Source of the DNA: Capitulum mitella
Taxonomy: Eukaryota; Arthropoda; Thecostraca; Pollicipedomorpha; Pollicipedidae
NCBI GenBank assembly: GCA_030062745.1
Contig: CP099845.1
Span: forward strand, 20,230,056-20,294,055
Length of the DNA: 64,000 bases
Direction of reading: 5' to 3'
A program made the position numbers and the translations under genes. The notes below the pieces were generated by a model. That model saw nothing but the letters and a program-made list of their open reading frames with translations, did no database searches and had not been told where the DNA came from. Shown here piece after piece: positions 1-64,000 of the stretch. Numbering within the stretch: the first letter of the stretch is position 1; the number at the start of each line of letters is the position of its first letter.

Positions 1-308
1 CTTGCAGCAATATCTCAAAGTGAGCTCAACTCTGCGCACCTGTAATGGTGGTATCGTGGTGTCAACTTGCAGGGCAATGATAGGTGATGTTTTCATTGCT
101 CCTACGGCCAGTCGTATAAAAGTTTTCTGTATCGCGTCGAATTCGTTCAGTGTGGCTTTGCTGACTCTTCCATATGTCCGAAATCAATCATAGGTGAAAC
201 AATACCTTTGTATAGATGTCAAAGTGTAGTGCGGTCGGCGCCAAAGCGAGTGTTCGCAATGCATTTGAAAAGGTTGGGTCTTTTCCTGCATTTGATTTAC
301 ACGTGCTG
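1..308 (-). mobile_element. I/Jockey-clade LINE fragment, ORF2 region after the RT core
   Basis: The minus strand translates to the post-RT segment typical of I/Jockey-clade ORF2, with a stretch like 'NALRTLALAPTALHF' that fits the family's 'GADRTTLL..Y' region. It matches 43613-43915 in the same orientation with scattered mismatches. It is cut by the window start and ends at about 308, where a different dispersed repeat begins. The reading frame is broken, so this is a dead fragment. Confidence 0.7.
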
Positions 309-1200
309 GTAATGATAAGGCTCTCCGGACGGAAGGGGCTGGTTGTCGCGCCCCATGAGGTTTTTCGTAGACTGCCGGTAAACAGCTGAATTCATGAAAC
401 TGAAATTTGTGATGTCGGACTTAAACTCGTTTATACATCTTTTTCAACAACGTTTGTCTAAGTCACGTCAGGTCGCTGAGTTATGCGTCATTCCGGGGGG
501 TGTGCAAGTCCAGCTCTAAATCAAAGGTACATTTTGTCTTTTTCGTTAACAATCTGGCGAGATTTGGAGTCAGATTTGTTATATGACTCAACGCACGTAC
601 GACTGAAAGTATATTTCAGGTTTTGAAAGCAAGTGACCTCTTCGAGTTCAAGAGAAGCCATTGACACTAAACTACCTGGCATTGGTGTTGAAAGTTTCGG
701 GAATACTTTGTGTTAATCATTTCGGCTACTCAATTTGACGCTTCAAAGTAGGGTTTTCCGGCCGGAGTGCGAAAAACACGACGTTGATAACGAGTGAGGC
801 AAGTGATAGGGAGCACTCTATTGTCCAGGAACTGGGGAGGTCGCAGTTTGACCTGACCTGTTCTGACCTATTTTCAAAGGAAATATGCATGTAATACGGG
901 CTACCCAATCGTCCTTGTTTTTCTGCTTCATTTCGATCAGGGGAAAATGGGCCGGGGTGGCAGCCTCTCGACTGGTGCGTGGGTGAAAATGATCACGTCT
1001 GGCTAGAGTTGAGACAATGGGAGAAAGTACGTGAAGGGGAAGAGGGAAGGGGAGGAAGGTGGGGACAGGGTAGGGGCTGATATCCTGACTTGGGAAATAT
1101 TCCACGTAGAGGAGAGAGTGGGGCTTACCGTGACAATTTTTGCATGTACTCACATATCTCAGGACGTCTTCATCAGGCAGTCATTGCACTTCGCCCATGC
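308..1200 (+). repeat. Dispersed repeat rep-X, copy 1, with a ~400-bp insertion
   Basis: Positions 308-670 and about 1070-1200 align, inverted, to 36880-37387. The match starts abruptly where the LINE fragment stops, so a boundary lies near 308. About 400 bp (roughly 673-1070) is absent from the other copy and is probably a later insertion in this one. No coding domain or terminal inverted repeat was recognised. The class is unknown; a non-autonomous DNA element is possible. Confidence 0.6.
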
Positions 1201-1413
1201 GTTAAGCCATCTTTTACCTATTTGGGAAAGACAACAGATATGTGCTAGGGCGACAACAAAAAATGCCAGACCTCAAAGATCTTTTTTGAAACAACGTGCT
1301 CCAGAGTCGAGCAACTGAAACAAAACATGGGATAAGTTGGTACACGAGAACAAGTTCGATGATTGTTCAAAGCCATTACTGGTAGTCACATTTTATGTGT
1401 TTTATTTTATTTT
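1200..1413. other. Short unassigned stretch before the duplication boundary
   Basis: No gene or repeat recognised. It ends at about 1414, the left edge of the inverted duplication, where homology to the right arm begins. Confidence 0.3.
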
Positions 1414-1435
1414 ACGTGTCATTGTCACCAGTCCA

Positions 1436-1530
1436 GAGCTTGTGGCGTCGAAATTCGAACCCACAGCCTTGTGATTAAGGGTCATAATCTCCAGCCACTA
1501 AGCCGACGAGGAGGACAAACACATACCTTG
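1436..1530 (-). repeat. tRNA-derived SINE-like head, copy 1
   Basis: On the minus strand a tRNA-like A-box region (GGCTTAGTGGCTGGAG) is followed about 40 bases later by a B-box-like GGGTTCGAAT. The spacing and order fit a tRNA promoter, but the cloverleaf stems do not pair well. A tRNA-derived SINE head fits better than a functional tRNA. A diverged copy sits at 29490-29575 in the other arm. Confidence 0.45.
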
Positions 1531-2417
1531 AAATATGTCTGCAGTTATCTCTGAAACTGTTAATGTTAAGCTGCTGACCGGTCGGACCGGCCAGGTCACG
1601 TGACCCATCGTTGCGGCGTGCCATGTGGCCGATCCCGGCTTCGGCTGCCCCTGACCTTCGAATAAACATTCTGATACCGGAGCTCGCTTTGTGACAGCAG
1701 GTACAATGTCCTGCGCTACCTCACAACACTACGTTACGTTCAACGGGCCAAGCTCCACAAATTAAGACAACTGTTAACTGAACCGCTCAGCTTAAACGGT
1801 TCGACAAAAGACAAGCATTAGCTGGGTACGGCTGCGAATGTGGTTTGGTGGTCCGGCTGCTAATGCAGTTGGGTCGTGATCGATTTGCAGACTGGAACGA
1901 GATGCAGGTTTTCCCCGAAGGTAAACAATAGCCAGAATGCTACTCGTTCGTCTCAGCAGCTGCTTGCGTTCTTTCAGGCCAATGTTGCAGGTCCTGCCAT
2001 GTAGAATGTAAACGTCATCCGGTACAATTATTGAAACAAGTCTCCTCTAAATACGCTGTTGTTCAAAAATACACCGGGAGTACTACAAAAAGGGACCGGG
2101 AGTGCTGACCACCGGCGGTTTCACATACACCTTTCGGCTGGCCCAAACGCACCGATCTCTGTTACAATTACGGTCATGGAAAACCATGTGTCCTTTGTTA
2201 GGGCATCCGTCTTATCATGATTTTGAGAGCATTGGGTTCGACAGGAAGTACTTTTAGTTTTTTTCGAACGTGACCGAGCTTGTGCGGAAAACAGCGCTTG
2301 AGCTAAAACGTTCATCGGCCAAATTTCATTAGCTCTAAGCCATATTTGGAGAAAACGTCTCCAGGAATGAACACGCGGAGGGCTTACGCCGACAGCAGGT
2401 ATTCCGGACTGCCATTT

Positions 2418-2680
2418 TATTGCGCCACCGCATTTCGACCGCCCCTCAGTCCGTGGTCTGCCGTGGTCATCAGCCGCGCTTGTTCCGCCGGTCCCGATCG
2501 CGGCTTCCGAGCCCTCTGGATTCTCTCCCGGCTCCGGCAGCCCGCAAACTCCCCCGTCGCGGAGCCCGCCCTGCCGTCGTTCTGGGCACGAGCGGTGCTG
2601 GGCGCCGCCGGCCAGGCTGAGGGCGTCGGCAGTGGCCGGAGTCCGTGGGCCGGGAGCCCATTCTGGACGGTTTCGTGCAT
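2418..2680 (-). CDS. GC-rich open frame, 87 codons, downstream of the receptor (left arm)
   Basis: The function is not recognised. The frame begins MHETVQNGLPAHG and is rich in Pro, Ala, Arg and Ser. It follows the receptor on the same strand, about 470 bp beyond its stop codon. The start codon has a plausible context (CACC before ATG). The right-arm counterpart (from 28281) keeps the first ~35 codons and then changes frame, so the frame is not conserved. High GC makes chance open frames likely. It could be a first exon of a small gene or non-coding sequence; I lean to non-coding. Confidence 0.2.
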
Positions 2681-3146
2681 GGTGCCCGTCTTGGTAAAGA
2701 TTGCGAAGGCTTAGTGCGCGATTATCGAAATGAAATCCACTACGTACCCACGAATTAGTTGTCTAGGGAATTCAAGAAACACACCGGTTTGTTAACTGTA
2801 CCGAAATGTCCTGCTATATCATTAATTACGGCCTCAAAATATTTAAGATAATCAAGCGTGATTGATTTCCGATTTATTGATTTCTCACGTGCAGAGGCAT
2901 ATCGCAGTGAACTGCACACTGAAAATAGCATCAGTAACATTTTTAACAAGCTTAGGTAAACTATGAAGAACAAACATAAGGAAGGACAGATTGGTAGTAA
3001 AGCCTCTTATTACCGAAATGCCAACGAAGAAAAATAATGCTGAAAAGTTACAAATGAGCTACACTAAGTGCGGTATGGCATCACACGGCTACACCAGCGC
3101 GGCAGAACCAGAAATGACTATGACACCTTCGAGGGTGCAACGACGG

Positions 3147-4408
3147 CTAGGTCATCTGCAGCAGGACGAGCGTGTAGGTGGCGAGGCCGACGGTCATATT
3201 CCCCATGAGGCTGTTGTTGATGTTGGGAAGACCAGTGACGCCGATTCTGGGCTGCAGAAACTTGACGAGCTCCACCAGGGCGTCGGCCTCGCGGTGCGCG
3301 GCCGGCTCGGTCGGCGGCGTCATCAACAGCAGTGCCGCCGGCCGGCGCGCCGCCTCTTCAGCCCTCTGGCCGAGCACGCAGAGCGTCGCTGTGTGCGCGG
3401 CCGCCTCCACCAGTGTCAGCACCAAGGTGGTCACGCCCTGCGGCGTCGGCGGACGGCGGCTGAATGTCACGAGGACCGACATGCAGTAGGTGACCAGGTG
3501 GATGACGCCGAGCAGCGTCGGCAGCGCCAGCACCTCACTGAAGCCCTCGACGGCGGTGGAGGCGGCGCAGTAGCGAGCGTGCAGCGCGCGGAGGCAAGTC
3601 GGCAGATGGCCGCCGCCGCCGGCGTCGGGGCGCGAAGCGGAGAGGACTACGGACTCGCCGACTCTGGGGCGTTGCCCGGTCGGCCTGCGACGGCTGGACG
3701 GCGTGTCCGAGACGTTCGTCAGGGACATGTGGCAGACGTCGTCACTGCGGTCCTTGGTGGTCACTTCTGATGTCAGTAGGCGAACGACGTCCCTAGAGAT
3801 GACTTCAAACAGTTGGTCAGACGTTGCCAAGATCATGACGTTCAAGGATAGAAAGCATGTGTTTCGCACGATGACGATGGCGACGTATATTCGGACAACA
3901 ATCCAAAGAAATTCGCTGTCGCCAGTAGCATAAATTGAACAACGATCATAAATTTTCCATATTTTCAAACAGAAATTAATAGCAAGCACAACGGTGGGAA
4001 TCAGTTCGAATTTCTGAGACCTTCGAGAATCATTTTCCTCGCGAACAGACTTTGGCATATTCAAAACGAGTAGAAAATCGGATGTCTTTCTTCCTCGGGA
4101 TAGCATAACCCACGATGAGACGACCAAACACGAGTTTATGATTACCTGAAAAAAAACAGGGACACCACTGGATGACCAAAACCGTACAGGTTTATGGTTG
4201 TCAGACCTATCCAGATGAAAGCAGACACTGAGATGACAACTGCGATGAGCAGTCCAAACAAGGCCGGCACGCCGCAGAAGCTAAAGGACGTCGAAAACCG
4301 ACCGCAGATCGCGCCACGCACCGGCAGTATGCCGGCTACAACGCAGGCCACTCTCCAAGGAAGGGGCATCTTGCTGAGCACGCTGTGTTCTGCCAAACCC
4401 GACTCCAT
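3147..4408 (-). pseudogene. Gustatory-receptor-family gene, left-arm copy, frameshifted
   Basis: Homologous along its whole length to the intact right-arm gene at 26552-27811, with about 90-92% amino-acid identity by eye. It starts at ATG 4406-4408 (MESGLAEHSV). The frame runs to about 4150, where a homopolymer holds eight T on the coding strand against six in the other copy. Translation then leaves frame and stops shortly after. The downstream frame resumes (VVSSWVMLSRG...) and is open to the natural stop at 3147-3149, keeping the C-terminal receptor signature TYTLVLLQMT. The rest looks undecayed. It is therefore either a young pseudogene or a homopolymer error in the assembly; reads across 4149-4156 would decide. 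Confidence 0.8.
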
Positions 4409-4419
4409 GTCAATGTCAC

Positions 4420-5640
4420 TTAAGAACTACGAGTGCGAGACTCGCTGTTTCCACGGATTGCATCCGACTGCACCAGGCAGCAAGCTGAAGAGCGGCTTTG
4501 TGCCGGATCCTCTTCATAATTCTGCGGTGTTGCACGTCATCGAACTGAATTCGCTTTACGAGCAGGGTCCTTCACGGTTATTGACGAGTTGAATATCAGT
4601 TATACTATCACGTTATCAACATGATTGATAGGCCATAGCTGGAACCTGTGTTTAACACATGTTTATGGACGATGTTCGTGGGCTAACCAGCGCTCGCCTA
4701 TTCTTATCAATTCCCCATTTTCAAGTTTTGCAGTGGACAATTTGTGCCTAACGCTTAAGCGTCGTATGGGAAGTTTACCAGCTACATAAAAGTAAGCGCG
4801 ACTAATAGGACGTATGACGTCGTTCCCCGGCTCTGTGGCAACATGCTCGGGACACACGCGGTGTATGGCAGGCACCATGGCTCGATAATCCCGACAGCCC
4901 ATGCAGGGCGCAGCCGTGACAGACTGTGGAAAGCAGGTGAAATATCGCACATGGCGTTTCCGTCCGGTGCCGGCTCTGAGAGAAAACTTGACGAGGCCTG
5001 CCATTCGCCATAAGCTGGATGGTGGTAAAACAAATGAAAGAAGTACCATAGACGATAATGAAATGCTGTTTTTAACGGTTATTTGATCATGCTCGAGCAC
5101 ATCACTAAAGCAGGTTTACCTGAAGTTACTTAAAATGCAACTCATTTGTCCCCTTCTCCTTTCAGCACAATGCTATGCTTGCCCCACGAAACTGACAATA
5201 TCTCCTTGTCAATAGGTTGCAGCAGAAAGGCAAAATGAACCTCGTCAGGTACTGAGCGCAATAAAACCGGATCTTTGCGCTGGTGCCATTTTTGAACGTT
5301 GCCCTGTGGCGGTGTGTGTGTGCCAAAACATTGAGGCCTTCTGGATGGCTTCGAGGGCGGGATCATACGGACATTCAAAGGTCAAGCACCTCTCACTTAT
5401 GCTCCCGTTCAGCACATCGTGGTCCAAGGTGGCCAAGCTGGTAATAAGTTTAAGAATGTGAAGTCTTCGTTTGCCATCAATTTACTGCGTAAGAATTTTG
5501 ATTTCCGAAGAGTTCCTGTGTTGGCATTTTTCGCGCACTCCCCCAAACAGGCTTTTATCATTCCGACCGAAAGCCTGAGCAACGAAGCCAGGTCTGCGGT
5601 CCCTTCCTAGTTGGAGGAGTTCATGGCTCCCATATAACGA
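4420..5640 (-). other. Receptor upstream region, conserved between arms, no supported gene
   Basis: It aligns to 25390-26540. Both arms keep open frames here (for example 4663-5100 on the minus strand, and 25860-26309 on the plus strand in the other arm). Amino-acid identity in that frame (about 80%) is lower than nucleotide identity, and competing frames are equally open, so selection on a protein is not evident. It probably holds the receptor promoter and 5' flank. No TATA box could be singled out. Confidence 0.4.
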
Positions 5641-5964
5641 ATGAGTCGGTTGGTTCGTGTTAGACCGGCACCCGGTGCGATGTATGTTTATTTCTTTCGC
5701 TGCTTTCCTCCATATGTCGTTAGGAAGCATGAAGATACCCGGGGCTTAAGAGCGAAGAACATTCACCACGACTAAAACATCGACTTCGGATGGATTATCT
5801 TTTGAAAGCTTCTAACACCGAGACCTCTAACACCAAGGACCCTATGGAAACCAGAGCAACTCGCTCAGAAGGCTGACCATGGTGCACCCCTAATGTGTCG
5901 AACAGGCGATCCCTGCGATACAAATCTCTGGTCACGTTCAGCTGGTGGACACACGGACCTCGCC

Positions 5965-6470
5965 TCCATTTTGACCACCTCCGCGGCCAGAGATTGGTTG
6001 GGCTCAGTCGAACGAGAGACACTGGCCGTCCACTCTCGGGGCTCCGTACGGACAAACTGAGTCATCACTAGTTGCGCCCGGACAACATCTGCGGCGACCG
6101 CACGGCGAATAGCCCTCCCGACAAGGGACAGTAACCGCCTCCAACCCCCTACCCGGGATGTCTGTTGATCCGCTCGACACAGTCTCTTGTGGCGAGCGGC
6201 TCAGTGTGATCAAGGAGATGTAGTACTGCTGGCCGCCGGTAGAGGCGCCAGTGCGCGGCAGCCGGCAGGTCTGCGCCGGACAAGGTGACGTCACGTTTGG
6301 AAGCGGCGGCCGTCTCCAGGTCGGCGTTGGACGGCCGCGGTAGGCCGTGCAGCGGGAAAGCCAGCTGAAACCAGACCAGGACTAGAGTTCGGGTCAACTC
6401 AGACGAATGCTCAACGCCACGACTGCTCCGTATGAGGCGAAATGCTTTACTGGTACAGGAACCGTGAGTT
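5965..6470 (-). pseudogene. Cysteine-containing open-frame family, copy 1 (frameshifted)
   Basis: One of three copies; the others are at 22647-23070 (minus) and 51700-52110 (plus). The minus strand reads SNADLETAAASKRDV, then a one-base shift near 6255-6265 relative to copy 2, then TGASTGGQQYYISLITLSRS and a C-terminal cluster with EGYSPCGRRRCCPGATSDD and SVCPYG. A hydrophobic run (LVLVWFQLAFPL) precedes the conserved part and could be a signal peptide or buried segment. The function is not recognised. It may be a decayed exon of a secreted protein or part of an unclassified element carried in the duplication. Confidence 0.35.
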
Positions 6471-7059
6471 GGAAAAGCTGCAATAGTTGAAAGAGTTCCC
6501 GTCGATTTAGGTTATCTCTTGGAGATTCAGCACATTTTTTCAGATTAAGTGGCCGTGGAGACATTTCAGGCAGGCCTTTTTAGATCAAAATCTGTTTACG
6601 GCTGAAGTACAAAGTATTTTCAGGGGTAGCTGGTGCTGAAGGTGAATACGTCATTGGTTGAGTAGCAGTGTCTTTGAACCCCACTGTTTCATTTGACGTG
6701 TGTTCCCAAGGAAAATAAATGGGTTTGAACGCACGGACACCTTGCAGGCTGCTAGGACAAGAAGTGCAAGAAAATAAATCACTTTATTTCTGCTACTTAT
6801 AACGAAAATGTATGTATGCACGTACTGCATCTAACATCCATCCATTCAATGGTTATTACAGATTGGCGTCAATAACATACAAATCACCGATGAGACACTG
6901 CAAGCTGTAAGACAACGATATAAATAAGACACCGATAAAACACTACAAGCTACCTAGGTAACAGCTGACGTTAAAAAATGATGTTAGAAACGGAATGTAT
7001 AAGCGATGTAGGTAGATTGACGTAGACAACGACGATTCGTTCTTCACTACACAGACATT

Positions 7060-7420
7060 TGGAATGGGTGTAGCCACAGATCAGATATGGTGGAGGAGAA
7101 GATGACTGCAGTCCACCAGGAATAGGTCGGGCGGAGGGGAGTAAAAACCCTCTTTGAGGGTTTTGCATCCGAGAGTGCGATTGAAATATCTCTTGTTAGA
7201 TTCCAAAACTCAAAAAACTGTCGCCAGTAGGAAATACCTATTTCGCACCTTAAAAATCAGGGAGACAAATCACCCCTTCTGGGAAACAGCTCGGGACATA
7301 TCCGCCGCAGCCCTCGCAGAGATTACACCCATGACATTTGGCATGAATTCCGCTCTACTTTCGAGTAACTTTACACGCACGAGGGTGGGGAGATGCGAGG
7401 AGTCAGTTTGTTACCCCTGA
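7060..7420 (+). repeat. Dispersed repeat rep-Y, copy 1
   Basis: Shares a recognisable series of blocks with 17540-17980 (+), 23650-23990 (+) and 60780-61250 (-). These are a 'gactgcagtc' block, a 'tttgcat' block, 'gaaatccctttt', 'aaatcaccccttctgg', 'tccgccgcagcc' and 'catgacatttggcatg'. No protein-coding capacity was seen, and the class is unknown. The copy at 23650 is the equivalent position in the other duplication arm; the other two are independent. Confidence 0.65.
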
Positions 7421-7979
7421 GGTTTTCCAAAACAGATCGCGAACGGTGCGGCGCAGCCCCGTCAAATTTTACACGAGTAAAAACTGCATGGCGGATCTTT
7501 GGTTAAAAGAAATTGTTAAGCTCCTCTTAGACCGCCGAACTAAAGATGGAGGAACAGGGGTTATGGGTTTCAAAAGTGGCTGTTTTTTAGGATGAACTCC
7601 AAAGTGCTGCCAAAGATAGAGAGGCTTTGAAACTCTGTATGGGGGAACAGATAACTAACCGTGCGTACCTTTTTCTGCAGGAGACCAAACATTGCTATTT
7701 TTCCCAATGCCAGTTCCATGCCATTGTTCAATGCATAATTCAATGATAAAATGGTACAAAACAATGGCATGGAGTCATCGAACACACATTTCTATTGTTT
7801 TCACTTTCCCAATGTCAGGATGAGTTAGCCTTAAGCCCATAGTATACGAAAAGAGAACCCGAAAACAAATAATTCCTGTGAGTAGGCCACGAGCCTCCCT
7901 CAGGGGCAATTTTTCAAAACGACAACACACCAACATTGACGAACATAAAAATTAACATGTCCATGCAGGAAACGCTTAC

Positions 7980-8300
7980 ATCACCGTGAAACATCAGCCC
8001 TGTGACGTTTGGCACGGTTTACCTGCAGTAGCACCCAGACGGTGCCAACGGCGAAATTCATGCCCCCTGGTGTGCAGCGACTCCCGTGGCTATCCGTCTG
8101 ATCTGCTGTCCGCTGCTGCGCTCGGGCTGCTGTGCCAGACTGCTGTGCCCGGGCTGCTGCGCGGCCGCGGACGGTGCTGTGTCTGGTGCGTCTCCGACAC
8201 CTGTGCTCGCCGGCGGGTGGCCCGCAGCTCACCGCCTGTAGCACCTCTGCACCGCCGGCCGGAAAGCCCCTTATCAATGCAGGCCGCTCCCTGTAGCCGG
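7980..8300. other. GC-rich CTG/CGG-biased block at a duplication joint
   Basis: This is a GC-rich stretch with irregular GCTGCTGTGC-type repetition, matched directly by 24610-24890. Several frames are open because the base composition lacks stops. No start or domain favours any of them. Homology to the right arm switches from direct to inverted at its right edge (about 8303). Confidence 0.45.
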
Positions 8301-9789
8301 CGGCTGGCTCGGCTGCAAGGTCGACGGCAGCCCCCACCTCTGCCGTCGAGGGGCACCTGTCTTCGATGCCTGAGCTGCCCGTGCCTACCGTCGGCGTCTG
8401 TTGGCCGTCTCGGCTGTGTGTCACGAATCAGAGTGCTTTCCGTCCGGTGTATTTTAGATGCATGCCTCCGAAGAACGGTCAATGACCGTGATGTTGGAGA
8501 ATTTAAGTGAGCCATCAGTGAATGATAAATGAATCCGATAATAAACACCAGTTCTGATACATATCTTGGGACGTCTTAATAGCCATCGGGCTAAAGCCAT
8601 CTGAAATCGTTGCTGTCCATGGAACACCACCGGGCTAGTGTGAGTTTCTCCAAGTAACGGCAAGAGACACCTGCCCCCCAGCCCTAGAGCTTCTGCTATT
8701 TTTCACGGTGATGACGGACGCATAGGAACGTCCGAGAGGAAAATAGACGAATAGATCCAGACTCTAGCGCATGTTTTGAACGCACCAATCGGCTCTGTGT
8801 CCGTGGAAGACGCCGCTAAAAGGCTTACGGCGTTATTCGGATGTCCGGCTTGAAGTTTCCCAATCTCTTTCAGCTGAAAACCGAGTGAAGTGATACCGGT
8901 ATAAACCGCGCGTGGAAGACGTTTAACGACCCCCTTCCCCTGGTATATTTCCTGGATATCTTGGAAAAGAAAAAAAAACGCAGCATTCTGAAACTTTCAG
9001 TGCGTTTTTTTTTTACATCATGTGAACAAAATGAAAATTTGGAAACGAGATTTTTTAGGTCGTGTTTTCATGACGTCATAAAGACGACCATGTTTTGTAA
9101 TTCGATGTTCTATTTTAATTCACCGCCGTCTCTTGTCGGCGCTGTTACAATTAATGATGATTGTGGCTTGCACTGAATATTAGCATGACCTGAGAGTCCA
9201 ATATGAAGCTACTCTGGCCTCATGCCAGGTCGTCCCAGCTCAAATATGTGTTTTTATCCTGGTCCGGTGAGAATACATTTAAGAAAAGGAACGGAACAAA
9301 ATGATTATTGGATGCGGCCAGGTGAATCATCGAATTTTCATGCAACAAACTGCGCCTACACCTTATACAGCAATTTTTTGCGACATTGCAGTATTTTTGT
9401 ACACAGTTTGACCTTTGGTGGTGTTATGCAAATTTCAGCTTACCGAGGAAACTGTTGACGTCGGTTTGACGTTCTGGATGGCGAGTGTGGAGATATCGGC
9501 CTTTGCAATATTGCGCAGCATTCCGTGGAAATGTGCAATCTGAGGCAAAGTGACTTGCAGGATCATCTAGAGATATCAGATGGAGGTCACTGACGTGTTC
9601 GAAGTAGACCAAGTTTTGAACTGCAAAATGTTGCAATGTTGCAAGTGTGCGAGATTAGGGCCATTTCAAGCTTTTTGTATCCAAGGCCATTTGAAAGCGC
9701 GTCTTCTTTGGAATCTTGACGTGAAATGCACCAGGAAACATGTATTGCATGATACATTGTAACGGAGGTCAAATGTAACCAAACCTGTG

Positions 9790-10640
9790 GCGTTGACCTT
9801 TTGTGAACTTGCACGAGGAGGCACTTGGAATACAAGATGAAGCTGCAAGGAGCATACTGGCACGCTGACTTTAGTCTCGGTTTGTTTTTCATTGCGATTA
9901 AGCGGCTCTGGAAAAACGATCATTTTTCGTGTTTGACCTGACCCGTAGCGCCATCAGTGACCGAAAAGTAGAAAGATGTATATGTCACAGGATTGCAAGG
10001 GTTTGCGCTATCGGTTGCCATTTGAATCAGTCGAATCGGGCGATTGTTTCCTGAGACAGACGGGAGAAGCGTTGAATGCCCCTCCCCCAGTCAGTGAAAA
10101 GTGGCCCAGTCAATGCCGGGTTAAGTCTTTTTCTGGCATCCACAGTTCACTGCTGTGCAAGCGAAACGTAAACAGCCTAATGCGCTTGTCCTCAGTGATC
10201 CGTGCAGATTAACTGGCGCCTTACGCCTCCCATATTGCGCCGCAGAGGCAATCTCTGACATACGGAGAGACGAGAGTGACCACCTGCTTGCAGAACGGCG
10301 ATCTTGTCCTGTCGCACGGCATAGTTACCTCTTTCCAGCGATGTCACCACCTACCCAGACGGAGTCTGGCTAGACATTCAGATAACAAGCTAACCTGAGG
10401 GGGTATGAACGCTCCCGCAGTCCCGAAAAAACCTTCAGCAGTGAACACAATTTGTAGGGCGGCCCTTTTCGGGGAACAGCTCGATCTGAAAAAGGGCTTT
10501 CACAACGACAAGGAAATGAGTCCACGATGATCTAAAACGACTAAAATTATACTGGAGACGGGGCTCAGCAAGGAATTTGATGACGGTGAGCTGTCTGGAT
10601 CAGAATAGGCCCAATATTATCAATCATAAGCGTCCATAAT
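9790..10640. other. Unassigned spacer sequence
   Basis: It lies just outside the left duplication arm. Only short open frames without recognisable domains are present, and no repeat relationship inside the window was detected. Confidence 0.3.
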
Positions 10641-12280
10641 TAAAACCGACACCCTACCTTAACACGTAAAGCGTCGGAAAGGGGAGGTCAATTTGACCCG
10701 CATTCCCCACTGGTTTTTCAATGATACCTCAAGAACGACTAAAGCCAGGACAATGGAATTTAGTCTTTCGTTCTATAACTGAATGGCACATCGTTTGATG
10801 CCCAGTTTTTAAGTCTAGCTCCAAAGGTCAATGAGCTATGTCATGTCAAATTCAGGTCGGCAATTCGTGAAAAGGCGAAAAATAAGGCAAACTTTGATGA
10901 ACTACCAAACATGGGGTTTTGATGTCATCACAAGTAGTTGACGTGACTATGCAGGTATCTATCTAGGAAAAAAATCGAATTGCTTTGATCGACATGAGTT
11001 CCGGCAATCAAGTCAGTCCAAGGTCAAAACTAACGAAATTATTTTCATATCTGGAGTTCAAATATATTTATCCGAAAACAAGAACCGTAAATTACGTGAC
11101 TCACTTCAACATCTAAGCCTCTACAAAATTTAAAGTAAATATCAGTTGAGGCCAGACCAAGAGAGCAGAAAATATGACCTTCGACACACACATCTTGTGA
11201 TATCAAAGTGGACCTGTACGCACTCCGGCGGCATAAAGGGAATAAATGGAATCCCTATCGTCAGGAAAGTAACCGAAGGTCGCCGAAAATGACCTTGATG
11301 TGTTCCAAGGTCAAATGTCAGGTTTTGGCCTTGGGCCAGGTCACCAGTACATCCCGTGGTAAGTAGGAGTTACTTATGTTTGGTATGTTACTAAACCTAA
11401 ACTCATGACGAGAGTAGATTGGTATATATCTGGGCAAAAAATGTAAAAACACTTTGGGCGACGTGACGTCAGGTTATTAGACCAGGTCAAGGCCGGAACT
11501 AAAAATTGAAAATCAACTCTGGAGTTCAACACATACATGATATGGCATACCATAATGTCTCCTAAACGTCTACAAAGTTGGAAGTCAACATCAGGTCTGG
11601 GCAGGTCAGGTCAAGAGAGCAGAAAATATGAGCCTTGATACGCAGTTCGTGTGATATTGAAGCGGATTTGTGCATAATTTGGTGGTATGAAGCGAGTGAA
11701 TCTTATCCCGATCACCATGAAACATAACCGAAGGTCGCCGAAAATGACCATGATGTGCTCGAAGGACAAATGTCAGGTTTTTATTATGGATCAGGTCACC
11801 ACTATCACTCAGCCTGGGATAAGTAGAAGGAAATTAAGCATCGTATGTGAGATGCAGTCTGTACATCATGCATATTTTCCTGCTTTGAGACATTATCATT
11901 TTGTCCTGTGTCATGTGTCACAGGAAGGTATGTACAATAATCTCAAGGTCAAATAAAGTCATTAAAGCCAAAACGGAGTAACAGATTTTGGTTTTCATGT
12001 TGAATCATGCATCAAAGCCATCCAAAGCGATGTTTCAGCACAATGCACCAGCGACCAGAAAGACTGCCAACTTCAAGATCAATTTATACCATGCCCTGAA
12101 CTTGACCTTGACATTAAGGCAATAGTTTTTTCTCGGTATTTTTTATCTATTTTGTATCACTTCTTGTCGCCTTACTGTCATCATTTTTTCTCCCGACAAC
12201 CAAAACCAGGACATCTGCGCGAAACTCGCGAGACCCTGACTCTGACCTCTTTTGGATCCCCGTGAAGGTCAACAGTACTA
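10640..12280. repeat. AGGTCA-rich repeat with ~450-460-bp tandem units
   Basis: Two successive units share ordered blocks: 'tctggagttcaa' (near 11060 and 11520), 'agagcagaaaatatga' (near 11160 and 11615), 'aaccgaaggtcgccgaaa' (near 11270 and 11727) and 'caaatgtcaggttt' (near 11310 and 11768). The spacing gives a period near 450-460 bp. The region is full of AGGTCA/TGACCT motifs. It has no coding domain and is probably the body of a decayed non-coding element. Confidence 0.65.
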
Positions 12281-12478
12281 GATAGACGTGTACATCCGAG
12301 ACGTTGTTGATGTAGAAGGATGAGGCTACATACAGGTGAAAGCCAAGTCTCTCTAGATGTTTCGTTCGCGAGTTAGTGTGTGTGTAGGGAGGGGGGGGGG
12401 GTCAAATTGACCTCCACAGCACTAAGCGTAGTGAAAAGTCCCAGCTTTTGACGGATTAATAAAAATCAAGAACTTCGT

Positions 12479-13170
12479 GTGAGCGCTCCTCAGGCTTTCC
12501 GGATCCCCTCAGATCTTTTCGTCGACACTTCATCGTTTGTCTGTCAATGCACCACAGAGCTGAGAAATCGTGCACAGCAGTTGTCTTGGCCTGAATCCGT
12601 CACTGCCAGGTCAGGTGTCGGCTATGGCCGTGGGCGCGGTCCGGCCCACCTAGCACGGCTCGCGGCGCCTGAGTGCATTCGTGAACGGAGCTCGGATTTT
12701 GCCATTGCAGCGAGAGCACGACGACATCTAGACGTGCTAGAAATGAAAATATCCAACGAAATGAAGCATCATCGACTGAATGTACCACCGTGGACTCCGA
12801 AGGCTCCTCGTGCAATACTTCTCTCTATATTATCAAAGAAAGACTGCGTTCCTAACGAAATGCTGATGGCCTTCTGCGAAGTCCAAGGCAACCATTAGTC
12901 CTACGCGTTCTTTTGCACAGATGGGTCGAAACTCGAGTCGGCACGCGTTTTTCTTTTTCATGACATATATTTTATTGATCGACTACCGTACAAGACAAAT
13001 GTATTTTATGCAGAACTCTTTGCGATTTTACGAGCTGTGCAGTACGTTGTCTCCAGACGCGTTTAAAAAGAAATAATATGCGGTGATAGCAAGTCAACGC
13101 TGCAGTGCACACAGAGCACAGATGACTTACGTCCAATCGCTATGGCTATTAAACAGATATTTCATGAAAT
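12479..13170 (+). mobile_element. I/Jockey-clade LINE fragment with RNase H domain
   Basis: The plus strand encodes the end of a LINE ORF2. The linker NVPPWTPKAPRAI is followed by an RNase H core with FCTDGSK (first catalytic Asp), YAELFAILRAVQYV (catalytic Glu helix) and GDSKSTLQC (third Asp segment). Reading requires crossing a stop at about 12896-12898 and a frame change, so it is dead. The left border is obscure and the right side runs into a minisatellite. An RNase H domain of this form belongs to the I group of LINEs. Confidence 0.75.
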
Positions 13171-13184
13171 CTACACAAATGGTA

Positions 13185-13570
13185 CTACGCTAAAATGGCG
13201 AATGTCTTTTTGGCGAATGCTAGATGATGAATGCTGAATGGCGACAAGTAAAAATGGCGGCATGCTAAAATGACGAACGGCCAAATGGCAAATGGCCAAA
13301 TGGCGACATGTAAAAAGGGCGACATGCCAAAATGGCGAACAGCTAAATGGCCAATGGCCAAATGACGACGAGCCAAAAAGACCACATGCCAAAATGGTGA
13401 AGAACTAAATGGTGAATGGTTAAATGACGACGTGTGAAAAGACGTCGTCATAATACCAAATACCAAAATGACGAAAGGCTAAAAGGAGAACGGCCGAATG
13501 GCAAAGTGTAAAAAGTCAACATTGAAAAATGCCGAACGGATATATGGCAAAACGGCCGAAAAATGGATAA
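13185..13570. repeat. Degenerate ~15-bp minisatellite
   Basis: Units resemble CGAATGGCCAAATGG and CGACATGCCAAAATGG, mostly 15-16 bp and imperfect, over nearly 400 bp. Because the unit is near a multiple of three, the minus strand stays open and gives a pentapeptide-like repetition (HLAIG, HLAVR, HFGMS). That is a by-product of the period, not evidence for a protein. Confidence 0.75.
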
Positions 13571-14155
13571 ATGGACAGGACCGTCCAGTGCCAGGACAGC
13601 CCTCTAGTGAGTGGCCAAATGGCCACTGTATAATAATGAGCCTCCTACGGGACTCGAGCCCGGTGCCATAGTACCCAAGTGTCTGATCTTATCCCCAGGA
13701 CATGAAATAGTTTGTGTGAAGTTGCTTATGATGTGCTCCACCTGTCGTCTCAGCATCTAGCAATGCGAATGGAATGGGTGAAATGGATGGAATGGAATGT
13801 CATGGAACGGCAAGAACGGAGAGAAAAAAATAGGAACAAAATCGAACGGCAATCGATAGCCCTCGTCACTGTCCATCTCTCTTCCCCAAAAGAACACCAC
13901 AGGTGTTGGCCTGTGTCACGTGATAGATTCTTAGCGAGGCATGAAAGAGTTCTCAACATTTTCTGTCCGCCCCCGCCCCTCTCGTTCTTGCCCATCACTC
14001 CAGGGGACCACTGAGCTGGGGCACTCTATCCGGTCCGGACTGTCGAGACTGCTTCAGTGCATCCTTACGCACTGCCGATACCTACTGACTGTCTGTCAGT
14101 AGATTCCACGGGCAAACAAGTCACAAATCATTTCATCCAAAAATAAACCAAACCG
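13570..14155. other. Unassigned stretch
   Basis: Contains an ATGG-rich patch at about 13765-13815 and no recognised gene. A short tRNA-like B box on the minus strand near 13640 lacks a convincing A box. Confidence 0.3.
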
Positions 14156-14159
14156 ACAG

Positions 14160-15620
14160 TCACGCGACAGCTGTCTCAGCGCGAGATAAATCCCTGCAAA
14201 GAGATTCATCTGGTAGCCGATGGCAGGCGAAGGATAGGTATCGAGCGACAGTAACAAATGGCCGGGGGTGAAAGTGATCCTTTAAAGATAGCACAACATG
14301 GTCGCACGACACCTCACCAGGTCTCGTATCAGCCAGAAGAGATCGTACTGTACCCGCAAACACGGGATCCGATGTTGCTCAGCAGCATCGTCCTTCTCTT
14401 CACATCGTCTTCGGTGTCGTTCGTCACAAAAAACTGATTGAGACGCTCGACATACTCCTCCCTATTCCCATTCCTACAGACAGAATCTACGGACAGATCC
14501 TTCAGGCTTTCCGCAACGGAGACCATCCTTCAGTGAGTTTCACCACTGGACGATGGGTTCAAGGTACAAACAACAATGTCTGCTTGACATCAGTCTGAGC
14601 CCAAATCCATCCAGGCAAGCCATTCGGATTTAATTTATACTATTAATTAATCCAGGTCTGATTCAGAGCAAGCTGTTGGCGAAGTCTAACCCATCATTCA
14701 GAAAGCGGTTGAGATGGCTGTAGCTATGGAGACCGCGGGGCACAGCCTACAAGAGCTGACCCGATCATCTTCAGCCGGATTACCGGCTGAGTCGCCGCTG
14801 TCGGAGGAAGACGTTCATCGCGTCCAGAAGTCGGTTGCGTCTCGGTCAGCGAGGCCTGTGCGCGCGCAGTCGCAGCTCTGGCATCCTAGAGGAGACTGGC
14901 AACCAAGTAGGACAAACCTAAGCGCTGATGTCGGGCCACAGAGATGTTGGCGGTGCTTGCGCGGCGAGCACGGCGAGGATGTTTGTCGATTTCAGCGGAG
15001 GCGTTGTTTCCAGTGCGCTAAATTGGCAGCACGAGCGCCGCCCATCGGGCGGGTACAACGAAGAACATCGACACGGCTGGTCAGGTTACGATGGATCATC
15101 GGGTGATGACGAAACCGATGGATTTACTGGCGATGCTGCCGTCGCTAACCTGTTAACATGTTCCTCAGGAAGCGTCAAGGAGGCCCACCTCCCATCTTGT
15201 TCAGTGTGACTCTGAATGGTAAAGCTGTGCAGATGGAATTGGACACCGGCCCCCATGTCCGTGTGCTCTCATCGTCTAGTCAAAGAGCTGTGGCCCAAGA
15301 GTTACAGTATTCTGCATCCTTGCAACATGTTCCTTCGCTCGTTTTCTGGAGAGAAACTTATTGTAAAGGGGAGGCTGTCATGGATGTTCGCTACGGTGAA
15401 TCGGACTATATGTTTCCCCTGACTGTTCTTGAGGGGAACGGGCCTCTTTGGTTTCGAATGAACTGGCTTCAGGAGATCCAACTGGATTGGGAGGCGATCT
15501 ACTCTGTTTCCATAAATCCTGGCTCTGAGGCCATCGTTAACCCGCCCCCGACTGAGGGCGACGAGGGCGCTTTACTGCCCCATGGAATTTTTCCAAGGCT
15601 GCGAGAGAAAGAATGAACGC
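14160..15620. mobile_element. Ty3/Gypsy-type LTR-retrotransposon fossil (gag, zinc knuckle, protease)
   Basis: A gag-like piece lies on the minus strand at 14160-14530. Plus-strand pieces at 14710-15620 resemble a gag zinc-knuckle region followed by an aspartic protease with the LDTG-type active-site motif. The opposite orientations show internal rearrangement or two insertions. No reverse transcriptase, integrase or flanking LTRs were found. It is broken in several places and looks old. A rep-C copy begins at its right end, beside a TTAA. Confidence 0.65.
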
Positions 15621-16230
15621 AGCGCCACGCAACTTTGTGTACTTTTTGCTTGACCATTTTTACATCTAGTTTCAAACTTTTGATCTCAGGTCAAGGCAGG
15701 TGTCTGATCTAGAGCAGGTCAAGCCGACCTATGCCCAAAAAAGCTTAGCGTTCTCTAACGTTTTCGAAGAACACCTTATCACAAGAAAACTTTCAGTGGT
15801 TGTGATAAATGAAACAAATCCGCTGTCTCAGATTTTTGGACTTTCATGGGTCCTTGACGTAAGGTCAGTCATATTTTCAAGACATGCTGTTTTTCGGAAA
15901 TTGACGGAATTTTATTTAACGTTTTTAGTGTGGAGTGACGCAGACATCCAATTACCGTCAATAGGCAAAATATCAATGACTTCCAACCATTGATCTGAGG
16001 TCAGGTCACGAATAATTGTAATGAGCCAATATGCACCGCCGTCAAAATCGTCGATGAATTACTCAGAACGGCTAGATTTGTAATAAATTTGCAGAACTGG
16101 CTCGAGCAGTGACGAGCAATACCAAAAAGTTAAAAAAAGTTTAAAAAAAATGCGTATTTTGGAAATAAACAGGTTTTTGCAATTAAGGGCCCGCAAATTG
16201 TGTACATTGACAACTGCCGAGTTTTTTCCG
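15537..16230 (+). repeat. Dispersed repeat rep-C, copy 1
   Basis: Aligns to 20052-20740 in the same orientation. Both begin TTAACCCGCCC and then carry 'gtgtactttttgcttgacc', several AGGTCA motifs, 'tttagcg', 'gtggagt' and a shared AT-rich tail. There is no coding domain. The TTAA at the start suggests a TTAA-targeting non-autonomous element, but the far end was not defined, so the class is unsure. Confidence 0.65.
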
Positions 16231-16690
16231 AAATTTAACCTTGGAAAACCACTGCAAGAAACGCTAGGATCAACGAAAAAACCCTATGTCGCGAAAACAA
16301 AAAAACGCTAAAAATGATCCCTTTTAACTTCACACCACGTCCAGGTAAGACTCACGCCGGCAGTCGGTGCGAAAATCGATGTGTCCTTAATTCATCGTCT
16401 CCTCGTATATGTTGAACAAATAAGAGAAGTTAGAAGTGTATTGGCGTCTGTGGGCTTTTACCTGTTCGTTGGTGCATTTACCCTGACTTAATTAATCACA
16501 GCCCTTGAGATCCAGGCCGCTTCTCGGTTTCATGCAGTCGGCTGTGCAAAAAATATAAAGCGCGTAAATACCTTACATAGCAGTGAAACCTAAAAATGAC
16601 ACCAGTTGCGAGCTCTGCTTGTCACGAGCTTTCCAGCGGTGTGCTTATTTTGATCATATGACCAACCGTTCATGACTTAGAGGCGGGCGG
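16230..16690. other. Unassigned AT-rich stretch
   Basis: No gene or within-window repeat recognised between rep-C and rep-R. Confidence 0.3.
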
Positions 16691-17097
16691 TCAGCGCCCG
16701 CGGTCACCCCACCCCCGCCCCAGTCAAGTGCACTCGGCGCCGAGTGTCAGTCGGGTGCGGGTTAAGAGCGGAGTGCGCACTGACCAGCTTTGCGCACAAA
16801 TAGCCCGTTCCGATCGTCCAAGTGCGTAGTTAAGCGGGCCATTTAGCCATCTGTTGCCGCTATGCACACCACCTCCACTTTTCCCGCAAAATGATGCGCG
16901 CGCCTCGGCAGGTGCGGCACAACTCGCTCCCACCGTGAACTCCTGACGGCCACAGGCAGACAGCTGGTCGAAAGCCAAGGCAACTGGCGCCGTGACAAGG
17001 AAATCCAAGTTTTATTGTCGTACTGACAAGACTTGATACGAAAAATTTAGATACCCATACATCAACTCAGCCATAGACTTTTCTGCACCTCTGCACT

Positions 17098-17153
<56 letters not shown>

Positions 17154-17190
17154 ATTTATATCTGTACCAGGGAAGTCTATGGCTCAGCAC
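16690..17190 (+). repeat. Dispersed repeat rep-R, copy 1
   Basis: Matches 48540-48800 (+) and 52190-52565 (-). Shared blocks include 'tagttaagcgggccat', 'tcggcaggtgcggcaca', 'cccaccgtgaactcctgac' and 'aactggcgc'. It has no coding domain. The sequence after 'aactggcgc' could be a retroelement primer-binding region, which would make this LTR-derived, but no paired LTR was found. Confidence 0.6.
17107..17155. repeat. (TA)n/(TATG)n microsatellite
   Basis: Uninterrupted TA dinucleotides run to about 17141 and pass into TATG tetranucleotides, inside rep-R copy 1. Confidence 0.95.
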
Positions 17191-17501
17191 ATATGGCATT
17201 GTCAGTAATTAATCGGACATTAGGCATCGGTCGATTAGACGATTACACCATCGGTTTCTGAGAAGCGCACTTCGAAAAAATATACGCATCCACACAGATC
17301 ACAGAAGTGCACTGTCGCGTCGTCTGACCGCCTCTGCCGAATCGGATTTGTCGGCAGAGGTTTCTGCGCTTTGTCATTTCTGTCCGAAGAGCATAGATCA
17401 AGTCTCGGCATTCATAGATCGCAAAACATAGACCAAATTCGAAGCAATTGTAACAGGCTATGTGAAAGCTACATTAAAGCATTTACCATGGAAAAAATTT
17501 C

Positions 17502-17529
17502 CCTCTCTCTCTCTCTCTCTCTCTCTCTC
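17502..17529. repeat. (CT)14 microsatellite
   Basis: Pure CT dinucleotide run. Confidence 0.95.
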
Positions 17530-17539
17530 GGTAATTGCG

Positions 17540-17980
17540 GAGGGGAATGAGTTGATTGCAATCCCCTAGAAAAGGTAACGCAGGGAAAAATCACCTTTTC
17601 GGGCTTTGCATGACAAAATGCGCTTGAAATCCCTTTTAGTGTTTGAAGTTTACGAGATCGTGTGGCCAATGGTAAATACCTATTCGGGCGCATCCAGGAA
17701 TTTCTTAAGGAGGGGAGCTCGGTGTGAAATGGGATCATACGAAAACCGCCTGCTGTGAAGACGATGTGCAATGGTTTTCACGACAAATGCAGACCTAAGG
17801 GGGGGGGGGGGGAAGGGGCGGGCCCCCCGGACTTCCCCTTTGGTTGCGCCGGTGTACCTCTTTGATGCCTCAAAAATTAGGGGGACAAATTACCGCCTGT
17901 GGAAAACTGCTGGGAACATGTCTCCCGCGGCTACCGCAGAAATTACGCCCATGGCACTTCCATCAAAATATTAAGAGTGC
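17540..17980 (+). repeat. Dispersed repeat rep-Y, copy 2
   Basis: Carries the rep-Y blocks in order: 'tttgcatgacaaa', 'gaaatcccttttag', 'taaatacctattcg', 'gggggacaaatta', 'tctcccgcggct' and 'cccatggcacttcc'. Extra sequence, including a G-run near 17800, interrupts it in the middle. It is independent of the duplication. Confidence 0.6.
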
Positions 17981-18630
17981 CCGCAAAGATATCCAGCGTG
18001 CTATGGAGCTCGAACAAAACGGACAACGGCCATTCGTGGATGCGCCGGTACATCGATCGGCAGCAAGCTGAAGACAAAGGTATACAGGGAGTCGGCGACG
18101 TTTAACGCATTCTTAAAATACCTAAAGTACTTAAAATAAAAAATCAAACCACCCACCAGATATGAAGACTTGTTCTGTGTTACGCGCAGGCGGATGCGTT
18201 AGACGTCGTTGGCTCGGGCGAATGTTAGCGGCATTAGGCCGTTAACATTCACCTGTGCGGTACTGAGCTGGGGGTGCCAGAGGAGGACGTTACCCGGCAT
18301 GAGCCGCGTTTTTTCTCCACGTTCAAATGACTGGGGATGGCTGGCATTCAACGTCCTCCCTGTGTATCTCGAGAATTAATCATTCGATTCGGCGGATTCA
18401 AGCGCCAATCGATAGCATAAAACCTTGCGGTCCTGACACACATACATGTCTGAACTTCTGGATTACTGATGACGTCAAAGGTCAGATCAAGCACAAAAAA
18501 GTCATCATTTTCTAAAGAGTCGTCTAACGACTATGAAAAACGGACGGAAGTTTGAGTAGCAATATGTTCCTGACAGGTTTAATATATATGATAAGTACCA
18601 CTTGACACAAGATCGTAAAATATTAGTCAC
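17980..18630. other. Unassigned spacer with small nested inverted repeats
   Basis: Short imperfect inverted repeats are present, such as GAATGTTAGCGG against CCGTTAACATTC near 18220-18260, and GGAGGACGTT against AACGTCCTCC near 18282-18358. No gene recognised. Confidence 0.35.
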
Positions 18631-20051
18631 ACGCTGGGGCAAATTTGACCTCCGTTATAATGTGTCCCTGACCCATTTGACAAAGAGACCCTAAAAAAAC
18701 ACACTTTCAACAAGCCTTGTGCACAGAAAGCCTCGAAATAGCCCCCGGTATCATGTACATGCGACATTGCAACATTTTGCAGGTCCAAACTCGGACTACC
18801 AAGAGCACGCTGCTAGTCTCTGGATGACCCTACGGGTCAGTTGTCCCACACTGCACATTTCTGCGGAATGTTGAACATTGGAAAGGCCGGTAACTTCAAA
18901 CAGACGCCACCAGTTTACTCGAAAAGCTGAAACCTGCATTAAACCACCAAGGGCAAAACCCACAAAACATAATGCTGTGTTGAAAGAAACTGCCGTGTAA
19001 GTTGTACGCGTAGTTTGTTGGAAGAAAATTTGATGGTCTATCTGGCCATATTCAAAAAACAGTTTATTCAGTTACTTTTCTAAAATGTGTTCTTACTGGA
19101 CCCGGGAAATGAAAAATACACATTTGACTTAGGATGGCCTAACATCATAACATGAGGTCAGAGGAACCTCATATTGAACTCTCAGGTCATGACGACATGC
19201 AGTGCAAGCCACAATCATCTGAGGTTGTAAAAACACTGACAGTACGGTGGCGAATTAAAACTGATCTTCGGATCGCAAAACATTGTTGTCTTTATGGCAT
19301 CATTATCACGTGACCTAAAATAACCTCGTTTCCAATTTTTTCTCAGTATATTCACAATGAATGCAAGAAGAGGTACAGGACGCTGTGAATAATCGTTTGG
19401 GAGATACCAAAGAAATGCGCCTGGAAGGGGGCGTTAACCCCCCAATCATTTGCCTGTAAAATGATGACATTACTTCACTCGGTTTTCAGCCGAAAGAGAT
19501 TGGGAAACCGCAACCCCGGCGACCGAATGTTGCCGCAAGGTGCGGCCAAACATGCACTGGAGTCTGGATCTATTCGTCTATTTTCCTCTCGGACGTTCCT
19601 ATGCGTCCGTCATCACCGTGAAAAATACCAGAAGCTCTAGGGCTGGGGGGCAGGTGTCTCTTGCCGTTACTTGGAAAAACTCACACTAGCCTGGTGGTGT
19701 TACATGGACATCAACTATTTCAGATGGCTTTAGCCCGAAAACTATTAAGACGTCCCGACATATGTATCAGAGCTAGTGTTTATTATCGAATTCATTTATC
19801 ATTCGTTGACGTCCAACTCAGTTCGCCAACATCACGGTCATTGACCGTTCTTCGGAGGCATGCAACTAAAATACACCGGACGGAAAGCACTCTGGTTCGT
19901 GACACAGCCGGGACGGACGCCAGGCGCCGACAGCAGGCACGGACAGCTCAGGCATCGAAGACAAGTACCTCTAATCGGCAGAGGTGGGGGCTGCAGTCGA
20001 CCTCGCAGCCGAGTCGGCCGCCGGTCGCAGACGAGGGGGGCGGTCTGCCGG

Positions 20052-20740
20052 GATTAACCCGCCCACGACTGGGGGGAGGGGACGGCTGAACTGTGGTTTT
20101 TCTAGGATTGCGAGAGAACGAACAAACATAGAGCCACGAAACTTCATGTACTTTTTCCTTGATCATTTTTACACCTTGCGTCAAAACTTTGACTTCAGGT
20201 CAAGTCAGGCGTCTGATCTAGGTCAGGTCAAACGGAACTATGTCCCAAAAAGTTTAGCGCCCTCTAACTTTTTCGCAAAACAAGATATCACAATGATACT
20301 TTCAGGGATTAGTAATCTTCATAAATGCAACAAATATGCTATCTCAGATTTTGCTACTTTTCTGGGTCATTGACCTAAGTTCAAGCCCATTTTTAAGACA
20401 TGTCGTCGTTTTTTTTCTGAAATTAGCGGATTTTTCCTAACATTTTTAGTGTGGAGTAAAGCAGACATCTAGTTACCGTCAATGGGCAAAGTATCAGTGA
20501 TTTCAAGCCATTGACCTGAGGTCAGGTCACGAAGAACTGTTGTGAGCCAAAATGTACCACCGTCAAAATCAGCGATGCATTGTTCAGAATGGGTAGAAAA
20601 TGGCAGAACTGGCTTGCACAGACGTAAGTAATACCAAGAACCTCAAAAAGTTAAAAAAGAAATCGCATATTTTGGAAATAAATAGCCTCTCGCGAATAAA
20701 GCTCCGCCAATTGCATAGATTGGAAACGAATTGGTAATGG
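20052..20740 (+). repeat. Dispersed repeat rep-C, copy 2
   Basis: It begins TTAACCCGCCCACGAC at the left flip junction of the rearranged arm and aligns to 15537-16230. A related TTAACCCGC start occurs at about 24897, at the other flip junction. It contains several AGGTCA motifs and no coding domain. Confidence 0.65.
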
Positions 20741-20763
20741 ATTTTTGAGGAGCATTAAGATTG

Positions 20764-20985
20764 AGGAAGCATTAAGATGCCCGGAGGGCTGAGCGGTATC
20801 GTCGGTTCCCGGCAAGGGGGGGGGGCGGATTCGACCCCCCAGAGATTTCGAGATATGTAGTTCTCGAAACCTCTGGGGGGCGAATCCGCCCCCCCCCTGC
20901 CGGGAACCGACCATACTGCCCAGCCCACCGGGAATAGGGTTAAGCCCCGGGCATCTTAATGCTTCCTAACGACGTATAGAGGAAA
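20764..20985. repeat. Long near-perfect hairpin with TTAA-bordered GC-rich arms
   Basis: Two arms of roughly 95-100 bases pair around a centre near 20851-20862. Each arm contains GGTTCCCGGCA, a G-run/C-run, CGGATTCG and CCCCCAGAG. The right arm also holds AGGGTTAA and then left-arm duplication sequence. The paired part extends into flanking sequence (GGAAGCATTAAGATGCCCGG) on both sides, so it arose by inverted duplication of an element plus host flank. The left duplication arm shows the uninterrupted site near 5720-5745. Confidence 0.75.
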
Positions 20986-21207
20986 GCAGCGAAAGAAATA
21001 AATATACATCGCACCGGCCGCCGGGCTTACACGAACCAACCAACTCGTTCGTTATATGGGAGCCATGAACTCCTCCAACTAGGAAGGGACCGCAGACCTG
21101 GCGTCGTTGCTCAGGCTTTCAGTCGGAATGCTAAAAGGATGTTTGGGGTAGTGCGCAAAAAATGCCAACACAAGAACTCTTTGGAAATCAAAATTATTAC
21201 GCAGTAT

Positions 21208-21246
21208 TATTGCCGTTTGTTGCGATTTTATCGCAACAAACGGCAA
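21208..21246. repeat. Perfect short hairpin, 18-bp arms with 3-bp loop
   Basis: ATTGCCGTTTGTTGCGAT, then TTT, then its exact reverse complement. It sits exactly where homology to the left arm (5490-5750) ends, so it marks a rearrangement or transposon end. Confidence 0.85.
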
Positions 21247-21613
21247 TCGATTTGCCATGATGTGAACCACATTTCTATAAAAAGAAATTCTTAAAATTTT
21301 GAGAAATGTGGATACAAGGGTGCAAAAATATCCAAATTAGGGGTATTTTTGGACTTCTTATACCTTTGATGTTAACGGACCAATTTCGATGAAACTGACA
21401 TGAATCGAGAGATTTTGGATAGGACTTTTACCATTGGTAGACACATCTGAAATTTTGATAAAATTCATGGGCGTTCACAGGATTTTAAAAACAGGAGGAT
21501 TAGTTTTCCAACAAGTGAATGAACAAGAAAGACAAAAACACTTTTGGCTTCTGCTAGTCATGTTACGCCAAAGAAGTACAAATCGCATCACATTGTTTGT
21601 ATAATGTCACCAT
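21246..21613. other. Right-arm-specific sequence, unassigned
   Basis: AT-rich, without recognised domains, and absent from the left arm. Confidence 0.35.
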
Positions 21614-22190
21614 AGGCGGTGCCAGGGACATGAAAAAGGGGGAACTGTTATGATCACACGTTCTCTAGATCAACTTGTGACCTTTGACCTTAAATGACCT
21701 CCAGTGACCTTGGAGTCACTTGGAATGATCTCGTGTGCATTCCATATCAACTGTAAACGTTTTCAATCATTTGAACTCACCCTATTTCAAAAATTCCATT
21801 TCATGGCTATTGCGATATAGGGTACGCGCACTGACATTTCAGGTCATAACTCCGTGACCCGACCTGATATCAAGCCGAAACTTGATACACAAGTAGAGGG
21901 TATCCTTCTACGTCATATGTATTCTAGGTTTGGCATTTGAAAAAACAGCACCGAAATTATTGCAATAAAACCAAACTTTGGCCTTTGACCTTGACCTGAC
22001 CTTGTAAAGGGACCTTAGATGAACAAAATTATATCTGCTCTTTGCCTAACTGTTAAGCTATACACCCATATAAAGTTTTAAGTTCTATCTTAAAAAGGCC
22101 GTTTTTGGCAGACATTTTCCTTTTACCCCCAGCATGGCCAAAAATGGCATGAGGTGCCTCCCAAAAACGTTGCCCGGCTCCGCCCCTGAG
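21613..22190. mobile_element. Possible non-autonomous DNA element with AGGCGGNGCC-type ends
   Basis: The left end reads ATAGGCGGTGCCAGGG; the reverse complement of the right end reads CAGGGGCGGAGCCGGG. These similar inverted ends fit a common animal non-autonomous element type. The interior has several TGACCT motifs and no coding domain. Target-site duplication is not clear. Confidence 0.45.
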
Positions 22191-22646
22191 CAAAATAGAA
22201 TTTGGAAATTCTGTCACGGCACTTACAAAGAATAGCTAGGAAAAGTCGCCAAGTTTTGTGAAGCTGCGTTGAAAAGCCTGGAATTCACAAGCGAAAAACC
22301 CGAGGGGGGGGCGGATTCAGCCCCCATCCCCCTGCCGGGAACAGGGTTAAGAGCGAAAAAAATTCGCCACGACTAAAGCTTCGACTTCAAATGGATTATT
22401 TTTTTTTAATTTCTAACGCCCAGACTTCTAACACCGACGAACCCATGGAAACCAGATCAACTCGCTCAGAAGGCTGACCATGGTGCACCCTGTAATGTGT
22501 CGAACAGGCGATCACTGCGGTACAAATCTCTGGTCACGTTCAGCTGGTGGACACACGGACCTCGCCTCCATTTTGACCACCTCCGCGGCCAGAGATTGGT
22601 TGGGCTCAGTCGAATGAGAGACACTCTCGGGGCTCCGTCCGGACAA

Positions 22647-23070
22647 ACTTATTCATCACTAGTTGCGCCCGGACAACATCTGCGGCGACCGCACGGCGAA
22701 TAGCCCTCCAGACAAGGGACAACAACCGCCTCCAGCCCCCTACCCGGGATGTCTGTTGACCCGCTCGACACAGTCGCTTCTGGCGAGCGGCTCAGCGTGA
22801 TCAAAGAGATGTAGTACTGCTCGCCTCCAGTAGAGGCGCCAGTGCGCGGCAGCAGCAGGTCTGCGCCGAACAAGGTGACGTCACGTTTGGGAGCGGCGGC
22901 GGTCTTCAGGTCGGCGTTGGACGGCCGCGGCAGGCCGTGCAGAGGGAAAGCCAGCTGGAAGCAGACCTGGACTAGAGCTCGGGTCCACTCGGACGAATGC
23001 TTAACGCCACGACTGCTCCGTATGAGGCGAAATGCTTTACCGGTACAGGAACCGTGAGTTGGGAAAGCTG
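22647..23070 (-). CDS. Cysteine-containing open frame of unknown function, copy 2 (longest open)
   Basis: The function is not recognised. This is the best-preserved of three copies and is open on the minus strand for about 135 codons to a stop near 22647. In order it shows SSRGVKHSSEWTRALVQ, a hydrophobic run (VCFQLAFPL), a polar segment with KRDVTLFGADLLL, a core TGASTGGEQYYISLITLSRS, and a C-terminal cluster (VVVPCLEGYSPCGRRRCC) ending PGATSDE. No ATG clearly opens it. An AG preceded by a pyrimidine-rich run near 23071 could be a splice acceptor, so it may be a terminal exon. Copies at 5965-6470 and 51700-52110 keep the core but are broken. It could be a secreted cysteine-rich peptide gene or part of an unclassified mobile element. 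Confidence 0.35.
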
Positions 23071-23649
23071 CAATAGCTAAAAGAGTTTCCGTCGATTTAG
23101 GTTATCTCCTAGAGGTTCAGCACATTTTTTCAGATTATGTGGCCGTGGAGACATTTCAGGCAGGCCTTTTTAGAAGATCGGAATCTGTTGACGGCTCAAG
23201 TACCAAGTATTTTCAGGGGTAGCTGGTGCTGAAGGTGAATACGTCATTGGTTAAGTAGCAGTGTCTTTGAACCCCACTGTTTCATTTAAAATGTGTTCCT
23301 AAGGAAAATAAACGGGTCTAAACGCACGGACACCATGCAGGTTGCTACCACAAGAAGTACAAGAAAATGAATCACTTTATTTCTGCTACTTATAACAAAA
23401 ATGCATGTATACACGTACTGCATCTTACATCCATCCATTCAATGGTTATTACGGATTTGCGTCATTAACATACAAATCACCGATGAGACACTGCAAGCTG
23501 TAAGACAACGATATAAATAAGACACCGATAACAACACTACAAGCTACCTAGGTAGCAGCTGACGTTAAAAAGTGATGTTAAAAACGCAATGTATAGGCGA
23601 TGTAGGTAGCTTGACGTAGACAAAGACAGTGCGTGCTTTCCAATACAGC

Positions 23650-23990
23650 GAACATTTGGCATGGATGAAGCTACCGTTCAGAAATTTTTTTGGGGGGAAC
23701 AAGAAGACTGCAGTCAGTCAAGAATAGGTTGGGCCGGAAGGGGAGTAAAAACCACTTTTTGGGGCATTGCATGACAGACTGCAGCTGAAATCCCTTTTAT
23801 TAGATTTCAAAGACCAGGAAATTGTGCCGCCATTAGGAAATACCTGGTGACGCCTTCAAGGGGGACAAATCACCCCTTCTGGAAAACTGTGGGGGACGTG
23901 TCCTCCGCAGCCTCCGCAGAGATTACGCGCATGACATTTGGCATGCACTCCGTCCCACTTCCGAGTAATTTAACACGCGCTAGGGTGCGG
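23650..23990 (+). repeat. Dispersed repeat rep-Y, copy 3
   Basis: It is the right-arm counterpart of 7060-7420, with all rep-Y blocks in order. Confidence 0.65.
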
Positions 23991-24898
23991 GGAGGGGGTC
24001 AGTTTGTTATCCCCTGAGGTTTTCCAAAACAGATCCCGAACGGTGTGACATAGCCCCACCAAATTTGACACACCTATAAAAAACTGCATAGTGTATCGTT
24101 GGCTAACAGAAATTGTTAAGGTCCTCCTCGACCGCCGAGCTTAAGACGAGGAATCACAGATTATGAGTTTCAAAAAAGCCTGTTTTTTCTTAGAGAAACC
24201 CCCAAATTGCTGGCAAATATAGGGTTTTAAACACAGGTTTTAAGGTTTGTATGGGTGAGCAGATAATGAGCCGTACGTACCCTTTTCTGCAGAAGTCCAA
24301 ACATCGCCATTTTTGCCAGAGAAATGCCATGCATAGTTCAAGGGGAAAATGGCATAAAACAATGCCATTTCAAATATAAAATAAAACAAGGGATCACCGA
24401 ACACACATGGCTATCGTTTTCACGTTCCCAAGGTCATAAGGTAAGGATTCAGTAACCTTAGGTTCATGATATACGGAAAGAGAAATTTTTCCATTTCCGC
24501 CAGGGGCCTTCCTCATAGTTTTTCCAGGGACGGATTTTGGAAAAAGACAATACACAAACATCGACGAACGCGAAAATTAACATGTCCGTGCAGGAATCGT
24601 GCATACATCACCATGAAACGGCAGCCCTATGACGTTTCGCAAGGTTTACCTGCAGTAGCACCCAAAAGGTGCCAACGGCGAAATTCATGCTCCCTGGCGT
24701 GCTGTGACTTCCGCGGCTATCCGTCTGATCTGCTGTCCGCTGCTGCACTCGGGCTGCTGTGCCAGGCTGCTGTGCTCGGGCCGCTGCGCGGCCGCGGACG
24801 GTGCTGGGTCTGGTGCGTCTCCGACGCCTGTACTCGCCGGCTGCAGCGCTAAACCTTTCAGGCCCGCTACCCCCTGCCTGTAGCCGACGGCCACGTCT

Positions 24899-25333
24899 TT
24901 AACCCGCGCACGATCGTGGGTCGGTGGCTACCACGGCCGACTGGGGGGGGGGGGGCGGTTGACCGCTCCCCTCTAACTCACGAACGGTTGGTCGCACGGT
25001 AGTTACTTTTAAATAATATGTAAGCAATTTACGTCCTACATATGTTTTCTGATAGCTGACAGCATGAGACCGAGAAACGGCCTGAACCTCAATGGCTGTG
25101 ACTAACAACGCGGAGGTAAAGGCACCAACGTATAAGCAAAGGTTTGCAGATTCCGATACACGTCTAATTTCTGAGATTTGTTTAATATTTACGCCGAAAC
25201 GTTGTGTTAAAGACACGACAGTTTTCACGCCGGTTGTCGGTGGGCGCCGCAGCCGTACGCAGTAAAAATTAACGGAAACTAATTTTAGCGTTCCTTTATT
25301 TTCGCGACATAAGCCTATCCATGTAAATTTCAT
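24899..25333 (-). CDS. Right-arm-specific open frame, 144 codons, unknown
   Basis: The function is not recognised. It begins MKFTWIGLCRENKG and has one moderately hydrophobic stretch (NLCLYVGAFTSALLVT). It ends in a proline-rich tail read from the C-run at 24945-24956. It fills most of the ~500 bp between two duplication blocks and has no counterpart in the left arm. Composition is unremarkable, and no splice or domain evidence supports it. It may be part of an inserted element. Confidence 0.2.
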   Translation of the reverse strand: MKFTWIGLCRENKGTLKLVSVNFYCVRLRRPPTTGVKTVVSLTQRFGVNIKQISEIRRVSESANLCLYVGAFTSALLVTAIEVQAVSRSHAVSYQKTYVGRKLLTYYLKVTTVRPTVRELEGSGQPPPPPQSAVVATDPRSCAG

Positions 25334-26551
25334 TGATTTCAGTGGTTCTTGTGATGGTTTCTCATGCTTAAATTTTGGAAAAATTCATTACCAATATCGG
25401 AATGTTAAAAGCCTGTTTGAGGGAGTGCGCGAAAAATGCCAACACAAGAACTCTTCGGAAATCAAAATTCTTACGCAATAAAGTGATGGCAAACGAAGAC
25501 TTCGCATCCTCAGACTTATTACCAGCTTGGCCACCTTGGACCACGATGTGCTGAACGGGAGCATAACTGAGAGGTGCTTGCCCTCGAATGTCCGCATCAT
25601 CCTGCCCACGAAGCCATCCAGAAGGCCTCAACGATTGGCACACACACACCGCTACAGGGCAACGTTCGAAAATGGCACCAGCGCAAAGATCGGTTTTACT
25701 GCGCTCAGTGCCTGACGAGGTTCATTTTGCTTCTCTGCTGCGACATATTGACAAGGAGACATTGTCGGTTTCGTGGGGCAAGCATGGCATTGTGCTGAAA
25801 GGAGAAGGGGACAAATCAGTTGCATTTTAGGTAACTTCAGGTAAACCTGCTTTAGTCAAGTGTTCGAGCATGGTCAAATAATCGTTAAAAACTGCATTTC
25901 ATTATCGTCTATGGTACTTCTTTCATTTGTTTTACCACCATTCAGCTTATGGCGAATGGCAGGCCTCGTCAAGTTTTCTCTCAGAGCCGGCACTGGACGA
26001 GAACGCCATGTGCGATATTTTACGTGCTCTTTGCAGTCTGTCGCGGCCGCGCCCTGCATGGGTTGTCGGGATTATCGAGCCGGGATGCCTGCCATAAACC
26101 GCGTATGTCCCGAGCATATTGCCACAGAGCCGGGGAACGACGTCATACGTCTCATTAGTCGCGCTTACTTTTATGTAGCTGGTAAATTTTCCATACGACG
26201 CTTAAGCTTTGGGTACACATTGTTCGCTGCAAAACTTGAAAATGTGGCCATTGAGAAGAATAGGCGAGAGCTGGTCAGTCCACGAACAGCGTCCATAAAC
26301 AAGTCCTGAATACACGTCCTAGCTATAGATTGTCCCTCCTGTTGATAACGTGATAGCATAACTGATATTCAACTGGTCAATAACGTGAAGCACCCTGCTC
26401 GTAAACCTAATTCAGTTCGATGACGCGCAGCACTGCAGAAATATGAAGACGATCCGGCACAAAGCCGCTCGTCGGCTTGCTGCATGGTGCAGTCGGATGC
26501 ATTCCGTGGAAACAGTGAGTCTCGCGCTGGCAGTTCTTGAGTGACATTGAC

Positions 26552-27811
26552 ATGGAGTCGGGTTTGACAGGAGAGAGCGTGCTCAGCAAGATGCCCCTTC
26601 CTTGGAGAGTGGCCTGCGTTGTAGCCGGCATACTGCCGGTGCGTGGCGCGATCTGTGGTCGGTTTTCGACGTCCTTTAGCTTTTGCAGCGTGCCGGCCTT
26701 GTTTGGACTGCTCATCGCAGTTGTCATCTCAGTGTCTGCTCTCATCTGGGTAGGTCTGAACACCATAAACCTGTACGGTTTTGATCATCCTGTGGTGTCG
26801 CTATTTTTTCAGGCAATCATAAACTCGTGTTTGGTGGTCTCATCGTGGGTTATGCTATCCCGAGGAAGAAAGATATCCGATTTTCTACTCGTTTTAAATA
26901 TGCCAAAGTCTGTTAGCGACGAAAATGATTCCCGAAAGTCTCAGAAATTCGAACTGATTCCCATCGTCGTGCTTGTTCTTAATTTCTGTTTGGAAATATG
27001 GAAAATTTATGATCGCTGTTCAATTTATGCTGCTGGCGACAGCGAATTTCTTTGGATTGTTGTCCGCATATACGTCGCCATCGTCATCGTGCGCAACGCA
27101 TGCTTTCTATCCTTGAACGTCTTGACCTTGGCAACGTGTGACCAACTGTTCGAAGCCATCTCTAGGGACGTCGTTCGTCTACTGACGTCAGAAGTGACCA
27201 CCAAGGACCGCAGTGGCGAAGTCTGCCACATGTCCCTGACGAACGTCTCGGACACGCCGTCCAGCCGTCGCAGGCCGACCGGGCAACCCCCCAGAGTCGG
27301 CGAATCCGTAGTCCTCTCCGCTTCGCGCCCCGACGCCACCGGCGGCGGCCATCTGCCGACTTGCCTCCGCGCGCTGCACGCTCGCTACTGTGCCGCCTCC
27401 GCCGCCGTCGAGGGCTTCAACGAGGTGCTGGCGCTGCCAACGCTGCTCGGCGTCATCCACCTGGTCACCTACTGCATGTCGGTCCTCGTGACATTCAGCC
27501 GCCGTCCGCCGACGCCGCAGGGCGTGACCACCTTGGTGCTGGCGCTGGTGGAGGCGGCCGCGCACACAGCGACGCTCTGCGTGCTCGGCCAGAGGGTTGA
27601 GGAGGCGGCGCGCCGGCCGGCGGCGCTGCTGTTGATGACGCCGCCGACCGAGCCGGCCGCGCGCCGCGAGGCCGACGCCATGGTGGAGCTCGTCAAGTTT
27701 CTGCGTCCCAGAATCGGCGTCACTGGTCTCCCCAACATCAACAACAGCCTGATGGGGAATATGACCGTCGGCCTCGTCACCTACACGCTCGTCCTGCTGC
27801 AGATGACCTAG
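26552..27811 (+). CDS. Gustatory-receptor-family seven-transmembrane protein, intact
   Basis: A 419-codon intronless reading frame from ATG 26552 to TAG 27809-27811, the usual length for arthropod gustatory receptors (insect 7tm_7 family). These act as ligand-gated cation channels or chemoreceptors in the plasma membrane. Hydrophobic segments lie at about residues 47-69, 81-102, 133-154, 167-193, 292-314, 324-346 and 398-417, giving seven. A long polar loop (about 205-290) precedes the fifth. The C terminus VTYTLVLLQMT fits the family signature TYxxxxxQF, with Met for Phe. An upstream TTG extends the frame by five codons, but the ATG is shared with the left-arm copy. The 3' half is far more GC-rich than the 5' half. 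The ligand cannot be inferred. Confidence 0.85.
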   Translation: MESGLTGESVLSKMPLPWRVACVVAGILPVRGAICGRFSTSFSFCSVPALFGLLIAVVISVSALIWVGLNTINLYGFDHPVVSLFFQAIINSCLVVSSWVMLSRGRKISDFLLVLNMPKSVSDENDSRKSQKFELIPIVVLVLNFCLEIWKIYDRCSIYAAGDSEFLWIVVRIYVAIVIVRNACFLSLNVLTLATCDQLFEAISRDVVRLLTSEVTTKDRSGEVCHMSLTNVSDTPSSRRRPTGQPPRVGESVVLSASRPDATGGGHLPTCLRALHARYCAASAAVEGFNEVLALPTLLGVIHLVTYCMSVLVTFSRRPPTPQGVTTLVLALVEAAAHTATLCVLGQRVEEAARRPAALLLMTPPTEPAARREADAMVELVKFLRPRIGVTGLPNINNSLMGNMTVGLVTYTLVLLQMT

Positions 27812-28260
27812 CCGTCGTTGCACTCTCGAAGATGTCGCAGCCATTTCTGGTTCTGCCGCGATGGTGTAGCCGTGTGACGCCATACCGCACTTAGCGTAGC
27901 TGATTTGTAACTTCTCAGCATTATTTTTCTTCTTTGGCATTTCGGTAATAAGAGGCTTTAGTACCATTCTGTCCTTCTTTAAATTTTTTTCTGTTTTTAG
28001 TTTACCTAAGTTTGTTGAAAATGTTACTGATGCTATTTCGAGTGTGCAGTTCACTGCGATATGCCTCCGCACGTGAGAAATCAATAAATCGGAAATCAAT
28101 CACGCTTGGTTATGTTAAATATTTGGAGGCCGTTATTAATGATATAGCAGGACATTTCGGTACAGTTAACAAACTGGTGTGTTTCTTGAATTCCCTAGAC
28201 AACTAATTCGCCGGTACGTAGTGGATTTCATTTCGATAATCGCGCACTAAGCCTTCGCAA
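27812..28260 (+). other. 3' flank of the receptor, conserved between arms
   Basis: It aligns to 2700-3146. No domain was found. An antisense frame that crosses it (27188-28099, minus) is open in both arms but only shadows the GC-rich receptor codons. Confidence 0.4.
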
Positions 28261-28280
28261 TCTTTACCAAGACGGGCACC

Positions 28281-28664
28281 ATGCACGAAACCGTCCAGAA
28301 TGGGCTCCCGGCCCACGGACTCCGGCCACTGCCGACGCCCTCAGCCTGGCCGACGGCGCCCAGCGCCGCTCGTGCCCAGAACGACGGCAGGGGGGGGCTC
28401 CGCGACGGGGGAGTTTGCGGGTTGCCGGAGCCGGGAGAGAATCCAGAGGGCTCGGAAGCCGCGATCGGGACCGGGGGAACAAGCACGGCTGATGCCACGG
28501 CGGACCACGGACTCAGAGGGCGGTGGAAATGTGGTGGCGCGATAAAATGGCAGTCCGGAATACCTGCTGTCGGCGTAAGCCCCCGGCGTGTTCAGTCTTG
28601 GAGACGTTTTCTCCAAGTGTGGCTAAAAGCTAATAAAATTTGGCCGATGAACGTTTTAGCTTAA
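28281..28664 (+). pseudogene. GC-rich open frame downstream of the receptor (right-arm copy)
   Basis: It starts MHETVQNGLPAHGLRPLP like the left-arm frame at 2418-2680 but changes frame after about 35 codons, at a G-run near 28390. The open frame therefore continues with unrelated residues. No function is recognised. The failure to hold frame argues against a conserved protein. Confidence 0.2.
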
Positions 28665-29489
28665 GCGCTGTTTCCCGCACAAGCTCGGTCACGTTCGGAA
28701 AAAAAAACACTAAAAGTATTTCCTGTGGAGCCCAGTGCTCTGAAAATCATGACAAAAAGGATGCCCTGGCAAAGAATACATGGTATACATAGCATAGGAT
28801 ACATGGCAAAGGATACATGGTCTCCCATCATCGGACCGTCCAAGAGGTAAGAGGTCGGTGCGTTTGGGCCAGCCGAAAGGTGTATGTGAAACCGCTTCTG
28901 GTCAGCACTCCCGGTCCCTTTTTGTAGTACTCCCGGTGTATTTTTGAACAGCAGCGTATTTAGAGGAAACTTGCATCAATAACTGTATCGGATGCCGTTC
29001 ACATTCTACATGCCAGGACCTGCAACATTGGCCTGAAAGGATGCAAGCAGCTGCTGAGACGAACGAGCAGCATTCTGGCTCCTGCTTACCTTCGGGGAAA
29101 ACCCACATCTCGTTCCAGTCCGCAGATCGACCACGACCCAACTGCATTCGCAGCCGGACCACCAAGCCACATTCGCAGCCGTACCCAGCTAATGCTTGTC
29201 TTTTGTCGAACCGTTTAAGCTGAGCGGTTCAGTTAAGAGTTGTCTTAATTTCTCGAGCTTGGCCCGTTGAACCTAACGTAGCATTGTGAGATGTCGTAGG
29301 GCATCGTACCTACCGTCAGAAAGCGAGCTCCGGTACCAAAATGTTTAGTCGAAGGCCAGGGGCAGCCGAAACCGAGGTCGGCAACATGGCACGTCGCAAC
29401 GATAGGTCTCGTGACCTGGCCGGTCCGACCGGTCCGCAGCTTAACACTAACAGTTTACGAGATAACTGCAGACATATTTCAAGGTATGT

Positions 29490-29575
29490 GTTTGTCCTCC
29501 TCGTCGGCTTAGTGGCTGGAGATTAGGACCCTTAATCGCAAGGTTGTGGGTTCAGATTTTGACGCCACAAGCTCT
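29490..29575 (+). repeat. tRNA-derived SINE-like head, copy 2
   Basis: Same tRNA-like A-box (GGCTTAGTGGCTGGAG) as 1436-1530. The B box has decayed to GGGTTCAGAT. It lies just inside the duplication boundary. Confidence 0.4.
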
Positions 29576-29751
29576 CGACTGGTGACAATGACACGTATGT
29601 GTGGCAGGCACGTGACCAGGATTTTTCTCGCGGTGGGGGGCAAATGTCGAATCTCGTCATATGCCACTGGAATATGACTAAATTTACAAGAAAAAGCAAT
29701 TTTATATAATTTATCTCACGTTTAATGAACAGGGAAACATGTCTGCTTCTG

Positions 29752-29753
<2 letters not shown>

Positions 29754-29809
<56 letters not shown>
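29754..29809. repeat. (TA)28 microsatellite
   Basis: Pure AT dinucleotide run inside the split small element. The relative at 52595-52861 has only a short 'catatacatgatc' there, so the array expanded after insertion. Confidence 0.95.
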
Positions 29810-29812
<3 letters not shown>

Positions 29813-30639
29813 AACTATTCCGTAATCCTGTGAAATCGTTGTATCTCTACCATAGGTGGGCATCGTTACTAAAAAATGTAACTTCGTTACTAGTTACTCC
29901 GTTACTCAAAAAAGCCAGTCTGTTACTCGTTACTCCGTTACTCTGCCTTAAAAAGTAACGGAAGTTACCGTTACTCAGTTATTCCGTTACTTTTTTAAAT
30001 GCAGTGAAAACCAAGCGAACGCGGGTTTTAAGTCTTTTATGCTGCTTTGTGGTTGTAAAACGCATTCCATATACAAAGGGAAGAAACAAAAAGCGCTTAC
30101 CCAAAACACTCCGCTAGCTGCCCACTGCTCTCACCAGCCGTTGTAGAGTCGGGGGCGCCGGGACAACAGCCGCGGCGGGTATTCTACCACTGTGTTAGCC
30201 ACAATGTTCAAATCAACGAATTCCTGTTCATTGCCCGCGGCGCCGACGGAGCGGGAACAACCGGCGCTGGAGCGGACGCATGCAAAATGCGACAAACGGC
30301 GGACATCTATCGACTGGGTTCCATCAACAATGCCTCTCGAAGTATCCGCCCTGAACATAATGGTCTCCGTTCAGAGCTCGTTTCGGTCTCGCGAACTTCT
30401 TGTTTTGTTTTGAAATTATGTGTGTGTATTAGTTTGTGTGCGAGTGCGTGCGTGGAGGTAAGATTCCTGATACCCCTGACGTTTTTTTAATACCAAACGA
30501 CGAAGAACTCAAAAAAACATGACTGATATGGATTTTATTATTGTGAAATAAAAAATAAAATAAAAAGGTGCTTTAGTACCTCTTCAGCACCCTTGAAAAG
30601 ACAAATTAGCTCTAAAAACATGGTCATAAGTAAGATGCA

Positions 30640-31050
30640 ACGGAGGATGTTAGCCGTTCACAAGTGGAACATTTTGGAACGATGACGTGACCTGACCTGA
30701 CCCCTGTGAAAGGCCAAAATTGATATCAATGAACTCGCTATTGTCTTACGGTTCAGTATATGTCGCTTAAGTTCAGCTTTTCAGGGACAAGGTATTGTGT
30801 CTATTTACCTAATTCCAAGGACGTGTTTTGACCTTTCATGGCGTCTGGTGGCCTCAAAATTGACCTGAGATCAAAACTCTTGAATGTTTTCGTCTCGGTT
30901 TGACAAAACCTTTCTGCCGGTGTTTTCCTTTTTTCCGTGAGATATATGGGAGCCGAGATCCTGGGAGGTGCGGAAATCCGCGCTCCCCCTCCGGCCGGGC
31001 AGAGGGCATTCTGAGCCCGGCCGGAGACGGGTTAAAAACACTTCATTTAA
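30640..31050. repeat. Inserted AGGTCA/TTAA-bordered repeat inside the hAT element
   Basis: Starts with TGACCTGACCTGACC and ends in a GC-rich palindromic patch (GGCCGGGCAGAGGG against CCCGGCCGG) followed by GGGTTAA and, shortly after, TTTAACCCT. It resembles the GC-rich TTAA-bordered units at 20764-20985 and 22290-22347. Exact limits are unclear. Confidence 0.35.
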
Positions 31051-32534
31051 CCCTAAGCCCTGTGGGGGGCAGATTCTGCTACCCGTGTCTTTTTGCTTGT
31101 CGCTCCCACACTGTTTGCCGCAGCGCCACAAGATTTTCTGGCATTTCATGGAATTGATACACACGTGTTTTGTCAACATTTTAAAAAAAATCGGTCCCGC
31201 AGAGGCGGTTCCAAGCCTCCGTTTTCGGCGGTAATGTGCTGTGCGTGAAGCTGCAAAGTTGTGCGGTTCACTATCGTGACATTCTGAGTAGAAATAAAGA
31301 TCACTGACTCATTTATATAGTCATACGCATCGTAAACAATGCGTATGCACACACATTTTCAGGCGAACGCACACCCAGGTACTGAAAAAATGGGGGAGCA
31401 CACTATTGTGCTTATGGTGCCCTTCCAGTTTTGTTTACCTGGAACCACCTCTGCGCTACATATAAACTTAAACTGGCTTGCTAGTTGTACATCTGATGTT
31501 TATATCACCCAAAACAAACAAAAACAAAGGAAATTTCTTATTTCAAAAATCACCCTTCTTGCCCTCCCTGGAACTGCCTATGGTTTTCCATTTTAAATTT
31601 CAGCTTTCGGTATATAAAAGACTTGGACATTCCACGCTGAACCGTGTTATTCCCATGAAAATTGGTTGGTAAACACGGCCGCAGTGACCTTTCAAAAATC
31701 CCCAAATTTTGGAGTTTGTTTGCCCCCTCGCCCTATTTTCGCAGTTTTTGAATTTTTGGGGTCCGGAATTGGAGATCTCGTTGAAACATATTAAATGACA
31801 TTCATTCCATCAACATTGGACGAATGCATCTCGAGATCTCTGGAAGGGCGGGGAGAGGAGGGGGCAGAATTGGTAATCTTCACCTTTCGGCCAATGCATA
31901 TTTTTCGAAGGTGCAAAAGTGGCAACGGCTCATATCATGTCTGAGTTTGGGTCCTCACTTCTGCGTCTACAAAAAATCATGTGTCAGCCGAAAGGTGTTT
32001 CGGCCAGCTGATATTTTTTCGGGAACGCAGGAGTGGTAACTCGAATCGCATGGACAATGTAGCCTGTCCTCCAAGTTAAAAATGATTTAACCTAACCTAA
32101 CCTAAAACCTACTGTATGGTTGCAGGGATTGCCCTAGATGGGCATGTAAAACTAATTTTTTGTTAGGTTCAATTTGCCTGTTTTTTGGTTTAGTTAGCTC
32201 GCATCGGCTGAAGGCAAACACGTGTCAACTGAATCAAAACTCAAGAGTTACCTAACCAAGTCAGTTTACACATCCAGTAGGGGCCAGTGCTTAGAAAAAT
32301 ACCTGAATGGGCTAAATTGTTCACACAACTTGTGTTGCCACTTCCGCATCTCCAAAAATTACGCGTAAGCGTCGGCCGAAAGGTAGATTACCGCAGATCT
32401 GCCCCCCCCCCAGGTTAATGTGAATTTCACTGCCTGCAGAGAATATGGTTAAGGCAAATAGTCCAAGCAATAGTCGACAAGCTTCATAATTATGCTTCAC
32501 TACTGACAACTTATTGTGCACATTCTGTTCTCAC

Positions 32535-32810
32535 CTGGAAATACCGTAAATAATGCTTCCTCTTGATATGTGCCTTTAGGTTTGAAAGGCTGCTCTTGTG
32601 ACCCTTGATTATAACCTCTTTCGGTCGGCACAGGACATACGTAAAAATGACGTTTTTCTTCTCCTCCTTAAACTCAAAGTACGTTTCTAGATGTGGCCAT
32701 GGGTGACCCAGACCGGGCTCGTCCTCTGCCTCCGAAGCTGAGGCACCGTCGGACTCGGAGTCAAGGTTTTCCACCTCCAATGGCGGCGTAAAGACGCCTT
32801 GATGGGACAT
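32535..32810 (-). CDS. hAT transposase first exon with BED-type zinc finger
   Basis: The frame starts at ATG 32808-32810 (MSHQGVFTPPLEVENLDSES) with an acidic N terminus (residues 15-35). A BED-like finger follows: WPHLETYF, then VLC, then SNLKAHIKRKH. This is the DNA-binding domain that hAT transposases use on their terminal repeats. The first finger cysteine appears to be Tyr (FTYVLC), so the finger may be defective. The coding run ends RYFQ at a canonical splice donor (CAG/GTGAGA at 32535/32534), consistent with a two-exon transposase. No second exon was found in the remaining element. Confidence 0.65.
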
Positions 32811-33599
32811 TTTAGTGTCAGGAAGTTAAAATTTCAGGCCAGCCGAGAATCAATCACCACTCCATCGCGCCATGGACATCACAGATCCAAGGCCATGGCG
32901 GCAGTAATCATGTGCTCAACAGCCTTGAATGATCTTGGCGGGGAACCGTGTGACGGTGGTAAGCAATCCATGACTAACTTGAGACAACATTGAAAACTGC
33001 CGTCAGCTGGCTGTTCCAGTATAAATGACAATAACTTTGATATCTTTTAGCCTGAAAAATGACGACTGGTTAATTTATCATTTTAAGTCATATCAGACTT
33101 ACGCATAATTCAATACTTTTGTCCCAAAAGAGACCAAAGTCAGCTGGCCTTTATACTGAACCATTGCCGCCAGCTTGCCGTCAACGTTTATCAGCTGACG
33201 AATATTGTCAACAAGTCTACTCCGCGATTGTCAGCTGAGTGCGCGCCCAGCCGCGCTTGTATCGCCGCACGCTATTGGGTGTTGCCTATTCGAGTAGCCA
33301 ATGGTGTGTGCCGATGCAAATAAAGCCGGGCGGTGTCTGTAAGGAGTTTAAAAAGTAACGGAGTAACGGAGTAACGGACCAAAAAGTAACGGAGTAACGG
33401 ACCACAAAAGTAACTTCCGTTACTCAGGCCGTTACAGTAAAATAAAAGTAACGGGTCCGTTACTCCGTTACTCAAAAAAGTAACTTCGTTAGTAACGGAG
33501 TAACGGAGTAACGGACCAGTGCCCACCTATGATATCTACTGCAGGCCGCTTGGCTCAGGGGGCGCCATGGCCCCCATGGCCCCCTTGGCTACGTCCCTG

Positions 33600-35040
33600 T
33601 GGTGTGAATTGGAGACGGGATGTTTAAACCCAAATGGCTTTGAGTTCTGATCAAACTTCTTTCACCTGTTCATAGTCAGAAATGCCTTCGTCTGACCCCA
33701 CGCTCAGTTTATCGTATGGTACAGGGTTTCGGATACCGTGCTTGTGGAACGCCAACCTCCCCGCTCAACAGCACTGACAGGAATGAACTGAAGCGCAGTC
33801 GGCCAGTCTGCAGTAGTGGGCGGATCCTAGCGCAGAGTGCATGGCGTCATAACGCCGTACACTCTATCTGCACAGTAGCATAGGAAACTACAGCAAGCTG
33901 CAAGACGTTTGGTTTAGTGCGGATGAACTAATCGAGGTTACCCTAAGAGGGAGCTGCTAATCAGAATACCTGGAACTCGTTAACCAGAGAAAGTGTGTGC
34001 GTGTCGTACAGGAATACTAAACATACCTAGAGGCCACAGCGGGCTTAATCCCACACCTCAGCGGATTTGGTCGCGTTGCGTGATATGTACCGGTAGGTAA
34101 CATGACTTGTCGCCAGGGTGCTTCTGACCTGTTGAATGCAGCCGGCAGAAAAGTTCCCGTTAGATCTCTAGGGGCCTTACAGGTGGGTGGCCAGCCTCAA
34201 AGACGTGCGTCAACTCTCGAGGAAAGAAGAGTTCCCAAACGAACGCAACAGTAATATTCCTTGTGCCAAACTTTCTGATCTATGTAAAGTTGCAAAAATT
34301 TCATCTGCAGTCTGGCAGTGAGCAAACTGTTGGCAAGTCCTTCAAGCCCCTGTACAATCCCGTCGAGGTTCAAGTCATTGAAATCGATAGGGACGGGCTG
34401 ATAGGTCAAGAACATCTTATAATACAGCAGGGGAGAGCGGGCTAGTCGTTACACGAATACGTTGATACAGTGGCAATTACTCACAAACTTGGACTCGAAA
34501 TGTCTCTCGCATCACACCACGTGACTGACCTTGAAATCTCTTGGCGCCGCTGTCTTCTTTGGCGCGAAACGTCACCGTTGCAACGCGAAGTAGAATGGGG
34601 CTAATTGTTTACTGTATTGTAGATTTTACTGGCCCAGCTACCCATTCATTTCCTGTGCTATCATTTGAGGTTAAAGTCCATGATATACGTGCTTTGGAAC
34701 CGTTCATCTGTTGCTTTCTACACAGTACCACGGCCATCTATAGCAATCATACCGTTCACGTCAAATCCTGCCGCGATTTGCGGCAGGTCGCATGGCGAGA
34801 GGGCGCGCAACTTGTTACACGCTGTAACAATACGCCCCAGTGTGTGGAAGTGACATTCTGCCTGAACGTAGGCACAATGCTATCGAGCTACGTTGCGTAT
34901 GAACGGATACCATATTTTTCCTCTACGCTGGTCGGCGGTGGTAATGATACTACCTTTTTAAAGGGTCAGTCCCCATTTTGATGTAGGGGGGCTGCGCGAC
35001 TCGAACGTGCTGCCCATCCCCCTTTGAATGCAGGGTCGGC
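33600..35040. other. Unassigned stretch
   Basis: Only short open frames without domains, and no within-window repeat match recognised. Confidence 0.3.
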
Positions 35041-35290
35041 GGCCCTGGCCGGCGCCGGTTCGTGCCGGTCCGTCCGTCCGTCTTCCGTCCGTCCCGGGCC
35101 GATTCGTGCCGACGCCCGGCGGGTGTGGGGCACCTGGGCCGGCGTGGCGCCGGTCCGGACGTGTGCGGATTGGTTAAGGCGTCGCTAGTCACGTGATGTG
35201 CAGTCGAGGTCGGGCCGCCGGGTCGCGGGAAAGGAGGAGTGGAAATTGGGTTCGGGCGGCGCGGGCGTAATGGAGTCGTACCAAGTAGGG
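35040..35290. repeat. GC-rich block with a CGTC-type simple repeat
   Basis: Contains a run of GTCC/CGTC units near 35066-35096 inside CCGG-rich sequence. The open minus-strand frame here is a product of the composition. Confidence 0.6.
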
Positions 35291-35840
35291 CTGAAATAGA
35301 CCTGCAGGTGAGAAGTCTTTGTGTTTGATACAGAAGACCACCCTTACATTGAAAGCACAGTCCCACTTTTAAAAATGTTGACAACCGACAGTACTTCCCT
35401 CGCCACCCACCGAAGAGCTCGTGGGATATCGGCAAATTCATTTCAGGGTTCGGATAACTTTTTCCTGTTCTAATATTTTGCGGTATATAAATGTTGTAAT
35501 CGGCCCCAGCCAGGTGTCGAGGAGAGGGATGGAACGTATTTCACTTCCAGGCCTGGACCTTTAGGTAACTGGAGAAAATACCTCTTCTTAGCAACTGAAG
35601 GAAGATCGAGATGGCCGAAAAGACCCGCTAGTTGGATACATTAAACAATGATTCCAACGAATTCGTCCTATCATTAATGCATCTAATTTGACTTTGCATT
35701 TGCATCAGCCGTTACTCACAGGAACATGACAGGTGGGTTCAAGGACACTGGTGTATACCCATTGGACACATGAGTATTCGCAGATGAGTTTCACTCGAGC
35801 CATGTCACCGACCGCGACAAACAGCCTCCGCAGCCAGGGC
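35290..35840. other. Unassigned stretch
   Basis: No gene or repeat recognised. Confidence 0.3.
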
Positions 35841-35945
35841 ACACGGGGCACCCGCCATTGCCTCCGGAGCAGGCGTGCCTGCACGCGGGGCACCCGCCTC
35901 TCCCGTCTGAGCAGGCGTGCCAGCATGCGGTGCGCCCGCCCTCGC
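35840..35945 (+). repeat. ~42-48-bp coding-like tandem repeat
   Basis: About 2.5 units of a GGGCACCCGCC...GAGCAGGCGTGCC pattern encode PPEQACLHAGHP-type repeats in the plus-strand frame that runs into the pogo-like tail. Confidence 0.6.
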
Positions 35946-36510
35946 CACCAGGAAAGATGTTCCAACACGCTGAGATGGAGTTCTGCGCCTGCTGCAGTGA
36001 TCATGATGATGACATCCCACAACCTCTTTTCCCAACACCTCGACGGCGGCTAGAGTTTGGTGGAGACGAAAGGGAGTCGATAGGCACTGTCGTCCCGGGC
36101 ACGCCTGGTATCAACAAGAGGACTGATTTTGATGTACTCGGCCGCCTACACCCGTTCCCGAACGCACCACAACGCAAAAGTGTCAGACGCAAAGCGCAAA
36201 GAAGAACAAATGAGATGCTGACAGATACACCTGTAAAAAAGAGAGTGATGCGTAAACTGAAGAAAACAAGCCAAAAAAACAAATGGTTCCGCAGAAAAAA
36301 CTCCGAAGGAAGGTGATCAGACAAAAAAGAAAACAGAAAGTCCGAATGCACAAGACGATAACAGATCATGTTTCGTCTGCCACATTCCTTACCGCACCTC
36401 ACCAGAGGAGTGGATATCGTGCACAGCCAAGGGCATGCATTTACCGCTCAGACGTGCAGGGAAACCAGACCAGCTATGTCTATGATTTCTGCCGGAAGTT
36501 ACAGTCATGT
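35946..36510 (+). pseudogene. pogo/Tigger-like transposase C-terminal relic
   Basis: The plus-strand frame contains HPFPNAPQRKSVRRKAQ followed by MLTDTPVKK. This resembles the basic linker with 'ILT.TP.K' that follows the DDE domain in pogo-group (Tc1/mariner superfamily) transposases. Downstream, in a different frame, SCFVCHIPYRTSPEEWISC looks like the C-terminal PHD-type zinc finger many members carry. The catalytic DDE domain was not found upstream, so this is a 5'-truncated, frame-broken remnant. A host gene using a similar tail is possible but less likely. Confidence 0.45.
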
Positions 36511-36879
36511 GGCGATGGGCTAAGGTGGCCAGATAAAATGAAGAGGAGAGAAGGTACCAAGAAGGAAGAAAGGTGTTAAGGTGTGTGTCAGCTGGCATCG
36601 ACAAGGGTTTAGTTTCGAGAAAGAGAGCTGTTTTTAGTTTGCAATGCCAGAGAGTAGCAGGTGCTGCAGGTGCTGATGCAGGCACATAAGTCGTTCTTAC
36701 GTTCTTCAGGTTTGTTGGTTAGGTTCGCTGATATCGCGCCGTGAGCGGACAGAAATGTCTACTGCAGTGGAGCTGAATGTAACTGTAATTGGGCTGAATA
36801 GATCATTTTCAGGTTCGATAATCCTCTTGCTTTTCCGAAAGCTTTTCGGCGTGACGCTTTAGTTTAGGTATTCTGGTTT

Positions 36880-37387
36880 TTGCTTTGGACATGAGGCAAA
36901 GTGCAATCGCTGCCTGATGAAGACGTCCTGAGATATGTGGGTACATACAAATATTGTCACGGTGAGTCCCACTCTCCCCTGTACGTGGAATGTTTTCCAA
37001 GTCAGGATATCAGTCGATGCCCCTGTTTAATGTCAATGGCTTCTCTTGAACTCGAAGACGCCACTGTTTTCAAAACCTGAAATATACTTTCAGTTGTACG
37101 TACGTTGAGTCATATACATAACTGACTCCAAATCTCGTCGAATTGTTAATGAAAAAGATAAAATGTACCTTTGATTTAAAGAAGGACTTCCAAACCCCCC
37201 GGAATGACGCATAACTCAGAGACTTGACGTGACTTAGACAAACGTTGTTGAAAAGTATCAATAAAAGAAGTTAAGTCCGACATCACAAATTTCAGTTTCC
37301 TGAACTCAGCTGTTCACCGGCAGTCTACGAAGAACCTCATGGCGCGCGACAACCAGCCCCTTCCGTCTGGAGAGCTTTATCATTACC
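36880..37387 (-). repeat. Dispersed repeat rep-X, copy 2
   Basis: Inverted relative to 308-1200 and lacking the ~400-bp insertion. Shared blocks include 'caacaacgtttgtctaagtc', 'gagttatgcgtcattccgg' and 'tctcaggacgtcttcatcag'. The abrupt end near 37387 mirrors the start of copy 1. Confidence 0.65.
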
Positions 37388-39100
37388 AAGCGGTCGTCGC
37401 CGACTCGGTGTGCGCTTGGTCACGAGTCACCACAGTCAAGATCAAGTACAGGTGGCCATGTTTGGGTCGAGTCTTCAGAATTGATTTTCATTTTAAAATG
37501 GGGAATTTCAGGCCAAAATCGGGGCACCTCTATCATCTGCACCTCCTTGCTTGGAAAATCACCTGCATAGAATCACACAAAACTGCGGGAAGTCACGTCA
37601 TGTGAAATCAAACTTTCGGTGGTAGGAAAGCTTAACACTGAAAGGGATAAAGACGGGACAGAAAGATACTGTACAGTGATAGCTCATTCTATACGTGCCT
37701 CGACTGAGTCGGAAACATTGGGATATAAACATATGCCTCATATTGGGATGGGGCTTTCTACGCCCGACTAATTGTTCGAGATTATTCCATTTGAAAACTG
37801 TTGAATGCTATTTGTAATTAAGCCATAAACACTGTTTATGTACGCCATCAAATAACTTGGCGCAAATATATCTGAGAAAAATGGAAAAAAAACATTTCAA
37901 ATTCTGACAACTATTTACCATTATCACTGATGATACACTGAGGAGGGCCAATGGGCGAAACGTTCGCCTACTCCCCGGCACTTCTAAGAGCTACAAGCCA
38001 CACAAAACGGCATACAGGCCAAAAACCACCAACTGTTTACCTATAATTATGTTTAAATAATGAACATCTCTGTTAATGAGACCTGGAAATACTCAAAAAT
38101 GCCAAAACAAAGTGACCGAAATCCGAAGGAAATCAATATTTGGGAACAGGTTAGATTTCACGGATGGACGTTTAGACCTCTTAACTAATGGTTTGCATCC
38201 GGCCCTGCTTGCCACCAAGCAAACTTTTTACGAACGTGAAGGCTTTTCGTGATGTCTTTTCAACCTAACAACAGGATAATTCTTTCCAACGACCTCGCAT
38301 GATAGAGTTAATTTCGGAGGTCTTTACCACCGATTTGGACTTGTTCATGCCGATTTCAGCACAGGTTAGAAATGAAAACGTCCTTTGCTGATGCCGAACG
38401 TGGGTTACCAAGGGATCAGCTTTTCTCGCTGTGATGATGCGATGATGAATGACGATGATTAATTACGGAGCATTACCAGGCACTAGGACTACGTCAACAG
38501 CCTGTCAAAGGAGTTTGTGTAAGGTGCAGGCAAATGAGCGATTTGCTCTGAGATTTGATTACATGCAATGACTAGTTGGGCCTGCGCCATAGGTACAGGA
38601 AGAGGATGGATCAGGAGACGTGCACTTTCTCAAATCGTTGAAACAACTCCATATCATTGCATCGAAATATTGCCCTCAAACCCTGCTTTTTTCATCTTTC
38701 ATAATGGCTACACCTCTGGTCGTCGCATTCGTTACCACGCAGCATATTTGCATGGCAGGAAAGCAGGGATGCTGTGAGCTCAGGCTGGCCTCCACCTGAA
38801 GGCGGCACGCATCTTCAGCGCCAAAAAGAGGCCGCCTGGTCTTCCTTGTTTTTGTCATGATGGACTCAACGGACACGAAGAGCGGCAGACCAGTTGTGGT
38901 TAGCCTGATGGGCGAGTCCGTTGCCTCGTGTTGTTGATGGGAAGCAACCACTGAATACAAGGCCTGATCTGTTCTGTAACGTTTGGTTTGCCTCGGACAG
39001 GACATGAACGCCCGAACGGTACGCCACCTTATCTCGCACCACGTGAGCTTAGTCGCAGATCTTGAAGTAAGCGCCAGTCACCCTGATCTGTTCCAGATAT
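37387..39100. other. Unassigned stretch
   Basis: No gene recognised. A phrase at about 37938-37965 (CTGAGGAGGGCC...GGGCGAAACG) resembles 3' parts of retroelements but could not be placed. Confidence 0.3.
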
Positions 39101-39104
39101 TTCC

Positions 39105-39165
39105 TTGTCAGCAGTCTGCAGGCAGCAGTCAGTAGTCAGCAAACCGCAGTCAGCAGTCAGACTGA
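39105..39165. repeat. CAGTCAG-type short tandem repeat
   Basis: Imperfect repetition of CAGCAGTCAG/CAGTCAGTAG units. Just downstream (39180-39400) come repeated GAATCGATTCC-like motifs. Confidence 0.6.
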
Positions 39166-39169
39166 TGCT

Positions 39170-40105
39170 TGATTCCATCGGAACAAGAATCGACTCCAGA
39201 ATCGATTCCGCTCCGGCCAGTCAGAATCAAAACCGATTCCACTGGCAAGTGCCAGGATCAGATTCGGAGTTAAATCGCGGTTACCAACAAAATCAGAATT
39301 GAAATTGATTCCAGCGGGTCAATGAATTTGGCTGGATTTTGGTAGAACTGGTGCTTGAATCGACTCATTTGTGAAGTGGAATCGAAGAGGAATTAAACAC
39401 GGGTCTGTCAGCAATCGAATTTCAGTTGAGGCGCCTGGCGTAAGGCTGGTTTCCACAACCAATCTGCTATGACTCAGTAATTACCCAGCTATTTCTCACT
39501 TTTGCTGGTGTCAGTCTGCTGCGATCGGTTGCTGATGTTTGATGCCGCCGCTTTCTGAGTCTTGGATGCGTATCTGGAGCCGGTATTCCAGCACATTTGT
39601 CGTCAAGGCTGCCGCGCCATGTTACAGGAGCACATGCGGTTGCGCTCACTGATCAGTGGGAGTTATTGAATTTCCGGACTCGGCACACTGGTCCTTCCGC
39701 TCCAATTCAAGGTTAACCGCAGCGTGCAAACATCAATTATGAGTGAGAGGTAATTTCAGAAATGGCAAGTTTAAGCACAGAAGCCTCCGCTGGGTTTCCA
39801 AACAACAGTGGCGGTCTCGCAGCAGCCACGCAGTTCCTCCTTGACGAACGCCCTGTGTGCGCCTCTGTTCGCAGGCGTCCATCAGCGTCAGCGTCGGATG
39901 AGTTCCAGTCACCTTCGACAGGCGGCGGAGGGTGTGCCCCGAGATCTCTCTCGGCGGCGCCTGCAGCCGAGCAGTGCGAGCGGTGGCCGCCGAAGAGGCT
40001 GGACCAGACTCCGGGCAAGACCGGGTCAGACGCGTGCCAGACCAGGCCAGACCTGGTCAGACCGGGTCCAGACTGCGGGCCAGGTCGGACGCGCGAGCGG
40101 CAGCC
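39170..40105. other. Upstream region and probable 5' UTR of the SLC22-like gene
   Basis: GC content rises steeply after about 39850. A degenerate GACCAGGCCAGACCTGG-type repetition lies at 40005-40085, just before the start codon. Upstream open frames on the plus strand (from 39762 and 39808) overlap the start region and would count as uORFs if transcribed. No TATA box was identified. Confidence 0.35.
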
Positions 40106-41732
40106 ATGGAGTCCGTCGAGAAGAGCGAACCGACGTTCGACGACGTGCTGCGGATGGCGGGCGGCACCGGGCGCTGGCAGTTCTGGCGCATCCTCTGGCT
40201 CACCAAGTGCGTAGTCGCCCTCGCCTTCTTCTTGATGGCGATGATCTTCCTGGGCGCCGTGCCTGAGCACCGCTGCGCCGACGGCCACCCGCCGGGCGTC
40301 GGCTTCGACGACCTACCAGCCGACGCGCCGCGCTGCCGCGTCGGCAACGCCAGCTGCACGCGCTGGGTGTACGACACGTCGGAGTTGGGCTCCACGATGG
40401 TCGTCCAGTGGGACCTGGTGTGCCAGCGCAAGCCGCTGCTGGCGCTGATCCAGTCGCTGTCCATGGTGGGCGGCCTGGTGGGCGCGCTGCTGACCGGTAC
40501 GTGCAGCGACCGCTTCGGCCGGCGGGCGACGGCGCTGGCCGGCTCCGGGCTGTACTTGGTGACGTCACTGGCCACCAGCGCGACGTCAGACTACTACGTC
40601 ATGCTGGCCATGCGCATCCTAAACGGCATCGGCGCCAGCGTCATGTTGGCACCCACCGTCGTGCTCATCCTGGAGATACTGACGCCCGAATGGCGCATGC
40701 TGGCCGGCCTGCTCATCCAGCTGCCGTTCGCGGTCGGCCTGATGCTGCTCTCGCTGCTGGCCTACCTGGTGCCCGTCTGGTGGCAGCTGCAGCTGGTGCT
40801 AGCCTCGCCGGCGCTGCTGTTCGTCGCTGACGTCTGGCTGCTGCCGGAGTCGCCGCGCTGGCTGGTGGTCAGCGACCGGCTGCCGGAGGCGGCCGTCCTG
40901 CTGCACCGGATCGCCGCCGCCAACGGCGCCCCTCAGCCGGATGACGCCGACCTGCTGCCGCTGCTCGGCGCCGTGCGCGACGCGGAGCGGCGCCAGCAGG
41001 CGCAGTTGCGCGCCGGCGCCGGCGCCGCGCCGCTCTGGCAGCTGGTGCGCACGCCGCGCATGCGGCGCGCCATGCTCGTCACGTTCGTCTGCTGGCTCGG
41101 TTCGGGCATGTCCTACTACGGCATCGCGTTCGACATCAGCCAGCTGAGCTCGAACCGCTACATCGGCAACTGCCTGTCGGGCCTGGTCGAGGTGCCGGCC
41201 TGCGTGCTGCCGTGGCTGACGGCCACGCGGTGCGGTCGGCGGCCCACGGTCGGCGTGCTCTACCTGGCGGCCGCTGCCGCCATCCTGCCGACCGCGTTCG
41301 GCGTCGACGCCCGCCTGCTCCTGCCGCTGGGCCTCGTCGGCAAGTTTGCGGTGACGGCCGCCTTTCTGTGTGCTCTACATCTACACGCCCGAGTACCTGC
41401 CGACGACGGTGCGCACGGCCGGCCTGGCGGCGGCGTCGGTGATGGCGCGCGTCGGTTCCATCGTGTCGCCGTTCGTGATCGACGTGGCGTCGGAGCTGCA
41501 CGCCGGCGCGCCGGCGACCGTGTTCGGCGCCATGACGCTGCTGGCAGGCACCGCGGCCTTCCTGCTGCCCGAGACGGTCGGCAGGCGGCTGCCGGAGACG
41601 GTGGCCGAGGTGGAGCTCGACTCGTGGCGTTCGGAGCGCTCCGAGCGTAGCGAGAGGCTGAGCGACCTGCTGCCGGCTCTGCGGCGCCGCCAGCCGGACC
41701 GGCAGCGCGAGCCCGCCGAACAGAAGTGCTGA
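40106..41732 (+). CDS. Organic cation/anion transporter-like protein (SLC22, MFS), one frameshift
   Basis: It moves organic ions across the plasma membrane as a 12-helix major-facilitator carrier. ATG 40106 sits in a strong context (GCAGCCATGG) and opens with FDDVLRMAGGTGRWQ, the usual SLC22 N terminus. The long first extracellular loop (about residues 50-110) has cysteines (EHRC, PRC, SC, LVC) and an N-A-S glycosylation site. DRFGRR (135-140) is the MFS loop 2-3 motif, NGIGASVMLAPT and LEILTPEWR follow, and PESPRWL (about 247) is the SLC22 signature. Near 41361-41367 the frame shifts by one base; the +1 frame then gives YIYTPEYLPTTVRTAG and the last helices to TGA 41730-41732. Length is about 540 aa, intronless and very GC-rich. 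It is either an assembly indel or a young pseudogene. Substrate is unknown. Confidence 0.85.
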
Positions 41733-42350
41733 GCCACCTGCTGCTCTAGGGTTTTCGGGAGAAATGGACGGCACACCTCGTGGCCCTGTCATGGAATGTT
41801 TTTAGAGTTCATGGTGCCAGGGGTATTTTAGGCAGTCTCTTAGGATGTGGTACCATAGGTCTGATAAAATTAACCGAAGATGAAGGGACTGGTTCCTGTC
41901 TCCCGGCTACATCCGTGGCTGGGGCCGTCTGATACCGTGAGCAGGGACGGTTGCAGGAAGACTCGCTAAACATCTGCCCATTAAGCGGACCATTTCTGGC
42001 CAGCAGGTTCGCACCGTAAACCAGTACCTTAGAGGCTCCCTGTTCGTGCTGTGCGATAATGCTGCAACTTCCGGCTGGGGACACTTCGAACCCAAGGTTA
42101 TTTGCGACAGATATTAACGAACCATCAAGACAACCATATTGTTTGTCTTGAAATGATGCTTGATGAAGCAGTCATTTGATTCGATGTAGTTCTGGTCATT
42201 ACGGATCTATGGAATGAATTGGAATGGGATGATAAGAAAAAAAGAGCTTTCGACGATTCTTTACATGCGCCGGAAAGGACAGGACTTTGGTGGGGGATCA
42301 GGGTTGAAGATGATGAAAAGATCAGTTTCGGTATATGGGTAAATACGGTA
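41733..42350. other. 3' flank of the SLC22-like gene, unassigned
   Basis: Composition falls back to average immediately after the gene. No recognisable feature before the LINE 3' end. Confidence 0.35.
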
Positions 42351-42479
42351 AGTTTTTCATTTGTTGGGGTTTTAAAGGGCATTTCGGCCCGCTAGGACCA
42401 TTTCATTCCTTGCAGATGTGTTATGTTATGCCATGGATTGAAATGTTGTCTGCGTCATGGATTTAAGCTGGTGCATCAG

Positions 42480-43270
42480 GCCAGTATTGCGCAAGGAAGT
42501 AAATAAAAGTTGGGTGAGTTCTGGATGATCGCCACCAAGAAAAACCGCAAACGAAAGGATAACATTGTGTCTTTGGCTCTGGCGATAGCGAATGAGAGGA
42601 CGACAATGAACGTCATAAAGCGCACAAGTGATGAGAAAATGGGTGACTGTGAAATGGGCATGACAATTTCGGCAGGTTGGGCGAGGTTCATGGGAGAATA
42701 TGAAACTATGTGTGAGTCATGTATAGCCAATATGGAATATAGCTTGCACAACTTCCTCCTGTCTGTTCTTTTTAGAAACGGAAACTCACTTAACTATATC
42801 GTGTTTTATATCGTGCATTTGTGTGTGTCTAGTGTTATTGACTCATTGCTGTTGCCAGTGTGCCATGCCAGTTCTGTGAATGGACGTCTTCATGGATGAA
42901 AAGTCGAGTGGAATGATAGTTATCTCTGTCAATGTCAGTGCATGTTTTGCCGCGTCGGTCGGCTTGTTCATTTCCTCCAATGCCGCTATGGCCGGGAATC
43001 CATAAAAACCGCACTTTTATCCCAGCCTTTGCCAGCGTCTAGTGAAGCTGCACTGTATGAATGTTCAAAAAGAATGATGGATAAGAGATGATAGACTGCA
43101 CAGCACCGCACAGAGAGTGAGTCACTGCAGGTGATTGACTTCCGTACCTCGCTAACCTTGATAAAATTCAAAGATAAAAGAATGGCGTGTAGCTCGGTTT
43201 TAAAAACGAAAGAGTTGTCTGACAATTTCCTTTGTATGGTACACTCTCCACATATCACCGCGTTTGCCGT
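42480..43270 (-). pseudogene. LINE ORF2: RNase H and C-terminal domain
   Basis: Minus-strand pieces include FKTELHAILLSLNFI (catalytic Glu helix), CSDSLSVRC (Asp segment) and SGIGGNEQADRRGK, the end of RNase H where the family reads 'H.GI.GNE.AD..AK'. A C-terminal segment to about 42480 follows, with the cysteine/histidine spacing of the region after RNase H (CRNCHAHF). Several frame changes are needed, so it is not functional. Confidence 0.75.
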
Positions 43271-43419
43271 GTGATCACCTCTTTGGATCCACCAGTAAGA
43301 ACGAAATGATAATGCTGATGTTTGACCTTGAAGACCTTAAAGCGTTGTATTTCTTGCTGCGTAAGCAGATCTTTTTCTTCCTGCCCTACACAAGCTCAAG
43401 GACTTCCCCTGCAGCTACA

Positions 43420-45690
43420 TGCCATGGTGTCTGGGTATGGCCGGTAAGCGAGCTATGTGCGGCTTGTTGAAATAAACGGTTTGAGAAAAAAAAGTTTGAC
43501 GCGTGATGCTATGGGAATACCACTTTGCCTCTCCATTGGTCCAACATACTTGTGATGTATGTTGGGTAGTATTTGAAAATGGATATTTACGAGATGATTG
43601 GTAAAATTCATCTTGGCAGCAATATCTCAAAGTGAGCTTAACTCTGCGTACGTGTAATGGTGGTATCGTGGTGTCAACTTGCAGGGCAATGATAGATGAT
43701 ATTTTCATTACTGCTACGGCCAGTCGTATGAAATTTTCTGTATCGCGTCGAATTTGTTCAGTGTGGCTTCGTTGGCTCCTCCATATGTCCGAAATCAACC
43801 TTAGGTGAAACAATACAGATGTAAAAGTGTAGCGCGGTCGGCGCCAAAACGAGTGTTCGCAATGCATTTGAAAAGGTTGGGTCTTTTCCTGCGTTTGATT
43901 TACACGTGCTGGAGGTGTCGTCGCACCAGGAGCAATGGATCGAGTCCAACGCCTAAAAATTTTAAAGATCTAAGAAGTGGAATAGTATGGCCATCAAACT
44001 GCAGTCCACGTCCATAATCTATACGTCTTTTCTATTCGGAAAAGATCTGCTGATTTTTGAGGTGAGAAAAATAAACCGTTGTTTTTGGACCAAATTTCTT
44101 GCTTGCTGCAGAACTCTGGATCATGTTTAGGCACACGTCCAGGCTACTGTGTGTGTATCAGAGGGCGGTATCATCTGCAGATATGGAATGCAATGAGCTC
44201 GACGGGACTTGGTTAAAAATATCGTTGACCATGATGCTAAAAAGTACCGGTAAAAGGCAGCTAACCTGAGGAAAATCATTCTCTAAAGTAAAATAGGCGG
44301 AATGACTGGCGCGGTAACGAACTCAAGTACTTTTTTTCAACAAGTATTTTTTCCCGATAAAAATCCGACCAAGTAGTTTACCTATGTGTCTTTTTACGCC
44401 TTATACGGTGTATCTTTTCGATTACAGCGAGTTTATAAACCATGTTGTATGCAAGACGTATGTAAAGAAAAACTGCAGCCACGTGTTGCTTGTTTTTAAA
44501 CCCTTTGCGAATGCCCGTTTCTAAGCGTAACACGTTATCTATGGCACTTTGGTTTTCCCGAAAGCATCCCTGAAACTGTGATAAAACGTACTCCTTTTCT
44601 GAAAACCGGACCAATCTTTTCACATCCATTCGTTCGAAAATCTGTCCTTGGCATCCGGTCAGAGCAATGGGTCTGTATGTAGTTGTCAGGGTTGCTCATA
44701 TCTTCTCCAGGTTTTGGCACTGGAATAACAGCGGATGTTTTCCATGCATCTGGGAATTTATGCGATGTTCAAAGGCTGATGAATGTTCGTGAACGAGTTA
44801 GAGCATAGTGGTCGGGTAAGTGCCTGAAGAAAGCATGATGTAGTTTATCGGGACCACCCGACGTGTTTCCGGTACGTGATATGGCGTTTTTTAGTCCCGA
44901 AGAAGAAAAGATCATGTTGTAAGTTTCCTGATTATCCGATAGAAGGGCGTCAGATGGCAAAATAAATAAGTATCGTGCAGATGTGCGGAACTCGTGGCCG
45001 TAGTTCTCGGAGGAACTACAGTGAGAAATATTTTGACCTATTGCGTTTATGACCCTCAATGGTTCAGATGTAACAGTGCCGTTGATGCGTGAAGCCGGAA
45101 TAGAAAAAGGCCCGTTTCCCAAAGAGTGTTCGGACAAAGTTCCCAGATTTGCCCCCGTGGAGTTTCTTGTATAAAATGCGAGGTGAAAGGTTACCATGAG
45201 TACCTTTTTGTGGTGCAAATAAATAAGTTATTTTATTATTAAATTATTTTATTATTAATACATCTCATTTTTATTATAAACTACATAGTTCTATATCATA
45301 TCATATAAATATATTGAATTGTATACTTATATATCATATGTTACATAATAAAGATATTTTATTGATAAATTAAATGGTGAGTTCAACACGCCTGCGATTG
45401 CGTTCAGTGCGGTGTGCCTCGTCTCTATGTCCAAGAAAGGCGCAAAAAGCTCGCTTTCTTCGTGCCACCGCTTGGGCGACAGCGGAGGACCACCATGACT
45501 TTTGAGGTTTGGACGATGATGATGTGAAAGTATCTATCGAAGATACCGTTTGTAAAATGTGCTCTGTGATGAAGTCGATACCTTCAACCGGGTAGTCGAA
45601 CTCAGCTGGTTGTGCGTAGCACAACTGGGTAAAAACGTCCCAGTTCGTTCTTTTTAAAATCCATCTTGGTAAACCCCGTGACAAAGTATC
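43420..45690 (-). pseudogene. LINE ORF2: linker, reverse transcriptase and thumb
   Basis: From upstream: WWSSAVAQAVARRKRA (post-endonuclease linker), TSGGPDKLHHAFFRHLPD (start of RT, 'GPDgI...ml+hL' in the family), then FQGCFRENQSAIDNVLRLET followed by FLYIRLAYN, equivalent to the RT 'F+DI.KAYD' block. Here the Asp residues read Tyr-Ile and Tyr-Asn, so catalytic positions are lost. The thumb region continues to about 43420. It is broken by frameshifts and the AT-only insert. Confidence 0.75.
45225..45375. repeat. AT-only low-complexity insert in the LINE
   Basis: About 150 bp of TTATTATTA and TATATCATA-like sequence with almost no G or C, interrupting ORF2 between endonuclease and reverse transcriptase. 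Confidence 0.8.
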
Positions 45691-45749
45691 GTTGCTGGTC
45701 GGAAAATTGTGTGGATTTTAATGGGATAATGGTCTCTGTCATATACATC

Positions 45750-46340
45750 ACTGTGTACTGGCCTTTCAGACTATGTTCCTAACGTTCGCGAACACAGTGT
45801 TAGGTTAATGGCGGATTCCGTGTGGTGGCAAGATGAGAAATGAATATTAGCACCATTGTTTAGCAAAAGGAGGCCTTTCATATCAGTACAATCTGCTATG
45901 ATACGACCCCCGTTATCAGCGAGTCTGGCTTTGTTATTCCCATCCGGATGGTGAGCGTTAAAATCTCCGGTGATGATGTTTTGATCTGAGGAATGCGCTG
46001 CTAGCTGGCCGAAATCATTTAAAAATTTACTGTCATTTCCGTCAGGAGGTAGGTATACACTGCATACATCAATGCTCCTTCCGTTTAGTCGCGTTTAGTC
46101 GTACTGTGCAAGCTACAGTTTGTGCGTCGCAGTGTAATAGGTGGATGGAAAAAGTCATTTGAAATGTACAGCGCCAGCCCACCGTGAGCGTCTCAGTTCA
46201 TCTAAAACGTCAAAGCGATATACAAGTTGCAATTGCCCAGTGTGTGAAATCACGTTTCTTGTATGGCGATGATGGCAGATGCCAAAAATATCCTAAAAAA
46301 AAGGTTTTTCTCAGCCCACTTTGATAAAAGTCCTCAGCAG
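45750..46340 (-). pseudogene. LINE ORF2: apurinic-type endonuclease domain
   Basis: Minus-strand translation gives an HTRNV segment where the family reads 'I.ALQETWL'. Further on comes HHPDGNNKARLADNGGRII, then LLLLNNGANIHFSS and ESAINLTL, matching the 'N+H...W......RG......' and 'N.G..TH.....+S.IDLT' blocks. The domain nicks target DNA to prime reverse transcription. It is spread over more than one frame and is dead. Confidence 0.7.
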
Positions 46341-46689
46341 TTCCACTGAAGTAAAAGAGACATAAAATGTGTTCAAGCGTGACCGCCACCAGCACCTGTT
46401 GGTGCCAATGATCGACCGTGGGAGCGCGCCCGAGCCCCGATCACCCACTGGTCGGGTCTGGTGCGGGGCCTACGCTCGCCGGGACTGCCCGGCCTTTGGC
46501 CGTCCTGTATCCGGCCGGTGCCGGGCGGTCGCCCCGGCTGGGTCCGCCCGTGTGGACGGTCCCGCCCGAGAGCTGGGTGACCGTTCGGCTGATCCCGCCC
46601 TCGAGTGGGTGACGGCCGTCGGGCCGTCGGGCCAGAAGCTTGTTACGGGGCTGCCGGCTGGGGTTGTGGTTGTGCCTGGGTTGCTGTTA

Positions 46690-47862
46690 TTGTAGAGGTT
46701 GGAACTGTGTGTGAAAAGCTTTAAATGGTGCCAATTCAGGAAGGTTATCAGCTTGCGTGCTAAATGACATTTTTGTTTTGGCTGCCTGAGCGCAAGTTTT
46801 GCCAGATGGCGCTGTGTTCGCCAGGACAACTTTTGTGCCTGGCATGTCTTTGCTTTTACTTGGCAGATATCCTCTTCTCTTTTCCATATGAGGCACTGAC
46901 TTTAGCTGGTGGTGTAGTCAGTGTTCCCATAGCTGAGTCACTTTTGAGGTGAGGTGCAGATGGCTCCCTCGTGCGGAGCCTCTCCACACTTGGGGCATCT
47001 GGCTTTTTGCCGGCAATTTCTGCAGCCGTGGCCGAAACGTTGACGCTTAAAGCACCTCAGAGGGTTGGAGATCAATACGCGCATATCGTAGCCGAGGTAC
47101 CCAGCGACAAGAGTAAAAAGGAGTTTTTGGGTGTTGAACGTCAGCACCAAGAGGTTGATGACACGTCGCTGGCCGTCTTTGAATGTGGTCAGTCGACGAA
47201 CGTGCACCACACGCTGTGGTTGCAGCTCTTCCTGGATTTTAGCCTCTGGCTTAAACCTCAACTCAGGATCGAACACGGGGCCTTGACTGGTGTTGCGGGA
47301 GGCATGAAATTTCACAGTGACGCCTTGATCACAGAATGAGAGTGTTTTGAGGAGTGCTTTTGTTTGCGTTCTGTTCGAGATTTTGATGAGAGCCGTTTGC
47401 CGGTGCTTCAATTTTCAGGCTGGCAGCCGAGGATATGCAGATAGCTGCCAGTTGTTTTGCATGTAAGAACACATTGATTTTGCGGAAGGAGACGTCTGTT
47501 GATTTTGGCTGAATGGCGCTTGATCCGAGCGGATCCATGTCAGCGTCAGAGGATGCCGAGCTATCGCTGGTCGAGTTCGTGCGGCGGTCAGTGGCGGAAG
47601 CAGAGACGGAGGTCGGACGAGAGTCAGCAGTGGGCATGATCGGCGTAGCATCTATGTCGCGAGCAGGAGTGTGATCAGACGTCATGCGAGGGTCAGCAGC
47701 ATGTACGGTGGTGGTCGTATCGGCCCGTGAGCGATTAGATTCTTCTGTACCGTGAGCGGGCGAGGAGCAAAGCTGGGCGATGGCATCCTCGAGCAGCGCG
47801 GTGTCAGAGGGTGGGGTAGCATCGGTGGGCGAAATCAAGGTGTCGTGCGAGGCGGAACCCAA
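46690..47862 (-). pseudogene. LINE ORF1 with CCHC zinc knuckle
   Basis: RNA-binding nucleocapsid-like protein of the LINE. The N-terminal part (47862 to about 47420) is rich in Ser, Thr, Ala and Pro. The middle (KISNRTQTKALLKTL, VVHVRRLT) resembles the family's RRM-like segment. The zinc-knuckle region at 47054-46941 reads CFKRQRFGHG, then RCPKCGEAPHEGAIC, with the family spacing although the first cysteine pair has lost one residue (Arg for Cys). Downstream is a Pro/Gly-rich tail read from the GC-rich stretch 46400-46690. It crosses a frame change at about 47400. Confidence 0.75.
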
Positions 47863-47989
47863 GAGCGAAAGTCATCACTACAAAACAATGTTATCATTGT
47901 CAGAATCTTCATTCGTTTTTCGACACCCCCCTTCCCCGACGGAAGAAACCAGGAGGAGAACAGAGGAACGAAAATTGGAAAAAAATTAA

Positions 47990-48540
47990 CGAGAACGACA
48001 GAACCTTTTTATTTACACGACAAACGAGATGTTTATTCAAGAAAGACATGGTAACAGACTTTCCTACTAGAAGCGAAACACCAGCGACTAAAAGTAAAGT
48101 GAGGATGCATGGTATGGTCGTAGAAAAAACCTAACCTGCGAAATTATGTCTGAATTCAACCTCATACTTGCAACCATTAATGTTTCAAATCGGCTATATG
48201 TCTGTCTCCAGTGATCACGATGCCTAGTTTAGATGAGAGATCAGTCAAAACATTGAAACAGTGAAAACCAGAATCAGATGAAATGTTACCATCGGTTGTA
48301 AAAGAAATGGTATGCGTAGTTAAGCGGCCAATCGATAACCATTTTTATAAGTATATTATCAAAAGAGGCATACAGCGAGCGAAAATACAGAGTGATGACG
48401 GCAATTCAGTAGCAGCGGATCGTATCTGATCATGGGGGCAAACCAAATTTCGAGGTCCCTTGATCTTGAAGGGCCTTTCCTAGGAGGGACCCTCATCCCC
48501 AAAAAGTCCTTGTTTCACTTAATGGGAAGTCGTATTTCGC
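47990..48540. other. Unassigned stretch
   Basis: No gene or repeat recognised between the LINE 5' end and rep-R. Confidence 0.3.
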
Positions 48541-48800
48541 CCGAACGGGCGGGGTAAGCCCGCGATCTAGTTGTGCCTCGTGCGAACTCTAGCATTCAAC
48601 CGCTAATCTCGGCAGGTGCGGCACAGCTTGGTCCCACCGTGAACTCCTGACGTTCACAGCCAGACAGTTAGTCGGGAGCCGAGGCAACTGGCGCGGTGGC
48701 AACGGAGTCCAGGTCTAATTGTCTTACGACTTGGCCCAAAAATTGCGAAAACCCTTATATCAACTGGACACATAACGCCATGTCCTTATGCTAATATATA
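48540..48800 (+). repeat. Dispersed repeat rep-R, copy 2
   Basis: Shares 'tcggcaggtgcggcaca', 'cccaccgtgaactcctgac' and 'ggcaactggcgc' with 16690-17190 and, inverted, 52190-52565. It is a shorter and more diverged copy. Confidence 0.55.
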
Positions 48801-48859
48801 ACGACACATAACACAATGATGTGTTTTATGTGCTAACATTGTACTGACTGGGCCTCTAA

Positions 48860-49530
48860 GAGCCACTGTGTGGAGGAGCCTTCAAGAACCAACACAATAT
48901 CAAGAATGGAGGATAACGCAAACAAATCAGCTTTCGCTCTCGAATGGAAGCCGAGAGCCCCCTAACATGGTCCGAACTCGGACAGAGGCCTGCCGGCTCC
49001 ATTCCGCGAGGCCCCTGTCAGTTCAGTCAGGCTGCCAGTTCCTGGTCTCTGGGTCACTTTTGAACGTAATCGCGTCAGGCCCTCTTACGGACGGATGCTG
49101 GGGCGCCCCCCGAGACCCGGACTGGTTTAGCGAAGGCTCCCTGGATCCATTTTATGAGGCATCTCGAAAAACCGTAGGTTCACGGGCCCTGTTTTGCTTT
49201 TGACTGATAACAGGTACGAGGCCCTCTGTCGGACCTAAGCCGGGGCCCTCCAGGAGGGTTCGAACCCCAATTTAGCGCAGGCCATCCCGGTTCATTAATT
49301 CTGTGAGGCCCCCCGAAAATTGTGAGGTTCTGGTCGCTGGACCACTTTTGAGTGTAATCAACACGAGGCCCTCTATTAGATGGACGTCGGGCCCCCTACC
49401 AGAGTCCAAACTGTGTTTGGGGGTTGGCCAGCCGGGTCCATCCCGCGAGGCCCCTTAAAAATTGTAGGTTCGCTGTCTCTGGCCAGTTTCGGGTTCGACC
49501 TGTTCGAGGCCCCTACAGGAAGAAAATTGA
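48860..49530 (+). repeat. ~142-149-bp tandem satellite, about four units
   Basis: The block GAGGCCCC...AAAATTGTAGGTTC recurs at about 49008, 49156, 49305 and 49447. Each is followed by a 'ggtctctgg.ccacttttga' block and 'gaggccctct'. The spacings are 148, 149 and 142 bp, with a partial unit on either side. Units are diverged. Confidence 0.75.
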
Positions 49531-49794
49531 GGCCCCTAACAAAGTAAGGATTGAAAGAACACGCACGCCATGTGCCTACTTCCTTGCCTGTATAGTTGCA
49601 TTTCCCTTCCTTTTTTTAGGTTTAGTTATATTCGTCGCTTTTATCCCATTTTCTTTTCTATTCATTTTCCCACGAGGCCCGTCAAGATCATGAATGGGGG
49701 GGGGTAGAAACATAGTATTGCCCCAGACCCATAGCAAATGGGGGGGGGACAGCTGTTACCCTGCCCTCCCACTTCTGAAGCCCTTGAGGCAGTC

Positions 49795-50620
49795 ACATCT
49801 GATGTCGAAAGTTAACTCGCGCACTCGAAGGGGGGTCTTTTTGTGTCCCCCACCTGTTTTTCTTGCATACCTCGAGAACGGATGGGAGCTGGTTGCGGCT
49901 ATTTTCTGACATTTTTGGCAGTTGAATAACTGGCCAATTGACGCAAAAAATCGAAAATCTGGCGAAATTTTTTGAAGTTTCAAGCATTTGAAGTCAGGCA
50001 AACATAACGAAAACGACCGTTGTCGCTAACAAACGGGAACTTTGTGAAAGAACCAGCGTTCTACCCAAAATTACCGTTTGAACACAATCACGCAACGTCA
50101 TTCGAGCATAAGATGGGTGTTCAAAGACCAAAGACAGGGTCAATAAGGGTCAAGGTCACCAAAGGTCAAGGCCAAATATCTTGTAACCTGGCCCAGATTT
50201 GTTTTGCGACATGTCGATTTGTACGAAATATGCATTCAATGACCCTAATAAAAACATGTTTGGCACATCGATACTCATATGTAAATACATATATACATAT
50301 ACATACATACATAAATATAAACACTGGAAGTGAACAAATGTACCGATATTGGTTACCTTCAATGAAAATGCATTACAAGACACGTGTAAGCTATCCCGTG
50401 CTGCTCGAAATCTGATCGGCAAAAGTTGAAAAAATAACGCCATAGGTCAATGACCTGACATGACTTCGAACTTAAATCGTCAGTCAATACGCCAAATGGA
50501 TGGAAATTGTATTCCACGTATTAACGACCAAACAAACATCTTTTTCCCGTTTCGTTCGAAAAGACGAAAAGTCGAAAACTACGGAATGGCCTGTACAGGC
50601 CGATAAATGACCTAGGGACA
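49795..50620 (+). repeat. Dispersed repeat rep-Z, copy 1
   Basis: Aligns to 55690-56785 over its whole length. It starts in a shared 'ggggtctttttgtgtcccccacct' block (split here for brevity) and ends in the perfect palindrome GGCCTGTACAGGCC followed by GATAAA. It has one internal AGGTCA cluster where copy 2 has three. No coding domain. Confidence 0.75.
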
Positions 50621-51100
50621 CGAACATTGCACACAATGTAAATCGCTATGGCCCCACCCTGTTGGAAAAATTCCATGCCTCTACATCTTTCCGTTTCTGA
50701 GATCGGAGGGGGCCACTTTTGTGCCCCCTTCCAGTGCGCGTTAGTGCGAAACTCCCGTCCATTGCGCGGGTTAAGAAATCGAGGAGTAGCGCCATCTATT
50801 GCTCGAAAGACTACTTGTGCAACTGCTTCGACCACTTTGCTGGCGACATGAAACTGGAGTGTCGGAATGGTCGGATCGACTGAGCGACTATACCACTGAC
50901 TGCGCCGGGTTGCAGTGAAAAACGTCCAGGCCGACTTAAAAAAATTACGAATGGCAAGGCATAGGCCAGGCGTACAGCAGAAGAGAGCTAAATGTCAAAG
51001 GTCTGTAATTATTATCCTGAAAGCTGTTCACAAAATATCTGGTAGGTGAGCAATTTACCTTCCCTCTTGTGTCGCAGAGTCGACGCAGGTTTCACAGATC
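50620..51100. other. Unassigned stretch
   Basis: No gene or repeat recognised. Confidence 0.3.
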
Positions 51101-51104
51101 CAGA

Positions 51105-51350
51105 AATCCGACACCCGTTTTGGAGTTCTTGCGATCGGAGTTCCGGCAGTCAAAGCTGTGGGCATCGAAACTGTGGCGTCTGGAGTTCTGGTGCTCGAAG
51201 TTGTGGCCGTCGGAGATGTGGCAGTCGGAGATCAGGCAGTCGGAGGTATGACATTTGGAGCCATGGGCGTCGGAGTTCTGAGCGTCGGAGGTATGGCAGT
51301 CGGAGATATGAGCGTGGAAGTCTTGCTGGTCGAAGTAATGAACGCCATAG
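51105..51350. repeat. 15-bp minisatellite, unit near GTCGGAGNTNTGGCA
   Basis: About 16 degenerate units. The 15-bp unit keeps every frame open and gives pentapeptide repetition in each (for example VAVGD VAVGD on plus, SDCHT SDAQN on minus). No flanking gene uses it. It differs in sequence from the other 15-bp array at 13185-13570. Confidence 0.8.
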
Positions 51351-51699
51351 TTCTGAGGCACACCCGTCACAGTCGTCCCTCCCTGCGTCAGACACGGTCT
51401 GTGCGGCGCGGTATGGGAGGAGTCCAACATCAGTCCTGCAGAAATCATCGAGGACAAGCGCAATAGGTTGCTTACATTCGGCTGCACAATAGTAAACTGA
51501 GCATGCCGGAAAAGGACTTAGATGCCGGCCTCACTTTACACGGTTTTTAGCTGGAAAAGATTGGTTAACTGCAACGCCGACGTCCGAATGTCAGCCCAAA
51601 AATCCTGAAGACTACACTACCGATTCCGTTCTTGGAAAGTCGACGTGCAGATACTATATGCTCTCCTATATTATTCAGATCCCTTCTTAATGATTCCCC

Positions 51700-52110
51700 C
51701 AACGTTGCAGACCTCTGATGAGCTGCTGACTGGCAGTGTCACATGCAGCTGGCCTCGCACTGGCGCCTCTGCCGGCGACGAATAGTACTACATCTCTTCG
51801 ATCACGCCCAGCCGCTCCGAACAGCCTGGGTCATTCGCTGCGGTCGAAGTTGCCTGTCCGGTGGGCTCTTCGCCGTGCGTTGGCGGCCAGTGTCGCGCGA
51901 AGATAACTAGTGATGACTCCATTTGTCCGAACGGACCCCGAGTTATCTTGGCCTGTGCCTCTCGTCCGACTGAGTTCAACCAGCCAACTGTTCAGACAGA
52001 AGAGCGCAAAAACCTCTGCCGACAAACCTGCTTTGGTAGCGGCAGACAGACAACGCACTTCTGTGATCCCTGTGGATGCGCATGTTTTTTTCAAAGTACG
52101 CTTCTCATAA
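51700..52110 (+). pseudogene. Cysteine-containing open-frame family, copy 3 (most diverged)
   Basis: The plus strand encodes TGASAGDE, a stop, YYISSITPSRS, then VACPVGSSPCVGGQC and TSDDSICPNGPRV, continuing open to about 52110 (QTEERKNLCRQTCFG). It keeps the core and most cysteines of the copies at 22647-23070 and 5965-6470 despite clear nucleotide divergence. It lies outside the duplication arms, so the family moved or duplicated independently. Preceded by a possible acceptor (GTTGCAG near 51708). Confidence 0.35.
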
Positions 52111-52189
52111 ACCGGTGGTCTAATCGTCCAATCGAACGATGCCTGATGTCCAATTTATTTTTAACATTGACGTTTGTGCTGAGGCATGG

Positions 52190-52565
52190 CCTTCTCTAGT
52201 ACAGAGATATGCGTCTCTAGTGCAGATGTATATAGAAGCCTGATGGCTGAGTTGATGTTGGGGTATCTTAATTTTTTTGTATGAAGTCCTGTCAGTACGA
52301 TAGTCAGACTTGGATTTCGTTGCCACGGCGCCAGTTGACTTGACTTTCGACCAGCTGTCTGCCTGTCTGCGTCAGGAGTTCACGGTGGGAGCGAGCTGTG
52401 CCGCACCTGCCGAGGTGCTTGCATCATTTTGCGGGAAAAAATGGAGATGCTGTGCATAGCGGCAACAGATGGCCAAATGGCCCGCTTAACTACGCACCTG
52501 GACGATCGAAACGGGCTATTTGTGCGCGGAGCTGATCAGTGCGCACTGCGTTCTTAAGGCAGTTT
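52190..52565 (-). repeat. Dispersed repeat rep-R, copy 3
   Basis: Inverted relative to 16690-17190 and sharing all of its blocks, including the 'catcaactcagccat' segment beyond the 'aactggcgcc' motif. Confidence 0.6.
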
Positions 52566-52594
52566 TGAACTCTGGACAGTACATTGGTGGTAAT

Positions 52595-52861
52595 CAGGGA
52601 CGTAGCCAAGGGGGGCCATGGGGCCATGGCTCCCCCCGAGCCAAGAGGTCCAAGAGACTAGATATATGGTGATTTCGCACGAATACGGAATAGTGATCAT
52701 GTATATGTTGCAAAAGCAAACATTGTATGTTTTCCTGTGCGTTAAACATGAGGCAAATTACATAAAATTACTGCTTTTCCCTGCAAATTTCGTCATATGC
52801 CGGTGGCATGTGACAAAATTTGAGATTTGGCCCCCTGAGGAAAATTCTGGCTACGTGCCTG
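52595..52861. mobile_element. Small inverted-repeat DNA element, uninterrupted copy
   Basis: The ends CAGGGACGTAGCCAAGG and, inverted, CAGGCACGTAGCCAG flank 267 bp of non-coding sequence. Flanking GTGGTAAT and GTGCTGAT may be an 8-bp target duplication with two mismatches, which would fit a hAT-type non-autonomous element. It is the empty-site relative of the copy split by the hAT insertion at 29851. Confidence 0.6.
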
Positions 52862-54282
52862 GTGCTGATGAAGTTTTGAAACAATATGTCCTCTCGTTTG
52901 CGTACTTACGATACATTTAACACGCAACAAATTACCAATGACAGTGAAATCAGTGTATGCGTCCTCCGCCGCCCAGGTTATGTGAGCTAAACGATTGAGT
53001 GCCAGAGTCTGCACAACACACAACTGCGGATCGTCGGCTTACCCCGTCGGGTGGGCCGAAACACGACTCCCATGAGGTATCGTCATGACGGAAGTTTTCG
53101 CGCAACACGGACTTTTTGGGGATGGCGTCTCTGAAAGAAAGGGGGCCTCGATTAAGATCAAGAGGCCTCTCAATGCCGTTTTGCCCACCCCCAGCATGAT
53201 CAGATATTTTGAAAAGCACTCAAAATTCTGATCCTGCTTCTTAATGGTATGCACCGCAACATACATCTAGCAGCATCTTGCAGATTATTTGCACCAGTAA
53301 AGAACAAGTCTTTTCGAAAGGGATGGAAGAAATAAGCAAGATGCTTGGCTTTATCACTCCATTCAGACATCATCATGCATGCCCTTCGTAATAATTTTTT
53401 TTGTTATAGTGCATAGCAGGGGTGTCGATTTACATTCTTTTGAGAGGACCCTGGCCCACCCAATATTGATTTGGGCCGACCCTATGTTGGTTTGGGCCCA
53501 TTCAGTATCTTCTACCGGTTTTGAAGGTGTAAAAAGGGGTCCCTCCGAATTCGGACCGTATCACGACACCAAACAGCGCTATACATCGCCCAGCGCCGTT
53601 CTACCCTCCACCGTGAGTCGTCGGCCGAACTCATCACGGGGAGCCAAAAGCACCGGTATCGCCGTTTCGCTCGCCTGCCGCACGGTCGTTACGTGCGACC
53701 CGGTACACACTGATGTGTTGCGCTCACCGCAGAGTAGTCCCGGCACGCCGCACTAAGGAGGGGAAAACACCGTCTTCACACACGGTATATTAAACATTTT
53801 TCGTCTCGACGTTTGTATCGGTAATCGGTGAGGTTTAAAACACAGTGAAGCAATTAATAATTGAGTGGTACACGGAGTGGGAAAGAATGAATCCACAAGT
53901 TTCAAACGTATCGCTCGAAATCAGCACTTCTAACAAAGAAACAATCAGAAATCCAAACAAATCAAATAGTACATTCGTCCAGTGCCAACATTCGCGTTTT
54001 ATACACGCAGGATGCAAAGGGAAGCCCCCCGCCCTTAAAGGCTCAAGCCCACAATTTATCCCCGGTCCCAGCACCTACCCCAAGGAGGCCACGGTGCGGA
54101 GTGCCCCAAAAGCCGGGCTTTCGCGACCCACATTGCACGCACAACGGGATGGGTCGCTCACCCCTTTGGTGCATGCGCCTAGCCCGGCAACAACATCCTA
54201 GGCACCTGATGCAGCGCCCACCGCCGCCTAGCGGCCGAGCGCGGCCCCACCGCCCGGGGCGTAACCAGACAGCCTAGGCGAC
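52861..54282. other. Unassigned stretch, GC-rich toward its right end
   Basis: Contains a short repetition of 'gatttgggccgaccct' and 'ggtttgggccca' near 53463-53500 and a GC-rich patch at 54000-54280. No gene recognised. Confidence 0.3.
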
Positions 54283-54859
54283 GGCTGCCTTAGGGATGCA
54301 CCGGATATCCGGTCCGGCCGGATATCCGGCCGGATATTAGAGATTATCCGGTATCCGGCATCCGGCCGGATATTTTTGTGATCCGGCCGGATACTGCCGG
54401 ATATTTAACCTTCCGGTGTACAATCAAGACGTTGCTCTAATGTCTGCGTCCAAAACCGTTTCAGGGGAAACGTGGCTTGTTGTGTTAGATTGTCGATGTA
54501 ACTGGCAGTTCCAAGTCGGTCTGGAGACCTTGGAACCAATTCTTTTCTGTATTGGTCCGGGAGGGTTCGGATATATCTTGCAAGAATGGGACTCAGGTTC
54601 AAAACTGTGAAACAATAGCCAGCATGCGGTCAGCAGCCCATCTTATGATTTCCTTTTTTCGAAATATTTCTTATCTTTCTCAAATTCTGACACAAATGCA
54701 TTAAGGAAAATATAAATTGTGGGCACTGGAAAATGAGACAGTATTTAAAGTCATACCGTAAGCACATTTATTACTGTATGAGCATTAAACCTTGCAGAAA
54801 TGTAGTCATAACCGTTGCGGTCAGTTCTTGCTTAATGGATCATCTCCATCACCTCTCAT

Positions 54860-55590
54860 CTGTCGGCAACACGCGCGCGCCTGGGTACGCGCACCAGCAT
54901 TTTACGCGGTATCTCTAGGTCCAGAGCAGCGATCACCTGGCTCATCCAGCGCTTTAGGGCGACTTTGGATGTTACGTACCAGTCTCCCTGAAACATCCCC
55001 TGCTTAATGATGCCACGGATGTCCTCAGTAGGGCACACCTGGTGCACACAGGAGGACTGCTGTCACGCACTACATACGGCACTCTGGCCTCTTCCAGCAA
55101 CTTGAGCGTTTTCTTCGCATAATGAGCGCTGGCCAAGTCTGGCCAGATCAACATATCCCTCTCGAAACAGTACTCATCCAAATATGGGATGAGCACATCT
55201 CCTACGCACTTCTCACGGTACATGTTACCATCAACATTACCCATACCCGGCATGATAGCAGGCTTTGTCACACCCCTGAGAGAGATGGCGGGCCACACGA
55301 AAAGATTGCGGGGAAACTTGCTCTCTGGCCTCAGTTGTACTTTTGCTGGACTTCTGCTGGACGTGCTCCAACAGAGTACCCAAGGTTTCCTGACAGATAC
55401 CTCTCGTGGTAGGTGAAGTAGCTTTCGTCGTCCATGGCAATGCCCCGTTCTTTCCGATTTCATGTGATCCGCGGGAAAGTTTCCGGATGCGGGTCTTTTG
55501 GGCGACCTCTTGTTTTTGGGTGACCTGGGGTGACCTCTTGCTCTTTGCGGTACCGAACCTTGTTTGCCACCAATATTTTTTTGTCACGTA
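54860..55590 (-). pseudogene. Tc1-like (DD34E) transposase relic
   Basis: The minus strand holds the DDE core. MDDESYFTYHERY (first Asp block, about 55435-55398) is followed by NLFVWPAISLRGVTKP, then LIWPDLASAHYAKKTL (second Asp, 55137-55139) and, after an approximately 11-bp local duplication that shifts frame, VCPTEDIRGIIKQG (Glu, with the 'PxE..W/G..K' context). Second Asp to Glu spacing is 34 once the duplicated bases are ignored, as in Tc1. The N-terminal paired-like DNA-binding domain is not recognisable and no terminal repeats were found. It is dead and nested inside the hAT-type element. Confidence 0.75.
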
Positions 55591-55689
55591 CGTTCTGGAG
55601 ATTCCAAACCTTCCAGCCGGAACGCGTTATGACACCCGTTGTTTTTACAGCTCGAATCAGCTGTAGCTGTCTTTTAACACGCGCACTGG

Positions 55690-56785
55690 AATGGGGGTCT
55701 TTTTATGCCCCCCACCTGCTCTTCTTGAATATCTCGAGAACGCATCTGAGCTGGTTACTGTTACTTTGTGACATTTATGACAATTAAATAACTCGTCGAA
55801 TGGCGTAAATAAATTGGAAATCGGCTGGAAATTTTGAAGTTTCAAGCATTTGAAGTCAGGCAAACATCACGAAAACGACGGTTGTCGCTGACAAATGGGA
55901 GCTTTGCGAAAGAACTGGCGTTCTACTTAAGACTGCTGTTTGAACACAGTCAGGCGATATCATTCGAGCATAAGTGATGGACGTACCAAGGCCACAGCCA
56001 GGGTCAATAAGGGTTAAGGGCATCAAAGGTCAAGATTTGTGACCTGATCCAGATTTACTTTGCAAGATGTCAGTTTGTATGAAACATGCATTCGAAGGCC
56101 CTAATAAAAACACGTGTGCGTACACTGATACGCTTACATATTCCAAGGTCAGTGAAGGTCAAGGTGGTTAAAAGCCAAGGTCAAATATCTTGTTACCTTG
56201 CTCAGATTTGTCCTGCGACATATCGATTTGTATGAAATATGCATTCAAAGACCCTAATAAAGACACGTGTGCGCACATGCAGACGCATAGATATATATAC
56301 AGATGCCAGAGTCATATCAGGTCAAGGTCATCAAAGGTCAAGGGCAGGTTTTTGTGACCTGGTCCAGATTTGTTTTGCAATACATCGATTTGTGTGAAAT
56401 ACGCATTCAAAGACCCTTCTAAAACACTTGGCATATTGATACTGACATGTATATACATACATAGCTATACATACATACAGAAATATAAACGCTGGAAATG
56501 ACCAGATGTACCAATGTTGGCTACTTTCACTGAAAATACGCCAAAAGATACATGTGGCGTCCTCATTTATTCTCAAACTGTCCCGTGTTGTTCGAAATCT
56601 GATCTGTAAAAGATGAAAAATGACGTCACAGGTCATTTACCTGACATGACCTCGACCAAAAATCCCCAGTCAAGACGCCAAATGAATGGAAGTTATCGTA
56701 TTCCACGTTTTAACGGCCCAACAAACACCCCGTTTCGTTCGAAAAGTTGTACGGAATGGCCTGTACAGGCCGATAAAGTGTCCAG
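55690..56785 (+). repeat. Dispersed repeat rep-Z, copy 2, with tripled AGGTCA unit
   Basis: Same start and end as 49795-50620, including GGCCTGTACAGGCC. A ~130-160-bp internal unit ('aaggtca', 'tgacctg.tccagattt', 'tttgtatgaaa.atgcattc', 'gaccctaataaaaacac') occurs three times at about 56000, 56150 and 56310. AGGTCA half-sites form DR0 and DR4 arrangements at 56319-56340. Confidence 0.75.
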
Positions 56786-57059
56786 ACTTGACCTTTTCCA
56801 CCCCATTTGGCCTTGAAGATATCGACTCACAAGCTGTGGGCATTTTTTACTAATTTTTTCAGTTTACCATATTTTTCTTTTCTATTCAGCCTTTTCGGTT
56901 TCATTATTTCAATAGAAATAGTAAATAAAAACATGTAAACATAACATCCGGTATCCGGCCGGATATCCAGCACCCCGATCCGGAATATCCGGTATCCGGC
57001 CGGATCACAAAAATCCCGATCCGGTGCATCCCCAGGCTGCCTGGCGACGGGCGCTTGAA

Positions 57060-58160
57060 TCAGGCATCCCTGGTGCCAGTCATGCGCAAAAGGTGGCGCT
57101 TGCGCCCACCCGCACAGTCCGCACAATGCTGACCGCAAAGGACCCCGAGCCGTGGCGGGCGCAACATGTGACGAAGGGAAATGAGTAACAGTAGAGAAAA
57201 ATCGGCCGCAATAGATAAGAGATAGGCAGAAGGTAGAGAATAAAGTCTAAGGCGATGCATCTATCTATCTCCCTATTTCCTACATATATGTATATTTTCG
57301 TATACATGGGGATAAGTACAATTTTTTATTCGGCAAATAGTAACGAAAAAAATCATCCGTTTCCATTGGTCAGAATAAAGTGGGTTAAATCCGTTGAGAA
57401 ACCCACATTTGGAGGGAGGTTAGGTTGTCAGGTCCTCGGCTCGAGTCCTCCCCAATCATTTACAGAAATCGACGTCCCTGGTGCACAGCTTTGATGTAAG
57501 AAGTCATGTTCAGAATTGGTAATTAAAGTTACAAAATGACGTTATTCGTTTAAAAGATATTTCGGAAATTCGCCAGAGGGTGCCTTAATGGTGGGTTAAA
57601 GCGCCTGGCCTACAAATATCGGTTTTGACAAGATTGATTGCCGACGTTTGACGTTTGATTGCCGTTTGATGATTGCATAGCATTTTGGATGACTGAGTTA
57701 TTCATTGAAAAAGCCATTCGAAGTATTTTATAACGTCGTAATCCTACGGCGTCGGGAAGGAGAGAATATTTCCCATTTCATTCTGCATAGGGGTAGCATA
57801 TATGGTGCCTTGAGTATTTCATAGCGTTGTTCATAACAACCAGTTTCAACGGAGGGCGTGTGGCGTTGTGAGCGGCAAGCTGCGTTGTGCTATTGTTTGT
57901 TGTTTTGATATATAGCGCGAATCCATTGTTGTATCTGATGCGGTTTCAAACGTATGAAGGGGCTGGCCATGTCTACCCATAGTTGCTTTGCCGCAGACGC
58001 TGCGTAGTTGTCGACGCACTTCTGCCATACGCACAATACGGTTGACGTAGATATTGGAGGTATTGCAGCCTTGCTAATCGCATAGTTACATTTGTGTAGG
58101 ACCTATTTAAGGGGTGTAGTTGCATTTCTCCTGTTATTTACTTGACGATCTTAGGGCGGT
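57060..58160. other. Unassigned CpG-normal stretch upstream of the multi-exon gene
   Basis: It may contain the promoter and non-coding first exon of the gene at 59958, because the next exon starts at a splice acceptor. A 62-codon minus-strand frame (57846-58034) is open but unsupported. CG dinucleotides are common until about 58160 and then almost vanish. Confidence 0.3.
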
Positions 58161-61100
58161 GGCATGCATAAAAGAAGGTTAAGCAGCCCAGTGTCATGTG
58201 CCAGTGGATGAATGACTAGCTTCCTTTTGTACTTTGTGGCATATCTGTGAGTTCAAAGGTACTGGGGAAAATTTACAAAGATAAGGCAATTTTATGTCTG
58301 CTCTCCTCCATTTTTACATTGCTTTATTTGACACCTTTTCATGAATATGTTCAACAAGAAACAATGACTGCTTTTCCAAGGGCTTTTTAAACAATGACTG
58401 TTTTTCCAAGGGCTTTTTGTCACCAAAATCCTTGCCATTCCAGTCCTATTCCTGGTATCTCCCTATGTGTCTCAGTCTCAACAACTTGTATGATTATGGT
58501 GATGACTAGATAAATTAAATATGTGATTTTAAATGACTAGATGATTAAAATGTGCCTGGTACATGCAATAGCAAACATCATCAATTTATGTGTTTGTTTA
58601 GTGACACATAAATATGCATGGTACCAAGTGTACTAGTAGCCCTTTTGAGGCATTTATGAGTTAAATTGTGGGGCCTCAGCATATTTTCCACTACAGCCAG
58701 TTGTCACATAACCAGCCATTTCTCTCCCTTGCATCAATAATTCATCAGATTGTACCATTATGAATGATTAATGCAGCTCAGAAGAATATTAACACTGCCA
58801 TCTTATGTTAAGTCTCTGATAACAAACATGTTTTTGTGCTCTTGTGCTTTTGTATGATGTGATGTCCATAAATAAGTGCTCATTCAGATGCATTTTAAAA
58901 AATTAGAAAGTTAGCTTAAATATGCATCATGGAGAGTCACGGAGGTACGGTACTTCAAATATGAAGTGTAGTTAACCAGTGGTATCAAAGTAAACACTAC
59001 CACATTGCAGCCAGTGAAGGTTGATATTGTATTCTGCATTTCCTGCATCCTTGCCATGCCAAACAAAGACACAGACCATAATTACCAACCTGTCACCTTC
59101 AAAGGCCTAAACTGTACAGTTGGTTGGTGTGGGTCCAGGTGCAGAGCTCCTTTGGCTGCAACGTGTGGTGTCCAGTCCCCCCCCCATTATCCAGTCCTGC
59201 CCCAATCTGCTCCACATGTCACCGATTGAGAGCACATGGTGTCAAGATTTGCATCAGCAGCCATGCAGTTGTAGAGTTTGAATCTCCATCCTCTGTGCTA
59301 ATGAGCACAAAAACCATATGAAGTACTGACTGGTGAAGATTTGTGCATAATGCTGTGTATGCAAACCATCATTTATGTGCTACTAACTTTTCTATCATCA
59401 GCTTTGACAATTTTTCTCCTTATGAAGTTTTATGTCTGCAGTCATTCTGGCAGGTATAAAGGGTTGTAGTAAGTTTGCAATTTCAAGAAGCCTCTGGGGA
59501 AGTTTCCTAGTAATTATTAAGTGCTGAAAACTATTGGGGATAGTTTGCCCAGTTTCCCCAGTGGTGGATATTCCCATACTACCATTCCACATCAAGCTGG
59601 GTGGAATATTATGTTGTGCTATGAAGAACTTTGATGTTTAATGTATAAAGTGCTTAAATTCAGACAACACTTGACGAAAGCTGAATTAGGTTGTGCCATG
59701 AACAAACACAACTATGCCCTGCATTGTCATCTTAAATTATTGGTGTTGTTTTGCATTTTTATTATCCATGCATGGATTGATAACCACAGTTCCTCAACAT
59801 TTGAAACATAGCTGTCTGCTATATTTTGTTGCAGTGAAAGTGGTTAATTCAAATTTTCCTAGCTTGCTGTATGCTTAAGAGCACAATTTGATATGAATGG
59901 CCAGTCTCCTTAACATCTAAGATTCCTGTGATTTCAGAAAGTTTTGTGTGGTTCACAATGGATCTGAAGCCATCTGAATTTGGCAAGGCATCTGTCAGAA
60001 AATCTTCAAGATTGAGCATGAAGCCTAGAAGAAATGGTAAGTCCCATGAAAAGAGTAGGCATTGCAACTTCCATGCCACTTCTACCCATGCCAATGGCAG
60101 GGCATATGCTATTAAAAGAAAATGTCTTAATTATCACTAGATTCAGTTTGTGTGGAACACATCACAAACATTCTGTGGAAATCATAGCATTATTGTGATT
60201 GTAATATTTTGTACACCAGAATTGAAGGAGTTCCAGATACCTGTTGGGTCTGATACCAAACTGATTTTAAAAATATAATGGGCACTTGCTTGGCACCTTT
60301 GTACATTAGTCTGTCTGGTCTGGTCTGGTCTCATGTGCACTAACTTGTTTGTCCATTTTGCACCAGAGTGAGCTGCTTTGTCCATTACAGCCATTGGTCG
60401 TGGACTTTACTCTGGTGCTGATACAGTATCCTTATTACTGTTCCCTGCCACAGAGAAGGTTTCCTGCACACCAGAGTCCAAAAGAGAAATGTGATGTTGT
60501 GAGCATTGCCTCTTCCTTGTTACATAACTGATCAGTGCTTCATAAAAGTGTGACATAGTCATGTCTTTTGACATATATAGCAGCTGAAAGCTTTCATCTG
60601 ATGTTAGCGATTGGTGCAATATGTCAGGAGAACATATGAGAAGGTTTGGAATGCATCAGTCATAAGGTATGATTCCAATTGTTGTATGAGTTATTGTAAC
60701 TGGCTGTGCTTGACTGCATCCATTCTGGATGCTGTGCATAGGCATTAATTGCAGGACACATTGAGTGCATGGGAAAACAGGGTGGTCAGTTACCAGCTTC
60801 CTCCCCAGTGTTTCTTCCCTGGTTACTGGCTGCTGACTCCATTAACTCAGCATTCCCTGTCGTGTGGGGGGAGGGGGTAGCAGAGGCAACTGCCACTGCA
60901 CCCAAATGCATGGGGAGTGGGAGGGGGCAGAATTTTGCTTTTGCCCCATCAAAAAGTAATCTCAACATAGCCATGGGCATAATTGCTGCAGAAGACATGT
61001 CCCCCCACAGTTTTCCAGAAGTGGTGACTTTCTCCCTGATTTGTAAGACATCAGATCGGTATATCCCATGGGGGAAACAATTTCCTGAACATTCAAGTCT

Positions 61101-61485
61101 GACAAAAGGGATCTTAACTGCATTTTGTCATTTGTCATAGAGCACTCAAAAAAGATCATATTTACCCCCCTGCCCCTCCTTGTTCTTGGTGGATTGCAGC
61201 CAGCTCCCCCCCCCCAGTTTCTGAACTCTGGGTACACCCATGAACACAGCATTGTATTTGCAACTAAATGCTTTTTGTTTGTTAGTTACCCAGTCATTGA
61301 ATAACACAATTGTGGAATCTGAGCTGTGCCAAACACTTCTTTACCCTTGCTCTTGTATGGAGAGGTGATGCATCCCCCTGAGGTTTTCTGAGGATGACTT
61401 CCTAATGTTTTGTGTGATCTACTTGATACTTGGTGTACCAGCCTCTTGGGCATCCTTTTGCATCTTATGGGCAGAGTGTTTCTGG
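58160..61485. other. CpG-depleted block (~3.3 kb)
   Basis: I counted nine CG dinucleotides by hand, while TG and CA are abundant. Sequence on both sides, and almost everywhere else in the window, has normal CG frequency. The edges are abrupt (last clustered CGs near 58145-58157; dense CGs again from 61486). The block contains a coding exon and a rep-Y copy whose CGs have become TG or CA. This is the mark of long-term germline cytosine methylation and deamination. Confidence 0.85.
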
Positions 61486-63843
61486 TACGTTGTCATGGTA
61501 ACGAGTTATGACGTCATAATGAGGACCATGCGAGCCGTTTTCGCGCGTCAACGCGGCTGTTTTTTTACGACCTCATTTTTGTCTCACCGTAAGACGGTTG
61601 AAGAGTACAAATGCATTAAAATATATACCAGTCGACTCAAAACTGTATGTTCCTGAAGATTATACATGTAACTGGCGAACTTATTCTCACCACCGTGACC
61701 ATCGCAGGTGTAAATTGAGGTCATGAGCTGCGGTAGAAAACACGTCTTTTTTTACCTCCGGAATGCGAAAGGAAATAAGCATCGCAACGCAATCAGTATA
61801 TTCGGATTGCTTGAGCTGTAAGGAATCAATTGGTACAAATTTTGTGCAATTCACCATTCATTTTGTCAAAAGAGGGCGGAATGTAGCTACGGCGTGACAT
61901 GCTCCGACGGACGGAGCAGCGCCGGCCGCGGAGTAATGAGTCCAGAGTGCCACGACATGCCTGTAATAAGATGTTGTGGTGTATACGGACAAAAAAGTTT
62001 TATCTAAGTCACGATTTTTAGATAACCGAAGGTGGTTCTGGGCCACGGGCGTAAGATAAGACCGTATGACTTTGGATGACTTAAGGTGACCTTTCAGATG
62101 TCATTCGACCATTGTGTTGCCCACTTCAGACGCTACATTTCGACTTCGTCATTACAAAAAATAAAAAATAAAAATACCCCTGCAGCTCCGAGAACGCAGT
62201 TAAGCCCACGACCCCGCTGGACAGGGAGTGACCTAGCATGACCTGGATTGAGCTCAGCCCGCCGGCGCTGGGCTCAGCCCGATCGCCCAAATATTCTGTC
62301 GACGAATATGTGGGAAATACGTTCTTTGACGAGCCGCTTGCGACCACCGTATCAAGTTAAAGTGAAAGGCTCTTAACGGCCCCTGCAGTTTTTGGGAACA
62401 TTTGCCATATACCAGGTGATTTTCTGAATTTCATTTCGCCCCGTCCAAATCGTCAAGATAATGTGGCCGAAATCCGGTAAATGCTCAACTTTTGCTAGTA
62501 GGTTAGATGGCTCGGAAGGGAGCTCTGTCGCCAACCGGAAACCTTTGGCGCCATCCATCTGCCCCCCCCCCTCCCCTCCATTCCTGAAGAGCTTCCGCCG
62601 TCCCTGGACGAAGTACCCCCGATTGATTACGGACCCAGTGGCCCACCCATTGTTTCTGATTTGTCATTTTCCTTTTATGCGTGAATGTCGTGAATGCCAG
62701 TATTTCCGGTTTCACAAGGAAGTGGCTGTTACGTCACTATTAAAGTCACTTTTGTGGTCGGGGACTACGTTGTAGTGCACTGCGTGCGATGACAGGAAAT
62801 ATTTGTGACGTCCAATAACAACCGAGGAGTCTGCTAAGTCTGCTAAGTCTGTGCTATCTTGCTATGCAACTTTGTGTTGTTCAGACATGTTGACGAAAAT
62901 ATGGATTCCACGCAGGCTGTTCCATGCAGGCCATTCATTAAAAAAAGTTTTTCCTTATTTGCGGTGGCTGCATCTATTTGACAGTCGTGTCCCTCACGAG
63001 AATGACAGTCTGACGGGATCACAATGCAGCTTTGTATCCTGTTTCAGTGCGAATGTATGACAGATCTTTACTCGAGGCCGTGAAATACCAGCGGAGAGGG
63101 AAAACTCTGCACTTGGAACCGATCAACTCCGCCTACAATACCATTCAAACCAGCCCTAAAACTGGGCTCATCTGGTAGGTGTCAGTTTGTTCTTCCTCGT
63201 GCTGTTTTGTCTAACAATAAAGTTGATCCCATTGTTCCTGCCAGGTGAAGTTTTTACCTGCTTGGCATCCGAATCCTGCGAAGTAGATCGTGATGTAGAT
63301 GTCCTGAACACCCCATTGTTCGTATCATGGTTGGTATCCCGATTCTGTGGCAAAAAGGTATCGTGTCGTCATGTGCGCAGCTTGCAGTTGTACGCAAGGT
63401 ATCTATGTATTTAATGTAATATGTATGCAGTGTGTGCTAACATGTAGTGTGTGTTAGCCAGTGTTATCATTTTGTAGCTGGCTCCCAGTCATCCCTCGGG
63501 CCAGATATCAAGCGCCTGAGGGGCCCGAACCTGCCATTGCATTACGGGGACGCTGGCGCGTCCCAGCCGAACTAGTCGGTGCACAAATTCAAGGAAGCTT
63601 TAGCCGAATGTATCCTGCATTTGTCAGGAAAGGTAGCATTATTTGTGATTGTATTTCTGTACAGTTACAAACAAATATTTTCATCGGATGTCATGTCTGT
63701 ATGTGGCCGTTCGAGGGTTACGTTACTATCTTATACTCTTGCCATTGATAGGCGTTAACGACGGAAACAGCCGGCCAGCGTCCCACCACCCTTCTGAGAC
63801 AGAGCTTGACTCCAGCAAGGCAGATGGAGTCAGCCAGATCGAG
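59958..63843 (+). CDS. Unidentified multi-exon gene, first four coding exons (continues past window)
   Basis: Exon 1 is 59938-60036 (acceptor TTTCAG, ATG 59958-59960, donor G/GTAAGT) and encodes MDLKPSEFGKASVRKSSRLS plus MKPRRN. Exon 2 is 63048-63174 (acceptor CTGTTTCAG, donor G/GTAGGT): MYDRSLLEAVKYQRRGKTLH and onward. Exon 3 is 63478-63632 (acceptor TTTTGTAG, donor G/GTAGCA): WLPVIPRARYQAPEGPEPA and onward. Exon 4 is 63752-63843 (acceptor TTGATAG, donor GAG/GTAAGA): VNDGNSRPASHHPSETELDS and onward. Intron phases (1, 2, 1, 0) agree at every joint, giving 151 codons without a stop. An alternative exon at about 63245-63398 is phase-incompatible with exon 2. The N terminus is basic and Ser/Arg-rich, suggesting a nuclear or phospho-regulated protein. 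Family not recognised. Intron 1 is about 3 kb; a 5' non-coding exon lies upstream. Confidence 0.65.
60780..61250 (-). repeat. Dispersed repeat rep-Y, copy 4, CpG-decayed
   Basis: The minus strand carries the rep-Y blocks in order ('gcaatccaccaagaacaagg', 'gatcccttttgt', 'aaatcagggagaaagtcacc', 'tctggaaaactg', 'acatgtcttctgcagc'). Positions that are CG in other copies (TCCGCCGCAG) are TG or CA here (TCTTCTGCAG). It lies in intron 1 of the multi-exon gene. Confidence 0.55.
61486..63047. other. CpG-normal remainder of intron 1, unassigned
   Basis: It begins with a dense CG patch that includes a CRE-like TGACGTCA (61509-61516) in ATGACGTCATAA, also present near 9071. No exon in phase with exons 1 and 2 was found. 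A C-run lies near 62562-62570. Confidence 0.35.
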
Positions 63844-64000
63844 GTAAGACCGCGGTCAGTGTACATCAGTATGATAAAATGCTCACGTCTGCACTAAAAC
63901 GGTTTCCTCGCGTCGTCTGCGTACTGGATTCCTGTCATGTTGGTTTTAGCCGCGATGTGAAGATCACCTTTGCCAAATGTGCTGGTTGGCTTAGACTTGG
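63844..64000 (+). other. Intron 4 of the multi-exon gene, running off the window
   Basis: Follows the GTAAGA donor at 63844. No acceptor was recognised before the window end. Confidence 0.4.

Follow-up and report, generated by a model that had tools for sequence, protein, structure and literature searches.

A sharply edged CpG desert over the 5' part of a gene in the barnacle Capitulum mitella, probably the footprint of germline methylation

What removes nearly every CpG from a few kilobases of barnacle DNA that is CpG-rich on either side, and what sets the place at which the depletion ends? The question is raised by a segment of a 64-kb stretch of the Capitulum mitella genome (hereafter the window, whose numbering we use throughout), for which the original prediction had counted nine CG in about 3.3 kb. 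Our recount agrees: positions 58160-61485 hold 9 CpG in 3326 bp, an observed/expected ratio (o/e) of 0.065, at a GC content of 0.409 against 0.476 in the flanks. CpG o/e is 0.996 in the left flank (50000-58159), 0.982 in the right flank (61486-64000) and 0.963 over the whole window (3570 CpG), so that the surroundings are as CG-rich as had been claimed. The further claim that nearly all other sequence is CG-rich is true of the window; outside it, three further deserts are found at a distance of up to about 90 kb. When CpG o/e was computed along the sequence, as had been proposed, the values were far from normal and a two-state segmentation placed the desert at 58158-61487, the nearest CpGs outside being at 58157 and 61488. 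Among other 3326-bp windows (50-bp steps, starts 1-54751) the poorest has 132 CpG, a Poisson model at flank density gives nine CpGs or fewer a probability of about 1e-64, and no desert arose in 3 x 264 kb of controls shuffled within 500-bp blocks. The features of the locus are as follows.

58158-61487, no strand: CpG desert from two-state segmentation, 9 CpG, o/e 0.06; putative germline-methylated domain
59938-60036, plus strand: predicted start-codon exon, ATG at 59958, MDLKPSEFGKASVRKSSRLSMKPRRN, from sequence and spliced frame
60985-61243, plus strand: second repeat-family copy, wholly inside the desert, CpGs lost
61345-61990, plus strand: old repeat-family copy crossing the right edge, in which the CpGs before 61488 are gone and those after it mostly kept
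61489-61516, plus strand: X-box-like and CRE-like sites at the right edge, belonging to the family of the straddling repeat
63752-63843, plus strand: predicted next coding exon, in frame, 6 CpG, o/e 0.73, outside the desert

The dinucleotide composition of the desert points to the kind of process that produced it. Among the 16 dinucleotides, CpG drops from an o/e of 0.96 to 0.06 and GpC stands at 1.12, while TpG (1.55) and CpA (1.54) are raised compared with 1.14 and 1.11 in the flanks. Per 100 bp of desert, CpG is down by about 5.2 and TpG+CpA up by about 4.7, which is the balance expected if methylated CpGs have turned into TpG or CpA. It might be argued that CpG is avoided here through selection or through another mutational process, acting on composition, codon use or DNA shape, and slight shifts elsewhere in the table (CC 1.32 vs 1.11, AG 1.04 vs 0.88) lend this some colour. 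However, the loss is specific to CpG, symmetric between the strands, matched by the TpG+CpA gain and alike in intron and repeat sequence, and the genome has methylation genes; we therefore consider such avoidance very improbable. The genes were searched for in the assembly of 477 Mb in 16 contigs. A DNMT1 exon is present whose best PDB match is DNMT1 (E 2e-33), an ADD_DNMT3 exon lies on contig C11 (46.2 bits, cut-off 26), and SRA-domain exons were found on C4 and C6, two places that may reflect two UHRF1-like genes. A second DNA_methylase gene on C4 carries motifs that we take to be DNMT2-like. By these matches, the barnacle has the methyltransferase toolkit: DNMT1, a DNMT3 ADD exon and SRA exons.

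Two repeat copies indicate what the desert looked like before. The copy that lies wholly inside has 1 CpG, against 5-11 in 13 other copies that we compared (of at least 38 matches listed). It keeps none of five ancestral CpGs, three of which now read CA, one GG and one TC; the 13 other copies keep 45 of 60, though the same copies define the sites. At non-CpG positions it mismatches at 37 of 227, and six of the 13 copies at 18-38 of 218-236. For the repeat that straddles the right edge there were 853 first-look candidates, and seven other copies were used, of at least 39 matches listed; a CpG was called ancestral if it was a CpG in at least four of the seven. To the left of 61488 this repeat keeps 0 of 6 ancestral CpGs (four are now TG, two CT), to the right 25 of 34 (Fisher p 0.0013). 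When each of the seven other copies was scored against the remaining ones, 17 of 29 left-hand CpGs and 164 of 207 right-hand CpGs proved to be kept, so the left-hand sites are less stable in any case; at a retention of 17/29 the chance of keeping none of six is about 0.005, a fairer figure than the Fisher value. Non-CpG mismatches are similar on the two sides (21 of 123 left, 84 of 417 right). Both copies support the view that the desert sequence once had CpGs and decayed in place, as had been suggested earlier from a single repeat copy. The suggestion that the block is not foreign DNA stands as well: one of the genome's own repeats runs through the right edge and has diverged at non-CpG positions to a similar degree on its two sides. 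The lower GC and the abrupt edges might otherwise have suggested foreign or misassembled DNA of another base composition. We rejected this on the evidence of the crossing copy and regard it as extremely improbable, since a second repeat copy lies inside the desert, the predicted start-codon exon within it can be joined in frame to an exon beyond the edge, and deserts of like kind occur on several other contigs.

The same repeat also locates the right edge. From the retention of 0/6 and 25/34 the edge falls at about 61460-61502, the best interval of a change-point fit in which CpG retention was fixed at 0.05 inside and 0.74 outside; positions 61407-61502 are within 2 log-units. Right of the edge the straddling repeat has lost 9 of 34 CpGs, no greater a loss than is expected for pairs of ordinary positions that have each diverged by 20%; this suggests that the right side has been germline-unmethylated since the repeat arrived. 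The border of a young transposon was considered as the cause of the edge and rejected: the repeat has its start within the desert, about 140 bp from the edge, and has diverged at non-CpG positions much alike on both sides. A further copy of the family was seen in locus L030 (1501-2117 and 2709-3517), at a distance of about 590 bp from where another CpG desert starts.

The change-point interval overlaps an X-box-like site at 61489-61502 (2 mismatches), and a CRE-like site, TGACGTCA at 61509-61516, begins 7 bp further on; we take the two to be RFX X-box and CRE motifs by name and consensus. Hence a boundary element might fix where the desert ends on the right: the pair, which is near consensus in the family of the straddling repeat, would bind a factor or act as an alternative promoter, and the sequence to its right would be kept unmethylated. 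This would refine rather than exclude a methylation footprint. Whether such sites mark edges in general can be judged from other deserts. Including the window, 261.5 kb of context contain four, which together make up 8683 bases or 3.3%. Those beyond the end of the window, in its numbering continued and found by segmentation, are as follows.

77792-79569: CpG desert
80330-81750: CpG desert
148532-150685: CpG desert

A looser setting adds a fifth of 415 bp in this context. Deserts seen whole at the middle setting measure 0.8-3.3 kb and lie at gene starts wherever a gene was recognised. We pooled 17 edges at the middle setting, from the 261.5-kb context and from loci L024-L027 and L029-L051. Edges are defined by CpG, which makes the TpG+CpA profile the fairer measure, though not a fully independent one. 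Over ten 50-bp bins on each side, TpG+CpA per 100 bp is 12.6-15.9 outside and 16.8-20.1 inside, and at the averaged edge it steps from 12.6 to 18.8 from one bin to the next; GT+AC, taken as a control across the same 17 averaged edges, has no comparable step. Sharp edges, on a scale of about 50 bp, are thus the rule in the sequence examined, and the remark in the original prediction that the abrupt right edge is unusual finds no support. An X-box-like match (at most 3 mismatches, within 150 bp) is found at only one of the 17 edges, the one described here, and CRE-like matches (at most 1 mismatch) near only two, so that X-box and CRE were dropped as a general boundary mark. The step is present in the average of all 17 edges, and the overlap with the X-box may be coincidence; with the X-box at a single edge, we keep the boundary element as a minority view and think it unlikely.

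Two predicted exons bear on the position of the desert relative to its gene. The start-codon exon is preceded by an acceptor, followed by the donor gtaagt, and has 0 CpG; with the next coding exon it is predicted to splice in frame, giving 57 codons over both. Because of the acceptor, seen by eye, the transcript probably begins with a non-coding exon further 5', and the start-codon exon is unlikely to be its exon 1. The earlier description of the block as covering exon 1 and much of intron 1 therefore holds for about 1.4 kb of the following intron and probably not for the term exon 1. A Pfam search with the 57-residue N-terminus matched no family. A DSN1 homologue was considered as the identity of the gene; a search with PF08202 gave no match here, but none in control genomes either, and so carries no weight.

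Which genes carry deserts was examined with two gene sets: ten 2.7-kb windows at proteasome genes (from about 14 places with 25 exon matches) and six 1.8-kb windows at homeobox genes (out of 123 matches), with a background rate from 2613 overlapping 2.7-kb windows in the 261.5 kb around the window. At the loosest setting a desert was present in 6/10 proteasome, 0/6 homeobox and 193/2613 (7.4%) background windows; stricter settings left 5/10 and 4/10 for the proteasome and 0/6 each time for homeobox. Six of ten at a background of 7.4% has a binomial p of 2.7e-5, and the proteasome and homeobox sets compared alone, small and with windows of unequal length (2.7 and 1.8 kb), give a Fisher p of 0.034. 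Two of the remaining proteasome windows have partial dips that were not called (o/e 0.31 and 0.34), and two have no dip (lowest 600-bp o/e 0.68 and 0.75). Deserts are accordingly enriched at housekeeping (proteasome) genes and absent at developmental (homeobox) genes in these sets. Five of the six proteasome deserts lie 5' of the first matched exon, two of them touching it, and the sixth starts within the first matched exon and continues downstream. The five upstream positions would fit promoter methylation, with a domain that covers the promoter and the sequence before it and not the transcription unit itself. However, the desert of the window takes in the start-codon exon and the intron sequence beyond it, and proteasome genes should be active rather than silenced; promoter methylation is, in our judgement, quite unlikely.

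Desert 80330-81750 contains an exon matching the PDB chains CG8481 isoform B (E 1.2e-5) and N-alpha-acetyltransferase 80 (E 9e-4). At about 83.1-83.4 kb, outside this desert, lies an Acetyltransf_1 (GNAT-domain) frame (E 9.9e-5), and exon and frame presumably belong to one NAA80-like gene. That a repeat had produced the CpG-rich gap separating the two deserts near NAA80 was considered and rejected, the matches listed covering only about 105-120 of the 759-bp query. Several other frames were noted along the sequence. Two gustatory-receptor-like 7tm_7 frames at 3147-4127 (minus strand) and 26537-27811 (plus strand), closely similar by eye and of a receptor type that fits an arthropod, have an o/e of 1.24 and 1.18, and a sugar-transporter/MFS-like frame at 39932-41650 (plus strand) has 1.14 in a GC-rich stretch (about 0.7 GC). 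Past the window end, at about 67.1-69.9 kb (plus strand) and 70.9-73.7 kb (minus strand), two genes that look similar by eye converge tail to tail, and both contain an RWK...CSRSGVY...LGF-like stretch as well as a coiled-coil-like second frame; Pfam gave no match above the cut-off for the two plus-strand frames at about 67.1-69.9 kb. Short tandem repeats with many CCGG palindromes (TATCCGGCCGGATA type) occur at 56946-57024 and 54301-54337.

We consider the desert to be the mutational footprint left by methylation of a short domain over the 5' part of a gene in an otherwise germline-unmethylated genome, with a probability of roughly 0.88. A gene active in the germ line would be the target. DNMT3 and DNMT1, together with an SRA/UHRF1-type reader, would set and maintain CpG methylation just inside the transcription unit, and 5-methylcytosine would deaminate to T; each CpG would thereby become TpG or CpA, depending on the strand that was hit, and in the end hardly any would survive. 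The promoter chromatin upstream and the gene body downstream would stay unmethylated and so keep their CpGs. Across the genome, the methylated targets would be the short 5' parts of broadly expressed genes. We infer from the sequence pattern that methylation is the cause of the CpG loss and that it takes place in the germ line; the gene would be broadly expressed, and the left edge of the desert would lie near the transcription start. The earlier reading as probable gene-body methylation is supported by its fit with the symmetric TpG/CpA gain, with the DNMT1, DNMT3 ADD and SRA exons and with the proteasome enrichment. As like sharply edged patches lie near other genes, the desert is a clear case of an already known phenomenon, one whose kind has been described in Daphnia and Ciona.

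Comparison with known methylation systems brings out likenesses and differences. In Daphnia, gene-body methylation is highest at exons 2 and 3 and declines from exon 4 onwards (PMC6097596). A near-zero background is common to both, whereas the Daphnia introns are described there as nearly unmethylated and the intron here, judged by its CpG footprint, is as depleted as the exon. No exon bias of the Daphnia type was seen in the desert: the coding exon has 0 CpG, but its surroundings and the two intronic repeat copies are depleted too. In an arthropod survey exons are mostly more methylated than introns, with little difference in two crustaceans (PMC7343188). Genes are methylated and the background depleted both there and here, the survey having measured methylation where we have a mutational footprint; the mostly exon-biased pattern that it reports counts against our reading, since introns are depleted here too. 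Sperm of Ciona has methylated and unmethylated domains with sharp boundaries (PMC3827831, citing an earlier paper). The likeness lies in the sharp-edged domains, in the same gene sets being involved in sperm and muscle and in an excess of stably expressed genes; however, about half of the Ciona genes are methylated, in domains over gene bodies (PMC3827831), whereas deserts make up 3.3% of our 261.5-kb context. In the copepod Eurytemora carolleeae the CpG o/e of genes is unimodal with a mean of 0.5, and DNMT3 was not found (PMC11706791); here CpG is almost wholly lost, but over short stretches, and the genome has a DNMT3 ADD exon. A literature search on barnacle methylation listed no paper on the subject. 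Features local to this case are the almost total loss, which extends to introns, the short extent of the desert at the 5' end and a repeat by which the edge can be located.

If our reading is right, an unannotated barnacle genome could be scanned for germline-methylated genes by sequence alone, since the background CpG o/e is near 1.0 and that of deserts near 0. The straddling repeat would serve as an internal control for the stability of a methylated-domain edge over evolutionary time. A more far-reaching idea, which we hold to be doubtful, is that barnacle genes bear methylated islands of 1-3 kb over their first exons and introns, whose edges are locally fixed (here by the RFX/CRE-like pair donated by the repeat) and have stayed steady within some tens of bases while neutral sites diverged by roughly a fifth. 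If this were true, the barnacle genome would be a natural record of the precision with which such edges are inherited in animals.
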